This document shows, piece after piece, positions 1 through 64,000 of a stretch of 64,000 bases of DNA. How positions within the stretch are numbered: position 1 is the first letter of the stretch; each line of letters starts with the position of its first letter. The DNA comes from an uncultured Anaeroplasmataceae bacterium (lineage in GTDB: Bacteria; Bacillota_I; Bacilli_A; Acholeplasmatales; Anaeroplasmataceae), in NCBI GenBank assembly GCA_947629825.1, contig CANRFF010000006.1, positions 62,001 to 126,000 on the forward strand, given 5' to 3'. The position numbers were made by a program, and so were the translations under genes. Below the pieces are notes generated by a model. The model saw only the letters and a program-made list of their open reading frames with translations, had not been told where the DNA came from and searched no databases.

Positions 1-318
1 GCCCAGAATCAAAGTGTCCGCCGTCAAATCGTCTTTGATAAAATCAAAAATCCCCACAATATCGAAATCCAGATTCTGTCTTAAAAAATCCAGTGTCATC
101 AACGACAATGTATTACAAGCCAAAATGATTTTATCCACTTTCATCGCAATTAAAATGCGGGATAGATAATAGGCTCTCTTGCAAAGAAATTCTTTGCTTT
201 TGTTTCCATAGGGAAAAAACGCCTCATCCATCAGGACAATCCACTCATTGTCCGGACTCTGAAGATGACGTGCCACCGCCAAAGCGCCTTTACCACTGTC
301 GATCAAACCGATTCTCAT
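1..318 (-). CDS. Glutamate racemase-like protein, 3' part cut by window edge
   Basis: This gene starts at ATG 318 and runs off the left end, giving about 106 visible N-terminal residues. The start MRIGLIDSGKGALAV matches the aspartate/glutamate racemase N-terminus (usual form IGVFDSGxGGLTV), and LACNTLS near residue 82 carries the first catalytic cysteine in the ACNT motif of MurI. FPMGNKS near residue 43 resembles the PYGxKS loop. MurI makes D-glutamate for peptidoglycan in the cytoplasm. The second catalytic cysteine lies outside the window, so activity cannot be judged. A paralogous Asp/Glu racemase is the alternative, and for that reason no gene symbol is given. Confidence 0.72.
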   Translation of the reverse strand, partial: MRIGLIDSGKGALAVARHLQSPDNEWIVLMDEAFFPYGNKSKEFLCKRAYYLSRILIAMKVDKIILACNTLSLMTLDFLRQNLDFDIVGIFDFIKDDLTADTLILG

Positions 319-361
319 CCTATCACCATATTATCATCATATGCTCGGATAAAAAAATCAA

Positions 362-398
362 AACAAAAAGGCAGAAAAAACATCGTCTTTCTTCTGCC
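362..398 (-). terminator. Rho-independent terminator after the exonuclease gene
   Basis: On the minus strand GGCAGAA and TTCTGCC (370-376 and 392-398) form a stem followed by TTTTTGTTTT. It sits directly after the stop codon at 400. Confidence 0.75.
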
Positions 399-399
399 A

Positions 400-1293
400 T
401 TATCCCCATAATTCCTTATGAACTTTATCGTAAAAAGAAGTCAGATGCTGGACTTCTTTTTTAAATGCTTGAAACACTTTACAAGTAACTTCCGAATCGT
501 TGAACGCATCGTGCAACTGTATGGAAAAATCGTCATAGTATAATTGGTACATTTTGAAAAGTCCCGGTTCATTCCGCAAATCATAAAAATTCTTAATCAA
601 CTGACACAGGTTGACAAACCTCGTCTTTGAATTCAACGGAAGTCGATGATGAAGATCATAAGATTGATTCAAAATAATACTGTCGTTTTTTCCATAAATC
701 ACAATGGCCGGACGATAATCGGTTAAAACCTCATTGAATTCTTCATAAAATTTCTCATAAGGAACCGCTTTTTGAAAAAAAGTTTTTTCATCGATATTCA
801 AAAACGTCTGAACCCGACGATTCAGATTCTTCGATAAAGAGGGACGAATATAACTGGAATATCTGAAAATTTCTTCTCCTTCGCCATTGACCAATAAAAA
901 GCCGGCCTGAATGATTTCCGGCTGAAAGCGGTGATTATAATGATACGGAGGCATCGTCATTTCCAAATCCAAAAACATAATATTTCCCAATGAAGATAAA
1001 AATTTCGAAAGGGAAGTATGAATCGATCCTTTGCTGTAATGACAGATTCTTCGATTCATCGAAGGAGTAAATACCTCATTGACATATTCGACCACAACGG
1101 CCTGAATCTGATTTTTCGTAAATCGTTCCGAATCGCTGGCTTCCAAATCCATATATACCCCCTCATAGAGATACGGTTTGAATAACGACCATTGCCCCGA
1201 TTGAAAATAAAGATAAACCCACCGACGAAAAGACTGAAGGGCAATCATTTTTGTTGAAATATTCACTTTTCGAATGACACCGATCAGTCTCAT
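400..1293 (-). CDS. DEDD-family (DnaQ/RNase T-like) 3'-5' exonuclease
   Basis: This 297-residue protein has an exonuclease fold in its C-terminal two thirds. DLE at residues 109-111 is ExoI, an internal Asp region (GKNDS) fits ExoII, and HDAFND near 269 is the HDAxxD ExoIII motif of DEDDh enzymes. Such enzymes remove 3' nucleotides from DNA or RNA using two metal ions. The first ~95 residues show no recognised domain. The ATG at 1293 is chosen because GGAGGA lies just upstream; a longer reading frame exists but would run antisense through trmR. The gene is about 10 bp downstream of trmR on the same strand and may be co-transcribed with it. The substrate cannot be told from sequence. Confidence 0.8.
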   Translation of the reverse strand: MRLIGVIRKVNISTKMIALQSFRRWVYLYFQSGQWSLFKPYLYEGVYMDLEASDSERFTKNQIQAVVVEYVNEVFTPSMNRRICHYSKGSIHTSLSKFLSSLGNIMFLDLEMTMPPYHYNHRFQPEIIQAGFLLVNGEGEEIFRYSSYIRPSLSKNLNRRVQTFLNIDEKTFFQKAVPYEKFYEEFNEVLTDYRPAIVIYGKNDSIILNQSYDLHHRLPLNSKTRFVNLCQLIKNFYDLRNEPGLFKMYQLYYDDFSIQLHDAFNDSEVTCKVFQAFKKEVQHLTSFYDKVHKELWG

Positions 1294-1303
1294 GGTTTCC
1301 TCC

Positions 1304-1921
1304 TTATTTTTTTTCAGATACCGAAATTCCGTCGCCGATATGAAAAAAAGTCGTTTCAAATTCGGGATGGCTTTGCAGGTAACTGCGAAAAGATTGCAGT
1401 TTGCGTACCAATCCCCGAACACTTCTGGAAAGATGTTCATTATCCGAATTTTCCACCAATCCGTGAAAATCCATATTATCACAGATAACCGTTCCCCCAA
1501 CAGAAAGCAAAGGGGTATACAAATCGAAAAACTTTTGATATTGGGCTTTGGCGGCATCAATAAAAATCAAGTCAAACGTTTGATCCGCAAGATCCGAAAC
1601 CGCCTCCAAAGCGTCTTTGAAAATCAAATGGATTTCTTTTCCGAACGGTAGACATCGAAGATTTTTTAGAGCCGTTTGAAACATTTTTTCATTTCGTTCG
1701 ATCGTGTAAATTTCACTGTGACAAACCTGATTCATAAAAATGGCCGAATAACCGACGGCCGTACCAATCTCCAAAATCTTTCTCGGCTTTTTCCTGAAAA
1801 TCCAATCTTCCAAGAACAAACGACCTTCGTCTTGAATAATCGGAACCCGATCCGCCAGTGCTTGTTGGCGGATTTTTTCAATCAGATCATTGACACTCGC
1901 ATTCTTCACTGTCGCATCCAT
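1304..1921 (-). CDS. trmR: tRNA 5-hydroxyuridine O-methyltransferase, YrrM family
   Basis: This is a class I SAM methyltransferase of about 205 residues. LEIGTAVGYSAIFM is the glycine-rich SAM motif, IYTIERNEKM the acidic loop after strand 2, and DLIFIDAAKAQY the motif with the metal-binding Asp of catechol-OMT-like enzymes, followed by GGTVICDNMDFHG. The position downstream of alaS, ruvX and a DUF1292 gene matches the B. subtilis alaS-yrzL-yrrK-yrzB-yrrL-yrrM block, supporting YrrM/TrmR, which methylates 5-hydroxyuridine at tRNA position 34. The ATG at 1921 overlaps the end of the DUF1292 gene by 35 bp; a GTG slightly downstream is an alternative start. mltG (yrrL) is absent between them. 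Confidence 0.8.
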   Translation of the reverse strand: MDATVKNASVNDLIEKIRQQALADRVPIIQDEGRLFLEDWIFRKKPRKILEIGTAVGYSAIFMNQVCHSEIYTIERNEKMFQTALKNLRCLPFGKEIHLIFKDALEAVSDLADQTFDLIFIDAAKAQYQKFFDLYTPLLSVGGTVICDNMDFHGLVENSDNEHLSRSVRGLVRKLQSFRSYLQSHPEFETTFFHIGDGISVSEKK

Positions 1922-2198
1922 CGCAGTTACCGCATTGTCCGTCACAACCGCTTTCCGAAGAAAAATAATCATCAAACAGATTTTCCAGCATTTCCCATTC
2001 TTCATCGGTTTCGACCGCTTGTAAATCTCCGGAACCATCTCCGTGTTCTACATAAATTGCCGCAGAAGCCTCTTTTTCTCCTTCCGGTTGAAATACCACA
2101 TATTTTTTACCGAATTCTTCGGAAACATAGGTGAACAATATTTTACAAACCACCTGTTTTCCTTCTTCGGTTGTAATCGTCATTTGATTATCTTTCAT
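1887..2198 (-). CDS. yrzB: DUF1292 (YrzB-like) protein with cysteine-rich tail
   Basis: The protein has 103 residues. The first ~75 form the acidic DUF1292 domain (MTITTEEGKQVVCKILFTY through EWEMLENLFDDYF), of unknown biochemical function and typically found between ruvX and mltG/yrrM in Bacillota. The last ~20 residues are unusual: eight cysteines in CxxxCxxCxxCxxxxCxC-type spacing after the DYF motif, resembling a metal-binding knuckle. GGAGGAATT precedes ATG 2198. The gene follows ruvX by 9 bp and its 3' end overlaps trmR, so it is part of the alaS-ruvX-yrzB-trmR operon. Confidence 0.85.
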   Translation of the reverse strand: MKDNQMTITTEEGKQVVCKILFTYVSEEFGKKYVVFQPEGEKEASAAIYVEHGDGSGDLQAVETDEEWEMLENLFDDYFSSESGCDGQCGNCDGCDSEECECQ

Positions 2199-2207
2199 AA
2201 TTCCTCC

Positions 2208-2627
2208 TTAAAATCTCATTCGATCCAAATAATTTTGCAAAATCACCACAGCGGCCATTTCGTCTTTTTTTTGTTTCCGTTCTTTTCTTCGGGCATTTCC
2301 CAAAATCATCGTCCGATCCACCATAGTTGTCGTTAGCCGTTCGTCTTCCAAAATCACGGAAATTTCCGAATTCGTTTCGATACTCTCTTTGAATTTCCGA
2401 GAAATATTGGCCCGAATTCCGATATCTCCGTTCATATGCTTGGGATCGCCCAAAACCACTTGCGTCACCCGTTCTTGATGACAAAAATCAATGACATATT
2501 TCCAAGCGCTTTGATAATCGTTTTCCGAAAAACGATATGTCGTTACCGGTCTGGCCAACATTCCGAGTTCATCGGAAATCGCAATTCCGAGCGTTTTACT
2601 TCCCAAATCCAATCCGACAATTTTCAT
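2208..2627 (-). CDS. ruvX: RuvX/YqgF family nuclease
   Basis: The 139-residue protein has an RNase H-like fold. It shows VGLDLGSKTLGIA with the first acidic residue, LGDPKHMNG (a variant of the usual GxPxxMxG), LEDERLTTT with the conserved DERLTT, and KKDEMAAVVILQNYL at the C-terminus with the last Asp. The family includes the putative Holliday-junction resolvase RuvX/YqgF and takes part in 16S rRNA 5' end maturation in E. coli. The start is ATG 2627, which overlaps the alaS stop in TGATG, a sign of translational coupling. All expected catalytic acidic residues are present. Confidence 0.93.
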   Translation of the reverse strand: MKIVGLDLGSKTLGIAISDELGMLARPVTTYRFSENDYQSAWKYVIDFCHQERVTQVVLGDPKHMNGDIGIRANISRKFKESIETNSEISVILEDERLTTTMVDRTMILGNARRKERKQKKDEMAAVVILQNYLDRMRF

Positions 2628-5233
2628 CAATACAATCCTTTTACCTTTTCCAGTGCCAAAGCCACTTTGGAAACATCTTTTCCGCCGGCCTGAGCCAGAT
2701 CTTTTTTGCCTCCGCCTCCGCCTCCGGTGATTTTCGCTGCTTCTTTAACCAAAAAGGAAGCGTCATATCCTTCTTTGGTCGCACAGACAAAGGTTACTTT
2801 AGAGTCGGTGGAAGAAACCAAAAATACAATATCCAACTGCTTATTGTTTTTCAAAGCGACCGCCATATCTTTCAATAAATTCGAATCCTCAACGGAAACT
2901 TCCGCAAAAAGTTTGCGATTTTCAATCAAAGAATCAAACCGGTTCAGATCGGAAAGCACCTGGCGGCTCTTCTGATTTTGAATCTCTTTTTCCAGATTTT
3001 TCAAAGCGTTTTGGGCTTCAAACAACAATTTCCGTAAATGTAAAATATATCGATATCCGAATTCCTGCGGTTCGGCAAAAACAAACGGATTTTTCAAAAT
3101 CATTTGTTCTCGACGAGCCGTTTCGATGAGCGTATTAGCCTTATCTTCAACCGATCGGATATTTTGCAGTAAATGAGCGCAGGATTCTTTTACAAATTTC
3201 ATCGCATTTTTCGATGTCGCCGCAGTGATTCTGAAAATCCCCGAACCGATCGATTCGAAAGATTCAATCGCAAACGCTTCGATTTCTTCCGTATTTTTCA
3301 CATGCGTTCCGGCACAGAATTCTTTGGAAACCTCCATATCCACCACCCGAACCACACTTCCGTATTTTTCACCGAACAATGCCATAGCACCCGATTTTTT
3401 GGCTTCTTCGATCGGCAACACCATCGTTTTTACCGGGTGAGCCTGAGAAATGAATTCATTGACCAGATCTTCTATTTTCAATATTTCCTCATCGGAAAGT
3501 GTCGAATAATTGTTGAAATCGAATCGACAATACGTCGGTCCGACGGATGAGCCTTGTTGGTGGACGTGATTTCCCAAGATTTTTTGGAGAGCTGCCTGCA
3601 ACAAATGGGCGGAAGAATGATTTTTACGGGTCAGATTTCTTCTTTCCTCATCAATTTGCGCAAACACTTCATCCCCGACTTTGAAATTGCCGCAGACCTG
3701 ATGCAGATGCTGTCCGTTCGGCATTTTTATCACATCCGAAACCGGCTGTCCCTCAATGGTACCGCAATCGGAAAATTGACCGCCGGATAACGCGTAAAAC
3801 GGCGTTTTTTCCAAAACGATTCCCTCTTTGAAAACCGCAATCACTTTGGTGTGAATACTCGTTTGTTCATATCCGACAAAAGTCGACGGAGTCTTGAAAT
3901 TCAAAAATGCCTCATTTTGACCGGCCATCGAATTTTCTTCTTTTCTTGCGTCTCTCGCTCTTTGTTTTTGTTCGTTCAACAATTCTTTGAATCCCGCAAC
4001 ATCTACCGTCAAACCGCTTTCGGTCGCATATTCGATGGTCAATTCAATCGGGAAACCATAAGTATCATATAACTGGAAAGCATCTTCTTTGCAAATCATC
4101 TCTCCCGACTTCGAAACGATTTGTTCCAGTCGTTTTTCCCCACTGGATAACGTAGCCAGAAATTTTTCTTCCTCGGCGGAAATGATTTTTTTGACAATCT
4201 CCGCTTTTTCATGCAGATACGGATAATACGGATCCATAATCCGAATCACCACATCAACCAACCGAGCCATAAACGGTTCGTTGATTCCGATGGATTTGGC
4301 ATATTTGGACGCTCTTCTTAACACTCTCCGAAGCACATATCCTCTTCCTTCATTGGACAAAACCGCTCCGTCTGCCACCGCAAAAACAACCGTTCTCACA
4401 TGGTCGGCAATCACTTTGAAAGCCATTTGCCCCTCGTATTTCGTTTTGGAAATCTCTTCGGTTTTGCGGATGATCGGCATAAATAAATCCGTATCGTAAT
4501 TCGTGTCGACTTCCTGCATGACACAACAAAGTCTTTCCAATCCCCAACCGGTATCGATATTTTTGGAAGGAAGTTCCCGATAGTCTTTGCGAGCCACTCC
4601 TTCTTTGGAATTGAACTGTGAAAACACAATATTCCCGATTTCGATAAACCGGTCATTTTCAATATCCTGTTCGATCAATTCTTTTCCCCGCAAATCATAT
4701 TTTTCCCCACGGTCGAAAAACATTTCCGTGTCCGGACCGCAAGGCCCTTCTCCGATTTCCCAAAAATTACTTTCCAAAGGAATCAGATGATCCGGCGCAA
4801 TTCCATGGGAAAGCCAAAGATTTTTCGCCTCCGTATCAAAGGAATAATAAGTAATATATAACTGTTCTTTTTTAAAATCAAACCATTGCGGTTCGAATAG
4901 AATTTCACAAGCATAAGCAATCGCTTCTTTTTTGAAATAATCTCCAATGGAAAAATTTCCGAGCATTTCGAAAAAAGTATGATGACGTGCCGTTTTTCCG
5001 ACATTTTCGATATCATTGGTTCGAATGCACTTCTGTGCATTGGTAATTCTCGGATTTTCGGGAACGACCCTTCCGTCAAAATATTTTTTCAAAGGAGTTA
5101 CTCCCGCATTGGTCCACAACAGAGTCGGATCGTCATGAGGAACCAACGATGCGGAAGGTTCGATTTTATGTCCTTTTTGTTGATAAAAATCCAACCACAT
5201 CTGACGAATTTGGCTGGAAGTCATTTTTTTCAT
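2627..5233 (-). CDS. alaS: Alanyl-tRNA synthetase
   Basis: This full-length 868-residue class II synthetase charges tRNA-Ala. The N-terminal catalytic domain is seen in FYQQKGHKIEPSASLVPHDD and TNAGVTPLK. The editing domain carries the zinc/catalytic HSSAHLLQAAL (HxxxH type) and CAGTHV motifs. The C-Ala region ends in a glycine run, TGGGGGGK. ATG 5233 is preceded by GGAGG at suitable spacing; an in-frame ATG lies three codons later. No T-box leader was found, unlike thrS and trpS here. It heads the operon alaS-ruvX-yrzB-trmR. Confidence 0.97.
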   Translation of the reverse strand: MKKMTSSQIRQMWLDFYQQKGHKIEPSASLVPHDDPTLLWTNAGVTPLKKYFDGRVVPENPRITNAQKCIRTNDIENVGKTARHHTFFEMLGNFSIGDYFKKEAIAYACEILFEPQWFDFKKEQLYITYYSFDTEAKNLWLSHGIAPDHLIPLESNFWEIGEGPCGPDTEMFFDRGEKYDLRGKELIEQDIENDRFIEIGNIVFSQFNSKEGVARKDYRELPSKNIDTGWGLERLCCVMQEVDTNYDTDLFMPIIRKTEEISKTKYEGQMAFKVIADHVRTVVFAVADGAVLSNEGRGYVLRRVLRRASKYAKSIGINEPFMARLVDVVIRIMDPYYPYLHEKAEIVKKIISAEEEKFLATLSSGEKRLEQIVSKSGEMICKEDAFQLYDTYGFPIELTIEYATESGLTVDVAGFKELLNEQKQRARDARKEENSMAGQNEAFLNFKTPSTFVGYEQTSIHTKVIAVFKEGIVLEKTPFYALSGGQFSDCGTIEGQPVSDVIKMPNGQHLHQVCGNFKVGDEVFAQIDEERRNLTRKNHSSAHLLQAALQKILGNHVHQQGSSVGPTYCRFDFNNYSTLSDEEILKIEDLVNEFISQAHPVKTMVLPIEEAKKSGAMALFGEKYGSVVRVVDMEVSKEFCAGTHVKNTEEIEAFAIESFESIGSGIFRITAATSKNAMKFVKESCAHLLQNIRSVEDKANTLIETARREQMILKNPFVFAEPQEFGYRYILHLRKLLFEAQNALKNLEKEIQNQKSRQVLSDLNRFDSLIENRKLFAEVSVEDSNLLKDMAVALKNNKQLDIVFLVSSTDSKVTFVCATKEGYDASFLVKEAAKITGGGGGGKKDLAQAGGKDVSKVALALEKVKGLY

Positions 5234-5271
5234 ACCTTACGCCTCCGAAATTTCAAAAATACAACATTTTT

Positions 5272-5300
5272 ATTTTACCAAAAAAAAACTTTTAATACAA
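5272..5300 (-). promoter_or_regulatory. alaS operon promoter
   Basis: On the minus strand there is a TTGTAT -35 (plus 5295-5300) and a TAAAAT -10 (plus 5272-5277) separated by 17 bp, about 40 bp upstream of alaS. Confidence 0.55.
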
Positions 5301-5424
5301 GAAATAAGCCGAAATCCCTTGCGAAAAACCTTAATTTTCTTAAAATTCTTTCAAAACCGGAAAAACTCGGCGTTTTTTCAACTTCGGTGTTTTTCCTGAT
5401 ATAATAAAAACAAAAGGAGTAATT

Positions 5425-5652
5425 ATGACCGAAAAAGAATTTTTAATGTCCGTCAAAATTCAAAGAGAACGACTGTTTTTAAGCCAAAAAGACTTCGCCA
5501 GACAAATTCCCCTCTCCAAAAGTACTTACTGCAAAATCGAAAACGGTCGGCAAAAAATCACTTTTTTCGTATTGAAACGAATTGCGGAAATTTTGAATAT
5601 CAACCTTAATTCCATCAAAGATCCCAAAGGACGAATTTTTTGGACGGATTAA
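5425..5652 (+). CDS. Small Xre-family HTH regulator
   Basis: A 75-residue protein that is almost entirely one Cro/CI-type helix-turn-helix. LFLSQKDFARQIPLSKSTY covers helices 2-3, followed by KIENGRQ and LKRIAEILNINLNSI. It resembles stand-alone phage-type repressors but no phage genes surround it. A strong AAAAGGAG ribosome site precedes ATG 5425, and a TATAAT box with a 17-bp-spaced weak -35 (TTCAAC) lies just upstream. It is transcribed divergently from alaS and ends at a bidirectional terminator. Its target is not evident. Confidence 0.85.
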   Translation: MTEKEFLMSVKIQRERLFLSQKDFARQIPLSKSTYCKIENGRQKITFFVLKRIAEILNINLNSIKDPKGRIFWTD

Positions 5653-5654
5653 AA

Positions 5655-5680
5655 AAACTTGCGGACAGAACCGCAAGTTT
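5655..5680. terminator. Bidirectional terminator
   Basis: AAACTTGCGG (5655-5664) and CCGCAAGTTT (5671-5680) form a perfect stem. It serves the Xre gene on the plus strand and the recD2/small-ORF unit on the minus strand. Confidence 0.85.
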
Positions 5681-5690
5681 TCAACAAAAC

Positions 5691-5804
5691 CTATTCGATA
5701 TTTATTTTTTTTAAAACATTTTTAAAAGGTTTGCGAATTTGTTTACATTCGGATAACATCATCCCGACCATTATCCCAGTAACCATATACATCATTTTTT
5801 TCAT
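5691..5804 (-). CDS. Possible small membrane protein downstream of recD2
   Basis: A 37-codon frame starts at ATG 5804 with GGGTGA about 5 bases upstream and ends at TAG 5691, immediately before the terminator at 5655-5680. The N-terminus MKKMMYMVTGIMVGMML is a methionine-rich hydrophobic stretch long enough to span the membrane. The C-terminal half (CKQIRKPFKNVLKKINIE) is basic, as in amphipathic membrane-anchored small proteins. An in-frame ATG at 5816 would add four residues. No family is recognised. Its position between the recD2 stop and a terminator, together with the ribosome site, supports it as a real gene, but there is no homology evidence. Confidence 0.5.
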   Translation of the reverse strand: MKKMMYMVTGIMVGMMLSECKQIRKPFKNVLKKINIE

Positions 5805-5855
5805 TTTTTCACCCATTTATAGTTTGAAAAAAAAGATTGCTTCTATGGTGGAAAT

Positions 5856-8128
5856 TTATTCCATAAAAGTATATGGGGTGATGTTTTCCATCCCATATTC
5901 TCCCAAATCGTCGAAAGGAAGATTTGAATCTGCAAACGATAGTGGCGTCGTTTTTTGCGATAACCGTGACAAAAGTCCGGTTTGGCGGGGAGTTTCCAAC
6001 GTATGAATCGCCTGATTCAAAGTTTCGATCTGCCCGACAAGAATCAATTTCTTCTTGGCTCTGGTCGCCGCCGTATAAATGATTTTTTTACGTAACATCC
6101 GGGAATAACAAGGTAAAATCGGTAAAATCACATAGTCATATTCGCTTCCTTGGGATTTATGAACCGAGATGGCATAAGCCAGTCTCAAATCATCCAGATT
6201 CTTTGTCGGATAGGAAAGGATTTTTCCGTCGAAATCAATCACCAAAATTTCTTGATTTTCCTTTTTGACGATTTCCAGAATCTTTCCGATATCTCCGTTC
6301 ATAATTCCCAGTTCCGGTTCATTTTTCAGTTGTAAAACCTTATCGTCTTTTTTGAAAATTCTCTCTTCCCGAACGATTTTTTCTTCTTGCGGATTATAGC
6401 GATTGCTGATGGCCTCATTCATCGCATCGATTCCGGCGATTCCGGCATACATCGGTATCAATACCTGAATTCCGCCGAAAAGGTCGTTTCCGGAAGAAAG
6501 ATAAGCGTCCAATAATTTATAAAGCATCCATTTCAGATTGCCGGCCTCGCAAGGATAAAAGTAAACTTCTTTTTTGGCACTGAAAATCCGGTAGTCGATC
6601 TGTTCTTCCATAATCATATTGGAAAACCGGATAATATCCGAATCTTTGGCCTGTCGCATAATCTGACGAAGGCGAACCGTGGAAAATAAATCCGACGCAA
6701 TCAGATCGTGAAAGACATTTCCGGGAGATACCGACGGCAATTGATTTTCATCTCCCACAAAAATCAACTGACAGGCAGAGGGAAGCGCCCGGATCAAACT
6801 GGCCGAAAGTTCGGTATCCATCATCGAAGCCTCATCGACAATCACCAAAGAAACACTCAAAGGGGACTTTTCGTTTTTCGTAAACATTCCCTCATAATTA
6901 TATCCCAGTGCCTTATGAATGGTCGTCGCTTTGAAATGAGTTACTTCTTCCATTCGCTTGGCCGCTCTTCCGGTAGGTGCCATCAATGCGATTTTCATAT
7001 CCAATTCTTCACAAGGAAAAACAAGATGATTCAATTTGGCATAGGTTCGTAAAATACCGCAAATGATGGTTGATTTTCCGGTTCCCGGACCCCCGGTAAT
7101 CACCGATAATTTCGACGACAACGAATTGACAATGGCCTCTTGTTGTAAATCGGTATAAATCATTTCCAAATCTTTTTGTACTTCTTGAATCGCCTGTTTG
7201 ATTTTTTCCCGGGAAAACGACGGCTTTCCCTGACGACTCATCTTGATCAGTCCTTCCGCCATTTTGATTTCCGCTTGGTATAGTACCGGTTCGAAAACCC
7301 GTTCGTTTTCGACAATCACTTGCCGGTGACCGATCAATTCTTCCAAAGCGTCTTCCAAAAAATGACGATCTTCGGTCAGAAAATTCAAAAGTGCCGCCGT
7401 TGAAGAAATCAATTGTGATTTTGTCACAAAAGTAAATCCCTGTTGGTAACACACCATATGAAGCGCATATTTCAAGGCTTCTTTCAATCGCAAAGGATTT
7501 TTCTCGTCAACCCCCAAATTCAAAGCCAGCTGATCGCTTTTTTTAAAACCGAACCCATCCATTTCGTAAATCAATAGATACGGATTTTCTTCGATTCGGT
7601 TGGCGGCATCCAACCCGTAATGTTCCATCAGACGATAAACCATCGTATTGGAAAGTCCGAATCCGTAAAGACGGATCAATACCTGTTCATTTTCAAAATT
7701 ATCTTTCAAAACCGTTGAAAGAATTTCTTTTTTGGCCGAACTCATCAAGCGGATATGGTCCAAACAAGAATCATCTTTTAAAATCTTTTGAATACAATCC
7801 ACTCCCAACTGTTCGACAATGTTCGTTGCTAATTTGGGACCGATTCCTATAAATCTGGACGAGGAAAGATAAGCAATCAAGCCGGCTTTGGTAAAATTTT
7901 TACTCTGAGTATAAGACGATACCACAAATTGCTTTCCATACTTTGCATGTTCTTTATAAAAACCGACAAATTCATAAGTCAGTCCTTCCCCAAGCAAGGG
8001 AAAATAGCCGACAATGATTTGTTCTTCGTTGTTTTCCAGAAGAATCCGTGCCACTTTATATAAAGAGTCTTCACTTTGAAAAAGATATCCTTTGATTTGA
8101 CCGATCAAAACTTCTCTTGTTTCATCCA

Positions 8129-8129
<1 letters not shown>
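5856..8129 (-). CDS. recD2: RecD2-type ATP-dependent DNA helicase
   Basis: The protein has 757 residues. The N-terminal region carries the RecD2-specific helix-hairpin-helix segment (SRFIGIGPKLATNIVEQLG, ~92-110). The SF1B motor begins with Walker A GGPGTGKST at ~346-354, then motif Ia APTGRAAKRM, Walker B IVDEASMMD, and FVGDENQLPSV. The C-terminal SH3/UvrD_C_2 part has AYAISVHKSQGSEYDYVI and YTAATRAKKKL. RecD2 is a 5'-3' helicase acting without RecBC in repair and replication-fork maintenance. ATG 8129 overlaps the mnmA stop as TGATG, so the two are translationally coupled. Confidence 0.95.
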
Positions 8130-9265
<1,136 letters not shown>

Positions 9266-9373
9266 TCACCTTCTGTCTATTCATTTATTTTATCATAACA
9301 GACAATAAAAAACTAGAAATTCTCTTGATTTTTTTATATAATATGATACATCCTAGTAGTAAGGAGTGATTTT

Positions 9374-10183
9374 ATGGAACAACCAAATCGTCCCGTCAAT
9401 GAAAATGAACATACCTATGATAACGGATTCCATCCGAAAGAGGTCGTTTTAAAGGAAAACTATCATTTTTACAATCGGAATTTTTTCTTTCGAATCGTTG
9501 AAAAAACGTTAATCTTTTTCACCAGAATCTGGCTACTCGTACCTCGTATGGTAATGGGAATCAAAATTATCGGCCGAAAAAACAAAAGAAAAGTAAAAGG
9601 CGCCATTATGATTTGCAATCACATTCATCAATTCGACGCTTTCTTTTTGGTGGCGACAACCTATTTTCAAAAAGTCTATGTCACAATGCTTCAAAGCAAT
9701 CTGGGATTCGGAATTGCCTCAAGATATATGCGTTATGCCGCTGCCGTACCCATTCCGACCGATCGAAGATTACTGAGAAAATTCAATGAGGAAACCAAAA
9801 AAACATTGGAACGAAAAGATAACATTCTGTTTTATCCCGAAGCCTCTTTGGTTCCGTTTTGCGATCATATCCGTCATTTTCTGCCCGGTGCGTTCCACTA
9901 TGCCGTTGTGAATCATGCTCCGATCATTCCTTGTTGTTATACCTTTCATCAACCGAAAGGCATTCGGAAATTATACCGAAAAAAACCGGTTCTTCATCTG
10001 ACCTTTTTGGATCCGTATGATCCGCCTTCTACCCAAAACCGCGCGAACGATATCGAAACGGCCACCAAAGAAGTACATGATCTGATAGAAAAATATTTTA
10101 TCGAACATAGCGATTATTACTATCAAAACGGACAAAAAATCCGAAATACATTTACAAAAGAAAAGAAAAATGATAACATATAA
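9374..10183 (+). CDS. 1-acyl-sn-glycerol-3-phosphate acyltransferase-like protein
   Basis: The 269-residue protein is of the PlsC/LPLAT family. A hydrophobic segment at ~45-62 (LIFFTRIWLLVPRMVMG) anchors it. CNHIHQFDAFFL carries the NHxxxxD catalytic motif, PIPTDRR matches the second block, and FYPEAS replaces the usual FPEGTRS in the third, so it is a divergent member. The family transfers acyl chains to lysophosphatidate at the inner membrane face. AAGGAGTG precedes ATG 9374. A fluoride riboswitch starts right after its stop codon, so the next gene is independently controlled. The divergent third motif leaves substrate identity open. Confidence 0.82.
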   Translation: MEQPNRPVNENEHTYDNGFHPKEVVLKENYHFYNRNFFFRIVEKTLIFFTRIWLLVPRMVMGIKIIGRKNKRKVKGAIMICNHIHQFDAFFLVATTYFQKVYVTMLQSNLGFGIASRYMRYAAAVPIPTDRRLLRKFNEETKKTLERKDNILFYPEASLVPFCDHIRHFLPGAFHYAVVNHAPIIPCCYTFHQPKGIRKLYRKKPVLHLTFLDPYDPPSTQNRANDIETATKEVHDLIEKYFIEHSDYYYQNGQKIRNTFTKEKKNDNI

Positions 10184-10280
10184 CCGGGAATGATGTTCTC
10201 CCCTGTAGAAATACTAAACCGCATTATGCTGATGACGTCTGCAACCTCTTGAGGTCAGTGCAGATATCATCAGTTTTTTT
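10184..10280 (+). promoter_or_regulatory. Fluoride (crcB-type) riboswitch with intrinsic terminator
   Basis: The leader shows the conserved blocks of the fluoride aptamer: GGGAATGATGTTCTCC (10186-10201; consensus GGxRAUGRxGUUCxCC), then AACCGC (10217-10222), then GCTGATGAC followed by TCTGC (10228-10242). The 3' aptamer strand CTGATGA also pairs with TCATCAG (10267-10273), and TCTGCA with TGCAGA, forming a long terminator with T7 at 10274-10280. This is the expected expression platform: fluoride binding holds the aptamer strand and prevents termination. The downstream gene is a cation/proton antiporter rather than crcB. Confidence 0.92.
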
Positions 10281-10301
10281 ATGAAAAAAGGAGTGAAAAA
10301 A

Positions 10302-11495
10302 ATGCTTTTCAGTTTGGGTTGGATTTTATTATTCGGTTTTTTGATCGGTTGGTTATTGAATCAAATCAAAATTCCCGGATTGGTGGGAATGATTTTGATC
10401 GGACTTTTGTTCGGACCCTATTGTCTTTCCTGGATCGATTCTTCTTTACTTGAAATATCCGGCATTCTTCGGCAAATCGCTTTGATTGTGATTTTAACGA
10501 GAAGCGGACTCAATCTGGATATTTCGTCACTAAAAAAAATCGGACGTCCGGCGATTTTGATGAGTTTCCTGCCAGCCACCTTTGAAATTGTCGGGGTCGG
10601 AATCTTCGGAACGTATTTATTACATTTATCCTGGGCGGAAAGTTTTTTATTGGGAAGTGTTCTTGCGGCGGTTTCTCCCGCCATTGTTTCTCCGCGAATG
10701 ATTCGTCTGATTGAAAATGGTTACGGAAAAACCCATGAAGTCCCGAAATTGATTTTAGCCGGTTCTTCTATCGACGATATTTACGCCATTGTTTTGTTTT
10801 ATGCCTTCTTGGGACTGGTACAAACCGAACACCTCCAATGGAACACCTTTTTACAGATTCCTTCTTCCATTGTGTTGGGAATCGGATGCGGTTGTGTTGT
10901 CGGATTTTTCCTTGTTCTTTTATTCCGTTTGAAAAAAATTCACATTTACGTCGAAATTTTAATTCTGCTGGCCACTTCCTTTTTATTGGTAGGAATAGAG
11001 GACTTGGTCAAACCTTGGATTTCCGTTTCTTCCCTATTGGCCATTTTAGTAGTCGCAATCATTCTTTTATGGAAACAGCCACTCAAAGCCAAAGAAATCG
11101 AAAAAGGATATTCGGGACTTTGGAAAGGATTTGAGATTCTTCTTTTCGTCCTTGTCGGCGCAACAGTGGATTATCATTATATTCTCAATAGCGGAGGGAT
11201 GGTTTTGGCCGTATTGGGAATCGGTTTGATTTTTCGTATGATCGGAGTTCTTTTTTGTTTGATTGCCACTTCCCTTTCGGCAAAAGAACGGTTATTTACC
11301 ATGATTGCCTATTTACCGAAAGCCACCGTACAGGCTTCCATCGGCGGAATTGCCTTATCTTTGGGATTATCTTGCGGAAATGTCGTGTTAACCGTATCGA
11401 TATTATCCATATTGATCACCGCTCCGATCGGAGCGCTGTTGATTGATCTTTTTGGAAAAAAATTATTGAAAAAAGAGGATTTGGATATTCAGTAA
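10302..11495 (+). CDS. Fluoride-regulated cation/proton antiporter (CPA family)
   Basis: A 397-residue polytopic membrane protein with about 11-12 hydrophobic helices across its whole length. GLVGMILIGLLFGPYCL, RSGLNLD and GSVLAAVSPAIVSPRMI match the Na+/H+ exchanger domain, and SSIDDIYAIVLFY contains the paired acidic residues of electrogenic CPA-type antiporters. ATG 10302 with AAAAGGAG upstream is preferred to the ATG at 10281 abutting the terminator T-tract. The fluoride riboswitch in front implies induction by fluoride. A direct fluoride role versus repair of pH or ion balance after fluoride/HF entry cannot be separated from sequence. Confidence 0.88.
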   Translation: MLFSLGWILLFGFLIGWLLNQIKIPGLVGMILIGLLFGPYCLSWIDSSLLEISGILRQIALIVILTRSGLNLDISSLKKIGRPAILMSFLPATFEIVGVGIFGTYLLHLSWAESFLLGSVLAAVSPAIVSPRMIRLIENGYGKTHEVPKLILAGSSIDDIYAIVLFYAFLGLVQTEHLQWNTFLQIPSSIVLGIGCGCVVGFFLVLLFRLKKIHIYVEILILLATSFLLVGIEDLVKPWISVSSLLAILVVAIILLWKQPLKAKEIEKGYSGLWKGFEILLFVLVGATVDYHYILNSGGMVLAVLGIGLIFRMIGVLFCLIATSLSAKERLFTMIAYLPKATVQASIGGIALSLGLSCGNVVLTVSILSILITAPIGALLIDLFGKKLLKKEDLDIQ

Positions 11496-11643
11496 AATCG
11501 GTTTCTTTCGTTTTCGAAATTCGTTTTTTCGATCTTTCACCGGATTTCATCTTTTTCCTTTGATTTCTTGCCGGATAATTTGAAAAAGAGACTTGTCAAA
11601 AGAAACAGAAAGTTCTAAAATAATCTTATTGGGGGATTTTATA

Positions 11644-12924
11644 ATGCTTTGCTACGGAATTGTGATTATTACCATTATTTTGATTATCGCATCGATTTTA
11701 TTTTTTCCGACGATAAAAATTTCGCATTTTCGTTTGGGAACCTACTGGATCATCGCCGTCATTGCCGCACTGCTTCTGATTCTATTCCGGTGTGTTTCTT
11801 GGGAAAATATCATCGAATCTTTTACTTCCGATACCTCTATGAATCCGTTGAAAATATTGATTCTTTTTATTACGATGACCATTTTATCGATTTTTTTGGA
11901 CGAGGTCGGTTTTTTTAATTTTATCGCCTGTAAATCCACGAAATTATTCAAAACCAGTCAAATCAAATTATTTTTCGGATTTTATGCTTTGATTTCCCTT
12001 TTGACGATTTTCACTTCCAACGATATTATCATTCTGACCTTTACTCCGTTTATCTGTTACTATACCAAAAATACGAAAATCAATCCCATTCCGTATCTGG
12101 TCAGTGAATTTGTGGCGGCCAATACGTGGAGTATGTTGTTGATCATCGGAAATCCGACCAATATTTATCTGGCATCGGCGTTTCAACTGGATTTTATCAC
12201 CTATTTATCCCATATGATTTTACCGACACTCGGGGCTTCTATGGTTTCTCTTTTTCTTTTATGGATCATTTTCCGGCGAAAACTGAAAGAACCTCTGTCC
12301 CCGTTTGATGCGAAAACGGAACGGCCGAATCTTTTTTTGGTAATTCTCGGGCTTATTCATCTCATCGTTACGACGCTTTTGTTGGCCATCAGTTCTTATA
12401 TCCATCTGGAGATGTGGATCATCACGCTTTCTTTTTCTTGCAGTCTTTTGTTGATTTCTTTTGTTTATGCGTGGATTGGAAAAAAGAAAAAAAATTTTTT
12501 AATAAAAACATTCATCCGGGCTCCTTGGAATCTGATTCCTTTTATCCTTTCGATGTTTATCGTCGTCTTGTCATTGAATCAACAAGGATTCACTCAAAAA
12601 CTGCAGAACTTCTTGGAACAATTCCCTGTGATTTATTCTTACGGAATCGGAGGAGCCGTCGTTGCCAATTTAATCAATAACATTCCGATGAGTGTTTTGT
12701 TTTCTCATGTTACCTCTTCTTCCGTGGTTGCCACTTATGCCACCATCATCGCTTCGAATATCGCCGCATTTATGACCCCGATCGGAGCGCTCGCCGGAAT
12801 TATGTGGATGTCTTTATTAAAAACCTACGACATTCCGTACCGTTTCAAAAACTTTGTACTTTACGGAATGGGAATCGGAATTCCAACCATTCTTGTTTCT
12901 TTGTCATTTTTATATATTTTTTAA
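11644..12924 (+). CDS. ArsB/NhaD-type (SLC13 superfamily) transporter
   Basis: This 426-residue protein has about 11 transmembrane segments. FLDEVGFFNFIACK and the re-entrant motif TSNDIIILTFTPF in the first half, matched by NLINNIPMSVLFSHV in the second half, are the inverted-repeat signatures of the ion transporter superfamily (ArsB, NhaD, SLC13). NPTNIYLASAF is also typical. The substrate could be arsenite, Na+/H+ or an organic anion; no ars genes are nearby. ATG 11644 is chosen for the GGGGGA ribosome site. It lies 148 bp after the fluoride-controlled antiporter with no strong terminator between, so partial co-transcription is possible. Confidence 0.82.
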   Translation: MLCYGIVIITIILIIASILFFPTIKISHFRLGTYWIIAVIAALLLILFRCVSWENIIESFTSDTSMNPLKILILFITMTILSIFLDEVGFFNFIACKSTKLFKTSQIKLFFGFYALISLLTIFTSNDIIILTFTPFICYYTKNTKINPIPYLVSEFVAANTWSMLLIIGNPTNIYLASAFQLDFITYLSHMILPTLGASMVSLFLLWIIFRRKLKEPLSPFDAKTERPNLFLVILGLIHLIVTTLLLAISSYIHLEMWIITLSFSCSLLLISFVYAWIGKKKKNFLIKTFIRAPWNLIPFILSMFIVVLSLNQQGFTQKLQNFLEQFPVIYSYGIGGAVVANLINNIPMSVLFSHVTSSSVVATYATIIASNIAAFMTPIGALAGIMWMSLLKTYDIPYRFKNFVLYGMGIGIPTILVSLSFLYIF

Positions 12925-12983
12925 AAAATAAAGTATTAAAAGAAAGAAAAAAGTGATATGATAAAAAAGAGGGTGTGGTTTTG

Positions 12984-13922
12984 ATGAACGAAGAACAAAC
13001 TTCGATATCTTTAAAATATGAAAATAAAAAAGAAATCGCCAAAGGCGGAATTCTCGGCTTTTTGATTGGAATTGCCGTCATTGTTCCCGGAATCAGCGGA
13101 TCCACCATTGCGATTTTATTCAGGCTTTATGATAAATTGATTTATGCTTTCGGAAATCTTCTGACCAAATTCAAATTATCCGTTTTGTTTTTGCTTCCGA
13201 TTGTGGGAGGATTGGTGCTGGGATTTGTACTGGGCTTTTTTTCCATTCAGAAACTTTTGGAACTGCTTCCGTTTGCCATTACCGCTTTATTTGCCGGATT
13301 GATGTTGGGAGCATTTCCGGCAGTTACCGACGAAATCAAAAACGAAACCAAGACCCCATTTAAAATCCTATTGTTTATCATCGGCTTGGCCATTCCCGTT
13401 TTGATTGCCGTACTTTCTACGTTTTACGGAAGCGGTGTTCAGGATTTATCTCAATTGAACTATTATCATTACTTCTTGTTTCTGTTTTTGGGTTTTGCCG
13501 TAGCGATTACGCAAATCGTTCCGGGACTCAGCGCTACCGCTTTACTGATGGCCTTCGGGTATTTCAAACCTTTGATGGAATCGGCTCATTTGTCTTATAT
13601 TCAAAACAATCCGCAAATTTTACTGGTCTATTTATGTCTCGGAGTCGGATTTCTGATCGGACTGATTTCTTGTTCGAAACTTTTGACGATCTTATTCGAA
13701 CATCACAGAAAAAAAGCATTTTTCTGTATTTTGGGACTTTCTTTCGGATCGATTGTATCGATGTTTTTCAATCCGGATACTTATTCGATTTATCAGTCGT
13801 GGAGTGCCGGAACTACTTCAATGGCATTGGATTTTGGTTTGGGAATCGCATTTTTCATCATCGGAGCGATTGCATCTTATCTTCTTGTCCGATATGAAAG
13901 AAACAAACCGATTCAATCATAA
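12984..13922 (+). CDS. popT: DUF368 / PopT undecaprenyl-phosphate translocase family protein
   Basis: The protein has 312 residues with about 8-9 membrane helices. The family signature GIAVIVPGISGSTIAIL occurs near residue 28 and is repeated in the second half as AITQIVPGLSATALLMA, the internal duplication characteristic of DUF368. Members were shown to act as C55-phosphate translocases (PopT) that return the lipid carrier to the cytoplasmic face for wall synthesis. ATG 12984 follows GAGGGTG. It is transcribed alone, ending at a strong terminator. Confidence 0.88.
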   Translation: MNEEQTSISLKYENKKEIAKGGILGFLIGIAVIVPGISGSTIAILFRLYDKLIYAFGNLLTKFKLSVLFLLPIVGGLVLGFVLGFFSIQKLLELLPFAITALFAGLMLGAFPAVTDEIKNETKTPFKILLFIIGLAIPVLIAVLSTFYGSGVQDLSQLNYYHYFLFLFLGFAVAITQIVPGLSATALLMAFGYFKPLMESAHLSYIQNNPQILLVYLCLGVGFLIGLISCSKLLTILFEHHRKKAFFCILGLSFGSIVSMFFNPDTYSIYQSWSAGTTSMALDFGLGIAFFIIGAIASYLLVRYERNKPIQS

Positions 13923-13930
13923 AAATCAAA

Positions 13931-13955
13931 AAGCGGTGATAAGCACCGCTTTTTT
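13931..13955. terminator. Bidirectional terminator
   Basis: AAGCGGTG and CACCGCTT (13931-13938, 13944-13951) form a stem with A/T tracts on both sides, ending popT and the oppositely oriented 94-aa gene. Confidence 0.85.
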
Positions 13956-14238
13956 AACTGGGCAAAATATGATTTACCAAATGGGGATATTTCCGTATAA
14001 ACTCTTCCGAAGACAATAAAACGCCGTTATAAATCACCTGATCACAGGCAATAAATCCGCTTTTGGTATGAATAATCAAATGGTAATGAAATACCGCCTG
14101 AATTCCTCCGTAAGGCAAATACTGAAGTGTGATCGGTCCCTCATAGCGATAAATATCTTTTAAAATCAACGGTTTTCCCAAATAAGTGGTTTCAATTTGC
14201 GGATGGTTCCAATCGATTTCATCCTGAAAATCAAACAT
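13954..14238 (-). CDS. Hypothetical 94-aa protein coupled to rubrerythrin
   Basis: I do not recognise this protein. It starts at ATG 14238, overlapping the rubrerythrin stop (TGATG), and ends at the shared terminator. The sequence is soluble and beta-rich, with aromatic residues (YRYEGPITLQYLPYGG, VFHYHLIIHTKSGFIACD). The C-terminal LLSSEEFIRKYPHL vaguely recalls the end of formyltransferase C-terminal domains, but that is too weak to name. The tight coupling to rubrerythrin suggests shared expression under oxidative or metal stress. Confidence 0.7.
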   Translation of the reverse strand: MFDFQDEIDWNHPQIETTYLGKPLILKDIYRYEGPITLQYLPYGGIQAVFHYHLIIHTKSGFIACDQVIYNGVLLSSEEFIRKYPHLVNHILPS

Positions 14239-14780
14239 CAATAATTCTCGGCTTCCAATTCAAAATAAGCTTTCGGATGAGCACAAACCGGACAAACTTC
14301 CGGTGCTTTTTCCGCTACGACAATATGACCGCAATTTCTGCATTTCCATGTATGCAATCCCGTTTTCTTTTGGAAAACTTCGTCGTTTTCAATATTTTTC
14401 AACAACGCCTGATATCTTTCTTCATGATGTTTTTCAATCGCAGCGACTCCGCGAAATTGTTGAGCCAATCCCAAAAAGCCTTCTTCTTCGGCTACACGGG
14501 CAAATTCCTCATACATTTCCGTCCACTCATAATGTTCACCGGCTGCGGCTTCTTTTAGATTTTCTTCGGTGTTCTGAATTCCGTCTAATGCCTTGAACCA
14601 TAATTTCGCATGTTCTTTTTCATTTTCCGCCGTTTCCAAAAATAATGCGGCAATTTGTTCATATCCTTCTTTTTTGGCTTTCGATGCGAAATAAGTATAT
14701 TTATTTCGTGCTTGCGATTCTCCGGCAAAAGCGGACCACAGGTTTTTTTCGGTTTGACTCCCTTTCAATTTTTGATTCAT
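14238..14780 (-). CDS. rbr: Rubrerythrin
   Basis: The 180-residue protein has an N-terminal four-helix diiron domain with [29 protein letters not shown] and [17 protein letters not shown] supplying the Glu and His ligands. A C-terminal rubredoxin-like domain follows with CRNCGHIVV and [11 protein letters not shown] (two CxxC pairs). Rubrerythrin reduces hydrogen peroxide in anaerobes and microaerophiles. ATG 14780 is preceded by GGAGGAAAAAAGA. The promoter has a PerR/Fur-like palindrome directly upstream of its -35 box. Confidence 0.97.
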
Positions 14781-14806
14781 TCTTTTTTCCTCCAATCTAT
14801 ATTTTT

Positions 14807-14835
14807 ATTATATAAGAAACATCAAAAAAAGACAA
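14807..14835 (-). promoter_or_regulatory. Rubrerythrin promoter
   Basis: On the minus strand TTGTCT (plus 14830-14835) and TATAAT (plus 14807-14812) are 17 bp apart, about 30 bp upstream of the rbr start codon. Confidence 0.7.
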
Positions 14836-14840
14836 TATAT

Positions 14841-14855
14841 TAAGAATAATTCTCA
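14841..14855. promoter_or_regulatory. Candidate PerR/Fur-family operator
   Basis: The 15-bp interrupted palindrome TAAGAATAATTCTCA matches the PerR box TTATAATNATTATAA at 11 of 14 defined positions. It lies 5 bp upstream of the rbr -35 box, in the intergenic region shared with the divergent Xre-membrane gene. Confidence 0.5.
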
Positions 14856-14934
14856 ATAAAAGAAACGTGACGACAAGGAACGTGACAATCTGTTGAAGGA
14901 AAGTTATAATGAAATCGGATTTAAGGAGGTAAAA

Positions 14935-15432
14935 ATGATGAATTTCGGAAACAAAATCAAAGAATTACGTTTAAAAAACCATTTGTCTCAAGAAGAATTG
15001 GCGGAAAAAATTTATGTGACCCGAACCGCCGTTTCCAAATGGGAAAACGATCGGGGATTACCGAATTTGGAAAGTCTGAAATGCTTATCGAATTTATTCG
15101 AAGTTTCCATAGACGATCTCATTTCGGAAGAGGATATCGAGAAAGATAAAGAAATCGATAAGAAAAAAAGTCGAACATTTTATATCGGAGCGATTTTCTG
15201 TCTTTTTATTACGATGATTTTCAGTTTGTTGGTTCACTATCTTCAAAATAAGTATCTGCAAATCCCATGTATTGTGGGAATGTTCGGCTATATTATCCTG
15301 GCGATGATGTCAAAAGGAAAATATGAAAAAAATGTCGGGAAAAAAATTCTTTTATCTTATTTTATATCCCGCATTGTTGTGCTACTGATTTTGATTGGGT
15401 TCGTTGTTTACACCCTATTGACATTGTCTTGA
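14935..15432 (+). CDS. Xre-family HTH protein with C-terminal membrane segments
   Basis: This 165-residue protein has a DNA-binding HTH at residues ~5-60 (KIKELRLKNHLSQEELAEKI, RTAVSKWENDRGLPNLESL) of the type common in Bacillota. An acidic/lysine linker follows (EEDIEKDKEIDKKK), then three hydrophobic helices at ~83-105, ~113-127 and ~139-160. Such membrane-tethered Xre proteins are frequent but mostly uncharacterised; some sense envelope state. ATG 14935 follows AAGGAGGT. It is divergent from rbr and ends at a strong terminator. Confidence 0.85.
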   Translation: MMNFGNKIKELRLKNHLSQEELAEKIYVTRTAVSKWENDRGLPNLESLKCLSNLFEVSIDDLISEEDIEKDKEIDKKKSRTFYIGAIFCLFITMIFSLLVHYLQNKYLQIPCIVGMFGYIILAMMSKGKYEKNVGKKILLSYFISRIVVLLILIGFVVYTLLTLS

Positions 15433-15458
15433 ACAGGATTTTGAAAACCTCATTACAT

Positions 15459-15495
15459 AAAAAACAGATTGAAGTAGAATGTCAATCTGTTTTTT
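15459..15495 (+). terminator. Terminator of the Xre-membrane gene
   Basis: AAAAAACAGATTGA and TCAATCTGTTTTTT form a 14-bp perfect stem around a 9-base loop. Confidence 0.88.
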
Positions 15496-15564
15496 CTCGT
15501 GTGGTGCGGAAGAACATCTTTTGAAAATTTTTCAAAAATAATGAAATATCAGCCTATTTTTATA

Positions 15565-15593
15565 TTTACTTTTTTTATTAAATAGAGTATACT
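15565..15593 (+). promoter_or_regulatory. Promoter of the orphan short RNA
   Basis: TTTACT (15565-15570) and TATACT (15588-15593) are separated by exactly 17 bp, predicting a start near G15600. No open reading frame follows on this strand. Confidence 0.6.
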
Positions 15594-15599
15594 GATTAC

Positions 15600-15649
15600 G
15601 GATACATCGAACAAGCACCCAGAAATGGAAATGCGATGTATCTTTTTTT
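15600..15649 (+). ncRNA. Predicted ~50-nt orphan hairpin RNA
   Basis: Immediately after the promoter start site, GATACATCG (15601-15609) pairs perfectly with CGATGTATC (15634-15642), followed by T7 (15643-15649). The loop contains a second small stem (GCACCC/GG...TGC) presenting AGAAAT. The whole transcript would be about 50 nt, so the terminator hairpin is the RNA itself. The next plus-strand gene starts more than 12 kb downstream, so this is not a leader. The 15433-15792 interval otherwise contains only the Xre-gene terminator and a weak TTTAGA...TCTAAA hairpin near 15765 that may end the opposite gene. Confidence 0.5.
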
Positions 15650-15792
15650 ATGCTCTATAATTTCTCTTTATATTTTAAAAAGTTTTCATATCAGTTTTAT
15701 GAACTCTATAAAATCTAAAATTCGAAAAACAACTTTACTTTTAAAACACTGTAATATGGTTTAGATGTCCGTCGGATGTGTGTCTAAATTAT

Positions 15793-16551
15793 TTATTTCG
15801 CCACTTGATTCAATTTCATTACCAATTTTTTACCGTCTTTCTTTAAAGCAAGATCGGCGAGATCGGTCTCATCAAGGCGAACAGTCATCATCTGCTCGTG
15901 AGAAATTGTTTCGAGAATACATACGTCGCCGCGGAAAAGCGTCAAATCCTCATATATAAGGCTCACGCCATCGAATGCCACATTTCCCCAATCGTGTATC
16001 CAATCGTTTTGATACTTCGGAAGATCTGCAAGAGAGGAATGTAAGAACGCCTTGCGTTTTTCTTCGTCGAACATAAAATCGCACTCTTCGTGCAAAATGC
16101 TGGTGTAGCCAAACGTCACACGCGGGTTCAAAGAATTATGAAAGGCAAGAAGTTTTCTGCTGATAAACGCATAGTCTACATGAATGGCATAGTTGCGTTT
16201 GAGGCTACGCAACACATCCCGTTCCTGTTTTATAACCCGCTTACAATAGTCGGCATATCTCTCATACGTGGGAATCCCTTCGAAATAATCGAACATCCGT
16301 TGCGGAAGTTTCGTCGTTTTGGGATCATATTCTTGCATCGCCTGCTTATATTTTTCAATACGTTCTAAATGCTCTTTGTTCTGCTCGTCGAACGCCTCTT
16401 TGAGAAATTTTTGTTTGAAAGGGCGAAGCAGCGCATTTGTCGAACACTTTGCCCTCGTCGCAACCGAAAGACAGTATCGAATCAAAGTATTCCTTTCTTT
16501 GGGCGTGAATTGAAATTTTTCTTCGCAATTTCCGTCTAAACAATATTCCAT
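15793..16551 (-). CDS. Hypothetical 252-aa protein, unrecognised
   Basis: I do not recognise the family. ATG 16551 is preceded by GGCGGAGG. The protein looks soluble: residues ~15-130 are helical and charged (RTRAKCSTNALLRPFKQ-like, KERNTLIRYC, EHLERIEKYKQAMQEYD, LPQRMFDYFEGIPTYERY), and the C-terminal ~80 residues look like mixed alpha/beta (DDW-type stretch WIHDWGNVAFDGVSLIYEDL, CILETISHEQMMTVRLDE). Codons such as GCG, CGC and GTC seem more frequent than in neighbouring genes, and it is monocistronic beside a tRNA gene, which could mean transfer. A promoter (TTGCGG, 18 bp, TGG-TATAAT) lies just upstream. Confidence 0.72.
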   Translation of the reverse strand: MEYCLDGNCEEKFQFTPKERNTLIRYCLSVATRAKCSTNALLRPFKQKFLKEAFDEQNKEHLERIEKYKQAMQEYDPKTTKLPQRMFDYFEGIPTYERYADYCKRVIKQERDVLRSLKRNYAIHVDYAFISRKLLAFHNSLNPRVTFGYTSILHEECDFMFDEEKRKAFLHSSLADLPKYQNDWIHDWGNVAFDGVSLIYEDLTLFRGDVCILETISHEQMMTVRLDETDLADLALKKDGKKLVMKLNQVAK

Positions 16552-16585
16552 GATTTCCTCCGCCAAATTCCCATTTATTTTTTTG

Positions 16586-16615
16586 ATTATACCATAAAAA
16601 CAGAGAAAACCGCAA
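16586..16615 (-). promoter_or_regulatory. Promoter of the 252-aa hypothetical gene
   Basis: On the minus strand TTGCGG (plus 16610-16615) is followed by an 18-bp spacer and TATAAT (plus 16586-16591) with an extended TG motif. The remainder of the 16552-16884 gap holds only the tRNA terminator and no supported gene. Confidence 0.5.
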
Positions 16616-16851
16616 GAAACAGGCGGTGCTCACAAATAAAAAGCAAATTCGAACCAAATACTCGTAACAAATATTTAATTCGGATTATACCGACTTGGTA
16701 TTGTAAAGAGGAATTGCTCCGCTGACAAGCCTGCTATGCCTGTGACGCAAACAGTCCAAAGATTTTCTTCGGTCAACGTTTCACTGAAATAATTACAATT
16801 ATGTTCGTTTGCCGATTCTGTCCCGTTCAAGTCTTCTTTTTTACATGCAAT

Positions 16852-16882
16852 TAAAAAAGCGGGACTTTCCCCCGTTTTTTTA
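16852..16882 (-). terminator. Terminator of tRNA-Leu
   Basis: On the minus strand ACGGGGG-AAAG-TCCCGC forms a GC-rich stem flanked by A7 and T6, starting a few bases after the tRNA CCA end. Confidence 0.8.
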
Positions 16883-16884
16883 AT

Positions 16885-16968
16885 TGGTGCGGGTAACAGG
16901 AATCGAACCTGCACTCCTCGGGAACTAGATTCTAAGTCTAGCGCGTCTGCCAGTTCCGCCATACCCGC
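16885..16968 (-). tRNA. tRNA-Leu (anticodon UAG)
   Basis: The 84-nt gene reads GCGGGTA...TACCCGC plus discriminator A and an encoded CCA. The anticodon stem CTAGA/TCTAG encloses the loop CTTAGAA with anticodon TAG. A long variable arm (TTCCCGAGGAG) is typical of type II tRNAs, and GGTTCGATTCC gives the T arm. The D region contains the two Gs of AACTGGCAGAC. Confidence 0.97.
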
Positions 16969-16986
16969 AATTCGTATGACATAGGA

Positions 16987-17016
16987 ATTATAACTTTTTT
17001 TAATGTTTGATGTCAA
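16987..17016 (-). promoter_or_regulatory. tRNA-Leu promoter
   Basis: A consensus TTGACA (plus 17011-17016) and TATAAT (plus 16987-16992) with an 18-bp spacer end 18 bp upstream of the mature tRNA 5' end. Confidence 0.8.
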
Positions 17017-17093
17017 GAAAATAAATAAATGTTTTTGATTTGATTGTCTTTTTTTCGTTTCTTTTTCTCTGATTTTATATTCCAAAATAGAAA

Positions 17094-17121
17094 AAATAAA
17101 AACAAGAGTCGCAACTCTTGT
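17094..17121 (-). terminator. Terminator downstream of rsmH
   Basis: ACAAGAGT and ACTCTTGT (17101-17120) form a perfect stem followed on the minus strand by TTTTTATTTTTT. It lies ~100 bp after the rsmH stop. No ORF was found in the intervening bases. Confidence 0.8.
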
Positions 17122-17223
17122 CTGATCTTGGACTTTTAAAGTATCCGAGTTAATTTTTTCGTTATAAAATCATTTCATCAATGTTTTTTTGATTTGGGTG
17201 GAAATTCAATCAAATCAAAAAGA

Positions 17224-18147
17224 CTATTTTTTTCGTAAAACACGCATTTTGGCACTATGAGAACGATGATTGAATTCCAGTTCTTCCGAAGTGGGAACAA
17301 TGGCATGTCTGGTTATCAGTTCAAACGGCGATTCTTCTTTGGAAACAATCGGTAAGCCTTTGGGGATTTGAATGGTACTTTTTTCTTTGAAAATATTTTT
17401 GCAAATACGGTCTTCCAGAGAATGAAAAGTGATCACCACCGCAAAACCATCCGGATTTAATAAATCCAAGGCATCGGTAATGCTTTTTTCGAAAACTTTC
17501 AATTCATCATTGACGGCAATACGAATGGCTTGAAAAGTCTGTTTGGCCGGATGACCTTTCTTTTGTAAAATTTTTACAGGCAAAGCACTTTTAATGACTT
17601 CTACCAATTCCAACGTCGTTTCAATCGGGTGTTCCCGACGTTTTTCGCAAATGGCTTTGGCGATGGGTTTCGCAAAAGGTTCTTCGCCATATCGATATAA
17701 AATGGAAACCAAATCTTCATAAGGATATTGATTGACCACTTCATAAGCGGATAGCGATTGTTGTTGGTTCATTCTCATATCCAACTTCGCATCCTGCTGG
17801 TAAGAAAAGCCTCTTTCGGGCAGATCCAATTGAAAAGAGGAAACACCCAAGTCATATAATATTCCGTCGATTTTGGTAATCTTTCGTTTTTCCAACTCTT
17901 CTTTCAAATGAACGAAATTGGAACGAATAAAAGTATAATTGTTTCCAACCGCCGACAATTTGACATTTGCCTGAGCCAATGCGAATTCATCCTGATCAAA
18001 ACAAAAAAGATGTCCTTTCGGAATTCTTTTGAGAATCTCCAAACTATGACCTCCGCCACCGGTGGTCGCATCGACATAAATACCGTTTTCTTTGATATGT
18101 AATTGTTCAATTGCTTCTTTTAAAAGAACGCTTTTATGTTCTGACAT
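17224..18147 (-). CDS. rsmH: 16S rRNA m4C1402 methyltransferase RsmH
   Basis: The 307-residue protein starts SEHKSVLLKEAIEQL and has the SAM-binding DATTGGGGHSLEIL motif near residue 27. FCFDQDEFAL, LYDLGVSSFQLDLPERGFSY and TFHSLEDRICKNIF are family hallmarks. It methylates N4 of C1402 in 16S rRNA together with RsmI. Usually rsmH sits between mraZ and ftsL at the head of the dcw cluster; here neither neighbour is present and the gene stands alone between two terminators, so the division cluster has been split in this genome. Confidence 0.96.
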   Translation of the reverse strand: MSEHKSVLLKEAIEQLHIKENGIYVDATTGGGGHSLEILKRIPKGHLFCFDQDEFALAQANVKLSAVGNNYTFIRSNFVHLKEELEKRKITKIDGILYDLGVSSFQLDLPERGFSYQQDAKLDMRMNQQQSLSAYEVVNQYPYEDLVSILYRYGEEPFAKPIAKAICEKRREHPIETTLELVEVIKSALPVKILQKKGHPAKQTFQAIRIAVNDELKVFEKSITDALDLLNPDGFAVVITFHSLEDRICKNIFKEKSTIQIPKGLPIVSKEESPFELITRHAIVPTSEELEFNHRSHSAKMRVLRKK

Positions 18148-18175
18148 AGGAACCCCCGTTTTTTATGTATAAATA

Positions 18176-18202
18176 GAAAATAGACACCTCTTGTGTCTAT
18201 TT
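18176..18202 (-). terminator. Terminator of the yceD-rpmF unit
   Basis: AAATAGACAC and GTGTCTATTT form a 10-bp stem around CTCTT, followed on the minus strand by a T-rich stretch. It separates rpmF from rsmH. Confidence 0.75.
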
Positions 18203-18219
18203 CTATTAGTTTTTGACAA

Positions 18220-18414
18220 CTATTCTTCTGTTTTCGGCTCTTTTTTCGCTACAACTTGTTTTCCTTTATAATAGCCGCAATTCGAACAAACCCGATGAGA
18301 TAAAATCAATTCCCCGCAATTCGGACAAGTGGTCATTCCCGGAACGCTCAATGCTTGATGAGAACGACGCATTCTTTTCTTCATCTTGGAAGTTCTACGA
18401 AAAGGTACTGCCAT
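18220..18414 (-). CDS. rpmF: 50S ribosomal protein bL32
   Basis: The 64-residue protein has the bL32 start [19 protein letters not shown] and the zinc-ribbon cysteines CPNCGE and CSNCGYY, so it is the zinc-binding C+ form. It follows yceD by 13 bp, the usual bacterial arrangement. The C-terminal tail KKEPKTEE is a slightly long acidic/basic extension. An AGGAGGTG-type ribosome site is present upstream of ATG 18414. Confidence 0.97.
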
Positions 18415-18427
18415 TGAAAAACACCTC

Positions 18428-18883
18428 CTATAAAAAATGCTTTAATGAAGCAAAGGCCGGATTGATTTGTTCTTGCTCTGAATCTTCTTTTTCCGGTTCG
18501 AAAGTTGCGTCTTCCGCAACTACTTTCATCGGTTTGGCGATTAAAATATTCATCAAAACCGCTTCTTTGGTATCCAAAGTCTGACCATGGATCGCAAACG
18601 CATCCTCCAAGGAAGGATCCGTAGAAAACAATTCTTCCGCCGTTGTTTCAATATGAACGGGAACTTCCTTTAAAGTAATCGCACATTTCACTCCGATCTG
18701 GATGTGAATTTCCATTTCCACCGCATAAGTTTCAATGCCGCGTTCTTTGATTTTCCCCTTGATTTGACAAGAAGACACGGAACAAATATCTTCGAACCCC
18801 AAAAGATCTTCCGATAAATCCATTTCTTCCCGAAAAGAATAAGGCATGGGAAGTTTCCTTAATTGTGCCAAAGTTAATTTCAT
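18428..18883 (-). CDS. yceD: YceD/DUF177 family 23S rRNA accumulation protein
   Basis: The 151-residue acidic protein matches DUF177. The N-terminal [20 protein letters not shown] leads to the core [22 protein letters not shown], the conserved cysteine in KCAITLKEV, and the acidic C-terminal end [20 protein letters not shown]. The family is always linked to rpmF and is implicated in 23S rRNA or bL32 accumulation. Only one of the usual two core cysteines of the CxRCL-type motif is obvious. GAGGTGATG precedes ATG 18883. Confidence 0.9.
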
Positions 18884-18904
18884 ATCATCACCTCAGCATT
18901 TCTT

Positions 18905-18933
18905 ATTATATTGATTTTCACTGAAAAAGTCAA
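18905..18933 (-). promoter_or_regulatory. yceD-rpmF promoter
   Basis: TTGACT (plus 18928-18933) and TATAAT (plus 18905-18910) with a 17-bp spacer on the minus strand, 22 bp upstream of the yceD start. Confidence 0.75.
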
Positions 18934-18959
18934 GAAAAATTACCGCCGTTTCATTTTTA

Positions 18960-20501
18960 TTATGATTTGAATTCCAAAACAATATCCACCAAATCTTCAT
19001 AAAAATCTTTTTCATGGGTTACCAATATCACACACCCCGGAAATTCGCGGATACTTTCCCACAATTCTTCTTTGGAAAATATGTCCAGATGATTGGTCGG
19101 TTCATCCAAAATCAAAACATTGCTTTTTTTCATCGACATCAGAGCCAAACGGACTTTGGTCTGTTGACCACCGGATAATTGAGACAGAGGTTTCATCACC
19201 GCTTCGTTTTTCAAACCGACCGTCGATAAAACGCTTCGTAGTTCCCCGTCCGTTTTCAACGGATAATAGCGCCGCAAATAAGCAATCGGTGTCGTGTAAG
19301 TGTCATAAGTTTCTTCTTGCATAAAACAGTTGATATCCGCCGAAGGACTCCAACGATAATTACCGCTGATGAGGGGAAGTTGATCGGTAATCGTTTTGAC
19401 AATCGTTGTTTTACCGATTCCATTATGTCCAAGAATCACTACTTTTTGGTTGTGGTCCAACGAAAAATTCAAATCTTCCAAAACCACTTTCGTCCCATAT
19501 CCCACAGACAAGTGATCCAAAGTCAATACGTGCGTTCCCAATTCTTTGGAAAACGGAAAATGCAGATGCATCGGAACATGGTGTGCCGGTTTTTCCAAAA
19601 GTTTCGTCTTCTCCAAGAGTTTTCGTCTGGACTGTGCCTGTTTGGTAGTCGTCGCCCGAACGATATTTTTTTGAATGAAAGTTTCCGTTTTTTTCACCCA
19701 TTTCTGTTGACGTTCATAGGCTTGTTCATACTGTTCCTGACGAAGAGATTTTTCCTTTAAAAACATTTCGTAATTCATTTTGTATCGGGTCAGTTCCTTG
19801 TTTGATAAATCATAAACCACTTCGCCGACGGCCTTTAAAAAATTTTCGTCATGACTGATTACGACAAATGCTTTGGGAAAACCTTTCAAATATTTCGCCA
19901 ACCATTCAATATGCTGAATATCCAAAAAATTCGTCGGTTCATCCATCAGTAAAACATCGGGTTCTTCCAATAAAAGTTTTGCCAGATACACTTTGGCTCT
20001 TTGGCCTCCGGAAAGAAATTTCAAATGGGTATCCAATCCGTATTGATCGATTCCCAACCCGTGAATCATATTGCCGATCGTCGATTGAAATCGATAAAAA
20101 TTTTTCTTTTCCAAGGCCTCGCTGATCGATTGTGCCTGACTTAAAATCCGATCCGTTTCCGATTCGGGACAAGTTGACAACTGTTGATAAAGGTCGTTCA
20201 TTTTTCTTTCCAAAGCGAACAGATCCGAAAAAACTTCTGTCAGATAATCATAAATGCTGACATCGGTTTGGACTTTCAAATGCTGATCCAAATAACCATA
20301 TCGAATCTGCGGAAACCACCGAATTGTTCCGGCATCTGGAATCAGATTATGACAAATCAAATTCATAAATGTCGATTTTCCGGCCCCGTTATCGCCAACC
20401 AATACGATATGTTCCCGAGGCAAAATCCGAAAAGAAACCTGATTGTACAGTTCTTGATCGGCATATTTGAATCGCAAACCTTCCACTTCCAAAAGAGACA
20501 T
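18960..20501 (-). CDS. ABC-F family ATPase (ribosome-associated)
   Basis: This 513-residue protein has two ABC domains and no membrane segments. The first has GDNGAGKSTFMN, LSGGQRAKVYLAKLL and LMDEPTNFLD; the second has GHNGIGKTTIVK, LSGGQQTKVRLALM and LILDEPTNHLD. Between them a helical basic linker (residues ~235-310, MNYEMFLKEKSLRQEQYEQA onward) corresponds to the P-site tRNA-interaction motif. ABC-F proteins act on ribosomes, some giving antibiotic resistance by target protection, others rescuing stalled elongation. It resembles YbiT/YkpA-type housekeeping members more than Vga/Msr types by its short linker, but this is not certain. Confidence 0.9.
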   Translation of the reverse strand: MSLLEVEGLRFKYADQELYNQVSFRILPREHIVLVGDNGAGKSTFMNLICHNLIPDAGTIRWFPQIRYGYLDQHLKVQTDVSIYDYLTEVFSDLFALERKMNDLYQQLSTCPESETDRILSQAQSISEALEKKNFYRFQSTIGNMIHGLGIDQYGLDTHLKFLSGGQRAKVYLAKLLLEEPDVLLMDEPTNFLDIQHIEWLAKYLKGFPKAFVVISHDENFLKAVGEVVYDLSNKELTRYKMNYEMFLKEKSLRQEQYEQAYERQQKWVKKTETFIQKNIVRATTTKQAQSRRKLLEKTKLLEKPAHHVPMHLHFPFSKELGTHVLTLDHLSVGYGTKVVLEDLNFSLDHNQKVVILGHNGIGKTTIVKTITDQLPLISGNYRWSPSADINCFMQEETYDTYTTPIAYLRRYYPLKTDGELRSVLSTVGLKNEAVMKPLSQLSGGQQTKVRLALMSMKKSNVLILDEPTNHLDIFSKEELWESIREFPGCVILVTHEKDFYEDLVDIVLEFKS

Positions 20502-20549
20502 TTTCTCACTTCCAATCTTTTTTATTATACAAAATTTTCCATATAAAAT

Positions 20550-20577
20550 GAAGACCCTATGCGAATAGGGTCTTTTT
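20550..20577 (-). terminator. thrS terminator
   Basis: AAGACCCTAT and ATAGGGTCTT form a 10-bp stem with a short GCGA loop, placed immediately after the thrS stop. Confidence 0.85.
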
Positions 20578-20578
20578 G

Positions 20579-22480
20579 TTAATTCAATTCACGATTATGC
20601 TTTAAAATCAACTCGGTGAATTCTTCGATCGAAACCGTAATCTGTTCGGTTTTGCCGTAAGGTCTGTAAGTAACTTGCCGATGTTGTTGTTCATGATCTC
20701 CGATCACCAAGGAATAAGGAATTTTCTTGGTTTGCGCATCCCGGATTTTATATCCCAATTTTTCATCTCTGTAATCCGTTTCCACACGAATTGATTTTTC
20801 CATCAATTTCTGTTTCAATTCTTCACAGTATTCTTTATGCAAATCGTTATTGACAGGAATCAACCGCACTTGTACCGGAGCCAACCAACAAGGAAATGCA
20901 CCGGCATAATGTTCGATTAAAATTCCGATAAATCTTTCGAAAGATCCGAATAAAGCACGATGAACCATCACCGGTCTTTTTCTGGAGCCGTCTTCCGCAA
21001 CATAAGTCAAATCAAAGCGTTCCGGTAAATTCATATCCAACTGAATCGTTCCGCACTGCCAGATCCGGTTCATCGAATCTCTCAATTTGAAATCCAGTTT
21101 CGGACCGTAAAATGCACCGTCTCCCGGATTGATTTTATAGTCGAATCCGGCTTTTTGACACGCTTCGGCCAAGGCTTTTTCGGAACGATCCCAAACGGCA
21201 ATTTCACCGATGTATTTGTTTTCGGGACGAGTAGACAATTCAATATGAAATTTTAAATTGAAAATAGAATAAACCCTTTTATAAAGTAAAATGATATTGG
21301 CAATTTCATCGGAAATCTGGTCTTCTGTCATAAAAATATGAGCATCGTCCTGTGTAAAGGTCCGCACACGGAACAGTCCGCTTAACGCTCCGCTTGCTTC
21401 ATGGCGATGAACCAATCCCAATTCTCCCAACCGCAAAGGGAATTCTTTGTATGAATGAATGGTATTTTTGTAAACCAACATTCCGCCGGGACAATTCATC
21501 GGCTTTATCGCAAATTCATGTTCGTCAATGGTCGACGTATACATATTTTCTTTATAGTTGTACCAGTGTCCGGAAACTTCCCATAATTCACGATTCAACA
21601 TAATCGGAGTCTGAATAAACTGATATCCCGCTTTGATATGTTCATTCATCCAAAAATTCGTCAGTGTGTTTTTCAAAGTCATTCCTTTCGGAAGCCAAAA
21701 CGGAAAACCCGGGCCATATTCCGAAATCATAAACAACTCGAGGTCTTTTCCCAAACGGCGATGATCTCTGGCTTTGCGTTCTTCCAAGTTTGCCAAATGA
21801 TTTTTCAACTCTTCTTCCGTCGCAAAACAAGTTCCGTAGATTCTCGTAAGCATTTCATTGTCCGAATTTCCACGCCAATACGCCCCCGCAATATTCAGTA
21901 ATTTGAAATGTTTCAACACGCCCGTGGAAATGACATGCGGTCCCCGACAAACGTCTTTATAATCTTTTTGTTCGTAAATTCCCACAGAATCGTCTTCGAT
22001 CGCATCAATCAATTCTTTTTTAAACGGATCTTGAGAAAAACGTTTTTTGGCCTCTTCTTTCGATAAGAAATAATGTTCGATCGGAATGTTTTCTTTAACG
22101 ATTTTTTTCATCTCTTCTTCGATTTTTCCAAGATCGTCATTCGTGATCTGAACCGGAAGAGAAAAGTCATAATAAAAACCTTCTTCAATGGCAGGCCCGA
22201 CGCCGAATCCGGCTTCCGGATACAATCTTGAAATGGCATGAGCCAAAAGATGAGCGCAACTGTGATTCAATACACCAAATCCTTCTTCGCTATCCGGAAA
22301 AATCAACTCCAAAGTACCGTTTTCTTCCAAAGGCATTTTCAGATCCACCAGTTTTCCGTTCCATTTGGCACAGACACATTTTTTTACCGACGGACCGAAA
22401 AATTCCTTGGCCACTTCAATGATTTTCTTTCCCGATTCGATTTCTTTGACACTCCCGTCTTTCAATGCAATTTGTAACAT
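20579..22480 (-). CDS. thrS: Threonyl-tRNA synthetase
   Basis: The 633-residue class II synthetase begins with a TGS domain (residues 1-60), then the editing domain with HSCAHLLAHAI (HxxxH) and the second-shell CRGPHV. The catalytic core has the motif 2 region (VHRHEASGALSGLFRVRTFTQDD in part) and zinc ligands within NCPGG and the later His residues. A C-terminal anticodon-binding domain (VRLIPVNNDLHKEYCEEL onward) completes it. A T-box leader precedes the gene, so it is induced by uncharged tRNA-Thr. GGAGGGATAATT gives a strong ribosome site. Confidence 0.97.
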   Translation of the reverse strand: MLQIALKDGSVKEIESGKKIIEVAKEFFGPSVKKCVCAKWNGKLVDLKMPLEENGTLELIFPDSEEGFGVLNHSCAHLLAHAISRLYPEAGFGVGPAIEEGFYYDFSLPVQITNDDLGKIEEEMKKIVKENIPIEHYFLSKEEAKKRFSQDPFKKELIDAIEDDSVGIYEQKDYKDVCRGPHVISTGVLKHFKLLNIAGAYWRGNSDNEMLTRIYGTCFATEEELKNHLANLEERKARDHRRLGKDLELFMISEYGPGFPFWLPKGMTLKNTLTNFWMNEHIKAGYQFIQTPIMLNRELWEVSGHWYNYKENMYTSTIDEHEFAIKPMNCPGGMLVYKNTIHSYKEFPLRLGELGLVHRHEASGALSGLFRVRTFTQDDAHIFMTEDQISDEIANIILLYKRVYSIFNLKFHIELSTRPENKYIGEIAVWDRSEKALAEACQKAGFDYKINPGDGAFYGPKLDFKLRDSMNRIWQCGTIQLDMNLPERFDLTYVAEDGSRKRPVMVHRALFGSFERFIGILIEHYAGAFPCWLAPVQVRLIPVNNDLHKEYCEELKQKLMEKSIRVETDYRDEKLGYKIRDAQTKKIPYSLVIGDHEQQHRQVTYRPYGKTEQITVSIEEFTELILKHNRELN

Positions 22481-22496
22481 AATTATCCCTCCTTAA

Positions 22497-22716
22497 AATA
22501 TAAAAACCCGTCCGATAAAGGACGAGTATTTTCCCGCGGTGCCACCTTACTTCTGTTTTACAGCAACTTTAATGATCTTTTAACGCAAGATTAACGAAAC
22601 GGCATTTCCTCCGTTCATCTGGGAAGGGAGTAATGTTTCAATACTTATAAGTCGTTTCCACCCTCCGACTCTCTCTTTCATAAGTGGTTTCAAACATCAT
22701 ATCCTTCTTACGATTT
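22497..22716 (-). promoter_or_regulatory. T-box riboswitch of thrS
   Basis: The minus strand carries the invariant T-box AAGGTGGCACCGCG (plus 22535-22548), whose TGGCA bulge pairs with the tRNA acceptor end. An intrinsic terminator follows: CTCGTCC...GGACGGG with T5 (plus 22502-22527). AGAGAG upstream of a small stem with loop GAGGGTGGAAA (near 22640-22670) fits Stem I distal elements. The specifier triplet could not be placed with confidence. Confidence 0.92.
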
Positions 22717-22722
22717 GTAAAT

Positions 22723-22751
22723 ATTATAACCAATTTTTCAAGAATTTACAA
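22723..22751 (-). promoter_or_regulatory. thrS promoter
   Basis: TTGTAA (plus 22746-22751) and TATAAT (plus 22723-22728) with a 17-bp spacer; the -35 lies in the last codons of the upstream MATE gene. Confidence 0.65.
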
Positions 22752-24096
22752 GAGTTTGTTTTTCTTTTATTTTCCGATATACAAAAATAAGGGAAATCAA
22801 ATGAATCACTGCCGTAACCGCCCAACTGATCGGATAAGAAATATAAAGCATTTCAAGCGTATGGTTCATTTGAAAAGCCGTATAAATCCAGACCAATCGG
22901 AACACACAGGCTCCCATAATCGAAACAATCATCGGTACAATCGAGTAGCCCAAGCCCCGCAACGAACCGACAAACACATCCATAATTCCACATAAAAAAT
23001 AGACCGTACAAATAATGGACATCCGAATCATTCCGATATGGATTGCTTCGGGATCCGGAGTATAAATCCTCAGTAAAAAATTACCCAACCCATAAGCGAA
23101 AAGCCCCAATGACAATCCCGTTACAGTCACGCAAAGAAGCGCATATAGTAATATTTTTTTACAGTTTTTCAATTTTCGGGCACCGAAGTTTTGGCTGGTA
23201 AAAGTAATACAGGCTTGGTAGAAAGCATTCATGGCCGCATAGACAAATCCTTCGATATTCGACGCTGCCGTATTTCCGGCGACAATAGTACTGGATTCGA
23301 ATGAATTGACAGCCGATTGTACAAATACGTTACTGATTGAAAATAAAGCTCCCTGAATTCCCGCCGGCAACCCAATCAAAACAATTTCTTTCAGACAGTT
23401 CCAATGAATTTTCAATTTGGAAAGGCTCAGATGTAAAATTCCCGGACGTCTCATCAGACTGACTACAATCATAATGGAAGATAACGCCTGCGAAACAATC
23501 GTTCCGATGGCCACTCCCGCCACGTCCAAATGAAATACCAATACCAATAAAAAATTCAAACCGACATTGGCCAATCCGGCAATTCCCAAAAAATACAATG
23601 GTTTTTTGGTTTCCCCGATCGAACGCAGAATCGCCGCACCGAAATTATAGACCATATTGAAGATCATTCCGCCGAAATAAATCTGTAAGTACAGCGTCGC
23701 AAGTTCCAGACAATCTTGGGGAGTGTTCATCAGTTGTAACCAAAAATGACTTGTCAGAATGCCGAAAATCATCAAAAACACACCGGCAAAAACGGAAAAC
23801 AAGATCGAAGTGTGAACTAATTTTTCCACTCGTTGATTATTTTGCTGACCGATGGCTTTGGCAACGGCCACATTGGCGCCGATGGAAAACCCGATAAATA
23901 AATTGATAATCAAATTCGTCAAAGCCCCGGTAGACCCCACAGCCGCCAAAGATTGATTTCCGCAATATTGACCGACGACGGCCAAATCCACCGCATTATA
24001 CAATAATTGAAGAATACTGCTTAAAATGACGGGAAGAGTAAAAAGAATCATTTTCTTCAAAAAATTTCCCGAAAGCATATCCATTTCTTTTGACAT
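22738..24096 (-). CDS. MATE family multidrug/Na+ exporter
   Basis: A 452-residue protein with 12 membrane helices in two homologous halves. FTLPVILSSILQLLYNAVDLAVVG and GSTGALTNLIINLFIGFSIGANV are typical of the NorM/DinF-like MATE family, as is the second-half IGLPAGIQGALFSISNVFVQ. It would export drugs or metabolites by cation antiport. ATG 24096 (MSKEMDML) is used; it lies 16 bp after the mutY stop, so the two genes probably share a transcript. Confidence 0.93.
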   Translation of the reverse strand: MSKEMDMLSGNFLKKMILFTLPVILSSILQLLYNAVDLAVVGQYCGNQSLAAVGSTGALTNLIINLFIGFSIGANVAVAKAIGQQNNQRVEKLVHTSILFSVFAGVFLMIFGILTSHFWLQLMNTPQDCLELATLYLQIYFGGMIFNMVYNFGAAILRSIGETKKPLYFLGIAGLANVGLNFLLVLVFHLDVAGVAIGTIVSQALSSIMIVVSLMRRPGILHLSLSKLKIHWNCLKEIVLIGLPAGIQGALFSISNVFVQSAVNSFESSTIVAGNTAASNIEGFVYAAMNAFYQACITFTSQNFGARKLKNCKKILLYALLCVTVTGLSLGLFAYGLGNFLLRIYTPDPEAIHIGMIRMSIICTVYFLCGIMDVFVGSLRGLGYSIVPMIVSIMGACVFRLVWIYTAFQMNHTLEMLYISYPISWAVTAVIHLISLIFVYRKIKEKQTLVNS

Positions 24097-24111
24097 CTTA
24101 CCACTTCCCAA

Positions 24112-25113
24112 CTAAAGTTCTTTCAAAAACCGACTGAAAGCTTTCGGCATTGAATATTTTTCCGATAATTCCTCTTTGCTGACCAGTTTCTCATTGTCTT
24201 TCAAATCGATATGATCGCAACAGATGTAATAACAATCCATATACCATTTTTGATGAGTGAAGATATGCACTCTCGATGTTCTCCGTTCGATTTTGGCACT
24301 TGGATATTTTTCAAGAAATGCCGACGGCGAAAACTCATCGACATGAACAAATTCATATAATCCCTTTAAAAGAGTCTGATCTTCTCTTTTGCGAATGACA
24401 TAGCGCTGATGAACTTCAATCAACAACACCGTCATATATATTTCCTTCTTGGCAGAAGTTTTACTCTTGCGGGGATAGTCGGAAACACAAGAGTTTTGAT
24501 ATGCCTGACATTCAGAGGAAAGCGGACACTTTTCACAAAGCGGTATACCGTTTGGAATACAAATCGTGGCTCCCAAATCCATAATCGCCTGATTGAAATC
24601 TCCTACCGCATCGGGAAGAATTTGTTCCAACCGATATTTCATATTTTTTTTGGTCTCTTCGGATGCAATATCGTGATCATCCATCCAAAAACGCGAAAAC
24701 ACTCTCAATACATTTCCGTCGACGGCCGCATACTTTTTCCCGAACGCAATCGAAAGAATCGCTCCCGCCGTATAAACACCGATTCCTTTTAAAGACAAAA
24801 CATCGTCAAAATCCGAAGGAAAAGAACCGGCAAAACGAGACATAATATCCATCGCCGCTTCTTTCATATGACGAGCCCGACTATAATAACCCAGTCCTTC
24901 CCAAAGTTTCAATAATTCTTCTTCCGGACATTGTGCCAAATCGGCAATGGTCGGCAGGCGGTTCATAAATCTTTCGTAGTACGGTAAAACCGTTTCGATT
25001 CTGGTCTGTTGACACATAATTTCGGAAACCCATACCGCATAAGGCGTCGGGTTTGTTCTCCACGGCAACATCCGCCGATGAAGCGCATACCATTTCAATA
25101 ATTCTTCAACCAT
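24112..25113 (-). CDS. mutY: A/G-specific adenine glycosylase MutY
   Basis: The 333-residue DNA repair enzyme removes adenine opposite 8-oxoguanine. It has LPWRTNPTPYAVWVSEIMCQQT with the catalytic Glu, the helix-hairpin-helix LKGIGVYTAGAILSIAFG, the catalytic Asp within AAVDGNVLRVFSR, and a [4Fe-4S] loop C-x6-C-x2-C-x5-C (CIPNGIPLCEKCPLSSEC). The C-terminal Nudix-like domain for oxoG recognition follows from ~220. It lies 1 bp after the ABC permease stop. Confidence 0.95.
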   Translation of the reverse strand: MVEELLKWYALHRRMLPWRTNPTPYAVWVSEIMCQQTRIETVLPYYERFMNRLPTIADLAQCPEEELLKLWEGLGYYSRARHMKEAAMDIMSRFAGSFPSDFDDVLSLKGIGVYTAGAILSIAFGKKYAAVDGNVLRVFSRFWMDDHDIASEETKKNMKYRLEQILPDAVGDFNQAIMDLGATICIPNGIPLCEKCPLSSECQAYQNSCVSDYPRKSKTSAKKEIYMTVLLIEVHQRYVIRKREDQTLLKGLYEFVHVDEFSPSAFLEKYPSAKIERRTSRVHIFTHQKWYMDCYYICCDHIDLKDNEKLVSKEELSEKYSMPKAFSRFLKEL

Positions 25114-25114
25114 A

Positions 25115-27421
25115 TTATTCCACCGATTTCAGCGATTCGACCATCTGAATTTTATTGGTCAACAGCGCAAACAATAAATTGATTAACAACCCGCTCCCGC
25201 AGGTAATCAAAATCGTCCAACCATAAGAAGCCCAATCGATATGATAGATATACGCAATCAAAGGATTTTCGTTGATAGACAACACCGCATAAAGTAACGG
25301 GTATCCCAATGACAATCCCAACAGCGCCCCGACAAACGTCAGAAAAAGAATCTCTATCATAAACGAAGCCGCCACTTCAAATCTCGAAAATCCCAAAACC
25401 TTCAGCGTCGCAATATCTTTCGTCCGTTCCTTGAAATTCAATAACGCCAAATTATATAACACCACCACTGCCAACAAAATCGCAAAAATCTTGATGGTTA
25501 ACGTCATCACTTTAATCGAAGAAATCGTTTGTTCCGCATGATCTCTCATTTCCGCCATCGTTTGTGTCGAAAGCACACCGTCCATGGCTTCGATATCCGA
25601 AGAAATCCGATCATTTTTCCGCACATCTTCCGTCTTGATCCATGCCCCCGTCGGTTCAAACGGAATCTCATCAAAACGATTTTGACTGACAAATAGTCCC
25701 TGACTCACACAAAAATCAATGATTTTATCTACCTTTGCCGTATATTTTCGATTATTGTAAACAAAAGTGATCTCATCGCCTGTTTTACAACCGATTTCTT
25801 CAGCCACTCTGCCGGAGACAATCAACGTTTCATCGGTATAATCCGGCGTAAAAACTTGAGAGTTTTCCGGTAATAAATAAATATAAGAAGAAATCAAATT
25901 CTTTTTTTCGACATTGATGGCATATTTGGCATATTCATCTACATAACAAACGTCGGAAATCTCTTCTAATTTTTCGGACTTTTTCTGATAATCGCTATAA
26001 GTTACGGAAATGTCATACGGAATCAATTCGTCAAGTTCCAGATCCAAACCGTAATGAATCGTATCTTCGATTCCAAACCCGCAAGCCAATAAAGCACTAC
26101 ATCCCAAAACACCGATCACCACCATTAACGTTCGGCTGATTTTTCGTTTCATATTCCGGAAAGCCATTAAAATCGTCAATGAAATTTTATGAAACAACGG
26201 AAATCTGGCAAAAAAGGATAAATGCATTTGAACACTGTTGTCTCCACGCAAACTGGCGGCAGGAACCATTTTCAAACTTTCATGACAAGCGAAAAAAGAC
26301 GTCAATGCCGTAATTACAATCAAAATCGCCACACTGATCAAGTATTCCCATCGGAAAAACGGTAATGAAATTTTCGGCAATTGATATAAAATATCGTACT
26401 TATGTCCCATCACGTTCGGAACGATCAGCGGTCCCAAAATAATTCCCAAAACCGAACCGATCAAACCCAAAACAATAAAAATTTTCATATAGTGAAACAA
26501 GATTTCTTTTTGGCTGAACCCCAACGCTTTCAAAATACCGATATTCTTCTGTTCCCGATGAATCAACTGAGAAATGGAAGTCAATATAATCAATATCGCC
26601 ACCAGATAAAAAATCACAGGGAAAATATAAATCAACTGACGGGCTTGGGTTACATCCGCATCCACCGTCATATTGGAAGGTAAATCACTTCTTTTTAAAG
26701 AATACAGAATTTCGTCTTCAAATTGCTCTTTGATCTGATCAAAAATATCGTCATTCCCACGAATCAAATATTGGTTTTTCCGGGACTGCAAAAAATTTTT
26801 GATAAAATCTTCCGTTACAAAAGGCACATTGATTCCTTCTTTAACCGCTTGAATGAAGGCCTCTTCTCCCACATAAATAAACGCCGGATTGTAAGCGGAA
26901 TTTTCCAAAGATTCCGGATGAGTCATGGTTCCCGAAACTGTCAATTCTACCGTAAAATCCAATCCACTCACCTGAAACGGAATGTCAAAAGAATCTCCGA
27001 TTTTCAGGTGTTTCCGATTCAAAAAATTTTCATCGACAAACACCATCGAAGAGTCGAAAGTTTCCGTAGACACCTGATAAGGTTGATTCAACTTTGAATC
27101 GGAAGTAAAAGTAACCAAATAAATGTTGTCGCTTCCCGTTTTGGTCGGAAAATAAAGTCTTTTTTCATATTCGACATTCTGTTTTTCCAAAAAATCTTCA
27201 ATCTCGTCATTACTTGCGGAATTCGGTTCTTTGACCATCACAATTCCGTCGCACATATTGGACTTTTCATAAATCACATTCAATCTTGCATCGAAATTTT
27301 TATAATTTGCCCAGATTCCCGTAAATAAAGTAACCGCAAGCGTCGCTATTAAAATCACCGATAAATAGGCCTTAAAATTATTTTTGATTTCTCTTAATAC
27401 CTTGACATTTAAAACTGACAT
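25115..27421 (-). CDS. ABC transporter permease, FtsX/MacB type
   Basis: The 768-residue protein has a typical double-FtsX topology. It has an N-terminal helix (AYLSVILIATLAVTLFTGIW), a large extracytoplasmic domain (~45-260), three helices around 275-400 (LIYIFPVIFYLVAILIILTS), a further helix near 435, a second external domain (~465-650) and three final helices. REIKNNFKAYLSVILIA matches the usual amphipathic start. ATG 27421 overlaps the ATPase stop (TGATG), so both form one exporter or lipoprotein-release-type system. The cargo is unknown; lipids, peptides or antimicrobial sensing are possibilities. Confidence 0.88.
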   Translation of the reverse strand: MSVLNVKVLREIKNNFKAYLSVILIATLAVTLFTGIWANYKNFDARLNVIYEKSNMCDGIVMVKEPNSASNDEIEDFLEKQNVEYEKRLYFPTKTGSDNIYLVTFTSDSKLNQPYQVSTETFDSSMVFVDENFLNRKHLKIGDSFDIPFQVSGLDFTVELTVSGTMTHPESLENSAYNPAFIYVGEEAFIQAVKEGINVPFVTEDFIKNFLQSRKNQYLIRGNDDIFDQIKEQFEDEILYSLKRSDLPSNMTVDADVTQARQLIYIFPVIFYLVAILIILTSISQLIHREQKNIGILKALGFSQKEILFHYMKIFIVLGLIGSVLGIILGPLIVPNVMGHKYDILYQLPKISLPFFRWEYLISVAILIVITALTSFFACHESLKMVPAASLRGDNSVQMHLSFFARFPLFHKISLTILMAFRNMKRKISRTLMVVIGVLGCSALLACGFGIEDTIHYGLDLELDELIPYDISVTYSDYQKKSEKLEEISDVCYVDEYAKYAINVEKKNLISSYIYLLPENSQVFTPDYTDETLIVSGRVAEEIGCKTGDEITFVYNNRKYTAKVDKIIDFCVSQGLFVSQNRFDEIPFEPTGAWIKTEDVRKNDRISSDIEAMDGVLSTQTMAEMRDHAEQTISSIKVMTLTIKIFAILLAVVVLYNLALLNFKERTKDIATLKVLGFSRFEVAASFMIEILFLTFVGALLGLSLGYPLLYAVLSINENPLIAYIYHIDWASYGWTILITCGSGLLINLLFALLTNKIQMVESLKSVE

Positions 27422-28122
27422 CACCAATCAATTTCCTCTATTTCTTTCGGATGATCATTGTGTTCATCTTTCATAATTTGACCGTCACTCAAATGAATAA
27501 CACGATCCGCTACCAAGGCAATATTCGAATTGTGTGTTACAATCACCACACTCTGATTTCCGGTATCGCTGATTTCTTTCAACAATTTCAAAATCGATTT
27601 TCCCGTTTTACTGTCCAACGCCCCTGTCGGTTCATCACATAATAAAATATCCGGTTTTTTCGCAATGGCTCTGGCAATGGAAACCCGTTGTTGTTCGCCA
27701 CCACTCAAATTGCAAGGAAAATTATTCAAACGATTTTTCAATCCGACCAAAGCCAACGCTTCTTCCGCTTTCAAAGCATTCTTACAGTGTTGACAAGACA
27801 ATTTTACATTTTCCAGTGCGGTAAGATTCGGCATTAAATTGTAAAACTGAAAAACAAAACCGATGTGATTTCTTCGAAACAGCGCCAAATCTTTATCTTT
27901 TAATTTCGTAATTTCTTTACCGTTGACGAAATAAGAACCTTCGGTTGCGAAATCCATTCCTCCCAAAATATTGAGAAGCGTGGATTTTCCCGCTCCGCTG
28001 GCACCCAAAATAACGACAAATTCTTTTGCTTCCAAAGAAAAAGAAACGTGATCCAACGCCACGATTTTCGCCGTATCTTTTCCATAACTTTTGGTAATGT
28101 CTTTCAGTTCGATAAATGCCAT
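27421..28122 (-). CDS. ABC transporter ATPase, MacB/LolD family
   Basis: The 233-residue nucleotide-binding protein has Walker A GASGAGKST, Q-loop FVFQFYNLMP, signature LSGGEQQRVSIARAI, Walker B ILLCDEPTGALD and H-loop VIVTHNS, all characteristic of LolD/MacB ATPases. ATG 28122 has GGGGTGAAG upstream; longer in-frame options lack a ribosome site. It pairs with the downstream FtsX-type permease. The promoter region is shared with the divergent HD gene; a TATAAT on the minus strand sits near 28155-28160. Confidence 0.93.
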   Translation of the reverse strand: MAFIELKDITKSYGKDTAKIVALDHVSFSLEAKEFVVILGASGAGKSTLLNILGGMDFATEGSYFVNGKEITKLKDKDLALFRRNHIGFVFQFYNLMPNLTALENVKLSCQHCKNALKAEEALALVGLKNRLNNFPCNLSGGEQQRVSIARAIAKKPDILLCDEPTGALDSKTGKSILKLLKEISDTGNQSVVIVTHNSNIALVADRVIHLSDGQIMKDEHNDHPKEIEEIDW

Positions 28123-28218
28123 ATTCTTCACCCCGAAATTTCTTATATTTTTAATTATACCACTTTTAAAAAGATAAAAATATCCCATTTTTATCTTTTC
28201 TTTTCATTTAAAAAAACT

Positions 28219-28224
28219 TATAAT
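28219..28224 (+). promoter_or_regulatory. -10 box of the HD-domain gene, near-leaderless start
   Basis: TATAAT ends 9 bp before ATG 28234, so transcription should begin about 3 bases before the start codon. No Shine-Dalgarno sequence can be seen. The -35 is poor (TTTTCT). Confidence 0.45.
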
Positions 28225-28233
28225 AAAAATACC

Positions 28234-28710
28234 ATGAAAAAAAGCAAAAAACTTCCCGAAGAATCATTGATTTTTTTTAAAAACGAGATTCATAAAATCA
28301 TCGATACGGAGCCGTTTCAAAAACTGAAAAATTATCGTCACCACGGAAACGTATCTACTTATACCCATACTATTGCGGTTGCTTATCTGTCGTTTTGTTT
28401 TGCGTTACGCCATCGGAGTTCTGTGGATTTATCCGCATTGATTCGTTCTGCTTTACTGCATGATTTGTATTTTTACGATTGGCATGATAAAACGAAAGGA
28501 TTTCATTTTCACGGATATAAACATCCGAAAATCGCAATGAAAAATGCCGTTTCTCTTTATCATATTTCTCAAAGGGAACAACGGCATATCAAACACCATA
28601 TGTTCCCGCTGACATTGATTCCGCCGACAACCAAAGAGGGGTGGATCATTTGTTGGTGTGATAAAGTGGCAACATGGAAAGATTATCGAAGACATCAAAA
28701 AAAGCACTGA
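28234..28710 (+). CDS. HD-superfamily phosphohydrolase-like protein
   Basis: The 158-residue protein has the HD pattern: a first His in STYTHTIAVAY, the paired LLHDLYFYDW, further His in HGYKHP, and the final Asp in WCDKVATWKDY. This is the metal-dependent phosphohydrolase core found in small stand-alone HD proteins of Bacillota, whose substrates (nucleotides or cyclic dinucleotides) are usually unknown. The ATG at 28234 lacks a ribosome site and is close to a TATAAT, pointing to a leaderless mRNA. It ends at a bidirectional terminator. Confidence 0.8.
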   Translation: MKKSKKLPEESLIFFKNEIHKIIDTEPFQKLKNYRHHGNVSTYTHTIAVAYLSFCFALRHRSSVDLSALIRSALLHDLYFYDWHDKTKGFHFHGYKHPKIAMKNAVSLYHISQREQRHIKHHMFPLTLIPPTTKEGWIICWCDKVATWKDYRRHQKKH

Positions 28711-28725
28711 ATCAGTGCTTTTTAA
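28699..28725. terminator. Bidirectional terminator
   Basis: AAAAAGCACTGA and TCAGTGCTTTTT form a near-perfect stem flanked by A and T runs; it overlaps the stop of the HD gene and ends the oppositely oriented 156-aa gene. Confidence 0.85.
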
Positions 28726-29192
28726 AATTGAAAATCCAACGTGGATACCGACAAATCCTGAATGACATCTTCCGTGATTTTTTTCGAACCGATCAAAGTC
28801 ATTTGATATAAATCTCCGCTTAAATACAGTTCTTTTTCCGCCCGAGCGGAATCGGTCGAAAAGATCGCCACCGAACAAAAAATCGGAACGTATCGAGCAT
28901 TTTTACAATCCCGGGCAAATTGAACTCTCAAGTCGTTTTTGATTGTCCGATATTTTTTATAAGTCGAGGGAACCAACACAATCGCATATTTGACGTTGTC
29001 TTTTTCCGCCAATAAATTGGGAAGTTCATCCAAATGATCATTGATGCCCAATATCTGATATTTCTTTTGCGTCAAATATCGATCCATAAAATCGATTCCC
29101 AATTTTAATATGTCTTTCATTTCCAGTAAACTTTTCGGATCGATTTTCGCAGGAATCCCGTCCGCCCAAATCGACTCTTTGATATTTTCCAT
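28722..29192 (-). CDS. Hypothetical 156-aa cytoplasmic protein
   Basis: I do not recognise a family. The protein has no membrane segment or signal. It appears alpha/beta, with a helical N-terminal half (KSLLEMKDILKLGIDFMDRYL) and beta strands (KYAIVLVPSTYKKYR, RYVPIFCSVAIFSTD, LYQMTLIGSKKI). It is the last gene of the unit pectinesterase - DUF697-like - this gene, 5 bp after the DUF697-like stop. ATG 29192 follows a GGAG-containing site at the end of the upstream gene. Confidence 0.75.
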   Translation of the reverse strand: MENIKESIWADGIPAKIDPKSLLEMKDILKLGIDFMDRYLTQKKYQILGINDHLDELPNLLAEKDNVKYAIVLVPSTYKKYRTIKNDLRVQFARDCKNARYVPIFCSVAIFSTDSARAEKELYLSGDLYQMTLIGSKKITEDVIQDLSVSTLDFQF

Positions 29193-29197
29193 GGGAT

Positions 29198-30136
29198 CTA
29201 CTCTCCTTCTGTTACGGTATCATCCGATTTTTTGGTAAAGAAACGAACAATTCGTTTCGGGAAAAAGGTAATGGTTTCGCTGACGACCAAAGGAATCATC
29301 TTCAGTGTTTCTTTATAGGCTGCCCGACGGATATCTTCTTTGGTAATCACCGCTCCGTCCGAAAACAAATATCTTCGGCAGACACAACCGATACGAATTG
29401 TCATCAATGCATTTGCGATTCCCTGCATAATACTTTCCAAAGCCGTCCCGACATAAGGCATATTATTCAAAATATCCAAAGAGCTTTTCGGAACGATGTC
29501 TTCCAATTTCAAATTTTCCAAACCTTCGGCAATTAACGCCGTTGCGAAAACATTTACGGTCAACTTGGATAAATTTTTCATTGACGGACGAAACCCGCAT
29601 TGATATACCAATTCTTTGATCATTTTTAAATTGATGGTAAATACCGTGATCATATCGAAACGGGCACTCTGACAAATGGCGGTGGAAATCATTACGGTTT
29701 TGGCGTCGTGAATAATATACCGATTCAACGTTTTTTTGACAGATTTTTCAAAAACATACTGCAAATTAAACAAAAGTTCTTCTTTATTTTTATATTCCGT
29801 CAGTAAAATGATTTGTTCCTGAGGAAGTTCATTTCTTTTGACGATGTTTTTCGCCACTTTTTTATAAATCGCTATCGCACGATGATCGGTCGGATCCATC
29901 GTCGTAACGATCGATAACGACGGAGAACAAACGATGATCAAAATCGGTTGTAAAATCAAAAAATAGAACAAAAGAACCACCAAAGCATAAAAGCCGTACT
30001 CCAAATATTGAGAAATATTTCTCAACTTTTCACCGATATCCAAAACAGAACTCAGTAAAATCAATATAAAAACCGCTAGACATCCGATCGCAATAATATA
30101 AAACAGAATACGATTTTTGCTTTTTTTCTTTTTCAT
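29198..30136 (-). CDS. DUF697-like membrane protein
   Basis: The 312-residue protein has two N-terminal membrane helices (ILFYIIAIGCLAVFILILLSS in part and YGFYALVVLLFYFLILQPILI). The central-to-C-terminal domain (~150-285) contains DMITVFTINLKMIKELVYQCG and KLTVNVFATALIAEGLENL, resembling the DUF697/YcjF-type domain often linked to small GTPases. No GTPase gene is adjacent. The start ATG 30136 overlaps the pectinesterase stop (ATGA), and its ribosome site GAGGAGGA lies inside the last codons of that gene. Confidence 0.75.
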   Translation of the reverse strand: MKKKKSKNRILFYIIAIGCLAVFILILLSSVLDIGEKLRNISQYLEYGFYALVVLLFYFLILQPILIIVCSPSLSIVTTMDPTDHRAIAIYKKVAKNIVKRNELPQEQIILLTEYKNKEELLFNLQYVFEKSVKKTLNRYIIHDAKTVMISTAICQSARFDMITVFTINLKMIKELVYQCGFRPSMKNLSKLTVNVFATALIAEGLENLKLEDIVPKSSLDILNNMPYVGTALESIMQGIANALMTIRIGCVCRRYLFSDGAVITKEDIRRAAYKETLKMIPLVVSETITFFPKRIVRFFTKKSDDTVTEGE

Positions 30137-30936
30137 AGGAATTCCTCCTCACTCAATTGACAATCTATGATATGGAAATCATACCCCGTAGGATCTTGCG
30201 AATGCATTTTCTTTAAAAACAAATGTACCCGCTCCGGAATCGAACAACGAATCAGTGTAATTCTCGGATACACCTTTTCTTTGGAAGTTGTGGGAAACCA
30301 AGGGCGTCCCAAATAGAAATCTCCCTGTCCTTCACAAGAAAACGAACAATCTTCGAATACCAGACCATTCAAATTGGATTGATACGTATCGGGAGCCGTA
30401 AAATAGGCCGATGTGTTCTGCAAAGCAATCGCTTTGATCCGACAGTTGCGGAACAAACAATCCGCACTGCCGAAAATGAAGTCGACATCTCCTTCGATTT
30501 CACAGTTTTCCACCAGATTCATCTTTCCGTAATCGACATAAAATGTATCCTGTCTTCCGATAAAACGACAATCTTTCAAATGCATATACGAACTTTCCGA
30601 TTTGAACGCAACCGCCTGATTTTGACTCTGCGATTTGTTTTTGATATAACTGTTTTCGAAAATAATCCCCTGTGCTTGAAAATGAGTGGCCTCTTCTTTC
30701 ACCGAAAAAGTAGCACTTTTCGTTGTTCCCAACGGTTTGTGGTTTTCATCTGAAAAAGTCGCACAATCTCCATAGCTGATCTTCGTGTTTTGCTTCCCCA
30801 CCAAGGTCAGATACGGTGTGGTTACAATGATTTTTTCCACATAAGTTTTATCTTCCAATAACAATATATCGTTCGGTTTTGCCCGTTGAATGGCTTCCTG
30901 CAATGTCCACCCCTTTTGTTTCAAATCGATTTCCAT
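30133..30936 (-). CDS. Pectinesterase-like (CE8) beta-helix protein without signal peptide
   Basis: The 267-residue protein is a compact CE8 family member. QAVAFKSESS carries the conserved Gln, FIGRQDTFYVDYG the first catalytic Asp, EGDVDFIFGSADCLFRNC the second, and FYLGRPW the catalytic Arg. Pectin methylesterases de-esterify homogalacturonan. The sequence starts directly in the beta-helix (MEIDLKQKGWTLQEAIQRA) with no hydrophobic leader, so it should be cytoplasmic, and it is about 40-60 residues shorter than typical secreted enzymes. ATG 30936 follows GAGGTG. It begins 36 bp after potD1 with no clear terminator. Confidence 0.87.
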   Translation of the reverse strand: MEIDLKQKGWTLQEAIQRAKPNDILLLEDKTYVEKIIVTTPYLTLVGKQNTKISYGDCATFSDENHKPLGTTKSATFSVKEEATHFQAQGIIFENSYIKNKSQSQNQAVAFKSESSYMHLKDCRFIGRQDTFYVDYGKMNLVENCEIEGDVDFIFGSADCLFRNCRIKAIALQNTSAYFTAPDTYQSNLNGLVFEDCSFSCEGQGDFYLGRPWFPTTSKEKVYPRITLIRCSIPERVHLFLKKMHSQDPTGYDFHIIDCQLSEEEFL

Positions 30937-30972
30937 AGAGAACACCTCTTTTTCATTTTACCACATTTTTTA

Positions 30973-32091
30973 TTATCCTGCGATAACTTCTATAAATTTT
31001 TGTTCGATATATTCGAATAGGTCGTTTCCCAAAAAACGATAGACTTCGGCAAGATTAGACGGATCCTTTAAAATATGATTCGGATCGTACGCTTCGATGG
31101 CGGCGACTTCTTCCCATTCTTCGTCCGTATAAATAACATCATATACTTCTTGTAAAGTCGGACAATATCCCACAAAACTCGTATTTTCGTAAGCATGGTC
31201 AAATTCCAACAGATAATCGATAAACCGATACGCCAAATCTTCGTTGGTTACCGTGTAAGGCATCGCAATCCCATCAAAAAAGACGTTGTTGTGCATAACG
31301 GGAGCATAAATTCCGTATTGTTCGAGATTCTGCAATGCGCCGGCACTGATATCGGCATAATAAGCATCGAAAAAATCACCGGAATAAACCAAAGCCACAT
31401 CCAGATTTCCACTGGAAACCTTGATTTTCAAATCGTCGGTCCCCCATGCCGCAAAGGATGTGTTTTTCAATAAATTCATACACTCGTCGATTTTTGACCG
31501 ATCGGTCGTATTTAAAGAATACCCTTTGTATAATTCCGCTGCCGCAAGAGCGTCTCGGGAAGTATTGTACATTCCGACTTTAGCACCTTTCGGAAGAAGA
31601 TCCGGTTCGAATAAAACCGAAAAACCATATTTTAAAACCGCTTCTTCCACACCTGCTTTTCTTTTGGAATACATAATTCCCAAATCTCCCCAAAAATAAG
31701 GAATGTAATATCCTTTGTAGTCGGAACAATCCGAAGAATTCATCAAATCCGTCAATCCCGATACAAAAGCATCTTCCCGATAGTTTTGCAGGCGATCAAA
31801 ATCCAAAGGTAAAATCATTTCCTCTTCTTTCATCTGATCGATCATATAATCGGAAGGAATCACCAAATCATATTCGGCCATTTGATTTAAAATATTTTGA
31901 TACATTTGTTCATTCGAATCCACGGTGGCGATTTTGACGGTAACCTCATATTCTTCCTCAAAATCGGCAATCACTTCATCACTGATGTAATCTCCCCAAT
32001 TCAGAATCAATAAATCGGCTCCTTTTCCGCCACAGGAAGATAAAATGAAACACCCCAACAACAAAAGTATCATCGACCCAAACCGTTTCAT
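30973..32091 (-). CDS. potD: Spermidine/putrescine-binding lipoprotein PotD (operon 1)
   Basis: The 372-residue extracytoplasmic binding protein has a lipoprotein signal, MKRFGSMILLLLGCFILSSC, with the modified Cys at residue 20. LLILNWGDYISDEVIADFEE and YDLVIPSDYMID match PotD/PotF, as does YYIPYFWGDLGIMY. It captures polyamines for the PotABC importer. ATG 32091 overlaps the potC1 stop (ATGA); GGAGAAG lies just upstream. It is the last transport gene of operon 1. Confidence 0.94.
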   Translation of the reverse strand: MKRFGSMILLLLGCFILSSCGGKGADLLILNWGDYISDEVIADFEEEYEVTVKIATVDSNEQMYQNILNQMAEYDLVIPSDYMIDQMKEEEMILPLDFDRLQNYREDAFVSGLTDLMNSSDCSDYKGYYIPYFWGDLGIMYSKRKAGVEEAVLKYGFSVLFEPDLLPKGAKVGMYNTSRDALAAAELYKGYSLNTTDRSKIDECMNLLKNTSFAAWGTDDLKIKVSSGNLDVALVYSGDFFDAYYADISAGALQNLEQYGIYAPVMHNNVFFDGIAMPYTVTNEDLAYRFIDYLLEFDHAYENTSFVGYCPTLQEVYDVIYTDEEWEEVAAIEAYDPNHILKDPSNLAEVYRFLGNDLFEYIEQKFIEVIAG

Positions 32092-32954
32092 TTTCTTCTC
32101 CTGCTTTCTTTTTTGCTTTGGAAAATCTGATAAATAATAATCGCGGAAAAAGTAATCAATATCAAAAGAGTATTGTACGCACACGCTTGGTTCCACTGTC
32201 CGTTTTTCATCATCTTCAGATTTCCGTACAACCATGTTGAAAAATTCTGATTGCTTGAGCTGACAAAATAAGTAATGATAAAATCATCGATACTCATCGT
32301 AAATGCCAGTAAGGCCCCCGAAAAAATACCGGAACGGATATTCGGCAATATCACTTTCCACAAAGCACTTCTCGGAGGACATCCCAAATCCATAGCGGCA
32401 TCGAAGAGACCCTGATCCTTGTTTAATTTCGGTAAAACCGAAAGAACCACATACGGCGTGGAAAACAAGACATGAGCGATGAGCGTCGTGATTTCACTGT
32501 ACCGGGCAATCACATTGACATGAATAAAAATCGAAAACGTTTGAAAGACAATCAACAAAAGCACGGCCGTCACAATATCGGCATTGAGAATCGGAATGTT
32601 ATTCAAAATAATCATTCTCTTGCGCCATTTCGAATTCAAAGCGTTGATTCCCACCGCCGTGAGCGTCCCAAATAACGTGGAAATCACAGTCGAACACAAA
32701 GTGATTCGCAACGTAAACAAAATCGCCTGAAACAATTCACGATTATGGATCAACATTCCATACCAACGAAACGTAACCCCCGGCATTTCATATCCGCTCG
32801 GATGGGTGGAAATCGAAGTCAACGCAATCACGAGAATCGGGAAATAAGTCACTACCAATATGATTCCCAAAAAAATACCGACAAAAATTTTAAAACTCCA
32901 TTTTTGTACTCTCAACGAAAACGGTTCTGTCATCTGTACTTGTTTTTCCGTCAT
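32088..32954 (-). CDS. potC: Spermidine/putrescine ABC permease PotC (operon 1)
   Basis: The 288-residue permease has six membrane helices. FPILVIALTSIS follows helix 1, and the EAA-type loop AAMDLGCPPRSALWKVILPNIRSGIFSGALLAF is the contact to the PotA ATPase. SIDDFIITYFVSS is a PotC hallmark. ATG 32954 overlaps the potB1 stop by four bases. It would form the channel with PotB1. Confidence 0.94.
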   Translation of the reverse strand: MTEKQVQMTEPFSLRVQKWSFKIFVGIFLGIILVVTYFPILVIALTSISTHPSGYEMPGVTFRWYGMLIHNRELFQAILFTLRITLCSTVISTLFGTLTAVGINALNSKWRKRMIILNNIPILNADIVTAVLLLIVFQTFSIFIHVNVIARYSEITTLIAHVLFSTPYVVLSVLPKLNKDQGLFDAAMDLGCPPRSALWKVILPNIRSGIFSGALLAFTMSIDDFIITYFVSSSNQNFSTWLYGNLKMMKNGQWNQACAYNTLLILITFSAIIIYQIFQSKKESRRRK

Positions 32955-33796
32955 AGTAAAGTTTCCCCCTCCTCATCGATTCTGGAAATCAAATAAAGAC
33001 TTCCCAATACAAAAATCAAAATCACCAAACTCCACAAACTTCCGATATTGAAAGACGGTGAGGAACTTTTAAACTGACGTTCGATCAGTTGTCCGACCAT
33101 GGTATAATTCGGATTGCCGTTCGTAACAATCTGCGGAATCGTAAAACCCATGGCAGACGGCAAAAACACCATCATCACACCGGAGCCGACACCTTTCATC
33201 GAAAGAGGGAGCGTCACTTTGAAAAACGTTTTAATATGCCCGGCTCCCAAATCATTGGCGGCTTCTTTATAAGAATGATCCAATTTTTCCAAAACCGTAT
33301 ACACCGGAAAAATCATAAAAGGCAAATAAACAATGGTCATTACCATAATGATTTTCAAAGCGGGATATTTGGTCATATTCAAAGAAATATGGAAAACATT
33401 GGATAAAAAACTATTCTCCGAGAGTAAATTATTGATTGTGGAAACCCGCAACAGCATATTGGTCCACATCGGCATCAGAAAAATCAACAAAAACAAATAT
33501 TTGTTTTTAAAATGACTTCTCGAAATAAAATACGCCACCGGATAGCCGATCAGAAAACATAATACCGTCGCAATCAGCGCATATAACATCGAACGGCCGA
33601 AGGCCTTTAAAAAGCTGACATCGATGAGTCTCGTTAAATTGGCGGCTGTAAAAGAAACGTCATTCCAATCGAAATTAAAAACCAAAAATCTGCGAATGGT
33701 CGAAAAAGCAAATAAAATCATCAACAAAAGCGGAATCAAAGTAAACAGAATCATCCATATGAAATAAGGGAGCGAATATTTTTTAAATTGTTTCAT
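32951..33796 (-). CDS. potB: Spermidine/putrescine ABC permease PotB (operon 1)
   Basis: This 281-residue inner-membrane permease has six helices. The N-terminal [21 protein letters not shown], the EAA loop [28 protein letters not shown] and the following [15 protein letters not shown] are typical PotB sequences. The ATG at 33796 overlaps the potA1 3' end by 14 bp. Confidence 0.94.
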
Positions 33797-35327
33797 TGAC
33801 CTTCATCAGATGGATCTCATAGGGATCAACATTGAGACCGATCTTTTCTCCTACCTGAACCATTTCATAATCGTGAATCACAAATTCCATTTGTTCGATA
33901 TCCGCACAAATTTCAAAATGAACTCCCTTGAAAACAATATCGGTTACCACTCCGACCAACTTTGCTTTTTCCACAGGAACCACATCCCAATCTTCCGGTC
34001 GAATCACGACATCGCAAGCTTCGTTGACCTCAAAATTTTCATCGACACATTCAAATTCCTGATTCATAAATTTCACTTTTTTATTTTCCAAATAAACTCC
34101 TCTGATGATATTGGATTCCCCGATAAAATTCGCCACAAAGCGATTTTTCGGTTCGTTATAGATATCCATCGGCGTTCCGATTTGTTGAATCTTTCCTTGA
34201 TTCATCACCACAATCGTATCGGACATCGTCAAAGCCTCTTCCTGATCGTGAGTTACAAAAACAAAAGTAATTCCGATACTTCGTTGCATTTCTTTCAATT
34301 CATATTGCATTTCCTGACGAAGTTTTAAATCCAAAGCCGAAAGCGGTTCGTCCAGAAGCAAAATCCGAGGACGATTGACAATCGCCCGAGCAATCGCCAC
34401 CCGTTGTTGCTGGCCTCCGGAAAGAGAGTCGATTTTACGATCTTCAAATCCTTCCAACTTCACCAATTTCAACGCTTCCAACACTCGTTGACGAATCTGT
34501 TTTTTGGATAACATCAAAGACTTGGCGGAATGAAGTTCCATCGCTTTGTCTTTCAACATTTGCTTTTTTTCTTTTTCAAGGCGAATCAATTCTTCCCAAA
34601 CCGCCACTTTTTTCAGCTGTTTCAATTCCTCTTCATAAGGCTTTGCGGCTTTGGATTTGGAAATCCCTTTTTCCACTTGTTCATCGATGATCTGTTCGAT
34701 TTCCTTGATTCTGTTTTTGGCTTGTTTGACTTCTTCGTCTTTTTCCCATTCGATATCGATCTGTTCGTCAAGTTTTGCCAGAATCGGTCGATATTTTTCT
34801 TCCGTTTCCTGCATTTTTTGCGCAATCAATTGTTCTTTGGCTTTTAAAACATCGGCCTTAATCTCTTTCTTGATTTCTTTTAACCGCTGTTTTACCGCCA
34901 CTTTATCACTCGGAGCCAATTTTTTATCCTGCAGTCGCAGGACACATTCCATTCGTTCTTTTTCATACTTCAATCCAACCTGATTTTTCAAATCGGACAT
35001 CGTTCGACTGAAATTACGTAACCCAAACGCAATATTGTCGAAAACATTCAAATGCGGAAACAACGCATACTTTTGAAAAACCGTATTGATCGGTCGTTGA
35101 TACGGCGGTAAATGATTGATTGTAATTCCATCCAAAATCACTTGTCCGCAATCCGGCGTTTCAAATCCTCCTATCATCCGAAGCGTCGTCGTTTTACCGC
35201 AACCGGAAGGGCCTACCAAAGTGATAAATTCATTTTCGTGAATATATAAATTCAAATCTTCGATGACCACAGTTCCGTTGTATTCTTTATGAATTCCTTT
35301 TAATTCGATGATTTTCTTTCGTTCCAT
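33783..35327 (-). CDS. potA: Spermidine/putrescine import ATPase PotA with long helical insertion (operon 1)
   Basis: The 514-residue ATPase is much longer than usual PotA (~350-380). Walker [10 protein letters not shown] is at 39-47, Q-loop [12 protein letters not shown] at 81-92, signature LSGGQQQRV at 302-310, Walker [13 protein letters not shown] and H-loop [10 protein letters not shown] follow, and a TOBE domain closes the protein. Between FGLRNFSR (~108) and [10 protein letters not shown] (~282) lies an extra ~165 residues that are almost purely Lys/Glu/Gln-rich and helical, predicting a long coiled coil inserted in the helical subdomain. All catalytic motifs are intact, so activity is expected. 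It is first after the regulator gene in the operon. Confidence 0.92.
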
Positions 35328-35346
35328 AGACCAATATCCTTTCTGT

Positions 35347-35880
35347 TTAAAAATTCGGCGGGGTGGAAACCCAAAGAACTTTCGCTGTCTTTTCAGAATG
35401 ATTGCGAAGATAATGTTGCCGGTTCGTCACAAAATAAAACGACTCTCCCTGATGACAGACAAAAGAAGATTCTCCGTAAACCACACCGATCTCGCCTTCC
35501 AAAACATACCCGAATTCTTCTCCTTCGTGCGGATTGTCCCAAATGGTTTCGCTTTCGGGTTCCAATTCGATCAGAATCGGTTCAATCAAATGTTCTTGTG
35601 CAGTCGGAATCAACCACGTTTGTTTATATCCCAAAAATTTTTTACTGTATTGCATTTTCAAAGGAAATACCACCGGTTCTTTTTGGGCTTCATAAAAAAA
35701 ATCCGAAAAATTGGTTCCCAGAACTTCCAAAATCAACTCCAACGTTTCAATCGACGGCGATACTTTGTCATTTTCCAGTTGAGAAATATATCCCTTGGTC
35801 AATTCGCACCGATTGGCCAGTTCTTCTTGTGTCAATTGAAGCAAAACTCTTCTTTCTTTGATTTTTTGACCGATATTCAT
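35347..35880 (-). CDS. Xre-cupin transcriptional regulator of the pot operon
   Basis: The 177-residue regulator has an N-terminal HTH ([40 protein letters not shown]) and a C-terminal cupin (~105-177: [39 protein letters not shown]). PuuR-type proteins of this layout sense polyamines or other small ligands. It is 20 bp upstream of potA1 on the same strand, so it most likely controls its own polyamine-uptake operon. Direct repeats GTTTAGGAAT and GTTTAGCATT in its leader are candidate operators. Confidence 0.9.
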
Positions 35881-35904
35881 TATAGCCTCCGTTTGTTTTT
35901 TAAT

Positions 35905-35968
35905 GCTAAACTTAAAGTAAGAAATTCCTAAACATCTCTATTATAGTATTTTTCCGGAACAGATGCAA
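35905..35968 (-). promoter_or_regulatory. pot operon 1 promoter and candidate operator repeats
   Basis: TTGCAT (plus 35963-35968) and TATAAT (plus 35940-35945) are 17 bp apart on the minus strand. Downstream of the start, two direct repeats of GTTTAG[G/C]A[A/T]T lie in the 5' leader (about 35900-35935), a position suited to repression by the Xre-cupin protein. Confidence 0.6.
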
Positions 35969-35972
35969 TATA

Positions 35973-35997
35973 AAAAAGGGAAAACTTCCCTTTTTTC
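35973..35997 (-). terminator. Terminator of the ABC exporter operon
   Basis: AAAAAAGGGAA and TTCCCTTTTTT form an 11-bp stem around AAC, directly after the stop codon at 36001. Confidence 0.85.
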
Positions 35998-36000
35998 AAA

Positions 36001-37134
36001 TCATATTTCTTTAAAAGTTCCCTTGTTTTGCAAAACGATTCCCATAATGAAACTGATGACCACAACCATAGCGATTTCAATGGCCGAAATGATATAGTAT
36101 ACCGAATTCACCAACAAGAAAGCGGAAAATGCGGAATAACAAATCCCACTGATCAATAATAACATGATCTTGGAAAAACAAAATCCGACACCGACCAATA
36201 AGGTGTTGCGGAAGACGAGAGAACAAATCTGTCTTGGTTTCGAACGGTAATAAATTCGTTCGATAAAATACGTTTCAATCGATTTTATCTGTTGAATGAC
36301 CACCAAAAGACATAAACTGATTCCCATAATAAGTGCACTCAAATACGAATAGATATCCGCAATTTTAAAGAATTTCTCATAAACCATCGTTTCCTGATCC
36401 AATAAAAACTGTTTGGACTTGATGATGTTTTCTTTATTCTTCACATATGAAGCAAAAATCTGACGATCAATCGGTTTACTTCCCATAAATAAATATTTTA
36501 CATTCAACGATTGATCAGACGTTTCCCAATCCGGAATCAGATCCGAAAGATCCATATTACAATAAATTCTGTATTGGATATGATCATTCGAAGACTTGAA
36601 AATGCCGACGATCGGAATCGGAACCCAATTTGAATTAAAATTCAACATGATCAGGTCATTCAAACCGACCCCCAACTCCATTGCCATATTCTCGGAACAA
36701 TAAATTCCTTGTCCCGCAACCGTTTCTCCCTTGAACGATTCTTCACTGGTATAACCGAAAGCTTCTTCGACCTCTTTGCAGATATACAATGATTGTTGTT
36801 GACGATACCCTGTGGTGGAATCCAAAAGAACATACGCACTGATGACATACAACTCTTCACATTTCATTTGCGGATCCCGAAAGATTTTCCGATATTGTTC
36901 CAATTTTTCGTTTTGACGTTGCCGGATCAAAGACAAGTCCGAAAGCGTATTATTATCGGATTCTTCTTCATAAATCGATGTATCTGATAAATATTGATAT
37001 TTGTTTTCAATATGCGTTTCCACATAGCACCGAACCAAAAAAATCGATCCCAACAACAAAAACGTCAAACAAGCCTGAAAGAAAATCGCTTTACTTTCTT
37101 TGAGCGGATAAAAAAGTCTTTTAATGATTTTCAT
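36001..37134 (-). CDS. ABC exporter membrane subunit, FtsX-like
   Basis: This 377-residue protein has one N-terminal helix (AIFFQACLTFLLLGSIFLVRC in part), an extracytoplasmic domain of ~200 residues, and three C-terminal helices (SYLSALIMGISLCLLVVI, LLLISGICYSAFSAFLL, AIEIAMVVVISFIMGIVL). This is the single-FtsX layout. ATG 37134 (MKIIKRLFYPLKESK) overlaps the ATPase gene by 14 bp. It works with the preceding ATPase and the other membrane subunit. Cargo unknown; the layout resembles bacteriocin-associated exporters. Confidence 0.78.
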   Translation of the reverse strand: MKIIKRLFYPLKESKAIFFQACLTFLLLGSIFLVRCYVETHIENKYQYLSDTSIYEEESDNNTLSDLSLIRQRQNEKLEQYRKIFRDPQMKCEELYVISAYVLLDSTTGYRQQQSLYICKEVEEAFGYTSEESFKGETVAGQGIYCSENMAMELGVGLNDLIMLNFNSNWVPIPIVGIFKSSNDHIQYRIYCNMDLSDLIPDWETSDQSLNVKYLFMGSKPIDRQIFASYVKNKENIIKSKQFLLDQETMVYEKFFKIADIYSYLSALIMGISLCLLVVIQQIKSIETYFIERIYYRSKPRQICSLVFRNTLLVGVGFCFSKIMLLLISGICYSAFSAFLLVNSVYYIISAIEIAMVVVISFIMGIVLQNKGTFKEI

Positions 37135-37768
37135 ACAAAAGTACCTGTTCATTTTCGATTTGATAGATTTTTTCGAAGTAAGAATCAAATTCGTTACTAT
37201 GAGTCACAATCACAATGGAAACCTGAAATTTCTTTAGAATTTCCGAAAGACAGTTCATCACAATCCGAGCATTTTGCGGATCCAAAGATCCCGTCGGTTC
37301 GTCACAAAGCAGAATCTTACGGTTTGAAAGCACCGCTCTGGCAATACTGACTCTTTGAGCCTCTCCTCCGGACAAATGTTCGGGATAACGATTTTCGATG
37401 TCGTTTAAATCCAATAAGTCGATCATCTCTTGATATTTTTCAACAACATTCGGTTCTTTGAGATTCTTAAGAGGCATCATGATGTTTTCCTTGACTGTCA
37501 GATACGGAATCAAAAACGGCTTTTGAAAAACATAAGCAAAATTTTTCTTCCGAATCGCTTCTCTTGTTTTTTTCGTAACTTCCGTATCATCGAAAAAATA
37601 TTTTCCTTCGAAATCTTCAAGTAACCCTACCATTGCCAAAAGCGTGCTTTTTCCACACCCCGATTTACCTTTGACCGCCACCATTTCATGATCCGAAAGT
37701 TCAAAAGAAGTCTGATTGAAAATCAGATGCGTTCCGTAAGCCTTTCGGGAAATATCCAATTTAAACAT
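37121..37768 (-). CDS. ABC exporter ATPase, bacteriocin-export/LolD-like
   Basis: The 215-residue ATPase has Walker A GKSGCGKST, Q-loop YVFQKPFLIPYLTV, signature LSGGEAQRVSIARAV, Walker B ILLCDEPTGSLDP and H-loop VIVTHSNEF. It is shorter than uptake-type NBDs and closest in form to ATPases of lactococcin-972-type or LolCDE-like exporters. It lies between two FtsX-like membrane genes with overlaps on both sides (8 and 14 bp). Confidence 0.9.
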   Translation of the reverse strand: MFKLDISRKAYGTHLIFNQTSFELSDHEMVAVKGKSGCGKSTLLAMVGLLEDFEGKYFFDDTEVTKKTREAIRKKNFAYVFQKPFLIPYLTVKENIMMPLKNLKEPNVVEKYQEMIDLLDLNDIENRYPEHLSGGEAQRVSIARAVLSNRKILLCDEPTGSLDPQNARIVMNCLSEILKKFQVSIVIVTHSNEFDSYFEKIYQIENEQVLLYENH

Positions 37769-38756
37769 TGATCTGCCTCCATAAATTCAAATTCAAACTC
37801 TTCTTGACATATTTTCTGCTTATCAAATAAACGGAAATGCATTCTACCGATAAACAACATAAAATACCGATTCCCAACAAAAAACCATAGTTATGCAGTA
37901 AAACACTCCAAGCAATCACAATCGCCGCCACCGACGAACTTCCGGATAACAACATCAATTCTTTGAAATATTTCCAAATCAGTTTTTTCTTTGGTGCATA
38001 ATAAATATACTGAATAATAATGTCATCTTGTTCTTTGGAAATATAATAAGAATAGAAATTGCCGAGTGCCACCGAAACAAAAATCATCGGTATCACACTC
38101 AATACAATAAAAATCACCATTTGAAATTCATTGTAACGGAAAAAATTGCTTTTTAAGGCTTTTCCTTCCATACACAACAAAGACTCTTCAATATCGTTAT
38201 ACCAAAATTCACCGGAAGCGTCAGGGTAGTCGGGATACACCGCCAAAGTAATGGCAGGCACCTCATCGACCAAGCAAAGATAAGGCACCTCGATTTTTAA
38301 ATCGAAAAAATAATTTCGAATCTGACGATCGGTAAAATACGGACAATATTCGATTTCTTCGGTAACCAACGACGGATCATTGGTCAACAGCACATTTTTC
38401 GGAAGATTTTTGAAATCAAAATCATAAAATTGAATCATACTTTGATATAAAAAAGGCATTCCTTCTTCCAAAGCCGTTTCATTCAGATACACTACCGGTA
38501 AATATTCATTCCGGATTTCCGTATAATCAATATAATAATACGCCGTTTGTCGTTTTTCCTCTTCAGAATAATACTGATCCACTTCCTCGTAGTTATACGC
38601 ATAAAACTTCTGATTTTCTATCCGATCGGCCAGACGTAGAATCGGAAATAGTTGTTGAACCAAAAGAAAAACAGATATGAATATGACCATTATCAACAAG
38701 AAATTACTCAGGACAAATGCCCAACGAATCATTCGTCTTTTCTTTTTCAAAATCAT
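37761..38756 (-). CDS. ABC exporter membrane subunit, second FtsX-like protein
   Basis: The 331-residue protein has an N-terminal helix (~12-34, FVLSNFLLIMVIFISVFLLV), a large tyrosine/acid-rich extracytoplasmic domain, and C-terminal helices (MVIFIVLSVIPMIFVSVAL, SSSVAAIVIAWSVLL, FLLGIGILCCLSVECIS). The external segment YAYNYEEVDQYYSEEE is notable for its Tyr content. It is the first gene of the exporter operon, behind a promoter at 38857-38884. ATG 38756 is used; an ATG eight codons later is possible. Confidence 0.75.
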   Translation of the reverse strand: MILKKKRRMIRWAFVLSNFLLIMVIFISVFLLVQQLFPILRLADRIENQKFYAYNYEEVDQYYSEEEKRQTAYYYIDYTEIRNEYLPVVYLNETALEEGMPFLYQSMIQFYDFDFKNLPKNVLLTNDPSLVTEEIEYCPYFTDRQIRNYFFDLKIEVPYLCLVDEVPAITLAVYPDYPDASGEFWYNDIEESLLCMEGKALKSNFFRYNEFQMVIFIVLSVIPMIFVSVALGNFYSYYISKEQDDIIIQYIYYAPKKKLIWKYFKELMLLSGSSSVAAIVIAWSVLLHNYGFLLGIGILCCLSVECISVYLISRKYVKKSLNLNLWRQINV

Positions 38757-38856
38757 CACCCGAATCTATATGATTTTATCTTTTATAATACTTCTTTTGA
38801 TATTTTCAAGCAGATGTTTTCATCTTTTGTGTATTATAATCTTCTTTTCCTCTTAG

Positions 38857-38884
38857 ATTATAGCATTTTCTTTTGAAAATTCAA
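38857..38884 (-). promoter_or_regulatory. ABC exporter operon promoter
   Basis: TTGAAT (plus 38879-38884) and TATAAT (plus 38857-38862), 16-bp spacer, minus strand. A ~90-bp leader follows. No precursor-peptide gene was found in 38757-39012. Confidence 0.55.
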
Positions 38885-38989
38885 TAAAAAAAAGAGGTTT
38901 TTTCGTTTTTATTACAATTTTATTTTCCATCGTTTTTGTTTCGTTCTGTTTTTTATTTTTTTTTACATCTTTCGAGCATTTCAAAATAA

Positions 38990-39013
38990 AAAAAGAGGTA
39001 TGAAAACCTCTTT
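38990..39013 (-). terminator. Terminator of pot operon 2
   Basis: AAAAGAGGT and ACCTCTTTT enclose a short ATGAAA loop; on the minus strand a T7 tract follows just past the potD2 stop. Confidence 0.82.
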
Positions 39014-40359
39014 TATGCTCTGGCATTATTGAACGTATTGTTGATGGTATTGACATACTGACGATCGAAATTGGCCAGAATATCTCCTTTGTATTTTTTA
39101 TTTCCTTCTCCTTGTTCTTCTTTCGGATAATACTTTTCAAAAGAAAGACCGATCGCCATATCGTAAGATTTCCAAAACAAAGAAGAATCGTAACTGTCGG
39201 TTCCCGCTTTTTTTTCGGATAAATAAATTTCCTCGTCTTCTTTGGAAAATTCGGTATCCCGCAACGATAAAATATCATCGTAAACATCGATCCACGGAGA
39301 ATTGTAACTGACATAGTAGGTATTGGAATAAGCCGGATCAATCTCGTCTTCATTCATACTCCGGGAACACATGAAATCAATAAACTTCAGTGCCAGATCA
39401 TAGTGTCTGGAATCTTTGGTAATAACCAAATTATCACAGAACGCCACCGTATTTTTCGGAATATAAATATCGAAACCGACCTCATAATTCCTTTGATTTT
39501 TTGTGTATACTCCGTCATTTTGAATCAGCGTATAAATCATTGAAGAAATATCTTCCACAGAAACATCTCCCGCCAGATAAGCGTCCATAACGGTGGAAGC
39601 CACGTTTTCGCAGTAGTAATAGAGAAAATCTCCCGTCCACATAAATCCCACATCGATATTTCCCGCAACGATATCTTTTTTGATATTGTCGGTTCCCCAA
39701 GCATTGAAATTCATTTGCCGAACCAAATCGTATATTTTTTTCAAATCCGAAGAAGATAACTCTTCCGTATGGGATAAATTCAAATATTGACAAGCCGCAT
39801 AATAGGCGTGCAAATGAGAATCATACATCGCTACTTTGGTTCCGGAAGGAATCGAGCTTCGATCAAACAGACAAGCCCATTCGTTTTCATTGGATAAAAT
39901 GGCCTCTTTCAACCCTTCCACCAATTTGGAATACATGATTCCCCAAGTTCCCCACAGATACGGAACATAGTAATCGGTGATGCCTTTTTGGTTTTCTTCC
40001 ATTGTATTTGCGATTCCAACCACTCCCGGCATACGACTTCTCGATTGATAATTCGGCATTTTCGAAAAATCGATTTTCGAAAGCAGATGATTGGCATACA
40101 TTTTTTCCACCATATAATCCGAAGGACAAACTACGTCATATACCGTCGTTCCACCCCGAACTTTCGAATAAAAGATTTCATTGGATTCTCCCAAATCCAT
40201 CATTACTTCACATTGGTATTTTTCCTCAAAAGCCTCCAAAACATTCTCATCGACGTATTCTCCCCAATTGAGAAACAATAAAATCTGCCGATTTCCACAA
40301 GAAGCACACATCAACGTCATAAGCAGTAAAAGAAAACAAAAACTAATTCTTTTTCGCAT
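39013..40359 (-). CDS. potD: PotD-like polyamine-binding lipoprotein (operon 2)
   Basis: The 448-residue lipoprotein has the signal MRKRISFCFLLLLMTLMCASC with the lipidated Cys at 21. LLFLNWGEYVDENVLEAFEE, YDVVCPSDYMVEKM and YYVPYLWGTWGIMY align with PotD1. It is ~75 residues longer, mainly through a Tyr/Glu/Asp-rich C-terminal extension (FSKEDEEIYLSEKKAGTD onward), so substrate preference may differ. ATG 40359 follows a GGGGG site and overlaps potC2 by 17 bp. Confidence 0.92.
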   Translation of the reverse strand: MRKRISFCFLLLLMTLMCASCGNRQILLFLNWGEYVDENVLEAFEEKYQCEVMMDLGESNEIFYSKVRGGTTVYDVVCPSDYMVEKMYANHLLSKIDFSKMPNYQSRSRMPGVVGIANTMEENQKGITDYYVPYLWGTWGIMYSKLVEGLKEAILSNENEWACLFDRSSIPSGTKVAMYDSHLHAYYAACQYLNLSHTEELSSSDLKKIYDLVRQMNFNAWGTDNIKKDIVAGNIDVGFMWTGDFLYYYCENVASTVMDAYLAGDVSVEDISSMIYTLIQNDGVYTKNQRNYEVGFDIYIPKNTVAFCDNLVITKDSRHYDLALKFIDFMCSRSMNEDEIDPAYSNTYYVSYNSPWIDVYDDILSLRDTEFSKEDEEIYLSEKKAGTDSYDSSLFWKSYDMAIGLSFEKYYPKEEQGEGNKKYKGDILANFDRQYVNTINNTFNNARA

Positions 40360-41215
40360 GTCTGTGCCCCCTTCTACTCCAGAAATAATAGCCGACAATC
40401 AATAAAATCATCACAATCGTCAACAAAGTGGAGAAAGCGTACACTCCCGGGAATAACGACTTCTTACCAATGGAACTGTAAATCCAGATCGATAACGTAT
40501 TGAATCCGTTTCCGGTCGTAAAATAGCCGACTACAAAGTCTTCGAAACTGATTGTAAACGCCAGTACGACTCCCGAAAAAATTCCTCCGCGCACAGCGGG
40601 AATAATGACTTTCAACACCGATTTGATCGGCCGAACTCCCAAATCCAAAGAAGCGTCCAATAAATTCGGATCGATTTCTTTCATTTTCGGAAGAACAGAC
40701 AAAATAATATACGGAAAAATAAAATAGATATGACTGATCAATATGGTCCAAAAACCGAAAATCTGACGATTGATCGGAAGCAATAAAGAAAAGATCAACA
40801 TCAATGAAATTCCCGTTACGATATCCGCATTTAAAAGCGGGATATTGTTTAACAACATGATCCGGCTTTTGATTTTCGGAGGCAGGTAAAAAATCCCGAT
40901 CGCAATAAATGTTCCCAAGACCGCCGCAATCAACGTTGCGGTTATCGAAACCATAAACGTATTCCCGATGGAAGCAGTCAAGGATCTTTTGGAAAACATT
41001 TCAAAGTAATGCTTGAGCGTGATTCCCGTAAATTCCGTGGTCGAAGCGGACGCATTCAAAGACTGAATGGCAATAATGACAATGGAAACATACAACATAA
41101 AAACACTGAAACCAACCAAAATGATTTTCAGAATTTTCCAAAGCGTCTTCAAAACTTTATGATTCCGATATCCGTATTCTTCTATCGTTGCTTTTTCATA
41201 AACTCTGTTTTCCAT
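40343..41215 (-). CDS. potC: PotC-like polyamine ABC permease (operon 2)
   Basis: The 290-residue permease has six helices. VFMLYVSIVIIAIQSLNAS begins the first external loop; the EAA loop reads ASLDLGVRPIKSVLKVIIPAVRGGIFSGVV; SFEDFVVGYFTTGNG corresponds to the SxDDFxxxYF motif of PotC. ATG 41215 shares a base with the potB2 stop (TAATG). Confidence 0.93.
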   Translation of the reverse strand: MENRVYEKATIEEYGYRNHKVLKTLWKILKIILVGFSVFMLYVSIVIIAIQSLNASASTTEFTGITLKHYFEMFSKRSLTASIGNTFMVSITATLIAAVLGTFIAIGIFYLPPKIKSRIMLLNNIPLLNADIVTGISLMLIFSLLLPINRQIFGFWTILISHIYFIFPYIILSVLPKMKEIDPNLLDASLDLGVRPIKSVLKVIIPAVRGGIFSGVVLAFTISFEDFVVGYFTTGNGFNTLSIWIYSSIGKKSLFPGVYAFSTLLTIVMILLIVGYYFWSRRGHRHAKKN

Positions 41216-42081
41216 TATAGTAACGTCTCTCCTTCCTTGTCGAATTTATTTACAAGTAAGATCGACCCTAAAATAACAATCAGAATCACAATCGCCAGAA
41301 CGGCTCCCTGATTATAACTCATATTGATGAAATTCTGTTCGATAATATTTCCAATCAAAAGGATATTTCCTTCTCCCAATACTTTGGGAATCGCAAAACC
41401 GGACATACACGGCAACAACACCATAATCGAACCGGATACGATTCCTTTGAACGAAAGCGGAAAAATCACTTTCCAGAATTTAGTGAAATCCGTAACTCCC
41501 AAATCCAGTGCCGCTTCTTCCAACGAAGGATCGATTTTTTCCAAAGAAGTATAAATCGGAAGAACGATAAACGGCAAATACGTAAATACCATTCCCAAAA
41601 GAATGGCCCAGTCCGTTCCGATAATATTCCACCCTTCGATTCCGAGCATATCCGTAATGATATTATTCGGTTTGAAAATATTCGCAAGCGCCGTGATTCG
41701 CAATAAGATATTGGTCCACATCGGAAGAATCAACAACAATAAAATCAGATATTTGTTCTTTAATTTGGACTTATATAACGTATACGCCAACAAATATCCG
41801 AAAAAAATACATAATAATGTCGTTAAAACACTGTATTTCACGGAATTCCAAAAGGCAATCAATACCGACTTGGTTCCCAAAACGGTAAAGTTATACATCG
41901 TAAATTCCATTCCCTCGAAGCGAATTCCTTCTGCGTCGACAAACATCAACGCAAACATGATCAATACGGGAAAACAGGCAAAGATATAAAGCCAGACAAG
42001 ATATGGTCGGGACAAGCGATCCAAACGATGAGCGTTCGGAATAAATTTGTTTTTGTCTATACCGGTATGATGGTTTTGCAT
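41215..42081 (-). CDS. potB: PotB-like polyamine ABC permease (operon 2)
   Basis: The 288-residue permease has six helices. YLVWLYIFACFPVLIMFALMF is helix 1, and the EAA loop is AALDLGVTDFTKFWKVIFPLSFKGIVSG, followed by PCMSGFAIPKVLGEG. ATG 42081 (MQNHHTGIDKN) is chosen for a GGTGGACGG site; it overlaps the end of potA2 by 25 bp. Confidence 0.92.
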   Translation of the reverse strand: MQNHHTGIDKNKFIPNAHRLDRLSRPYLVWLYIFACFPVLIMFALMFVDAEGIRFEGMEFTMYNFTVLGTKSVLIAFWNSVKYSVLTTLLCIFFGYLLAYTLYKSKLKNKYLILLLLILPMWTNILLRITALANIFKPNNIITDMLGIEGWNIIGTDWAILLGMVFTYLPFIVLPIYTSLEKIDPSLEEAALDLGVTDFTKFWKVIFPLSFKGIVSGSIMVLLPCMSGFAIPKVLGEGNILLIGNIIEQNFINMSYNQGAVLAIVILIVILGSILLVNKFDKEGETLL

Positions 42082-43247
42082 GATCCGTCCACCTTCATTA
42101 AACAAATTTCATAAGGATCTACCGAAAGCCCGACTTCTTCTCCGGTTTTTACATCCTCATACGTATGAACCACAAATTCCAAACCGTTCAAATCGACGCA
42201 TAACTCATAATGAACTCCCTTGAAAATCGATGAGGTAACCTTTCCGATCAATTTGGCCCGTTCCAAAGGAACGACATCCCAATCTTCCGGACGAATGACG
42301 ACATCGACCGGTTCGTTTTCTTCAAAAACGTATCCCATACAAGCAAAATCGACATCCAAAAAGCGAACGACATCCTTTTTGACATACGTTCCGCGAACGA
42401 TATTCGATTCGCCGATAAAATTCGCAACAAAACGATTGATCGGTTCATTGTAAATATCTTTCGGGGTTCCCAACTGTTGAATGACACCGTCTTTCATCAC
42501 GACAATCCGATCCGACATGACCATGGCTTCTTCCTGGTCGTGAGTTACGAAAATAAACGTAATCCCCAAATCTCTTTGCATTTCTTTTAATTCATATTGC
42601 ATATTCTGTCTCAATTTCAAATCGAGGGCGGAAAGCGGTTCGTCAAGAAGCAAAATCTGCGGTTTTAAAATAATGGCGCGCGCAATGGCAACCCGCTGCA
42701 TCTGTCCGCCGGACATCGAGTCGATACGCCGATCTTCAAACCCGGAAAGATTTACCATTTCCAGTGCTCCTTTGACAGATTTTTCCAGTTTTTGATTTAA
42801 TTTTTTTTGAATGTCCCAAAAAGAAACTTTCTGACATTTTTCTTGCGAAAGTCCCCGTTGTTCTTTATCTTTTCTGATTTCATCTTTGATCGCATCCAAG
42901 CCACCGTAAAAATGAATCATAAATTTTCTGCCTCTGTTTTTCAAACCGAAAGCCACATTGTTAAATACATTCAAATGGGGAAACAAAGCATATCTTTGAA
43001 AGACCGTATTGATCGGCCTTGCATACGCAGGAAGGTCGTTGATGATTTTTCCGTTGACAATGATATCTCCGGAATCCGGATGTTCAAAACCGGCAATCAT
43101 TCTAAGGGTGGTTGTTTTTCCGCAACCGGACGGTCCCAAAAGAGTAACAAACTCATTTTCATAGATCTCCAAATCAATATGATCTACGACTGTAACCGCA
43201 CCGTATTCTTTATGAATCTGATGCAATTCAATAATTGGTTTAGCCAA
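42057..43247 (-). CDS. potA: PotA-like polyamine import ATPase (operon 2)
   Basis: The 396-residue ATPase has Walker [10 protein letters not shown] (38-46), Q-loop NTVFQRYALFPH, signature MSGGQMQRV (~178-186, Met replacing the usual Leu), Walker [14 protein letters not shown]-loop [10 protein letters not shown] and a TOBE domain. A ~50-residue basic insertion (GRKFMIHFYGGLDAIKDEIR onward, ~105-155) sits where PotA1 has its 165-residue coiled coil. No ATG fits the N-terminus; TTG 43247 is the best start, though it has only a weak upstream GGTAAA. Confidence 0.9.
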   Translation of the reverse strand: MAKPIIELHQIHKEYGAVTVVDHIDLEIYENEFVTLLGPSGCGKTTTLRMIAGFEHPDSGDIIVNGKIINDLPAYARPINTVFQRYALFPHLNVFNNVAFGLKNRGRKFMIHFYGGLDAIKDEIRKDKEQRGLSQEKCQKVSFWDIQKKLNQKLEKSVKGALEMVNLSGFEDRRIDSMSGGQMQRVAIARAIILKPQILLLDEPLSALDLKLRQNMQYELKEMQRDLGITFIFVTHDQEEAMVMSDRIVVMKDGVIQQLGTPKDIYNEPINRFVANFIGESNIVRGTYVKKDVVRFLDVDFACMGYVFEENEPVDVVIRPEDWDVVPLERAKLIGKVTSSIFKGVHYELCVDLNGLEFVVHTYEDVKTGEEVGLSVDPYEICLMKVDGSCKTIIPV

Positions 43248-43263
43248 CGCAGTTTACCGCATT

Positions 43264-43280
43264 GAAGAATTAAATTCTTC
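43264..43280. promoter_or_regulatory. Perfect palindrome in the pot operon 2 leader
   Basis: GAAGAATT-A-AATTCTTC, an 8+1+8 perfect inverted repeat 17 bp upstream of the potA2 TTG start and ~75 bp downstream of the predicted transcription start. It could be a repressor operator or an RNA hairpin limiting translation. Confidence 0.45.
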
Positions 43281-43363
43281 TCTTTTTTCCTTTCCTCATG
43301 ATTTTTTCGGTCGGTATAACCCTTCCATAATCTCCAAAATCTAACAAAATATCAGACGAAATA

Positions 43364-43391
43364 ATTATACAACAATTATCTCTTTTTACAA
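43364..43391 (-). promoter_or_regulatory. pot operon 2 promoter
   Basis: TTGTAA (plus 43386-43391) and TATAAT (plus 43364-43369) with a 16-bp spacer on the minus strand, giving a ~110-nt leader before potA2. Confidence 0.6.
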
Positions 43392-43432
43392 TATAAATTT
43401 TTAATTTTTTTTGTGTTTTTTTCGGCAAAGAA

Positions 43433-43458
43433 AAAATCTCTTTTAAAAAAGAGATTTT
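43433..43458 (-). terminator. Terminator of the GT8 unit
   Basis: AAAATCTCTTTT and AAGAGATTTT pair around an A-rich loop, followed on the minus strand by TTTTTTCTTT. It lies 12 bp after the GT8 stop. Confidence 0.78.
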
Positions 43459-43470
43459 CCTTTTCAAAAC

Positions 43471-44292
43471 TCAATCCATCGGCAATTTTTGTTCGTTCGG
43501 AAACAGTTGGTTATATTGTTCGTAAATATCGTCAAAATCATGAATTTTCAGAAATTTATGAACCATTTTTACATCATATTGTTTTACATTATATACTTTG
43601 AACAACGGAAAATAACGAATCCCTTTGCAGAAATGTTTGACGACGGTATCCGGTTTGATTTTCCGTTGTTCATTGAATTTTTCCGGCATATAAACCCGTT
43701 CGGTGGAAGTTTTATACAAAGCGGTCTGATCAGCAAAATAAAATTTTTTCTCGGAAAGCAACTTGATGGCCTTTTCGAACAGACCGGTTTCTTTGATTCT
43801 TTTCACATTGATATACATCACACCGGAATTGAAATAATCGGACTTCAACCAAAATTGCCCCAGATAATCCAGAACAACACCGATTTCTTTGTTTTCGATA
43901 TCGATTTCGGAAAATGCTTCTAAGGAAGAACAAGTCATCGTATCGGTATCCAGATAAATGACCTTATCACAATCCAGATATCTCGGCGACAACAGACGAA
44001 TCAAAGATGCCGGAGTATATTTCGGATTCTGATTCGGCGAATTTTTGAAACACTCTTCAAATGCTTCGGAAATATCATAATAAGTCAATTCATTTTCCGG
44101 ATTGACACTTTTCATCACTTCTCTCAAATGGTCGGCAGACGTTTCGGGAATTTTCGGGACTTTGGACCAGGAAATTTCCATTGTCATCAGATGCAAATGA
44201 ACCGGTTCTTTCGTATGTTTCAAAATCGAAAGCATATTCAGACAAACTCCATGGAACACTTTATAGTTCCCGCTTTGTAAAATATGAATCAT
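43471..44292 (-). CDS. Glycosyltransferase family 8 protein
   Basis: The 273-residue enzyme has the GT8 fold: YLDCDKVIYLDTDTMTCSSL with the metal-binding DxD motif near residue 115, YFNSGVMYINVKRIKE, FADQTALYK, and the final HFCKGIRYF (usual HFxGxxKPW, here shortened). It would transfer glucose or galactose from UDP-sugar, with retention, to a glycan or lipid acceptor. ATG 44292 overlaps the stop of the upstream UPF0104-type gene by 4 bp, suggesting both modify the same glycolipid or envelope glycan. Confidence 0.9.
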   Translation of the reverse strand: MIHILQSGNYKVFHGVCLNMLSILKHTKEPVHLHLMTMEISWSKVPKIPETSADHLREVMKSVNPENELTYYDISEAFEECFKNSPNQNPKYTPASLIRLLSPRYLDCDKVIYLDTDTMTCSSLEAFSEIDIENKEIGVVLDYLGQFWLKSDYFNSGVMYINVKRIKETGLFEKAIKLLSEKKFYFADQTALYKTSTERVYMPEKFNEQRKIKPDTVVKHFCKGIRYFPLFKVYNVKQYDVKMVHKFLKIHDFDDIYEQYNQLFPNEQKLPMD

Positions 44293-45371
44293 TGTTCTTC
44301 TCCTTCAGGCAACGGTTTCTTTTTCTTTCCCAAAATCAGAAAGACGATATATTCGATGAAACTCAATATCAACAATAAATAATAGGTCAGTCCTCTCCAC
44401 AAAATCATTCCCGCCAAACCGATCGAAGACGTTACTCCCGCAAAAGTGGTAAAGATCGTGGTAAACGCAAACTCAATCCCTCCCGTTCCGCCCGGAGTGG
44501 GAACCCAAACCATTGTCGTAATCGCAAAGGCCGATGCCAGAATAATAAACGGCAGTTCGGATGCGGGAAGATGAAGCCCCAAAGAACGTAAAATGAAAAA
44601 CGGTATCGCATAATAAAATACCAAAGAAATACCTTTGACCAACACCGCCAGCACAAAAGACCACTTATGCGAAAAGATTTCTTTGGCGGCACTTTGCGCA
44701 TTTTCACAATATTTATCAAAAACCGGAATTAGTTTGGTCAAATATTTTCCGATCCATTTGATCTTACATAACAATTCCAACAATTTCCGCAACCAATTTC
44801 TGACAAAACGGCAATACGCCATCATAATCATAAACGACAACACAAACAGATTCATCACAAATCCCAAGATGATCATCCAACTGGTAGAGCTGTTGAAATT
44901 GACGGAAAAACGGCCGTAATAAACCAAAGAGGCAATCGCAAAAACATTGGTCGCAATCATAAAAGAAATAAATGTCGTTAAAATGATTCCGGTCGATTTT
45001 CCGGCAGGAACATCTCTTTTCGTATAAAGATAGATCTGAACCGGTTGTCCGCCGGAAGAAAACGGAGTGATTCCGTTGAAAAAATGTTCGCTAGATCCGA
45101 TGAGATAGTTATCCAAAAAATGAGCCTTCGTCGTGGAATGCGATAAAATACATAACGGAATCGGCCATAATAACAGATAAACCACCAAACATAGAATCGC
45201 CCACGACAATTGAATGGAATCTACGGTACGAACCAGTTCCCAAATTTCATTGACATCGTTGAAACTGAATAAAACGACCAGTGTAACGACTGTGATTAAA
45301 ATTCCTATCAGTACCCAAGAAATCATTTTTTTTCGATTCATGGTTTCTTTTTTCTCTTTATTTTCCATCAT
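44289..45371 (-). CDS. UPF0104 / LPG-synthase-type membrane protein
   Basis: The 360-residue integral membrane protein has about eight helices. HFFNGITPFSSGGQPVQIYLY is the diagnostic TPxxxGGxPxxxY motif of the UPF0104/AglD2 family, and WVPTPGGTGGIEFAFTTIF the second conserved motif. The family includes the flippase part of MprF and putative glycolipid transporters or transferases. No aminoacyl-transfer domain is present, so lysyl-PG synthesis is unlikely. Two ATGs (45371, 45368) follow AAAGGA. It is first in a two-gene operon with the GT8 enzyme. Confidence 0.85.
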   Translation of the reverse strand: MMENKEKKETMNRKKMISWVLIGILITVVTLVVLFSFNDVNEIWELVRTVDSIQLSWAILCLVVYLLLWPIPLCILSHSTTKAHFLDNYLIGSSEHFFNGITPFSSGGQPVQIYLYTKRDVPAGKSTGIILTTFISFMIATNVFAIASLVYYGRFSVNFNSSTSWMIILGFVMNLFVLSFMIMMAYCRFVRNWLRKLLELLCKIKWIGKYLTKLIPVFDKYCENAQSAAKEIFSHKWSFVLAVLVKGISLVFYYAIPFFILRSLGLHLPASELPFIILASAFAITTMVWVPTPGGTGGIEFAFTTIFTTFAGVTSSIGLAGMILWRGLTYYLLLILSFIEYIVFLILGKKKKPLPEGEEQ

Positions 45372-45487
45372 AAAATCCTTTTGAATTCGAACATTTTCTC
45401 TTCAGAGACTATTTATATTTTATTTCATAAAAAGCATTTTATCAAGAAAAATGTCAATTTATCGTCATAGAAAAGCTTTTCATATTG

Positions 45488-45514
45488 AAAAAAAAGCACT
45501 TTTCAGTGCTTTTA
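45488..45514 (-). terminator. Terminator of the xyl-esterase operon
   Basis: AAAAGCACT and AGTGCTTTT form the stem; on the minus strand T8 follows. It overlaps the last codon region of the esterase gene. Confidence 0.8.
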
Positions 45515-46270
45515 ATCCAATAAATGATATAAAAAATGAGCCGTCTGACGAGCCCAACTCGGCCAGTCGTGAGGAAATTCTTTTCCCCAATAATCGCACC
45601 AGATATCCACATAATGCGAACGGAATGCCTCTTCCATCTGCCGGGTTTCGACAAGGGCATTTTCTTCCCAAGCTCCCTGACCGACACAAAGAACGATCTT
45701 CGCCCGACGATACAAATCCAAAAACGGATGTGACAAAGCCATTTGCCGGATAGAATCGAGCGGTGAATTCAAAAACGTCAAATCATCGGCATAATCATGA
45801 ATAAAATATCCCGAGTGATAAATACCGGAAAGAGCCAAAACCGCATCGAAAATATCCGGTTTTCGTAAAAACAAATTCATCGCATGGTACGCTCCCATCG
45901 AACATCCCGTTACCAAAATACCACTGGCAACGCCACCTCCGTTTCCCCAGGTATTGATCTCGTAAACACGGGGAACCAATTCCCATACGATATAGTTAAA
46001 ATATGCTTCCTGACGTTCGATTCTGCTTCTTGGGGATGCATTCCGATTACTCCAGGATTCCGCATCGACCGTATCGACACAAAAAATTTGAATTTTTCCC
46101 TGATCGATATACCAGGAGATCGCATCGATGATTCCATGATTTTCATAGTCGTAAAAACGATCGTTTTGACCCGGAAACGCAATACACGGTTTGCCTGCAT
46201 GACCATATACTTTATATTCCATATCTCTTTGCAGACAGGAACTGTATTCTTTAAAATATTCTACTTTCAT
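45512..46270 (-). CDS. Alpha/beta-hydrolase (esterase-like) in the xylose operon
   Basis: The 252-residue protein has the nucleophile elbow GCSMGAYHAMN (GxSxG type) near residue 122, an Asp within the later strands, and a catalytic His likely in FPHDWPSWARQT near the C-terminus. It resembles esterase D/feruloyl- or acetyl-esterase-like hydrolases (DUF-type putative esterases). No signal peptide, so it acts inside the cell. It is 3 bp downstream of xylA, suggesting it removes acetyl or other acyl groups from imported xylo-oligosaccharides or xylose esters. That function is inference from context. Confidence 0.82.
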   Translation of the reverse strand: MKVEYFKEYSSCLQRDMEYKVYGHAGKPCIAFPGQNDRFYDYENHGIIDAISWYIDQGKIQIFCVDTVDAESWSNRNASPRSRIERQEAYFNYIVWELVPRVYEINTWGNGGGVASGILVTGCSMGAYHAMNLFLRKPDIFDAVLALSGIYHSGYFIHDYADDLTFLNSPLDSIRQMALSHPFLDLYRRAKIVLCVGQGAWEENALVETRQMEEAFRSHYVDIWCDYWGKEFPHDWPSWARQTAHFLYHLLD

Positions 46271-46273
46271 ACT

Positions 46274-47593
46274 TTAATCCGAATTTTCCAAAATATATTG
46301 ATTCAACAACATTTCCAGTTGTTCCTGCCGACCGGATTCGTTTGTGATCTGATCGTGCTCTAATGCATACTCGCTCAATTCTTCCAAACTGATTTCTCTT
46401 TTTTCGATTTTGGCACCGATCCCCCGTTGATAAGAAGCGTACCGTTTTTCTTTGAAAGATTCGAAAACCTTATCTTCCAACAATTTGGCGGCAATCCGGA
46501 GCCCTTTCGCAAAAGTATCCATTCCCGAAATATAAGCCAAGAACAAATCTTCGTCGGTAAAACTCTGACGACGCACCTTGGCATCGAAATTCAGTCCGCC
46601 GGTTTCCAAACCACCGTTTAACAAGACTTCATACATCGCCAAAGTCGCATCGTAAATATTGGTCGGGAACTGATCGGTATCCCATCCCAACAACAAATCT
46701 CCCTGATTGGCGTCAATGGATCCCAAGCAGTGATGAACTCTTGCCATGGCCAACTCGTGTTGAAACGTATGAATCGCAAGCGTTGCATGGTTGGCTTCGA
46801 TATTCATTTTAAAGTCTTTGTCCAATCCGTAATTTTTCAAAAAGCCGATGACGGTCTGCACATCGAAATCATATTGATGTTTGGTCGGTTCTTTCGGTTT
46901 CGGTTCAATCAAAAGTTGTGCATTAAGACCGCTTTTGATGTTATAATCCCGAGCCAATTTCAAAAGAGTCGCATAGTGATCCAACTCTTTCTGCAAATCC
47001 GTATTCAATAACGTGTCGTACCCTTCTCTTCCGCCCCAGAATACATAATTTTTGCCACCCAATTTTTTCGTGGTATCCATGGCTTTTTTAATCTGGGCGG
47101 CCGCATAAGCGAACACCTCCGGATTCGGACTGGTTCCGGCTCCCGCCAAATACCTTTTATGGTTAAAACAGTTGGCCGTTCCCCAAAGACACCGGATCCC
47201 CGTTTTCTGCATTTTTTCCAACACATAATCGGAAACCTCATCCAAATAACGATTCGACTCTTCCAGCGTTCTTCCTTCCGGTGCCATATCTCTGTCATGA
47301 AAACAAAAATATTCGATTCCCAATTTTTCCATAAATTCGAATCCGGCATCCACTTTTTCATACGCTTCTTTTAAAGGATCCTCATTTTCAAACGTACGCA
47401 CCATCGTATTTTGACCGAACTGATCTTGTCCTTTGGCACAAAGAGTATGCCACCAACTCATCGCAAATTTCAGATGTTCTTTCATCGGTTTGCCTAAAAT
47501 CAACTCGTCTTTGTTGTAATACTTAAATGCCAAACTGTTTTTCGATTGCGGGCCTTCATAAAGAATCTTCCCCACTTTAAAATATTCTTTCAT
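46274..47593 (-). CDS. xylA: Xylose isomerase
   Basis: The 439-residue TIM-barrel enzyme converts D-xylose to D-xylulose. It has FCFHDRDMAPEG with catalytic His and Asp, KNYVFWGGREGYDTLLNTD, metal-binding LLIEPKPKEPTKHQYDFD and NIEANHATLAIHTFQHEL, and GSIDANQGDLLLGWDTDQFP. This is the class II type common in Bacillota and Bacteroidota. ATG 47593 lies 2 bp after the xylB stop with AAGGAGAT upstream. Confidence 0.97.
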   Translation of the reverse strand: MKEYFKVGKILYEGPQSKNSLAFKYYNKDELILGKPMKEHLKFAMSWWHTLCAKGQDQFGQNTMVRTFENEDPLKEAYEKVDAGFEFMEKLGIEYFCFHDRDMAPEGRTLEESNRYLDEVSDYVLEKMQKTGIRCLWGTANCFNHKRYLAGAGTSPNPEVFAYAAAQIKKAMDTTKKLGGKNYVFWGGREGYDTLLNTDLQKELDHYATLLKLARDYNIKSGLNAQLLIEPKPKEPTKHQYDFDVQTVIGFLKNYGLDKDFKMNIEANHATLAIHTFQHELAMARVHHCLGSIDANQGDLLLGWDTDQFPTNIYDATLAMYEVLLNGGLETGGLNFDAKVRRQSFTDEDLFLAYISGMDTFAKGLRIAAKLLEDKVFESFKEKRYASYQRGIGAKIEKREISLEELSEYALEHDQITNESGRQEQLEMLLNQYILENSD

Positions 47594-47595
47594 TT

Positions 47596-49077
47596 TTATA
47601 TCTCCTTTTCCTGACTTTCAAATATCTCCTGATACGTTTCTTTCAACTGCAAATAAATTTTTTTGTAAAAAACATAATTCTTTTGATAAACAGACACCCA
47701 ATTTTCATCGGGAAGCACGACATCTTTGGTAACGATGATCTGCTTGCAAGCTTCTTCAACAGAGGCATACTGCCCGTCTGCCACCATGGCCAAAATCGCC
47801 ACTCCCAAAGCCCCGCCTTCTTCTTGAACGATTCGCTCAACGGGAACATTCAGTACACTGGCAATAATTTTTCTCCATAAAGTTCCCTTAGCTCCGCCAC
47901 CGCCGATACGAATGGTTTTTTTGGAAGACGGCAACAAGGAAAAACAATCTTTGAGACTGTATGCCACTCCTTCGAGTACTGATCGAATCACATCTTTGCG
48001 TTCGGTACTTTGGCGGATTCCGACGAAAGTTCCCGTACAATAAGGATCCAGATGCGGAGTTCGTTCTCCGTTCAGATACGGCAGATAAAACACTCCGTGA
48101 GATCCTGCCGAAGAAGTTTCGGCTTCTTCATTCAGTTGATCGTAGGAAGCGTCGAAAACATTTTCTTTCAACCATTTATAAGAAAGACCGCACCCATTGG
48201 TTACTCCCATCATATGATATCGGTTTGGAACCGCATGCATAAATACCTGAACTTTAGTATCTTGCAAATCTTTTTCTTCCACCGGCGTAAATACCACTCC
48301 CGATGATCCCAACACAATGCTGGCATCCTGAGGAGAAACAATTCCCGCACCGATGGCCGCAGCGGCTTGGTCTCCGGCACCACCGACCACGAAACAGGTT
48401 TCTTTCAAACCGGTAATTTTGGCGATTTCCGGACAAATCAACCCGCTTTTTTCCTGCGATTCAATCAGTTCCGGCAACCACCGGATCGGAATTTGGAAAG
48501 CGTTCAGAATTTCTTGGGAAAATTCTTTTCGACGAAGATCCAACAGTTGCATTCCGGAAGCATCGGAATATTCCGTTTGAAAGACTTTCGTCAAGCGATA
48601 GCGAATATAATCTTTCGGCAAACATACTTTCGCAATTTGTTTGTAAATCTCTTCTTCATGATGTTTTACCCACAATAATTTACACAAAGTAAACGCCGCC
48701 ACCGGTTCATTTCCCGTGATTTCTTTCATTTTCTGTTTTCCGAAAACCCGTTCGACTTCCCGTTGTTCAAAAATACTGCGATTGTCACACCAGATAATAC
48801 TGTTTCGCAAAACCCGATCGTTTTGATCCAACAAAACCAATCCATGCATTTGACCGGATAAACCGATACCGGAAATATCAAATCCCTGGGAAGTGATTTC
48901 ACGGATGACGCTGATGACTGCCGAAAACCAATCTTCCGGATTTTGTTCGGCATATCCCGGATGAGGATGATACAGCGGATAATCGGCCGAAGCTTCCCCA
49001 ACGGCTTGTCCGTCCCGATTGAAACAAATCGCTTTGGTGGAACTGGTTCCGATGTCAATACCAAGATAATATTTCAT
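47596..49077 (-). CDS. xylB: Xylulokinase
   Basis: The 493-residue FGGY-family kinase phosphorylates D-xylulose. MKYYLGIDIGTSSTKAICF is the N-terminal phosphate-binding loop, GLSGQMHGLVLLD the sugar-binding motif of XylB, SDASGMQLLDL the catalytic Asp region, and IRIGGGGAKGTLWRKIIA plus QEEGGALGVAILA the C-terminal ATPase motifs. It starts the xylB-xylA-esterase operon; an extended -10 (TGG-TATAAT) lies in the 35-bp gap after cysE. No XylR or transporter gene is nearby. Confidence 0.96.
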   Translation of the reverse strand: MKYYLGIDIGTSSTKAICFNRDGQAVGEASADYPLYHPHPGYAEQNPEDWFSAVISVIREITSQGFDISGIGLSGQMHGLVLLDQNDRVLRNSIIWCDNRSIFEQREVERVFGKQKMKEITGNEPVAAFTLCKLLWVKHHEEEIYKQIAKVCLPKDYIRYRLTKVFQTEYSDASGMQLLDLRRKEFSQEILNAFQIPIRWLPELIESQEKSGLICPEIAKITGLKETCFVVGGAGDQAAAAIGAGIVSPQDASIVLGSSGVVFTPVEEKDLQDTKVQVFMHAVPNRYHMMGVTNGCGLSYKWLKENVFDASYDQLNEEAETSSAGSHGVFYLPYLNGERTPHLDPYCTGTFVGIRQSTERKDVIRSVLEGVAYSLKDCFSLLPSSKKTIRIGGGGAKGTLWRKIIASVLNVPVERIVQEEGGALGVAILAMVADGQYASVEEACKQIIVTKDVVLPDENWVSVYQKNYVFYKKIYLQLKETYQEIFESQEKEI

Positions 49078-49112
49078 TGCCTTTACTCCTTTTTATTATT
49101 ATACCAAATTTA

Positions 49113-49829
49113 TCAAAGAAGGTCTAGATTCTTTTGTCCGTGATAAAGCGTAATCTTCTGATTCGGCGCTACGCTTTTCGTCAAAACCAAATGGCACCCC
49201 AATACCGCATTTTTTCCGATGACCGTATCTCCGCCCAAAACCATCGTCTGTGCATAAATCGTTACCCCGTCTTCAATCGTCGGATGTCTTTTGCAGCCTT
49301 GAAGTTTTTTGGAAATATTCATCGAGGCACTGCCCAATATGACTCCCTGATAAATTTTAACATAATTGCCGATTTCACTGGTTTCGCCGATCACCACACC
49401 GTTTCCATGATCAATCATAAAAGGAACGCCGATTTCGGCATGCGGATGAATTTCGATTCCGGTCTTCCGATAGGCACTTTCACTTAAAATCCGGGCAAAA
49501 AGATCCCAATGGGACTGGGAGAAAAAATGAGCGACCCGATAGACGAAAACCGCATAAAATCCGGGATAACAATGAATGATTTCCTCCCTTTGAAAACAAG
49601 CGGGATCCGAAGAATATATAAAATCGATGTCTTCTTTCAAACAAAAACGCAGATCGGATAACGAAAAAAGCGAAACATTTGGTTTCAAGCGTAATCGTTT
49701 GAAAAATTTACGGCATTTTTTTTGAAGAGACTTCCATTTTCTTTTGGAAAAGCACTCTGTCAATAAAAGTTCTAACAAACACTGTAACCACCGATCGATT
49801 TTCCGATCATCCAACAAGACTTTTTTCAA
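49113..49829 (-). CDS. cysE: Serine O-acetyltransferase
   Basis: The 238-residue enzyme makes O-acetylserine, the cysteine precursor. The N-terminal helical domain ends at YRVAHFFSQ, and the left-handed beta-helix carries GIEIHPHAEIGVPFMIDHGNG (partly shown: IDHGNGVVIGET with catalytic His), IYQGVILGS, and KRHPTIEDGVTIYAQTMVLGGDTVIG. TTG 49829 is the likely start since GAGGTG lies ~7 bases upstream; an upstream longer frame lacks a ribosome site. CysK is not nearby. Confidence 0.93.
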   Translation of the reverse strand: MKKVLLDDRKIDRWLQCLLELLLTECFSKRKWKSLQKKCRKFFKRLRLKPNVSLFSLSDLRFCLKEDIDFIYSSDPACFQREEIIHCYPGFYAVFVYRVAHFFSQSHWDLFARILSESAYRKTGIEIHPHAEIGVPFMIDHGNGVVIGETSEIGNYVKIYQGVILGSASMNISKKLQGCKRHPTIEDGVTIYAQTMVLGGDTVIGKNAVLGCHLVLTKSVAPNQKITLYHGQKNLDLL

Positions 49830-49875
49830 AGTCAACACCTCAATGCATTTTATTCTTTTTTTCGACTTTTTAGAA

Positions 49876-49908
49876 TAAAAAATCCAAAGACTTTTCATCT
49901 TTGGACTT
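49876..49908 (-). terminator. Terminator of the uL15-like fusion gene
   Basis: AGTCCAAAGA and TCTTTGGATT pair around GAAAAG on the minus strand, followed by TTTTTATTC. It sits a few bases after the stop at 49914. Confidence 0.82.
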
Positions 49909-49913
49909 TTCTT

Positions 49914-52319
49914 TTATTCATGACGAATCCGAACGGCAGCACCATTTGTCAAATAAATCATCTGAACGGCTTCTCTGTCAAATTCTTCGGCGTAAATAAT
50001 CAGTTGCTTATCCATCGTTCCCCGAGCTTTTACCGTCAAGGCATTTCCCTGACGAAGAATTCCTTTTTCGTGAAGACGATCCAAAGTAACCACGTCGTTC
50101 GAATTGAAATAACTGCACAACGTATCCAAATATACCGAACACATCGACGTATCCTCTTTCCGAGGACCGACATTTTGTACCGGAACATAATTTTCCAAAT
50201 TTTTCGGTAAATCATTCGGAATCATTTTCAAATGAATCGAAGGAACCAAAACATCGGAAGGAACGCCCAAAGCATTGAGAATCGCCTCGCCGTTCGGAAC
50301 CAAACCAACCGTAAAATCGACCTCTTCGTATCTCTTCTTCGGTTTGATTTCTTTATCCACCATCAAAATATCGAAAATTTCTTTAAACAATTTGACGGAA
50401 CGCCGAGAAGTCAGTTTGATCAACGTCGGAGTCTCCTCATATTGTTTTTTGGAAGAAACATCTTTGATTTGATGATATCCCGCATCGATGAGCGGTTCCG
50501 GACGAATGGCCAAATACACTTTTACGCTCTTTCCGGCAATTTTCACTACAGATACCAATCCTTTTTTCCTGAATGTTTCTTTCGTGGAAGTGATTCTGGA
50601 TTTCAATCCGTAGGAAAGCATATAATTCTTGACTTCGGAATAAAGTTTTTTACTCTTATCTGACGTAAACATCAGTTTGGATAAATATTTCATCCGTACT
50701 TTCAGCGGATTTTCCGGATTTTCCTGAGGTACGACAATCGAAAGCTCCGAAGCCTTTGGCTCTGACGGAAGAACTTCTTCTTCAATCTCCGTTGAAACTT
50801 CGTCTTCATCATCCTCTTCCGACTCTTCTTCGGACAATTCTTCGTCTGCCTCTTCCACAGGTGTCTCTTGCGCCGGTGTGATATTTTCGCTTTCCGATTC
50901 TTCGACCGATGCTTCCACAGGTGTCTCTTCTTCCGGCTCCTCGGCTACGTCTGCCACAGGAGTTTCTTCAGCGGAAGAGGTTTCCGTACTTACCGATTCT
51001 TCGGTCGGTGTTTCTTCTGTTTCTTCCACCGAAGCATTTTCTTGCGGTTCTTCCGAAACAGACTCTTTGGTTGGTTCTTCCGAAAAAACAACTTTATGAA
51101 CCAATTCCGGACGGCAATAGTGAGTCAATCTTAAAATCATTACGAAGATATTCGTTATCAAATAAACGGCTACCACACCCAAGAACACATATCCCAATAC
51201 CGAATTTTCAAAAACGTCCTGAACCGGTTTAAAATGGTTCAAATGAAGCATTACCATACATAAAAGCGCAAGCCAAAATAGTGTAATCGGAGTCATCCAC
51301 ATTAAAATCGCATCGGCCCAAACGATCTTTTCGGATTTGAAATGATGAAAAGCAAACAATAAAATCAACAAAACCACCAAAATCCCACAAACGATAATCA
51401 CATCCACCGTTTCCGAAAAGGAAAAGACAGCCCCTGCCCGATATAAAAGTTCCGAAGCGGTATATCCTGCAAATAACAGCGCAATAACCAGTGCGGGTAT
51501 GACGGAAAAATGATGAAATACCGCCTGAAAATAACTTTCCGAAGAAGCACTACCGGCAAACGTCAGCGATCGGATCGTCAAACAAGCAAATGTCAAGCCC
51601 AATCCCAATAAGTAGGGTTCAAAAACGACGGAATCGGAACCCCGTAATCCGTAAACCATCAACGTATAGGTTGTAAACAGGAAAAATCCGGTCAAAAAAA
51701 TCTCATCCAAAATCGAAATTTCGGAATTTTTCGTGATTAAAAAAGACAAAAGATAGACCCCGCTTAAAAAAACCGCTCCCATCCAAAAATACCGATTGAG
51801 CCAAGCGACATCTTCCGCTTTCCACTGTTGAATACCGACATTCAACAAAAAGGCCAGCACAATTCCCAAAACAAAACAGATCGGAACCGAAATGCCCGCT
51901 TTGGAAAGGAATCCTCTTCCCAAAGAAACCGGCTCTTGTTCTTCTTTCGGATAAAAAAAGATCCGAAGCCCGTAAAACAGCAATAAAAGTCCCGCCAAGA
52001 CGAAATAAACCAATCCTTCTTTCGATGACAGTTCCTGAATTCTTTGAATTCCGAAATAAAGCAACGAACAAAATAAAGGAATTGCGAAAAAATCCATAAA
52101 ATTCAATGATTTTTTCCAATTGGTCATAAAAAACAGCACAAGTCCCGCCGTCATCGTAACCAGCGCCATAAATATTCCACTGGAAGAAACCGTAATTTCC
52201 GAAATCAGCGCCCGATCAATCAGATAAGAAAAAGCCGCTGATAAAACAATCGTCAATATTAAAAACCAAATATCGTATTTTCGAAAAAACTCCTCAAAAA
52301 AATGAGTGATTTTTTTCAT
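49914..52319 (-). CDS. Polytopic membrane protein with acidic linker and uL15-like C-terminal domain
   Basis: The 801-residue protein has three parts. Residues ~15-398 hold about 12 hydrophobic helices in paired arrangement. Residues ~411-540 are an extremely acidic Glu/Ser/Thr/Pro linker with imperfect EETPVEExV repeats. Residues ~541-801 are a soluble domain: a basic alpha/beta segment (MKYLSKLMFTSDKSKKLYSE, KSVKVYLAIRPEPLIDAGYHQ, VSSKKQYEETPTLIKLTS), then a tail NDVVTLDRLHEKGILRQGNALTVKARG like the C-terminal part of ribosomal protein uL15. The function is unknown; the tail could bind RNA, ribosomes or protein partners at the membrane. It is a single-gene unit. Confidence 0.85.
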   Translation of the reverse strand: MKKITHFFEEFFRKYDIWFLILTIVLSAAFSYLIDRALISEITVSSSGIFMALVTMTAGLVLFFMTNWKKSLNFMDFFAIPLFCSLLYFGIQRIQELSSKEGLVYFVLAGLLLLFYGLRIFFYPKEEQEPVSLGRGFLSKAGISVPICFVLGIVLAFLLNVGIQQWKAEDVAWLNRYFWMGAVFLSGVYLLSFLITKNSEISILDEIFLTGFFLFTTYTLMVYGLRGSDSVVFEPYLLGLGLTFACLTIRSLTFAGSASSESYFQAVFHHFSVIPALVIALLFAGYTASELLYRAGAVFSFSETVDVIIVCGILVVLLILLFAFHHFKSEKIVWADAILMWMTPITLFWLALLCMVMLHLNHFKPVQDVFENSVLGYVFLGVVAVYLITNIFVMILRLTHYCRPELVHKVVFSEEPTKESVSEEPQENASVEETEETPTEESVSTETSSAEETPVADVAEEPEEETPVEASVEESESENITPAQETPVEEADEELSEEESEEDDEDEVSTEIEEEVLPSEPKASELSIVVPQENPENPLKVRMKYLSKLMFTSDKSKKLYSEVKNYMLSYGLKSRITSTKETFRKKGLVSVVKIAGKSVKVYLAIRPEPLIDAGYHQIKDVSSKKQYEETPTLIKLTSRRSVKLFKEIFDILMVDKEIKPKKRYEEVDFTVGLVPNGEAILNALGVPSDVLVPSIHLKMIPNDLPKNLENYVPVQNVGPRKEDTSMCSVYLDTLCSYFNSNDVVTLDRLHEKGILRQGNALTVKARGTMDKQLIIYAEEFDREAVQMIYLTNGAAVRIRHE

Positions 52320-52399
52320 AAAATCCCCTCCTATTCCATCAACTTTTGTATCTTTATTTTATTCTTTTTTTCGGGTTTTGTAAAGGAGAAAGGCAAAGA

Positions 52400-52429
52400 A
52401 AAAAAGATGTTCTTTCCAACATCTTTTCA
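52400..52429 (-). terminator. Terminator of the 106-aa membrane protein gene
   Basis: AAAAGATGTT and AACATCTTTT pair around CTTTCC; a T-rich tract follows on the minus strand. Confidence 0.83.
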
Positions 52430-52747
52430 TTCGTAAAAATAAAAGAAGATCAAAGACAATAAAACATTCACCAATCCCGAAATAAAAAGAAACCATTGCC
52501 AATAAATAAACGAACGATAATCTTTACTCAACTTGAATTGCGTTTTGGTCATTCCTTTTTTCCAAAGTCTTCGGTTGTTGGCGGAGATTCGCAAATTGAC
52601 GACCAGCCATTCCAACAATCCCATAACGACCAACGAAACTTCAATTACCACTTTATTATCGTAAATATAGACAAACGGCAACCCGAGTAAAATCGGAAAC
52701 GCCGCTAACCCTATAAAAATAAGGGTATGGATAATTTTTCTTTTCAT
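52427..52747 (-). CDS. Small membrane protein (106 aa)
   Basis: The protein has three hydrophobic helices: ~7-28 (HTLIFIGLAAFPILLGLPFV), ~33-52 (VIEVSLVVMGLLEWLVV) and ~80-104 (FIYWQWFLFISGLVNVLLSLIF). A basic loop (RISANNRRLWKKGMTKTQFK) connects helices 2 and 3. No family recognised. ATG 52747 follows GAGGTG. It lies between oppF and the uL15-like fusion gene with terminators on both sides, so it may be an independent unit or a read-through tail of opp. Confidence 0.78.
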   Translation of the reverse strand: MKRKIIHTLIFIGLAAFPILLGLPFVYIYDNKVVIEVSLVVMGLLEWLVVNLRISANNRRLWKKGMTKTQFKLSKDYRSFIYWQWFLFISGLVNVLLSLIFFYFYE

Positions 52748-52779
52748 TTTTTCACCTCGATTGTCTTTGAAAAGGTTGA

Positions 52780-52795
52780 CCGAGCAAACGCTCGG
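52780..52795 (-). terminator. Hairpin after the opp operon, possible weak terminator
   Basis: CCGAGC and GCTCGG form a 6-bp GC-rich stem with a 4-base loop 13 bp after the oppF stop. The T tract (CAACCTTTTC) is weak. Confidence 0.4.
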
Positions 52796-52807
52796 CCCAC
52801 CTCTTGA

Positions 52808-55387
52808 TTATTTCAACCATTCTTTTACTTTTTCATCGGTTCCCAGAATATAATGTTCCGGTTGAACTTCGATCCAACGACATTTACTGTAGTCCATATC
52901 GTTGACATATACCAATTTCTTTCTGTCGTTCTTTGTTTTCGGATCCGGTTGCGGAATCGCCGTCAACAAAGACTTCGTATAAGGATGAATCGGATGTGAA
53001 TAAATTTCATCTGCCGGTCCCAATTCCACGATATATCCCTGATGCATTACCGCAATCCGATCGGAAATATAACGGATAATCGATAGGTCATGCGCAATGA
53101 AAATATACGTCAGATCCTCTTCTTTCTGCAATTTTTTCAACAAGTTCAACACCTGAGCACGAATGGAAACATCCAGTGCCGAAATCGGCTCATCGGCCAA
53201 AACCAGTTGCGGTTCGATGACAAGCGCCCGAGCAATACCGATTCTTTGTCGCTGTCCACCGGAAAATTCGTGCGGATAACGTGATAAATGTTCCGGAAGT
53301 AAGCCGACGCTGTTCATCATTTTGCTGACCTTCGCCAAGCGTTCTTCTTTGGTTTTGAACAAATGGAAATTATACAATCCTTCGGAAACAATATAATCGA
53401 TATTGGCACGTTCATTCAAAGACGCCGCAGGGTCTTGGAAAATCATCTGAATGTTTTTCTTGGTCGACTTGATTTCGTTTTTCGTCTGTTCGCCGGAAAT
53501 CAGTCTTCCTTTAAAGTAAATACCGCCTTTGGTCAGTTTATTGATTCCCAAAATCGCTCTACTGATCGTCGTTTTTCCACTTCCGGATTCTCCTACCAAC
53601 CCAAACGTTTCTCCGACATAGACATTGAAGTTCATATTATTACATGCTTTGATGATCGTTCGGCCGATTTTGAAATGAACATCGGAATCGATGACCGAAA
53701 GTAAAACTTCTCTTCCTGATTTGTCTTTTGTCGTCCAATACTTCGGCATTTTTGTCTTTTTATCCAATTCGAAACGATAAAATTCTTCCGATGCGGACGC
53801 TTTCAATTCATCATATTTTTCCGGACCCAAAAAGGCAGGTAAAAACTTGGAAGTAAATTCTTGTAGCGATAAACTTCTCTTGGCTTGGGCAATATTGACA
53901 CCCTTATAATAAATCGCTCCCCGAATCTTTTTATGAGGATGAACCAACGCTTTCAAAACCGTCCATAAAGATTCGTCGTTATCAAAATGAGCGTCCGCCG
54001 TCAAAGAAGCGGAATAATCTTCTTTCAAAAGATAATCGCCATACTCTCCGACAACATTCGTCCGATCGAATTTCACAACGACCGGATCTTCTTTATGATA
54101 AGTTTCGTCTTTTTTCTTCACTTTGGTCATATCATCGGTGTAATAATGGTCGTAAATAGCGCTGATCCGAAGGAAACGAACCCGATCTTCCACGGAAAAA
54201 TGAGTCGTGATCTTGAGAAATTCTTCGTTGTTGGCAATATAAATTTTCAAGGCTTTTTCCACTTTTTCTTTTCTTCGCAAAATTTCGGATGTGCTGTTGT
54301 TTCCCGGAATCAATACTCCGTCGAAATACAAACCGCCGCTGACCAGAGATTTTCCACTCAATAACTGTTGGATAATCTGCAGTTTAATTTGAAATTCTTC
54401 CTGATTCAAATCGAAAAATTCATCCGTATAAACATCAAAATTCGAATATTTTTCTTTGCCGATCCAATTGGCTGTCGCATTGACCACGGAAATGACGATT
54501 TCTCTTCCGGAATCATCTCTCATCGGCCAAAACAAAGGGAAATTGCTTTTGGAATCTTTGGTTACATACGTAAACAGATAATCCCGTTGATTGACAGTGA
54601 AATTCTTCTTGATAAACGTCTTTTCCAAATACAATTTGAATTCCCGACTTAATTTCTTCGGCAACAGTTTTCCTTTGTAATAAAATCCTCTGACAATCCG
54701 ATGAGAATCCAACAGGGAACGAATCGTTTCCGCTTTGTTCAAATCTTCTTCTTTGGTCAGATCGAACGTATCTCCCCAACGAATATCGAAATTCAAAACA
54801 GTATCCGGTTTCGTAGATACTTCGTCATCGGACGTGGAAACATACGCATTGACCGCTGAGAAAATCACGGGAGTCGAGTGGTCGTAAAATTTCGTCGGCC
54901 AATAAAGAGGAAATTCTTTCATTTCCATCTTGTCGAAATATTCCAACAATAATTCTTTATCTTCGATATGGAAATAAGAATTCATCACATTTTTCGTCAG
55001 ACGATAGACATCGTTTTTCGTCAATTTGCTGGTATAATATTCGCCTTTGAAATAGACTCCGCCTTTGACATAACGACTGGTAGACAACAACGCACTTAAA
55101 AATTTGATTTTGGTTTTGGCGTCTTTTTTGTTCTTGTTGAACTCTTCTTCATCGAGAACATCGAAGTTTGCCACTTCCTCATCCAACAAGTTTCCTTTGG
55201 CATCGTAAATCTGAGCATCGACAAACGAAAAGACCACGGTTTGACTTCTTTTGTTTTTGGTCGGCCAAACCACAGGGAATCCTTCTTTGTTTTTCTTTCC
55301 GTACGTCAAAAGCGTTTCCCGATCTTCGACAATATAATTTTGAATATTTGTTTCATCAATTACCAATATTTTTTCTTGCTCACTCAT
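52808..55387 (-). CDS. oppF: Oligopeptide ABC ATPase OppF with repeated degenerate NBD modules
   Basis: This 859-residue protein is over twice the usual OppF length (~310-330). The functional NBD occupies ~565-859: Walker [13 protein letters not shown] (596-607), Q-loop MIFQDPAASLN, signature FSGGQRQRIGIARAL, Walker B VLADEPISALDVS, H-loop IAHDLS, and the C-terminal HPIHPYTKSLLTAIP of peptide importers. Residues ~21-547 contain tandem degenerate copies of the first part of the same NBD, each with a [F/M]P-x-[Y/F]W-[P/T] strand, a NFDxxxxxxF strand and a GG-x-Y[Y/F][K/D]G end, but with Walker A destroyed. YF/YYKG recurs near 112, 236, 354, 493 and 624. ATG 55387 overlaps oppD by 4 bp. Confidence 0.93.
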   Translation of the reverse strand: MSEQEKILVIDETNIQNYIVEDRETLLTYGKKNKEGFPVVWPTKNKRSQTVVFSFVDAQIYDAKGNLLDEEVANFDVLDEEEFNKNKKDAKTKIKFLSALLSTSRYVKGGVYFKGEYYTSKLTKNDVYRLTKNVMNSYFHIEDKELLLEYFDKMEMKEFPLYWPTKFYDHSTPVIFSAVNAYVSTSDDEVSTKPDTVLNFDIRWGDTFDLTKEEDLNKAETIRSLLDSHRIVRGFYYKGKLLPKKLSREFKLYLEKTFIKKNFTVNQRDYLFTYVTKDSKSNFPLFWPMRDDSGREIVISVVNATANWIGKEKYSNFDVYTDEFFDLNQEEFQIKLQIIQQLLSGKSLVSGGLYFDGVLIPGNNSTSEILRRKEKVEKALKIYIANNEEFLKITTHFSVEDRVRFLRISAIYDHYYTDDMTKVKKKDETYHKEDPVVVKFDRTNVVGEYGDYLLKEDYSASLTADAHFDNDESLWTVLKALVHPHKKIRGAIYYKGVNIAQAKRSLSLQEFTSKFLPAFLGPEKYDELKASASEEFYRFELDKKTKMPKYWTTKDKSGREVLLSVIDSDVHFKIGRTIIKACNNMNFNVYVGETFGLVGESGSGKTTISRAILGINKLTKGGIYFKGRLISGEQTKNEIKSTKKNIQMIFQDPAASLNERANIDYIVSEGLYNFHLFKTKEERLAKVSKMMNSVGLLPEHLSRYPHEFSGGQRQRIGIARALVIEPQLVLADEPISALDVSIRAQVLNLLKKLQKEEDLTYIFIAHDLSIIRYISDRIAVMHQGYIVELGPADEIYSHPIHPYTKSLLTAIPQPDPKTKNDRKKLVYVNDMDYSKCRWIEVQPEHYILGTDEKVKEWLK
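53747..55327 (-). repeat. Tandem degenerate NBD repeats inside oppF
   Basis: The region encodes residues ~21-547 of OppF. Four modules of ~118-138 residues recur: FPVVWPTKNKRSQTVVFS / FPLYWPTKFYDHSTPVIFS / FPLFWPMRDDSGREIVIS, with a fifth, intact version MPKYWTTKDKSGREVLLS leading into the real Walker A. Each is followed by NFD[V/I], an acidic stretch replacing the P-loop, LL near its end, then GG[V/F/L]Y[F/Y][K/D]G. The fourth module (~400-500) lacks the WP motif but keeps RGAIYYKG. The similarity is at protein level; DNA identity seems low. Confidence 0.8.
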
Positions 55388-56499
55388 TTTGAACTTCCTC
55401 CCGAATAGATTTTCGCAACACGTTCCGTAATCTCATTGATAATCTGAGGTCTTTCAACTTTCGGAGCACGAGGATCCAACAGCCATGTTTTCGCAAAATG
55501 AGTTTCACTCACTTGGAACATCGGCGGTTCTTTGACAAAATCAATTTCCAAAGCATACGGATTTCTCGGAGCAAACGCATCTCCTTTGATCACATTGAAC
55601 AAACTCGGCGGAGTTCCCGTAATCGAATACAGGTTTTCGCCTTTTTCTCCCAACTGCGGTAACGATGACAGCAACGCCCAAGTGTACGGATGCCGTGGAT
55701 CGTAGAAAATATCATTGGCCGTCCCGACTTCCACAATCTGACCGGCATACATTACCGCCACACGATCGGCCACTTCCGCAACCACACCCAAATCGTGGGT
55801 AATGAAAATGACCGTAAATCCGTATTCTTTTTTCAATTCCTCAATCAGAGCCAAAATCTGTGCCTGAATCGTAACGTCCAGTGCCGTTGTCGGCTCATCG
55901 CATATCAGAATATCCGGATTACAAGCCAAGGCAATCGCAATAACGACACGTTGTCTCATTCCCCCGGAATATTGGAACGGATAGTCCCGATATCTCTTTT
56001 CGGCATCTTTGATACCGACTCTTTTCAAAAGATTGATGGCTTCCGCTTTTGCCGCTTCTTTATCCAAACCTCTGTGAAGCCGAATCACTTCGGCAATTTG
56101 AGACCCGATCCGACGAAGCGGATTCAATGAAGTCATCGGATCTTGGAAAATCGTGGAAATTCTCTTTCCGCGGATCAACTGCCATTCCTCCGGAGTGGAA
56201 AATTTCGTCAAATCCGCACCGGAATAATGAATTTCACCGTTGGAAATATGTCCGTTTTCGTCCAACATACCAACCAGACATTTCGTAAATACGGATTTTC
56301 CGGAACCGGATTCTCCTACGATCGCAATCGTTTCTCCTTTTTTGATATCCAAAGAAATATTACGAATGGCCGTCAAATATCTTCCTCTGACGGAAAACTG
56401 AACTTCCAGATTCTTTATGGAAACAATCGTTTCCCCACTTTTCACTTGATCGATATCGTCTAAAACGATATGTTGTTTTTTTACTTTTTCTTTTGCCAT
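55384..56499 (-). CDS. oppD: Oligopeptide ABC ATPase OppD
   Basis: The 371-residue ATPase has Walker [10 protein letters not shown] (98-106 region), Q-loop [17 protein letters not shown], signature [15 protein letters not shown], Walker [16 protein letters not shown]-loop [22 protein letters not shown] and the oligopeptide-transporter C-terminal extension [13 protein letters not shown]. There is no conserved CxxxxC-type iron-sulfur motif apparent at the C-terminus. ATG 56499 follows GGAGGGAAAACC. It pairs with OppF to power OppBC. Confidence 0.96.
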
Positions 56500-56510
56500 G
56501 GTTTTCCCTC

Positions 56511-57473
56511 CTAACGATGTTTCTTCGGGTCTAATGCGTCAGAGAAAGCAAGACCAAGTAAGTAAAATATAAAGATAACCAGTGCCAAAATTCCGGATGG
56601 AGCCAATAACTGCCACGGGTATGTCATAAATTGAGCACGCCCTCTATCCAAAACCGCACCAATCGAAACGGTACCGGAAGGTAGCCCGACACCGAAATAA
56701 GACATGGAAACTTCACTACTGATCATTCCCGGGATTTCCAAAGAAAATTCCGTAATAATGATCGCCAACAAGAACGGTAAGAAATTTTTGAACATGATTC
56801 TCAAAGGAGGAGTACCTAACGTCTTGGAAGCAATATTATATTCACGATTTTCAATAATCAATACCTGATTTCTGATAAATCTCGCAAGTCCGATCCACCC
56901 GGTAATCGTCAGGGCAATGATCAAACGAACTTCGGCCGGCATTGTCGGAAAGGCCGAAATAAATACACTCGAAAGTAACATATAAATCAAAAGGCTCGGA
57001 ATATTGACAATCAAATTGTAGATTTCAATGAACAACGGATCCAATTTTTTGAAATATCCCCAAACCAATCCGATAAATGTCCCAATCACCAGCACAATCA
57101 AAGAAGAAATGATGGCCAGATACATGGATTTTCCCAAGCCTTGCCAGCATAGGAAAAACAGATCCCGTCCGAGCGTATCGGTTCCCCACCAGTGTTCACT
57201 GTTCGGGGCAATGTTTTTCATATTAAAAACGACCGGCGACAAGTGATCTGTCCAGCCTTCCGGACAGAACAAAGGAATAATAATGATCCCGAGAATCATC
57301 AGAATCAACAAAGTTGTCGATATAATGGCAGATGGTTTTCTGATAAATACCCGGAAAACAGATTTCCAATAGGAATATGGTTCCGCCGCAATATGCTCGG
57401 ATTCGGTTTCATTCAAAGGAACTCTTTTGAATAAGTCATCTTCATTTTCAATGTTTTCAACGATTTCACTCAT
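56511..57473 (-). CDS. oppC: Oligopeptide ABC permease OppC
   Basis: The 320-residue permease has an N-terminal cytoplasmic tail, helix 1 (AIISTTLLILMILGIIIIPL), the periplasmic NSEHWWGTDTLGRDLFF motif typical of OppC/DppC, and five more helices. The EAA loop reads ASKTLGTPPLRIMFKNFLPFLLA. SVSMSYFGVGLPSGTVSIG is the characteristic second OppC motif. ATG 57473 has GGGAGGG-type site upstream. Confidence 0.96.
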   Translation of the reverse strand: MSEIVENIENEDDLFKRVPLNETESEHIAAEPYSYWKSVFRVFIRKPSAIISTTLLILMILGIIIIPLFCPEGWTDHLSPVVFNMKNIAPNSEHWWGTDTLGRDLFFLCWQGLGKSMYLAIISSLIVLVIGTFIGLVWGYFKKLDPLFIEIYNLIVNIPSLLIYMLLSSVFISAFPTMPAEVRLIIALTITGWIGLARFIRNQVLIIENREYNIASKTLGTPPLRIMFKNFLPFLLAIIITEFSLEIPGMISSEVSMSYFGVGLPSGTVSIGAVLDRGRAQFMTYPWQLLAPSGILALVIFIFYLLGLAFSDALDPKKHR

Positions 57474-57488
57474 ACTTCCCTCTCCCTT

Positions 57489-58643
57489 CTAATCTGATGA
57501 TAATTTGATTCTCGGATCAAAGAACACGGTTACGATATCTCCCAATAAGAACGATACCATCGACATGGCTGCATACAGGAAAACCAATCCCTGAATGGCC
57601 GGAATATCGTTTTTATTCAAGGAAGTTGTCAAAAGACGTCCGGTTCCCGGAATTCCCCAAATCGTTTCCACGAAATAGGAACCGACAATCGCTCCGATGA
57701 ACGTTCCCGGAATATTACGAACCAGTGGTACACAGGCATTTCTCAATACGTGTGTATACATGATTCTGTTTTCGGACAATCCTTTCGAACGGGCAAATTT
57801 GACATAATCCGAATTCAATTCGTCAATCATAAAACGACGAACCCAGATAATGATTCCCGGAATTCCCAAGAATACAATCGAGAAAATCGGCACAATCAAC
57901 GTTTGCGGTTTGGAAGCATCATAGAAAAATCCCAAATCCAATGCCCCAAACGGTCCGTTTTTATTTCCCATAATACTATTGATCAACAAATAAAATACCA
58001 AGCCCGGAATCGCATAGTTCAATACGACGAAAATATTTCCGAGTTTGTCGACAATCCCTCCGGGTTTTTTCGCCATCGCAATTCCCAAAGGAAAACCGAT
58101 CAGATAAGTCAATACAACCGTAATAATCGAAATGATAAAGGAAATTCCGACTCTTTCCATAATGATATCGACCATGAATTTCGATTCCACAATGGATCTA
58201 CCCAAATAAATAAATCCTTTCCAAGTCGCTTTGACTTCTTTGTATCTACTATCCCAACGATAAGGAATTTCTTTGTAAATCGGTAAAATATAATAAATAT
58301 ACTGGAAAATATTCTGAATTACCGGAATCCGGTTTCCTTTTAAATCCATTCTCCCATATGTAAAGAGTTGGGCGATTTTATACCGCTCCGCCACCATTTC
58401 TCCAGCCTGAGCCTTCAATTTATTGTACTGTTGAATATTATAAAAGTGCGTATCGGGAATCAGCCGCAACAATGCCGTTACTACCGCCACCAATAAAATC
58501 AACGTAATAAACGAAGAAACAATTCTTTTGACAATGTATCGAAGCGTCGAATTATTCACAATTCGCTTGCATGTAGACAAAAAACGATGAAATTTAGAGT
58601 TTTGTTTCGGATCCACAATTTCCACTGCATTCTCCATTTTCAT
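57489..58643 (-). CDS. oppB: Oligopeptide ABC permease OppB
   Basis: The 384-residue permease has helix 1 (IVSSFITLILLVAVVTALLRLIP), an extended external loop of ~110 residues before helix 2 (longer than usual, ~40-50), then DBP helices with FIISIITVVLTYLIGFPLGI, the EAA loop ARSKGLSENRIMYTHVLRNACVP, and VETIWGIPGTGRLLT. ATG 58643 follows AAAGGTGG; upstream residues in frame lack a ribosome site. The large external loop could help dock the OppA lipoprotein. Confidence 0.94.
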   Translation of the reverse strand: MKMENAVEIVDPKQNSKFHRFLSTCKRIVNNSTLRYIVKRIVSSFITLILLVAVVTALLRLIPDTHFYNIQQYNKLKAQAGEMVAERYKIAQLFTYGRMDLKGNRIPVIQNIFQYIYYILPIYKEIPYRWDSRYKEVKATWKGFIYLGRSIVESKFMVDIIMERVGISFIISIITVVLTYLIGFPLGIAMAKKPGGIVDKLGNIFVVLNYAIPGLVFYLLINSIMGNKNGPFGALDLGFFYDASKPQTLIVPIFSIVFLGIPGIIIWVRRFMIDELNSDYVKFARSKGLSENRIMYTHVLRNACVPLVRNIPGTFIGAIVGSYFVETIWGIPGTGRLLTTSLNKNDIPAIQGLVFLYAAMSMVSFLLGDIVTVFFDPRIKLSSD

Positions 58644-58674
58644 AACCACCTTTCGTTTTTGTTTTATAAACAAA

Positions 58675-58707
58675 GAAAGGGAAAGAAAATACACTCTCTT
58701 CCCTTTC
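58675..58707 (-). promoter_or_regulatory. Intercistronic hairpin between oppA and oppB
   Basis: GAAAGGGAA and TTCCCTTTC (9 bp) pair around a 15-base loop, followed by TTTGTTTAT. The weak T tract suggests a leaky terminator or mRNA-stabilising structure that keeps oppA transcripts above oppBCDF, as in other binding-protein operons. Confidence 0.55.
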
Positions 58708-58748
58708 ATGCTCTCATACTTAATAAACTTTAAATATCAAACTGATAA

Positions 58749-60920
58749 CTATTTGCCTGCATTCCATGCATCACGAACAGCTGTACGAACTTCTTTGGTT
58801 AAAGCATTTTCCGCTACAATGACATTCTTTAACTTAGCAGAACTCAAACCATAAGTTGCTCTTGCGACTTGATATGGAATCACTTTGGAAACCTGAGCGA
58901 CATATCCACTTACCGTATACCAAGGAATGACGATTGCATATTCGTAAATCAATGCATATTCAGCTTCTGCAAATGCTTGATAACGTTCTTTCAATTTCGT
59001 ACCATCCGTAATTGCTGCGGCTTTACGATATAATTCATCATAAGCGCCAAGTACTGTTTGTTCAACAGAAGCAGTTGCGGCAGTACCGTCAAATCCTAAT
59101 TGTTCAACCATATCTCCACCGATTGCCATCGTATGTAAGAAGGTATTCGGGTCGGCATAGTCAGGACCCCAACCACTCCACATAGAGAAGTCATAGTTGT
59201 TACTTATAGAACCCCAATCGGTATTCTCATCGTTTGTTTCAGGAACATTGCTACGAATTTCAACAATTGCTTTTCCACCCTCCTGAATTGCATTCAATGC
59301 AGCATATTCTTGAGCTTCCAATTGTTGAACTTCAGCTTCCATATCACCGATAACATCGATTTTGATTGGGAAATCACTTTCGGATAATCCGGCAGCTTTC
59401 AATTCGGTTTTTGCAGTCTTCAAGAAAGTTTCCGCTTTCGTTGCGTTGAAAACCGGATCTTTTCCATCGGTGCGGTTGATTCCGGCCAAAACTTCACCGG
59501 TAGTTCCTTGTTTCTGGTTGTAAACGTCTTCTACATAGTCTGCATAATCTTTACCATCGGCAGAACACAAGTCTCTGTTGGTATAACCACGCATCAAGTA
59601 GTTGATTCCGTTTCCTTCACCTCTTAAACCATCCAGATAAGCCAGTGGGTTAATACCATAAAGGAATGCTTTACGGAAGTTAACATTCAACAAAGCCTTT
59701 GCAGTAGCAGATTTTTCTGCCTCTGTCTTAGGTGTAAGTCCGTTATATTCATAAGTGGTTCTTACAAAGTTGAAGTAACCGATATAAGTGGAATCACCAA
59801 TTGTCTGAACACCATTGCAATTCGGATCATACGGATTTTTTACGGAACCAGTGTTATCCGGACCGGTTACATATTTTGCAAATCCTTCTGTATCTTTGGC
59901 TTGAACGCTGAACGCATCAATAACGCCACTTTCATACCATTGACGAGTTGTCGTCAAATCGTTGGAAGACGAATAGTATTGTTGTTCAATCGTATCTACA
60001 TATACGTGAGCACGATCCCAATACTTCGCATTCTTCGTATAAACCAATTTTGTTTCCTGTTGATGTGTCGTCAAACGATATGGACCATTGACCAAAATAT
60101 GATTTTCGCTTGCTCCGAAATCACTACCGATTTCATCCAAGTATTCACGACATACCGGTAAGAACGGTGAATACGTCAAGCTGGTCAGGAAATACGGAGT
60201 CGGTTGAGACAACGTAAATTCCACTGTGTAATCGTCAACTGCTTTTACTCCGACAGTTTCAGCGAAGTCCAAATCATTGGTTTCGTCTTCATCTGCAAGA
60301 GATTTGTAGTAATCTGCCGAACCGTCAATAACGTTGGTAACGATACTAACTGTTCCGGAACCGTGAATCGGATCCAAAACATATTCCAAACCGGCAACGA
60401 AATCGTCTGCCTTCACTTCGTATTTGGTTTCTTCGTTGTTGTTGGCAACCCATTCAACACCTTTCCGAAGTTTGAATGTCCATACTTGCTTTTCGTCTAC
60501 TTCTTCTGTCTTATAGGCATAAGCCAAGCCGCCAACGATATTTCCATATTTATCATTTTCAACAAGGCCATCAACCATATTAGCGTAAACATCGCTATTG
60601 TAAGTCCAGTTGTTTACCAGATAATTGAATTTTTCCTTATCCAACTCAGACTGATAGAAGGTTTTATAGACTTTCTTTGTTTTGATTTTTGTGTCTGTAC
60701 CCGTTTGAGCATTGTGAACGGTATAGTAGCCGTCAGCATCAACCGCAGGGTTTTCATTTTCATTCAACAATGAAGTATATCCCTTAGGAATACTGATTTT
60801 CTTGTCAGGGTCGTAAGAAACGAAACCGGCTTCATTTGGTTTACCACCGCCGCCACAAGCAACCAAGCCCAAAACCGACAATGCCGCTAAACTAGGCGCC
60901 ACAATTTTTTTCAATTTCAT
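58749..60920 (-). CDS. oppA: Oligopeptide-binding lipoprotein OppA
   Basis: The 723-residue extracellular lipoprotein belongs to SBP family 5. The signal MKLKKIVAPSLAALSVLGLVAC is followed by the lipidated Cys at residue 22. The core shows VWTFKLRKGVEWVAN, VKADDFVAGLEYVLDP, YTVEFTLSQPTPYFLTSLTY and WGPDYADPNTFLHTM, typical OppA motifs. It is longer than E. coli OppA (~540), like the large OppA proteins of lactobacilli and Mollicutes. It is the first gene of oppABCDF, behind a strong promoter with an upstream cre-like site. GGAGGAG is the ribosome site. Confidence 0.95.
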   Translation of the reverse strand: MKLKKIVAPSLAALSVLGLVACGGGGKPNEAGFVSYDPDKKISIPKGYTSLLNENENPAVDADGYYTVHNAQTGTDTKIKTKKVYKTFYQSELDKEKFNYLVNNWTYNSDVYANMVDGLVENDKYGNIVGGLAYAYKTEEVDEKQVWTFKLRKGVEWVANNNEETKYEVKADDFVAGLEYVLDPIHGSGTVSIVTNVIDGSADYYKSLADEDETNDLDFAETVGVKAVDDYTVEFTLSQPTPYFLTSLTYSPFLPVCREYLDEIGSDFGASENHILVNGPYRLTTHQQETKLVYTKNAKYWDRAHVYVDTIEQQYYSSSNDLTTTRQWYESGVIDAFSVQAKDTEGFAKYVTGPDNTGSVKNPYDPNCNGVQTIGDSTYIGYFNFVRTTYEYNGLTPKTEAEKSATAKALLNVNFRKAFLYGINPLAYLDGLRGEGNGINYLMRGYTNRDLCSADGKDYADYVEDVYNQKQGTTGEVLAGINRTDGKDPVFNATKAETFLKTAKTELKAAGLSESDFPIKIDVIGDMEAEVQQLEAQEYAALNAIQEGGKAIVEIRSNVPETNDENTDWGSISNNYDFSMWSGWGPDYADPNTFLHTMAIGGDMVEQLGFDGTAATASVEQTVLGAYDELYRKAAAITDGTKLKERYQAFAEAEYALIYEYAIVIPWYTVSGYVAQVSKVIPYQVARATYGLSSAKLKNVIVAENALTKEVRTAVRDAWNAGK

Positions 60921-60950
60921 ATAATCTCCTCCTTTTTGAAATTTATTGTT

Positions 60951-60979
60951 ATTATACGCCCGAATCCAATAGAAATCAA
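60951..60979 (-). promoter_or_regulatory. opp operon promoter
   Basis: TTGATT (plus 60974-60979) and TATAAT (plus 60951-60956), 17-bp spacer, minus strand, with start ~25 bp before oppA. Confidence 0.8.
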
Positions 60980-61003
60980 TTGTTTTTACATATTTTGTAA
61001 GCT

Positions 61004-61018
61004 AGTAAACGTTTTCAT
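61004..61018. promoter_or_regulatory. Candidate CcpA cre site upstream of opp
   Basis: On the minus strand ATGAAAACGTTTACT fits the cre consensus WTGNAANCGNWNNCW at every defined position. It lies 25 bp upstream of the -35 box, a position more often linked to activation than repression by CcpA. No ccpA gene is in this window. Confidence 0.5.
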
Positions 61019-61106
61019 TTCGAATAAAATCTTTTTTTCTTCGAAAAAGTTCTATTTTCAAACGAAAAAACAGGCAAAAAGGCAAAAAAAATTTGCTTTC
61101 AAAAAG

Positions 61107-61195
61107 AAAAAGCCTAATTTTCTTCGTCAGACAAGGCCTTTTTCAAACAAAAATAAAAAGTCTTTTCAACAAAAAGAGTTTTGCAAAGACTTTTT
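61107..61195. terminator. Two tandem orphan terminator-like hairpins
   Basis: AAAAAGTCTTT (61155-61165) pairs with AAAGACTTTTT (61185-61195), and AAAAAGCCT (61107-61115) pairs with AGGCCTTTTT (61134-61143) with one bulge. They lie between divergent opp and trpS promoters where no established gene ends. Confidence 0.5.
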
Positions 61196-61340
61196 ATCCG
61201 TTTTTTGCTTTTTTCGAAAGATTCGGATTGAAAAAAGATTTTCCCGCAAAGTTCGACCTTTCTGAAGATGTCATTTTTTCGAAATCCGGTGAGTTCGGAC
61301 AAATTCGGAAATTTTTTCCCTTTTCCTTTTGCTTCTCCAT
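61194..61340 (-). CDS. Doubtful 48-aa ORF ending at a terminator
   Basis: ATG 61340 to TAA 61194 gives a 48-residue Lys/Ser/Asn-rich frame (MEKQKEKGKNFRICPNSPDF at the start) whose stop abuts the hairpin at 61155-61195. Two TATAAT boxes lie just upstream (plus 61341-61346, 61355-61360) but no ribosome site and no good -35. Composition is that expected of AT-rich noncoding DNA, so it may be chance or the remnant of a lost gene. Confidence 0.22.
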   Translation of the reverse strand: MEKQKEKGKNFRICPNSPDFEKMTSSERSNFAGKSFFNPNLSKKAKNG

Positions 61341-61490
61341 ATTATATTTTTCATATTATATATAATTAAGGTTCATATATCATTCTATCATTCGGAAGTG
61401 TCGGAATTGACAAGCCGAAAAAATCTTTTGAAATTCTTTTTTTATTGTCGTTTCATTTTTTAATTTTGCACAAAAAAATAGCGGTTCTTC

Positions 61491-61519
61491 TTGAAATAAA
61501 GATGTTTTTTTGATATATT
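61491..61519 (+). promoter_or_regulatory. trpS promoter
   Basis: TTGAAA (61491-61496) and TATATT (61514-61519) with a 17-bp spacer; start near 61526. Confidence 0.7.
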
Positions 61520-61525
61520 ATAAAC

Positions 61526-62709
<1,184 letters not shown>

Positions 62710-62715
62710 AATTTT

Positions 62716-62740
62716 GTACCGCATCTTTGCGGTACTTTTT
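62716..62740 (+). terminator. trpS terminator
   Basis: GTACCGC and GCGGTAC pair around ATCTTT, followed by T5. Confidence 0.88.
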
Positions 62741-62749
62741 CATTTCAAA

Positions 62750-62778
62750 AAAAATCGCACCGAAAGGGTGCGTTTTTT
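62750..62778. terminator. ymcA/miaB terminator
   Basis: CGCACC and GGTGCG (62756-62761, 62767-62772) pair around a 5-base loop with A and T tracts on both sides; it ends the minus-strand miaB-ymcA unit. Confidence 0.85.
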
Positions 62779-62784
62779 AAAACT

Positions 62785-63114
62785 TTATTTCAAACAACGG
62801 TTGATTTTTTGCTCCGCTATATATTGAGCGGTTTTCAATTTGTCATAAGCCAAATCCAGCAAATCCAGATATTCTTCCACAAACGGAAAATCCAGTACTT
62901 CTTTGAAAATCGTTTCATACTCTTCGGACAAGTGCGTCCATTCCCGAATTTTTCCGGCTTCTTCGGATTGAACCATTTTTTTCTGTGTTTGTTTCAACCG
63001 ACGGATTTTCAAACTCAAGTCGGCATTGCAATCGATGACTTGTTCCAACTCTTTTAACCTTTCAAACCAAGGATATTCGGCAAATGCCTGTTTCAACGCT
63101 TCGATCTCACTCAC
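62785..63114 (-). CDS. ymcA: YlbF/YmcA family protein
   Basis: The 109-residue all-helical protein fits the YlbF/YmcA (RicF/RicA) family: ALKQAFAEYPWFERLKELEQ, a central K/Q-rich helix, and PFVEEYLDLLDLAYDKLKTAQYIAEQKIN with the family-typical PxxxEYLxxxxExxxL pattern. In B. subtilis RicA partners RicF and RicT in a complex needed for RNase Y-dependent mRNA processing, and ymcA follows miaB (ymcB) as here. GTG 63114 is chosen because AGGTGA lies 5 bases upstream; a GTG at 63123 is the alternative. It overlaps the miaB end. Confidence 0.9.
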   Translation of the reverse strand: MSEIEALKQAFAEYPWFERLKELEQVIDCNADLSLKIRRLKQTQKKMVQSEEAGKIREWTHLSEEYETIFKEVLDFPFVEEYLDLLDLAYDKLKTAQYIAEQKINRCLK

Positions 63115-64000
63115 AGAGTTCACCTATCATAAACCACGTTTTCGCTTCGGTGATTTTCACCGAAACCACCGTTCCGATCAAATCGGGATTCTGCGCCTTG
63201 AAATGAGTCAATTTCAAATGCGGAGTATACCCGCACATCATCCCATCTCCGTTTTTGGAAAAACCGTCGACCAACACTTCGACCACCTGTCCCAAAAACC
63301 GTTGATGTCCTTTCAAATATCCGGCATTTACCTTTTCATTCAAACGATAAAGCCGTTGATGTTTTTCTTCTTCCGTGATTTCATCTTCCAACAAACTGGC
63401 GGGAGTTCCTTCCCGTTTGGAATAAATAAACGTAAATGCTCCTTCAAATTGAACCCGATCCACCAAATCAAGCGTTCTTTGAAACTGTTCTTCCGTCTCA
63501 TTGGGAAAACCGACGATAATATCGGTCGTCAAAGAAATTCCCGGAACCGATTCTTTCAGAAGCCGAATTTTTTCCATATACTCTTCCACGGTGTATTTTC
63601 GATTCATCTTCCGCAAAATTTCATTATCTCCGGACTGTACGGGAAGATGTAAATGAGGCATCACGCTCGGACAATCCCTCATAGCCCGAATGGTTTTCTC
63701 GTCTAAATCTTTCGGGTGAGAAGTCGTAAACCGGATTCTTTTAATACCGGTTCGATCCAAATCATACAACAAATCTCCGAAAGTATATCCCGTCTGCAGA
63801 TCTTTTCCGTAGGCATTGACATTCTGTCCCAACAGAGTAATTTCCTGATATCCTTTCAAAACGAGTTCTTCCACTTCTTTTAAAATATCTTCTTTTTTTC
63901 GGGAACGCTCTTTTCCTCTGGTGTAAGGTACGATACAGTACGTACAAAATTCATCGCAACCATACATGATATTAACCCAAGCCTTATGGTGAAATTCTCT
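63107..64000 (-). CDS. miaB: tRNA-2-methylthio-N6-dimethylallyladenosine synthase MiaB, 5' end outside window
   Basis: The visible 297 residues are the radical-SAM and TRAM parts. The frame is open through position 64000 (KAWVNIMYGCDEFCTYC). CDEFCTYC is the CxxxCxxC [4Fe-4S] motif, then IVPYTRGKERSR, LLGQNVNAYG, LHLPVQSGDNEILRKMNRKYT, DIIVGFPNETEEQF, and the TRAM domain RFLGQVVEVLVDGFSKNGDG. MiaB adds a methylthio group to i6A37 in tRNAs reading U-starting codons. The N-terminal domain with the second cluster lies beyond the window. Confidence 0.96.
   Translation of the reverse strand, partial: REFHHKAWVNIMYGCDEFCTYCIVPYTRGKERSRKKEDILKEVEELVLKGYQEITLLGQNVNAYGKDLQTGYTFGDLLYDLDRTGIKRIRFTTSHPKDLDEKTIRAMRDCPSVMPHLHLPVQSGDNEILRKMNRKYTVEEYMEKIRLLKESVPGISLTTDIIVGFPNETEEQFQRTLDLVDRVQFEGAFTFIYSKREGTPASLLEDEITEEEKHQRLYRLNEKVNAGYLKGHQRFLGQVVEVLVDGFSKNGDGMMCGYTPHLKLTHFKAQNPDLIGTVVSVKITEAKTWFMIGELCE

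Follow-up and report, generated by a model that had tools for sequence, protein, structure and literature searches.

The locus described here raises the question of why a fluoride riboswitch should precede a gene for a cation/proton antiporter, and what such a protein could do for a cell that takes up fluoride. The riboswitch class, also called the crcB motif, is reportedly due to Weinberg (2010) and Baker (2012). Our example was proposed in an initial annotation of a window of 64,000 nucleotides (the whole stretch of DNA analysed) from an uncultured gut bacterium of the Anaeroplasmataceae, and we followed it up computationally in the window, the host genome and related genomes.

The Infernal check suggested in that annotation bears out the riboswitch. 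On the forward strand, positions 10177–10248 match the Rfam model RF01734 (cmscan) with 44 bits against a gathering cut-off of 34, over the full length of the model (positions 1–64 of 64) and with an E-value of 6.4e-9 for the window. The element is therefore real, but it begins at 10177 and not at 10184, where it had been placed. It is the only one in the host assembly (1.42 Mb, 12 contigs, 96% complete). Among 21 family members, the aptamer pseudoknot and P3 covary, with 87% of the cells paired and two-sided changes at four pairs, against at most 52% paired cells in control alignments made by sliding the original; inner pseudoknot pairs are broken in some relatives. A chance match is excluded by the score, by this covariation and by the presence of the same element ahead of the orthologous gene in relatives. 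Judged on sequence, the identification of 10177–10248 as a fluoride riboswitch is confirmed, with fluoride binding and switching as predicted properties.

The surroundings of the aptamer fit a switch that acts on transcription. A consensus scan gave a promoter-like site, TTTACA-17-TAACAT (10151–10179, forward strand), whose 9 of 12 matches do not by themselves exceed the shuffle background; its −10 box ends 6 nt ahead of the aptamer's GGGAATGA, and many relatives have TATAAT or a similar box 6–10 nt 5′ of the aptamer. At 10228–10279, on the same strand, folding yields an intrinsic terminator (centroid hairpin, z −2.8), in which the aptamer's GCTGATGACGTCTGCA strand pairs with its downstream complement in a long hairpin that is followed by seven T and takes both P3 and the pseudoknot strand of the aptamer. 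Reuse of the aptamer's 3′ strand had been claimed before, and an equivalent terminator is found at 82 of 86 related loci. By this anatomy, the expression platform is inferred to compete with the aptamer as a transcriptional ON switch. The antiporter gene follows directly, which supports the earlier view that the riboswitch controls it: the mechanical open reading frame spans 10281–11495, and we chose the ATG at 10302, 54 nt beyond the riboswitch and preceded by a ribosome binding site read from the sequence (GGAG, 10290–10293, forward strand), which gives the 397 aa originally annotated.

The encoded protein (10302–11495, forward strand) carries a PF00999 domain (142 bits) on an NhaA-type fold. 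A profile of 25 orthologs found mammalian NHA2 (SLC9B2) as its best match in the PDB, with an E-value of 2.7e-69, while NapA and NhaP matched the same profile much more weakly (about 1e-7 to 1e-11); an AF2 model (pLDDT 85.6) likewise has NHA2 (7b4l) as its best Foldseek match by E-value (1.3e-16). The ion-site residues reported for NHA2, D277, D278, E214, R431, K459 and T461 in bison numbering (PMC8850199), correspond to D158, D159, E95, R312, K340 and T342, the first two being the paired Asp seen initially. All six are invariant in 52 aligned sequences (the window's and those of riboswitch-bearing relatives) and also in 20 antiporters taken as riboswitch-less, two of which (L097 and L130) were later found by Rfam to carry a riboswitch. 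The other two PF00999 genes in the host genome lack these NHA2 features by alignment, except for an Asp pair. We rejected the possibility of an NHA2 ortholog proper and call the protein NHA-like, because W456 of NHA2 is replaced by Tyr (Y337) and because it has no counterpart of the additional N-terminal helix TM −1 of NHA2, the match setting in only at residue 116. As far as its sequence goes, the antiporter is a bacterial protein related to the NHA2/SLC9B2 of animals, and cation/proton exchange is its predicted activity. More than 700 plasmids of Klebsiella and E. coli also match it; the matches listed are a 183-aa NHA-like antiporter fragment, 46% identical to residues 211–393 of the window's protein, and in the one plasmid that we opened (NZ_CP095654.1, L229:8013-8561) this fragment lies beside rmtB.

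The pairing recurs widely. The riboswitch is present in 28 of 55 Anaeroplasmataceae genomes, and the antiporter is the next gene at 26 of the 29 loci, that is, wherever a gene can be read; the other 25 antiporters are 49–62% identical to the window's, one of them being cut by a contig end. The remaining three loci comprise one where the contig ends shortly after the antiporter gene begins and two with decayed starts of that gene (L032 and L033, in two family genomes, of which G017 also has an intact pair, L008). In other genomes, the riboswitch precedes the antiporter in 62 of the 80 closest relatives, 60 found by a family-built RNA model and two more by Rfam (L097 and L130 again, which the family model scored too weakly). 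Across 395 genomes of the host's class, 85 of 92 gathering-level fluoride riboswitches lie directly upstream of the antiporter. Thus, the earlier description of antiporters as a minority partner holds across bacteria but not in this class, where they are nearly the only one. The distance between the two is 27–260 nt in all 90 adjacent pairs of the class. The riboswitch also lies directly upstream of distant full-length homologs in Acetoanaerobium, Cetobacterium, Ilyobacter and Picosynechococcus PCC 7002, which include Fusobacteria and one cyanobacterium. A CBS-domain gene separates the riboswitch from the antiporter in Peptoclostridium acidaminophilum (L231:2311-2875), and another genome (G109) has a similar gap of 718 nt.

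The genes upstream of the riboswitch differ between family loci, and no conserved neighbour of the pair was found among 60 loci compared, so that switch and antiporter appear to travel as a unit. The 18 of 80 close relatives in which the riboswitch is absent imply that the antiporter has a use outside fluoride control as well; they are scattered over the tree, which would demand many changes, and we therefore rejected a single origin of riboswitch control (we disregarded the position of NHA2 in this tree, a long-branch artefact). The window's own genus contains two antiporter lineages in different contexts, one with the window, L012 and L014 and the other with L006, L007, L009, L010 and L017, which suggests transfer of the cassette.

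A further question is whether these bacteria possess the exporters that fluoride riboswitches usually control. The search of the rest of the host genome that the initial annotation had called for detected neither gene: there was no PF00654 match to a CLC protein at an E-value of 0.001, and the only PF02537 (crcB) candidate, below the cut-off at 20.3 bits, is an ABC permease (32088–32954, reverse strand) and a false positive. These absences refer to an assembly that is 96% complete, and those based on metagenome-assembled genomes in general can be incomplete. No crcB above the cut-off was found in the 55 family genomes or in 50 antiporter genomes. In the class, 12 of 395 genomes have one, and one of these 12 also has the antiporter; a clear mutual exclusion must be discarded (Fisher p 0.11), since crcB is rare in the class anyway. 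One genome (G112), which has no antiporter, carries a fluoride riboswitch ahead of a two-gene crcB pair (L192:814-1498). CLC genes occur in 15 of the 55 family genomes, none of them in the window's genus, and in 26 of the 50 antiporter genomes, where signature motifs identify two genomes with a CLC-F-like protein and nine with a related GREGA/GEIVP type; no riboswitch was found ahead of CLC genes in these genomes. This latter subgroup (GTN..GREGA..GEIVP, L139-L154), close to the CLC-F signatures but not matching them, recurs in antiporter-bearing Clostridia. Within the set of 50, 22 of the 48 riboswitch-bearing genomes have no CLC of any kind. Thus, by these counts, about half of the genomes with the riboswitch–antiporter pair lack Fluc and any CLC.

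We propose, with a probability of roughly 0.6, that the riboswitch acts on transcription, is turned on by fluoride and has one target, an SLC9B/NHA-type cation/proton antiporter, which is predicted to restore pH and cation balance after the entry of HF. Without fluoride, the GCTGATGACGTCTGCA strand would pair downstream and form the terminator, and transcription would stop. Fluoride entering as HF would release H+ and F−, and F− together with Mg2+ would stabilise the pseudoknotted aptamer; as its anatomy and the known class suggest, the aptamer would then hold the GCTGATGACGTCTGCA strand, letting RNA polymerase read through so that the antiporter is made. In exchange for H+, the protein would carry a monovalent cation (Na+ in all likelihood) through the membrane, countering the cytoplasmic acidification and cation disturbance that HF brings. 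Cation/proton exchange is favoured by the conserved cation site and by NHA2 itself, which exchanges Na+ or Li+ for H+ with no K+ or Cl− transport seen (PMC8850199), and a 2024 review ranks Na+/H+ antiporters as the riboswitch-associated class next most common after the exporters, giving their role as pH homeostasis (PMC11139923). The antiporter is the only fluoride-riboswitch target in the host and in many relatives, in which Fluc/CrcB is undetected and CLC-F mostly so; it is probably, then, their main inducible fluoride defence. Some considerations count against this proposal: a role limited to pH balance is odd when most of these genomes have no detected exporter, electroneutral exchange has no fixed direction, so that H+ entry would add to the acidification, and 18 of the 80 close relatives lack the riboswitch.

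The same genomic evidence can be read in other ways. If the antiporter itself exported fluoride, coupled to H+ or to a cation, it would be a third exporter type in place of Fluc and CLC-F, and its position as sole riboswitch target in the host would be easily understood, as would the lack of crcB above the cut-off in all 50 antiporter and all 55 family genomes, the 22 of 48 riboswitch-bearing genomes without CLC and the CLC-F signature in only two. Halide transport has also been claimed in this protein family, in a disputed proposal that Nha1 of the fly cotransports H+ and Cl− (PMC9174904). However, every NHA2 cation-site residue is invariant and no change at the site is linked to the riboswitch, NHA2 shows no Cl− transport (PMC8850199), and the tendency of crcB and the antiporter to avoid each other falls short of significance within the class (1 of 12, p 0.11, crcB being present in just 12 of 395 genomes). 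We consider direct export unlikely, and we give no greater weight to its broader form, in which SLC9B-like antiporters are the primary fluoride-resistance determinant, possibly as a third exporter type, in Mollicutes, many Clostridia and some Fusobacteria. Slightly better placed, but still rather doubtful, is the idea that an exporter was missed, in the unassembled 4% of the genome or as a member of an unknown family, and that the antiporter is only accessory, as in C. difficile CD0656-7. The host assembly of 12 contigs at 96% completeness would allow this, and so would the antiporter genomes with a CLC-F signature protein (two) or the related GREGA/GEIVP type (nine), but an assembly gap cannot account for counts of 0 of 50 and 0 of 55, though an exporter of an unknown family may exist.

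Another possibility is that the exchanger admits H+, so that a smaller pH gradient would reduce the accumulation of HF and the cell would trade pH for less fluoride. Fluoride enters as HF and, as a weak acid, is trapped by an alkaline interior. The gradients of Na+ and H+ determine in which direction an NHA2-like 1:1 exchanger works, and fluoride-acclimated yeast tolerate a lower internal pH (PMC11139923). Growth at neutral pH would suffer from such a trade, and sequence cannot tell it from the restoration of pH and cation balance that we prefer; we regard it as improbable. The least likely arrangement by far is one in which the antiporter forms a single fluoride-response operon with the next gene, an ArsB/CitMHS-superfamily transporter (11644–12924, forward strand; PF03600 and PF02040, far below the NCBIfam ArsB family cut-offs). 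This gene lies 148 bp downstream on the same strand, as the initial annotation had noted for an ArsB/NhaD-type gene, and no terminator was found in between; however, a consensus scan places a promoter-like site ahead of it (11593-11621), and no homolog was found near the antiporter in the 80 relatives or in the wider family loci. Its suggested part in the same response is therefore rejected for want of conserved synteny, and the gene probably does not belong to any conserved fluoride response, although the two genes may share a transcript in this one genome. Nor were homologs of the acyltransferase and PopT-like neighbours found near the antiporter in the relatives compared; the latter gene encodes a PopT-like polyprenyl-phosphate transporter (PF04018, 12975-13922), in a family that includes the wall-less Anaeroplasma.

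That antiporters can be targets of fluoride riboswitches is already known, and the less expected part is their sole use in genomes without exporters. We did not find this use, in genomes without a detectable exporter, or the link to SLC9B described in the papers that we consulted. According to the 2024 review (PMC11139923), Fluc or CLC-F is present in more than 85% of the bacteria surveyed, and Tenericutes, Spirochetes and Fusobacteria tend to be among those that have neither. The riboswitch–antiporter pair occurs in relatives from two of these three groups, Tenericutes and Fusobacteria, which may well have a way of sensing and resisting fluoride that is missed in surveys of exporter genes. 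Were the antiporter indeed the primary determinant, bacteria thought to lack fluoride resistance genes, having neither Fluc nor CLC-F, would have one. The locus also offers a clean experimental case, in which a lone riboswitch and its one gene have no known exporter to compete with and NHA2 structures can guide the design of mutants. From it one would learn whether cation/proton exchange on its own is enough to protect a cell from fluoride, and whether halide transport, once claimed for fly Nha1, is within the reach of an SLC9B-type protein.

Compared with the described members of its class (RF01734, PMC2864571), the window's element is alike in its full-length match, its pseudoknot, the overlap of the terminator with the 3′ end of the aptamer and its transporter target, but the usual targets are crcB and eriC-F, while here it is the antiporter alone. 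The nearest precedent is C. difficile CD0656-7, a CLC protein followed by an NhaP-type antiporter (PMC11477304). Like the window's antiporter, CD0657 is under a fluoride riboswitch and has a proposed role in pH; unlike it, CD0657 follows a CLC protein as the second member of its operon, whereas ours stands alone with no known exporter detected. With the bacterial and archaeal antiporters NapA and NhaP, the protein has in common the NhaA-type fold and a paired acidic site, although the Glu and Thr found in both NHA2 and the window's antiporter are Pro and Glu in NapA. NHA2/SLC9B2 (7b4l, 7p1i) remains its best match by E-value in both sequence and fold, and the two share the DD motif, the E–R salt bridge and the K and T at the TM12 break; the window's protein differs in having Tyr for W456, in lacking TM −1, and in being bacterial and, by prediction, controlled by fluoride.

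Follow-up and report, generated by a model that had tools for sequence, protein, structure and literature searches.

OppF, encoded by the last gene of an oppABCDF-type operon in an uncultured Anaeroplasmataceae bacterium, carries approximately 540 residues ahead of its nucleotide-binding domain (NBD), and these residues repeat the N-terminal half of the protein's own NBD in four degenerate copies. Each copy, or module (M1 to M4), contains the beta-subdomain, a dead P-loop, helix 1 and a GxYFKG hairpin. The modules, collectively referred to as the array, occur in a small set of gut and rumen mollicutes related to Anaeroplasma. On balance, the four serially duplicated copies probably form a regulatory or docking arm that is non-catalytic. 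This proposed role as a scaffold or regulatory arm is less certain than the duplication history behind it.

The oppF gene and its intact ATPase domain

The window, that is, the whole 64,000-nucleotide stretch of DNA analyzed, presents the genes oppA, oppB, oppC and oppD in this order at 55384-60920, followed by oppF, whose reading frame is open under table 11 (the standard code). The same operon order is found at a second locus (L021), and oppB, oppC and oppD are present at a third (L020). The genes and the key elements of the ATPase domain are:

52808..55387, reverse strand: oppF, 859 amino acids, comprising the N-terminal array (residues 1-540) and one intact NBD (residues ~541-859)
53570..53593, reverse strand: Walker A motif GESGSGKT, residues 599-606, the sole P-loop motif of OppF
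53450..53767, reverse strand: N-terminal half of the real NBD, residues 541-646, a fifth unit in the same register as the modules
55384..56499, reverse strand: oppD, whose stop codon overlaps the oppF start (ATGA)
56511..57473, reverse strand: oppC, 63% identical to the Anaeroplasma bactoclasticum gene in the equal operon position
57489..58709, reverse strand: oppB, 60% identical to its A. bactoclasticum counterpart
58749..60920, reverse strand: oppA-like binding lipoprotein with the N-terminus MKLKKIVAPSLAALSVLGLVACGGG, 52% identical to its A. bactoclasticum counterpart

The C-terminal part of OppF is a complete ABC NBD with Walker A, Q-loop, LSGGQ-like signature, Walker B and H-loop (motifs at residues 599, 708 and 730), and the Q-loop FQDP at residue 650 stands at ordinary spacing from the Walker A motif at 599. 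PF00005 matches residues 583-735 (E = 8.1e-31), and the oligo_HPY family PF08352 matches residues 787-822 above its cut-off (E = 1.6e-8). The cut-offs of the curated OppF equivalogs are missed, with 417.6 of 800 bits for NF043078 and 320.9 of 540 bits for NF011659; as the NBD is full length, these shortfalls are attributed to divergence. OppF is thus the best assignment for the 859-residue protein, made without an equivalog call, and peptide transport is its predicted function.

In all four genomes known to carry the array, oppD runs into or directly adjoins the start of oppF, and the array therefore lies downstream of the native start. The same junction disfavors the fusion of a separate upstream gene onto oppF. 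Internal initiation producing a short OppF was rejected as well: a methionine precedes the NBD in all four proteins, yet no Shine-Dalgarno-like sequence lies upstream of it.

Anatomy, homology and origin of the modules

The four modules map to the following positions:

55004..55339, reverse strand: M1, residues 17-128, degenerate OppF NBD N-terminal half; z = 17-23 against M2, M3 and the NBD; HMM match; AlphaFold2 pLDDT 84.9
54632..54979, reverse strand: M2, residues 137-252, degenerate OppF NBD N-terminal half; pairwise alignment, HMM and hhalign
54272..54610, reverse strand: M3, residues 260-372, degenerate OppF NBD N-terminal half; most similar of the four to the real NBD (z = 26.6)
53873..54202, reverse strand: M4, residues 396-505, the most diverged copy; hhalign E = 6.9e-9, weak pairwise alignment and a matching predicted order of secondary structure

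Modules are built in the order of a leading helix (xxxEDRxxLL, part of every module), a P-x-[YF]W-P segment that is partial in M1 and missing in M4, strand 1, an NF[DN]V strand, the former P-loop stretch, helix 1 and the GxYFKG hairpin. The preliminary description of this DNA had assigned one shared motif order to all four modules. That order is borne out for M1-M3, with SFVDA as the strand motif of M1, but M4 of the window lacks the P-x-[YF]W-P, S-V-V-N-A and NFD motifs. The positions it gave for Y[F/Y][K/D]G, near residues 112, 236, 354, 493 and 624, are exact, each marking a Y[FY]xG motif. The residues common to all modules (P, P, S, A, F, G, Y, G and K) look structural.

Loss of the P-loop, also proposed in that description, is plain from the motifs. 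A stretch of each module aligns nearly gap-free to 14 residues of the NBD, with every P-loop glycine lost, and a motif search of residues 1-540 of the window OppF found no Walker A (GxxGxGK[ST]), signature or Walker B. In each of the four array proteins, GxxxxGK[ST], the signature and Walker B occur just once, within the C-terminal NBD. A lysine aligned with that of Walker A is kept in M1 and M3 in all four genomes and in M2 in three of them; in the window (M1-M3, 54272-55339) it may be a relic or a reused residue, despite the lost glycines. The aromatic position of the A-loop varies among modules and species. Homology to the NBD fades shortly before the Q-loop strand, and the helical subdomain is absent from M1-M4, which stop ahead of the Q-loop. 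By composition the array is predicted to be soluble, with a maximum 19-residue hydropathy of 1.16, no cysteine, balanced charge and no predicted membrane segment.

Descent from the NBD is documented by pairwise and profile comparisons. Local alignments among M1, M2, M3 and the NBD half reach z = 15-27 against 1000 shuffles, and those of M4 reach z = 3-4. An HMM built from 33 NBD halves, all taken from OppFs without an extension, matches the extension at three consecutive registers. For the extension as a whole, E values are 1.8e-12 to 4.2e-9 across the four genomes; the best of 2000 shuffled modules scored E = 4.4. Conversely, a profile of M1-M3 finds the NBDs of the four array proteins at E = 7e-18 to 2e-15, and the only other match of the extension by tblastn in the window genome is its own NBD (E = 1.7e-11). 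These alignments and profiles place M1-M3 beyond doubt as copies of the NBD N-terminal half. For M4, the M1-M3 HMM gives E = 2.7e-5 to 3.8e-3 (best shuffle 0.067), and hhalign aligns M4 with the M1-M3 profile over 101 columns, its whole length (E = 6.9e-9). The homology of M4 to the NBD half itself comes from profile-profile comparison and weak HMM scores only. M4 is a strongly diverged copy supported by profile comparison and predicted secondary structure. The serial duplication of NBD halves put forward in the preliminary description is thus supported, as are the in-register matches to ABC NBD halves that it anticipated, M4 being the weakest.

The predicted fold agrees with this homology, which rests on sequence, without proving it. 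An AlphaFold2 model of M1, computed from nine module sequences and no NBD (pLDDT 84.9, pTM 0.77), was compared with the PDB by Foldseek: 29 of the best 50 matches are ABC ATPases, the top one being E. coli OppD (8z21). The best E value is 0.18 with a TM-score of ~0.4, and no match reaches E = 1e-3; hence either the fold of the modules has moved away from that of the NBD or the model has flaws. In the full-length AlphaFold2 model, the order helix-strand-strand-helix-strand-helix appears five times, at residues 20-138, 141-262, 265-380, 399-519 and 522-649. Only this local pattern was used, with packing and whole-model matches left out, as the model was built from three rows and has a pTM of 0.33 and low confidence in the catalytic NBD.

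The source of the modules is OppF itself. With the M1-M3 HMM, OppFs lacking the extension score E = 1e-6 to 1e-12, whereas no OppD paralogue encoded beside them does better than E = 1.5, and the other matches examined in whole-genome searches with the extension profile were OppF orthologues only. Because the modules match OppF-type NBDs and not OppD paralogues, the array derives from OppF, which rules out OppD or a generic ABC ATPase as the source. Across the four genomes, modules cluster by position, clearly for M2, M3 and M4 (the last on a long branch) and with poor resolution for M1; the duplications are therefore older than the split of the four lineages. A check for recent repeats at the DNA level found only short chance matches. 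In an ancestor of these Anaeroplasmataceae, the 5' part of oppF would have been duplicated serially and in frame.

Of 160 genomes searched from the order, four have the array. One is the window genome (genus g1); the other three belong to genus g6 and include the isolate Anaeroplasma bactoclasticum ATCC 27112 as well as the rumen assembly RUG12899. This distribution agrees with the mollicute host suggested in the preliminary description. Among 395 evenly sampled genomes of the class, no further arrays came to light. At E = 1e-90, OppF has no match in any of ten further genomes from the window's genus, and the opp operon may have been gained in the window genome or lost in those ten. Close OppF orthologues lacking the array exist, for example one of 553 residues with a C-terminal tail (G016) and one of 308 residues (G224). 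The closest relatives run a matching opp operon without the array, which is therefore not needed for transport as such. In line with the statement in the preliminary description that no account of the arrangement was known, searches of the open-licence literature on long or extended OppF, degenerate NBD duplications and Anaeroplasma Opp returned nothing on such arrays, which is weak evidence of absence.

Constraint and proposed function of the array

Between the closest pair of genomes (dS 1.2), dN/dS is 0.15 for the array and 0.09-0.23 for individual modules; in other pairs the array values are saturated or lie at 0.26-0.40. The array evolves faster than the NBD, with a mean identity of 55% as against 70% for the NBD N-terminal half and 89% for the rest of the NBD. 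Between the window and A. bactoclasticum, identity is 45% for the array, only somewhat lower than the 52% of OppA, and 81% for OppD. Array length is about equal in the four divergent genomes, and 32-46 residues per module are invariant across them, though the modules differ from one another. Judged from these comparisons, the array is under purifying selection and conserved like an ordinary, fairly fast-evolving part of a protein. The low ratios of the single modules, the equal length and the invariant residues together suggest module-specific roles.

Lacking a P-loop and any predicted membrane segment, and with its charge balanced, the array should be a soluble, non-catalytic arm. It would be rigid, sit on the OppF side of the OppABCDF importer and serve as a regulatory or docking scaffold, and ATP would be hydrolyzed by the intact NBDs of OppD and OppF only. 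In an NBD, the N-terminus is part of the beta-subdomain side, remote from the coupling helices, and an arm attached there is consequently more suited to docking or regulation than to imitating OppBC or OppD contacts. The scaffold or regulatory platform envisaged in the preliminary description is a plausible inference. More tentatively, serial duplication of half an ABC domain could have given rise, in a single wall-less lineage, to a new accessory domain whose four non-catalytic units act as a docking or regulatory arm on a peptide importer.

Second in rank to the scaffold or regulatory arm, and a good deal less likely, is neutral accretion. Under this explanation, a duplication-prone 5' end of oppF would have gained tolerated, stably folded in-frame copies with no gain of function, and the copies would have been kept since removing a folded part destabilizes the protein. 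Such a history fits the OppF N-terminus of relatives, which tolerates unrelated additions (DUF975, two apparent transmembrane helices or a coiled domain) or has none (L052), as well as the functioning of relatives without the array and the structural look of the residues that all modules share. Purely tolerated copies are, however, harder to reconcile with the dN/dS of each module, the near-constant length of the array and the invariant residues that point to module-specific roles.

Mimicry of NBD surfaces, by which the modules would imitate NBD faces and contact OppD or the coupling helices of OppB and OppC, was raised in the preliminary description and is improbable. In an NBD, contact with the permease coupling helices and with the partner NBD is made by the Q-loop, the helical subdomain, the LSGGQ motif and Walker A. 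The modules are homologous to the NBD N-terminal half, as mimicry would have it, but this homology stops ahead of the Q-loop strand, and they have neither helical subdomain nor signature and have lost Walker A. Slightly less probable still is that the modules sense an adenine nucleotide or another ligand in the old beta-subdomain pocket; the lysine kept at the Walker A position speaks for such a sensor, whereas the complete loss of P-loop glycines and the unconserved A-loop aromatic position speak against it. An unrelated fold with chance or convergent motifs, or an assembly artefact, has a negligible probability: the extension on its own has no convincing Pfam or NCBIfam family, but chance similarity is ruled out by the shuffle-tested pairwise alignments and the profile searches, and an artefact by the four independent genomes, one of them from a cultured isolate.

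ABC ATPases usually duplicate as whole domains. A half-domain that was copied four times, lost its catalytic loop and came under selection indicates that the ABC beta-subdomain is reusable as a repeat unit.

Comparison with known systems

Like the OppF and DppF importer ATPases (E. coli OppBCDF, 8z21, and DppBCDF, 8z1v; NCBIfam NF011659), the window OppF has one complete C-terminal NBD with an oligo_HPY tail, and it shares with them Walker A, Q-loop, signature, Walker B, H-loop and an oppABCDF-type operon. It differs from an ordinary OppF, of ~310-335 residues, in the ~540 extra N-terminal residues that form the four NBD-half copies.

Long OppF proteins are also known from Mycoplasma and Spiroplasma (NF043078, MMSYN1_0168), and the kinship to unusually long Mollicutes OppF drawn in the preliminary description is misleading. 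In these proteins, the P-loop lies at residues 46-54 and the Q-loop at 405-483, so that the extra 310-390 residues are inserted within the NBD, between Walker A and Q-loop; OppF-half profiles match just the two real NBD pieces and find no NBD-half repeats. Conversely, the window OppF has no long Walker A-to-Q-loop insert of the NF043078 type. The great length of OppF in Spiroplasma and Mycoplasma and in the relatives of Anaeroplasma represents different inventions. A 637-residue OppF in another genome of the window's order (G041, contig 57, 30115-31965) matches the Mycoplasma-type model over 2-648 of 649 positions, and the Mycoplasma-type insert thus also occurs outside Mycoplasma and Spiroplasma.

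Mtb OppD and DppD (8j5q, 8wd9) likewise combine NBD-derived units in a single chain. There, two complete NBDs are present (two matched stretches), in contrast to the four half-domains and one NBD of the window OppF.

The attachment point of the array, just before the NBD, is the same as that of added domains in the OppFs of related Bacilli (L050, L051, L049 and L009); these additions are of various kinds and, unlike the array, unrelated to the NBD. In L050 and L051 (genomes G403 and G196), a DUF975 membrane domain forms the N-terminal part of the OppF fusion (PF06161, E = 6.6e-24 for L050). The OppF N-terminus has two apparent transmembrane helices in L049 (G256) and a coiled domain in L009, and L052 has no addition. 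OppD and OppF are fused in one open frame, of 1335 residues according to the genome search, with a charged coiled linker in genome G072 (L010, positions 1-2559, and L036), and open frames of 993 and 961 residues occur at oppF in G076 and G029. A coiled segment, K-x-KY-x-EEI...DI..TK.RN, is an insert within the OppD NBD in some Anaeroplasmataceae (L012, L013), and in others (L009, L010) it forms the N-terminal domain of OppF or a linker, with blastp E values down to 5e-9. Such varied inserts and fusions in mollicutes and their relatives mark the Opp ATPases as a hotspot for accessory domains.
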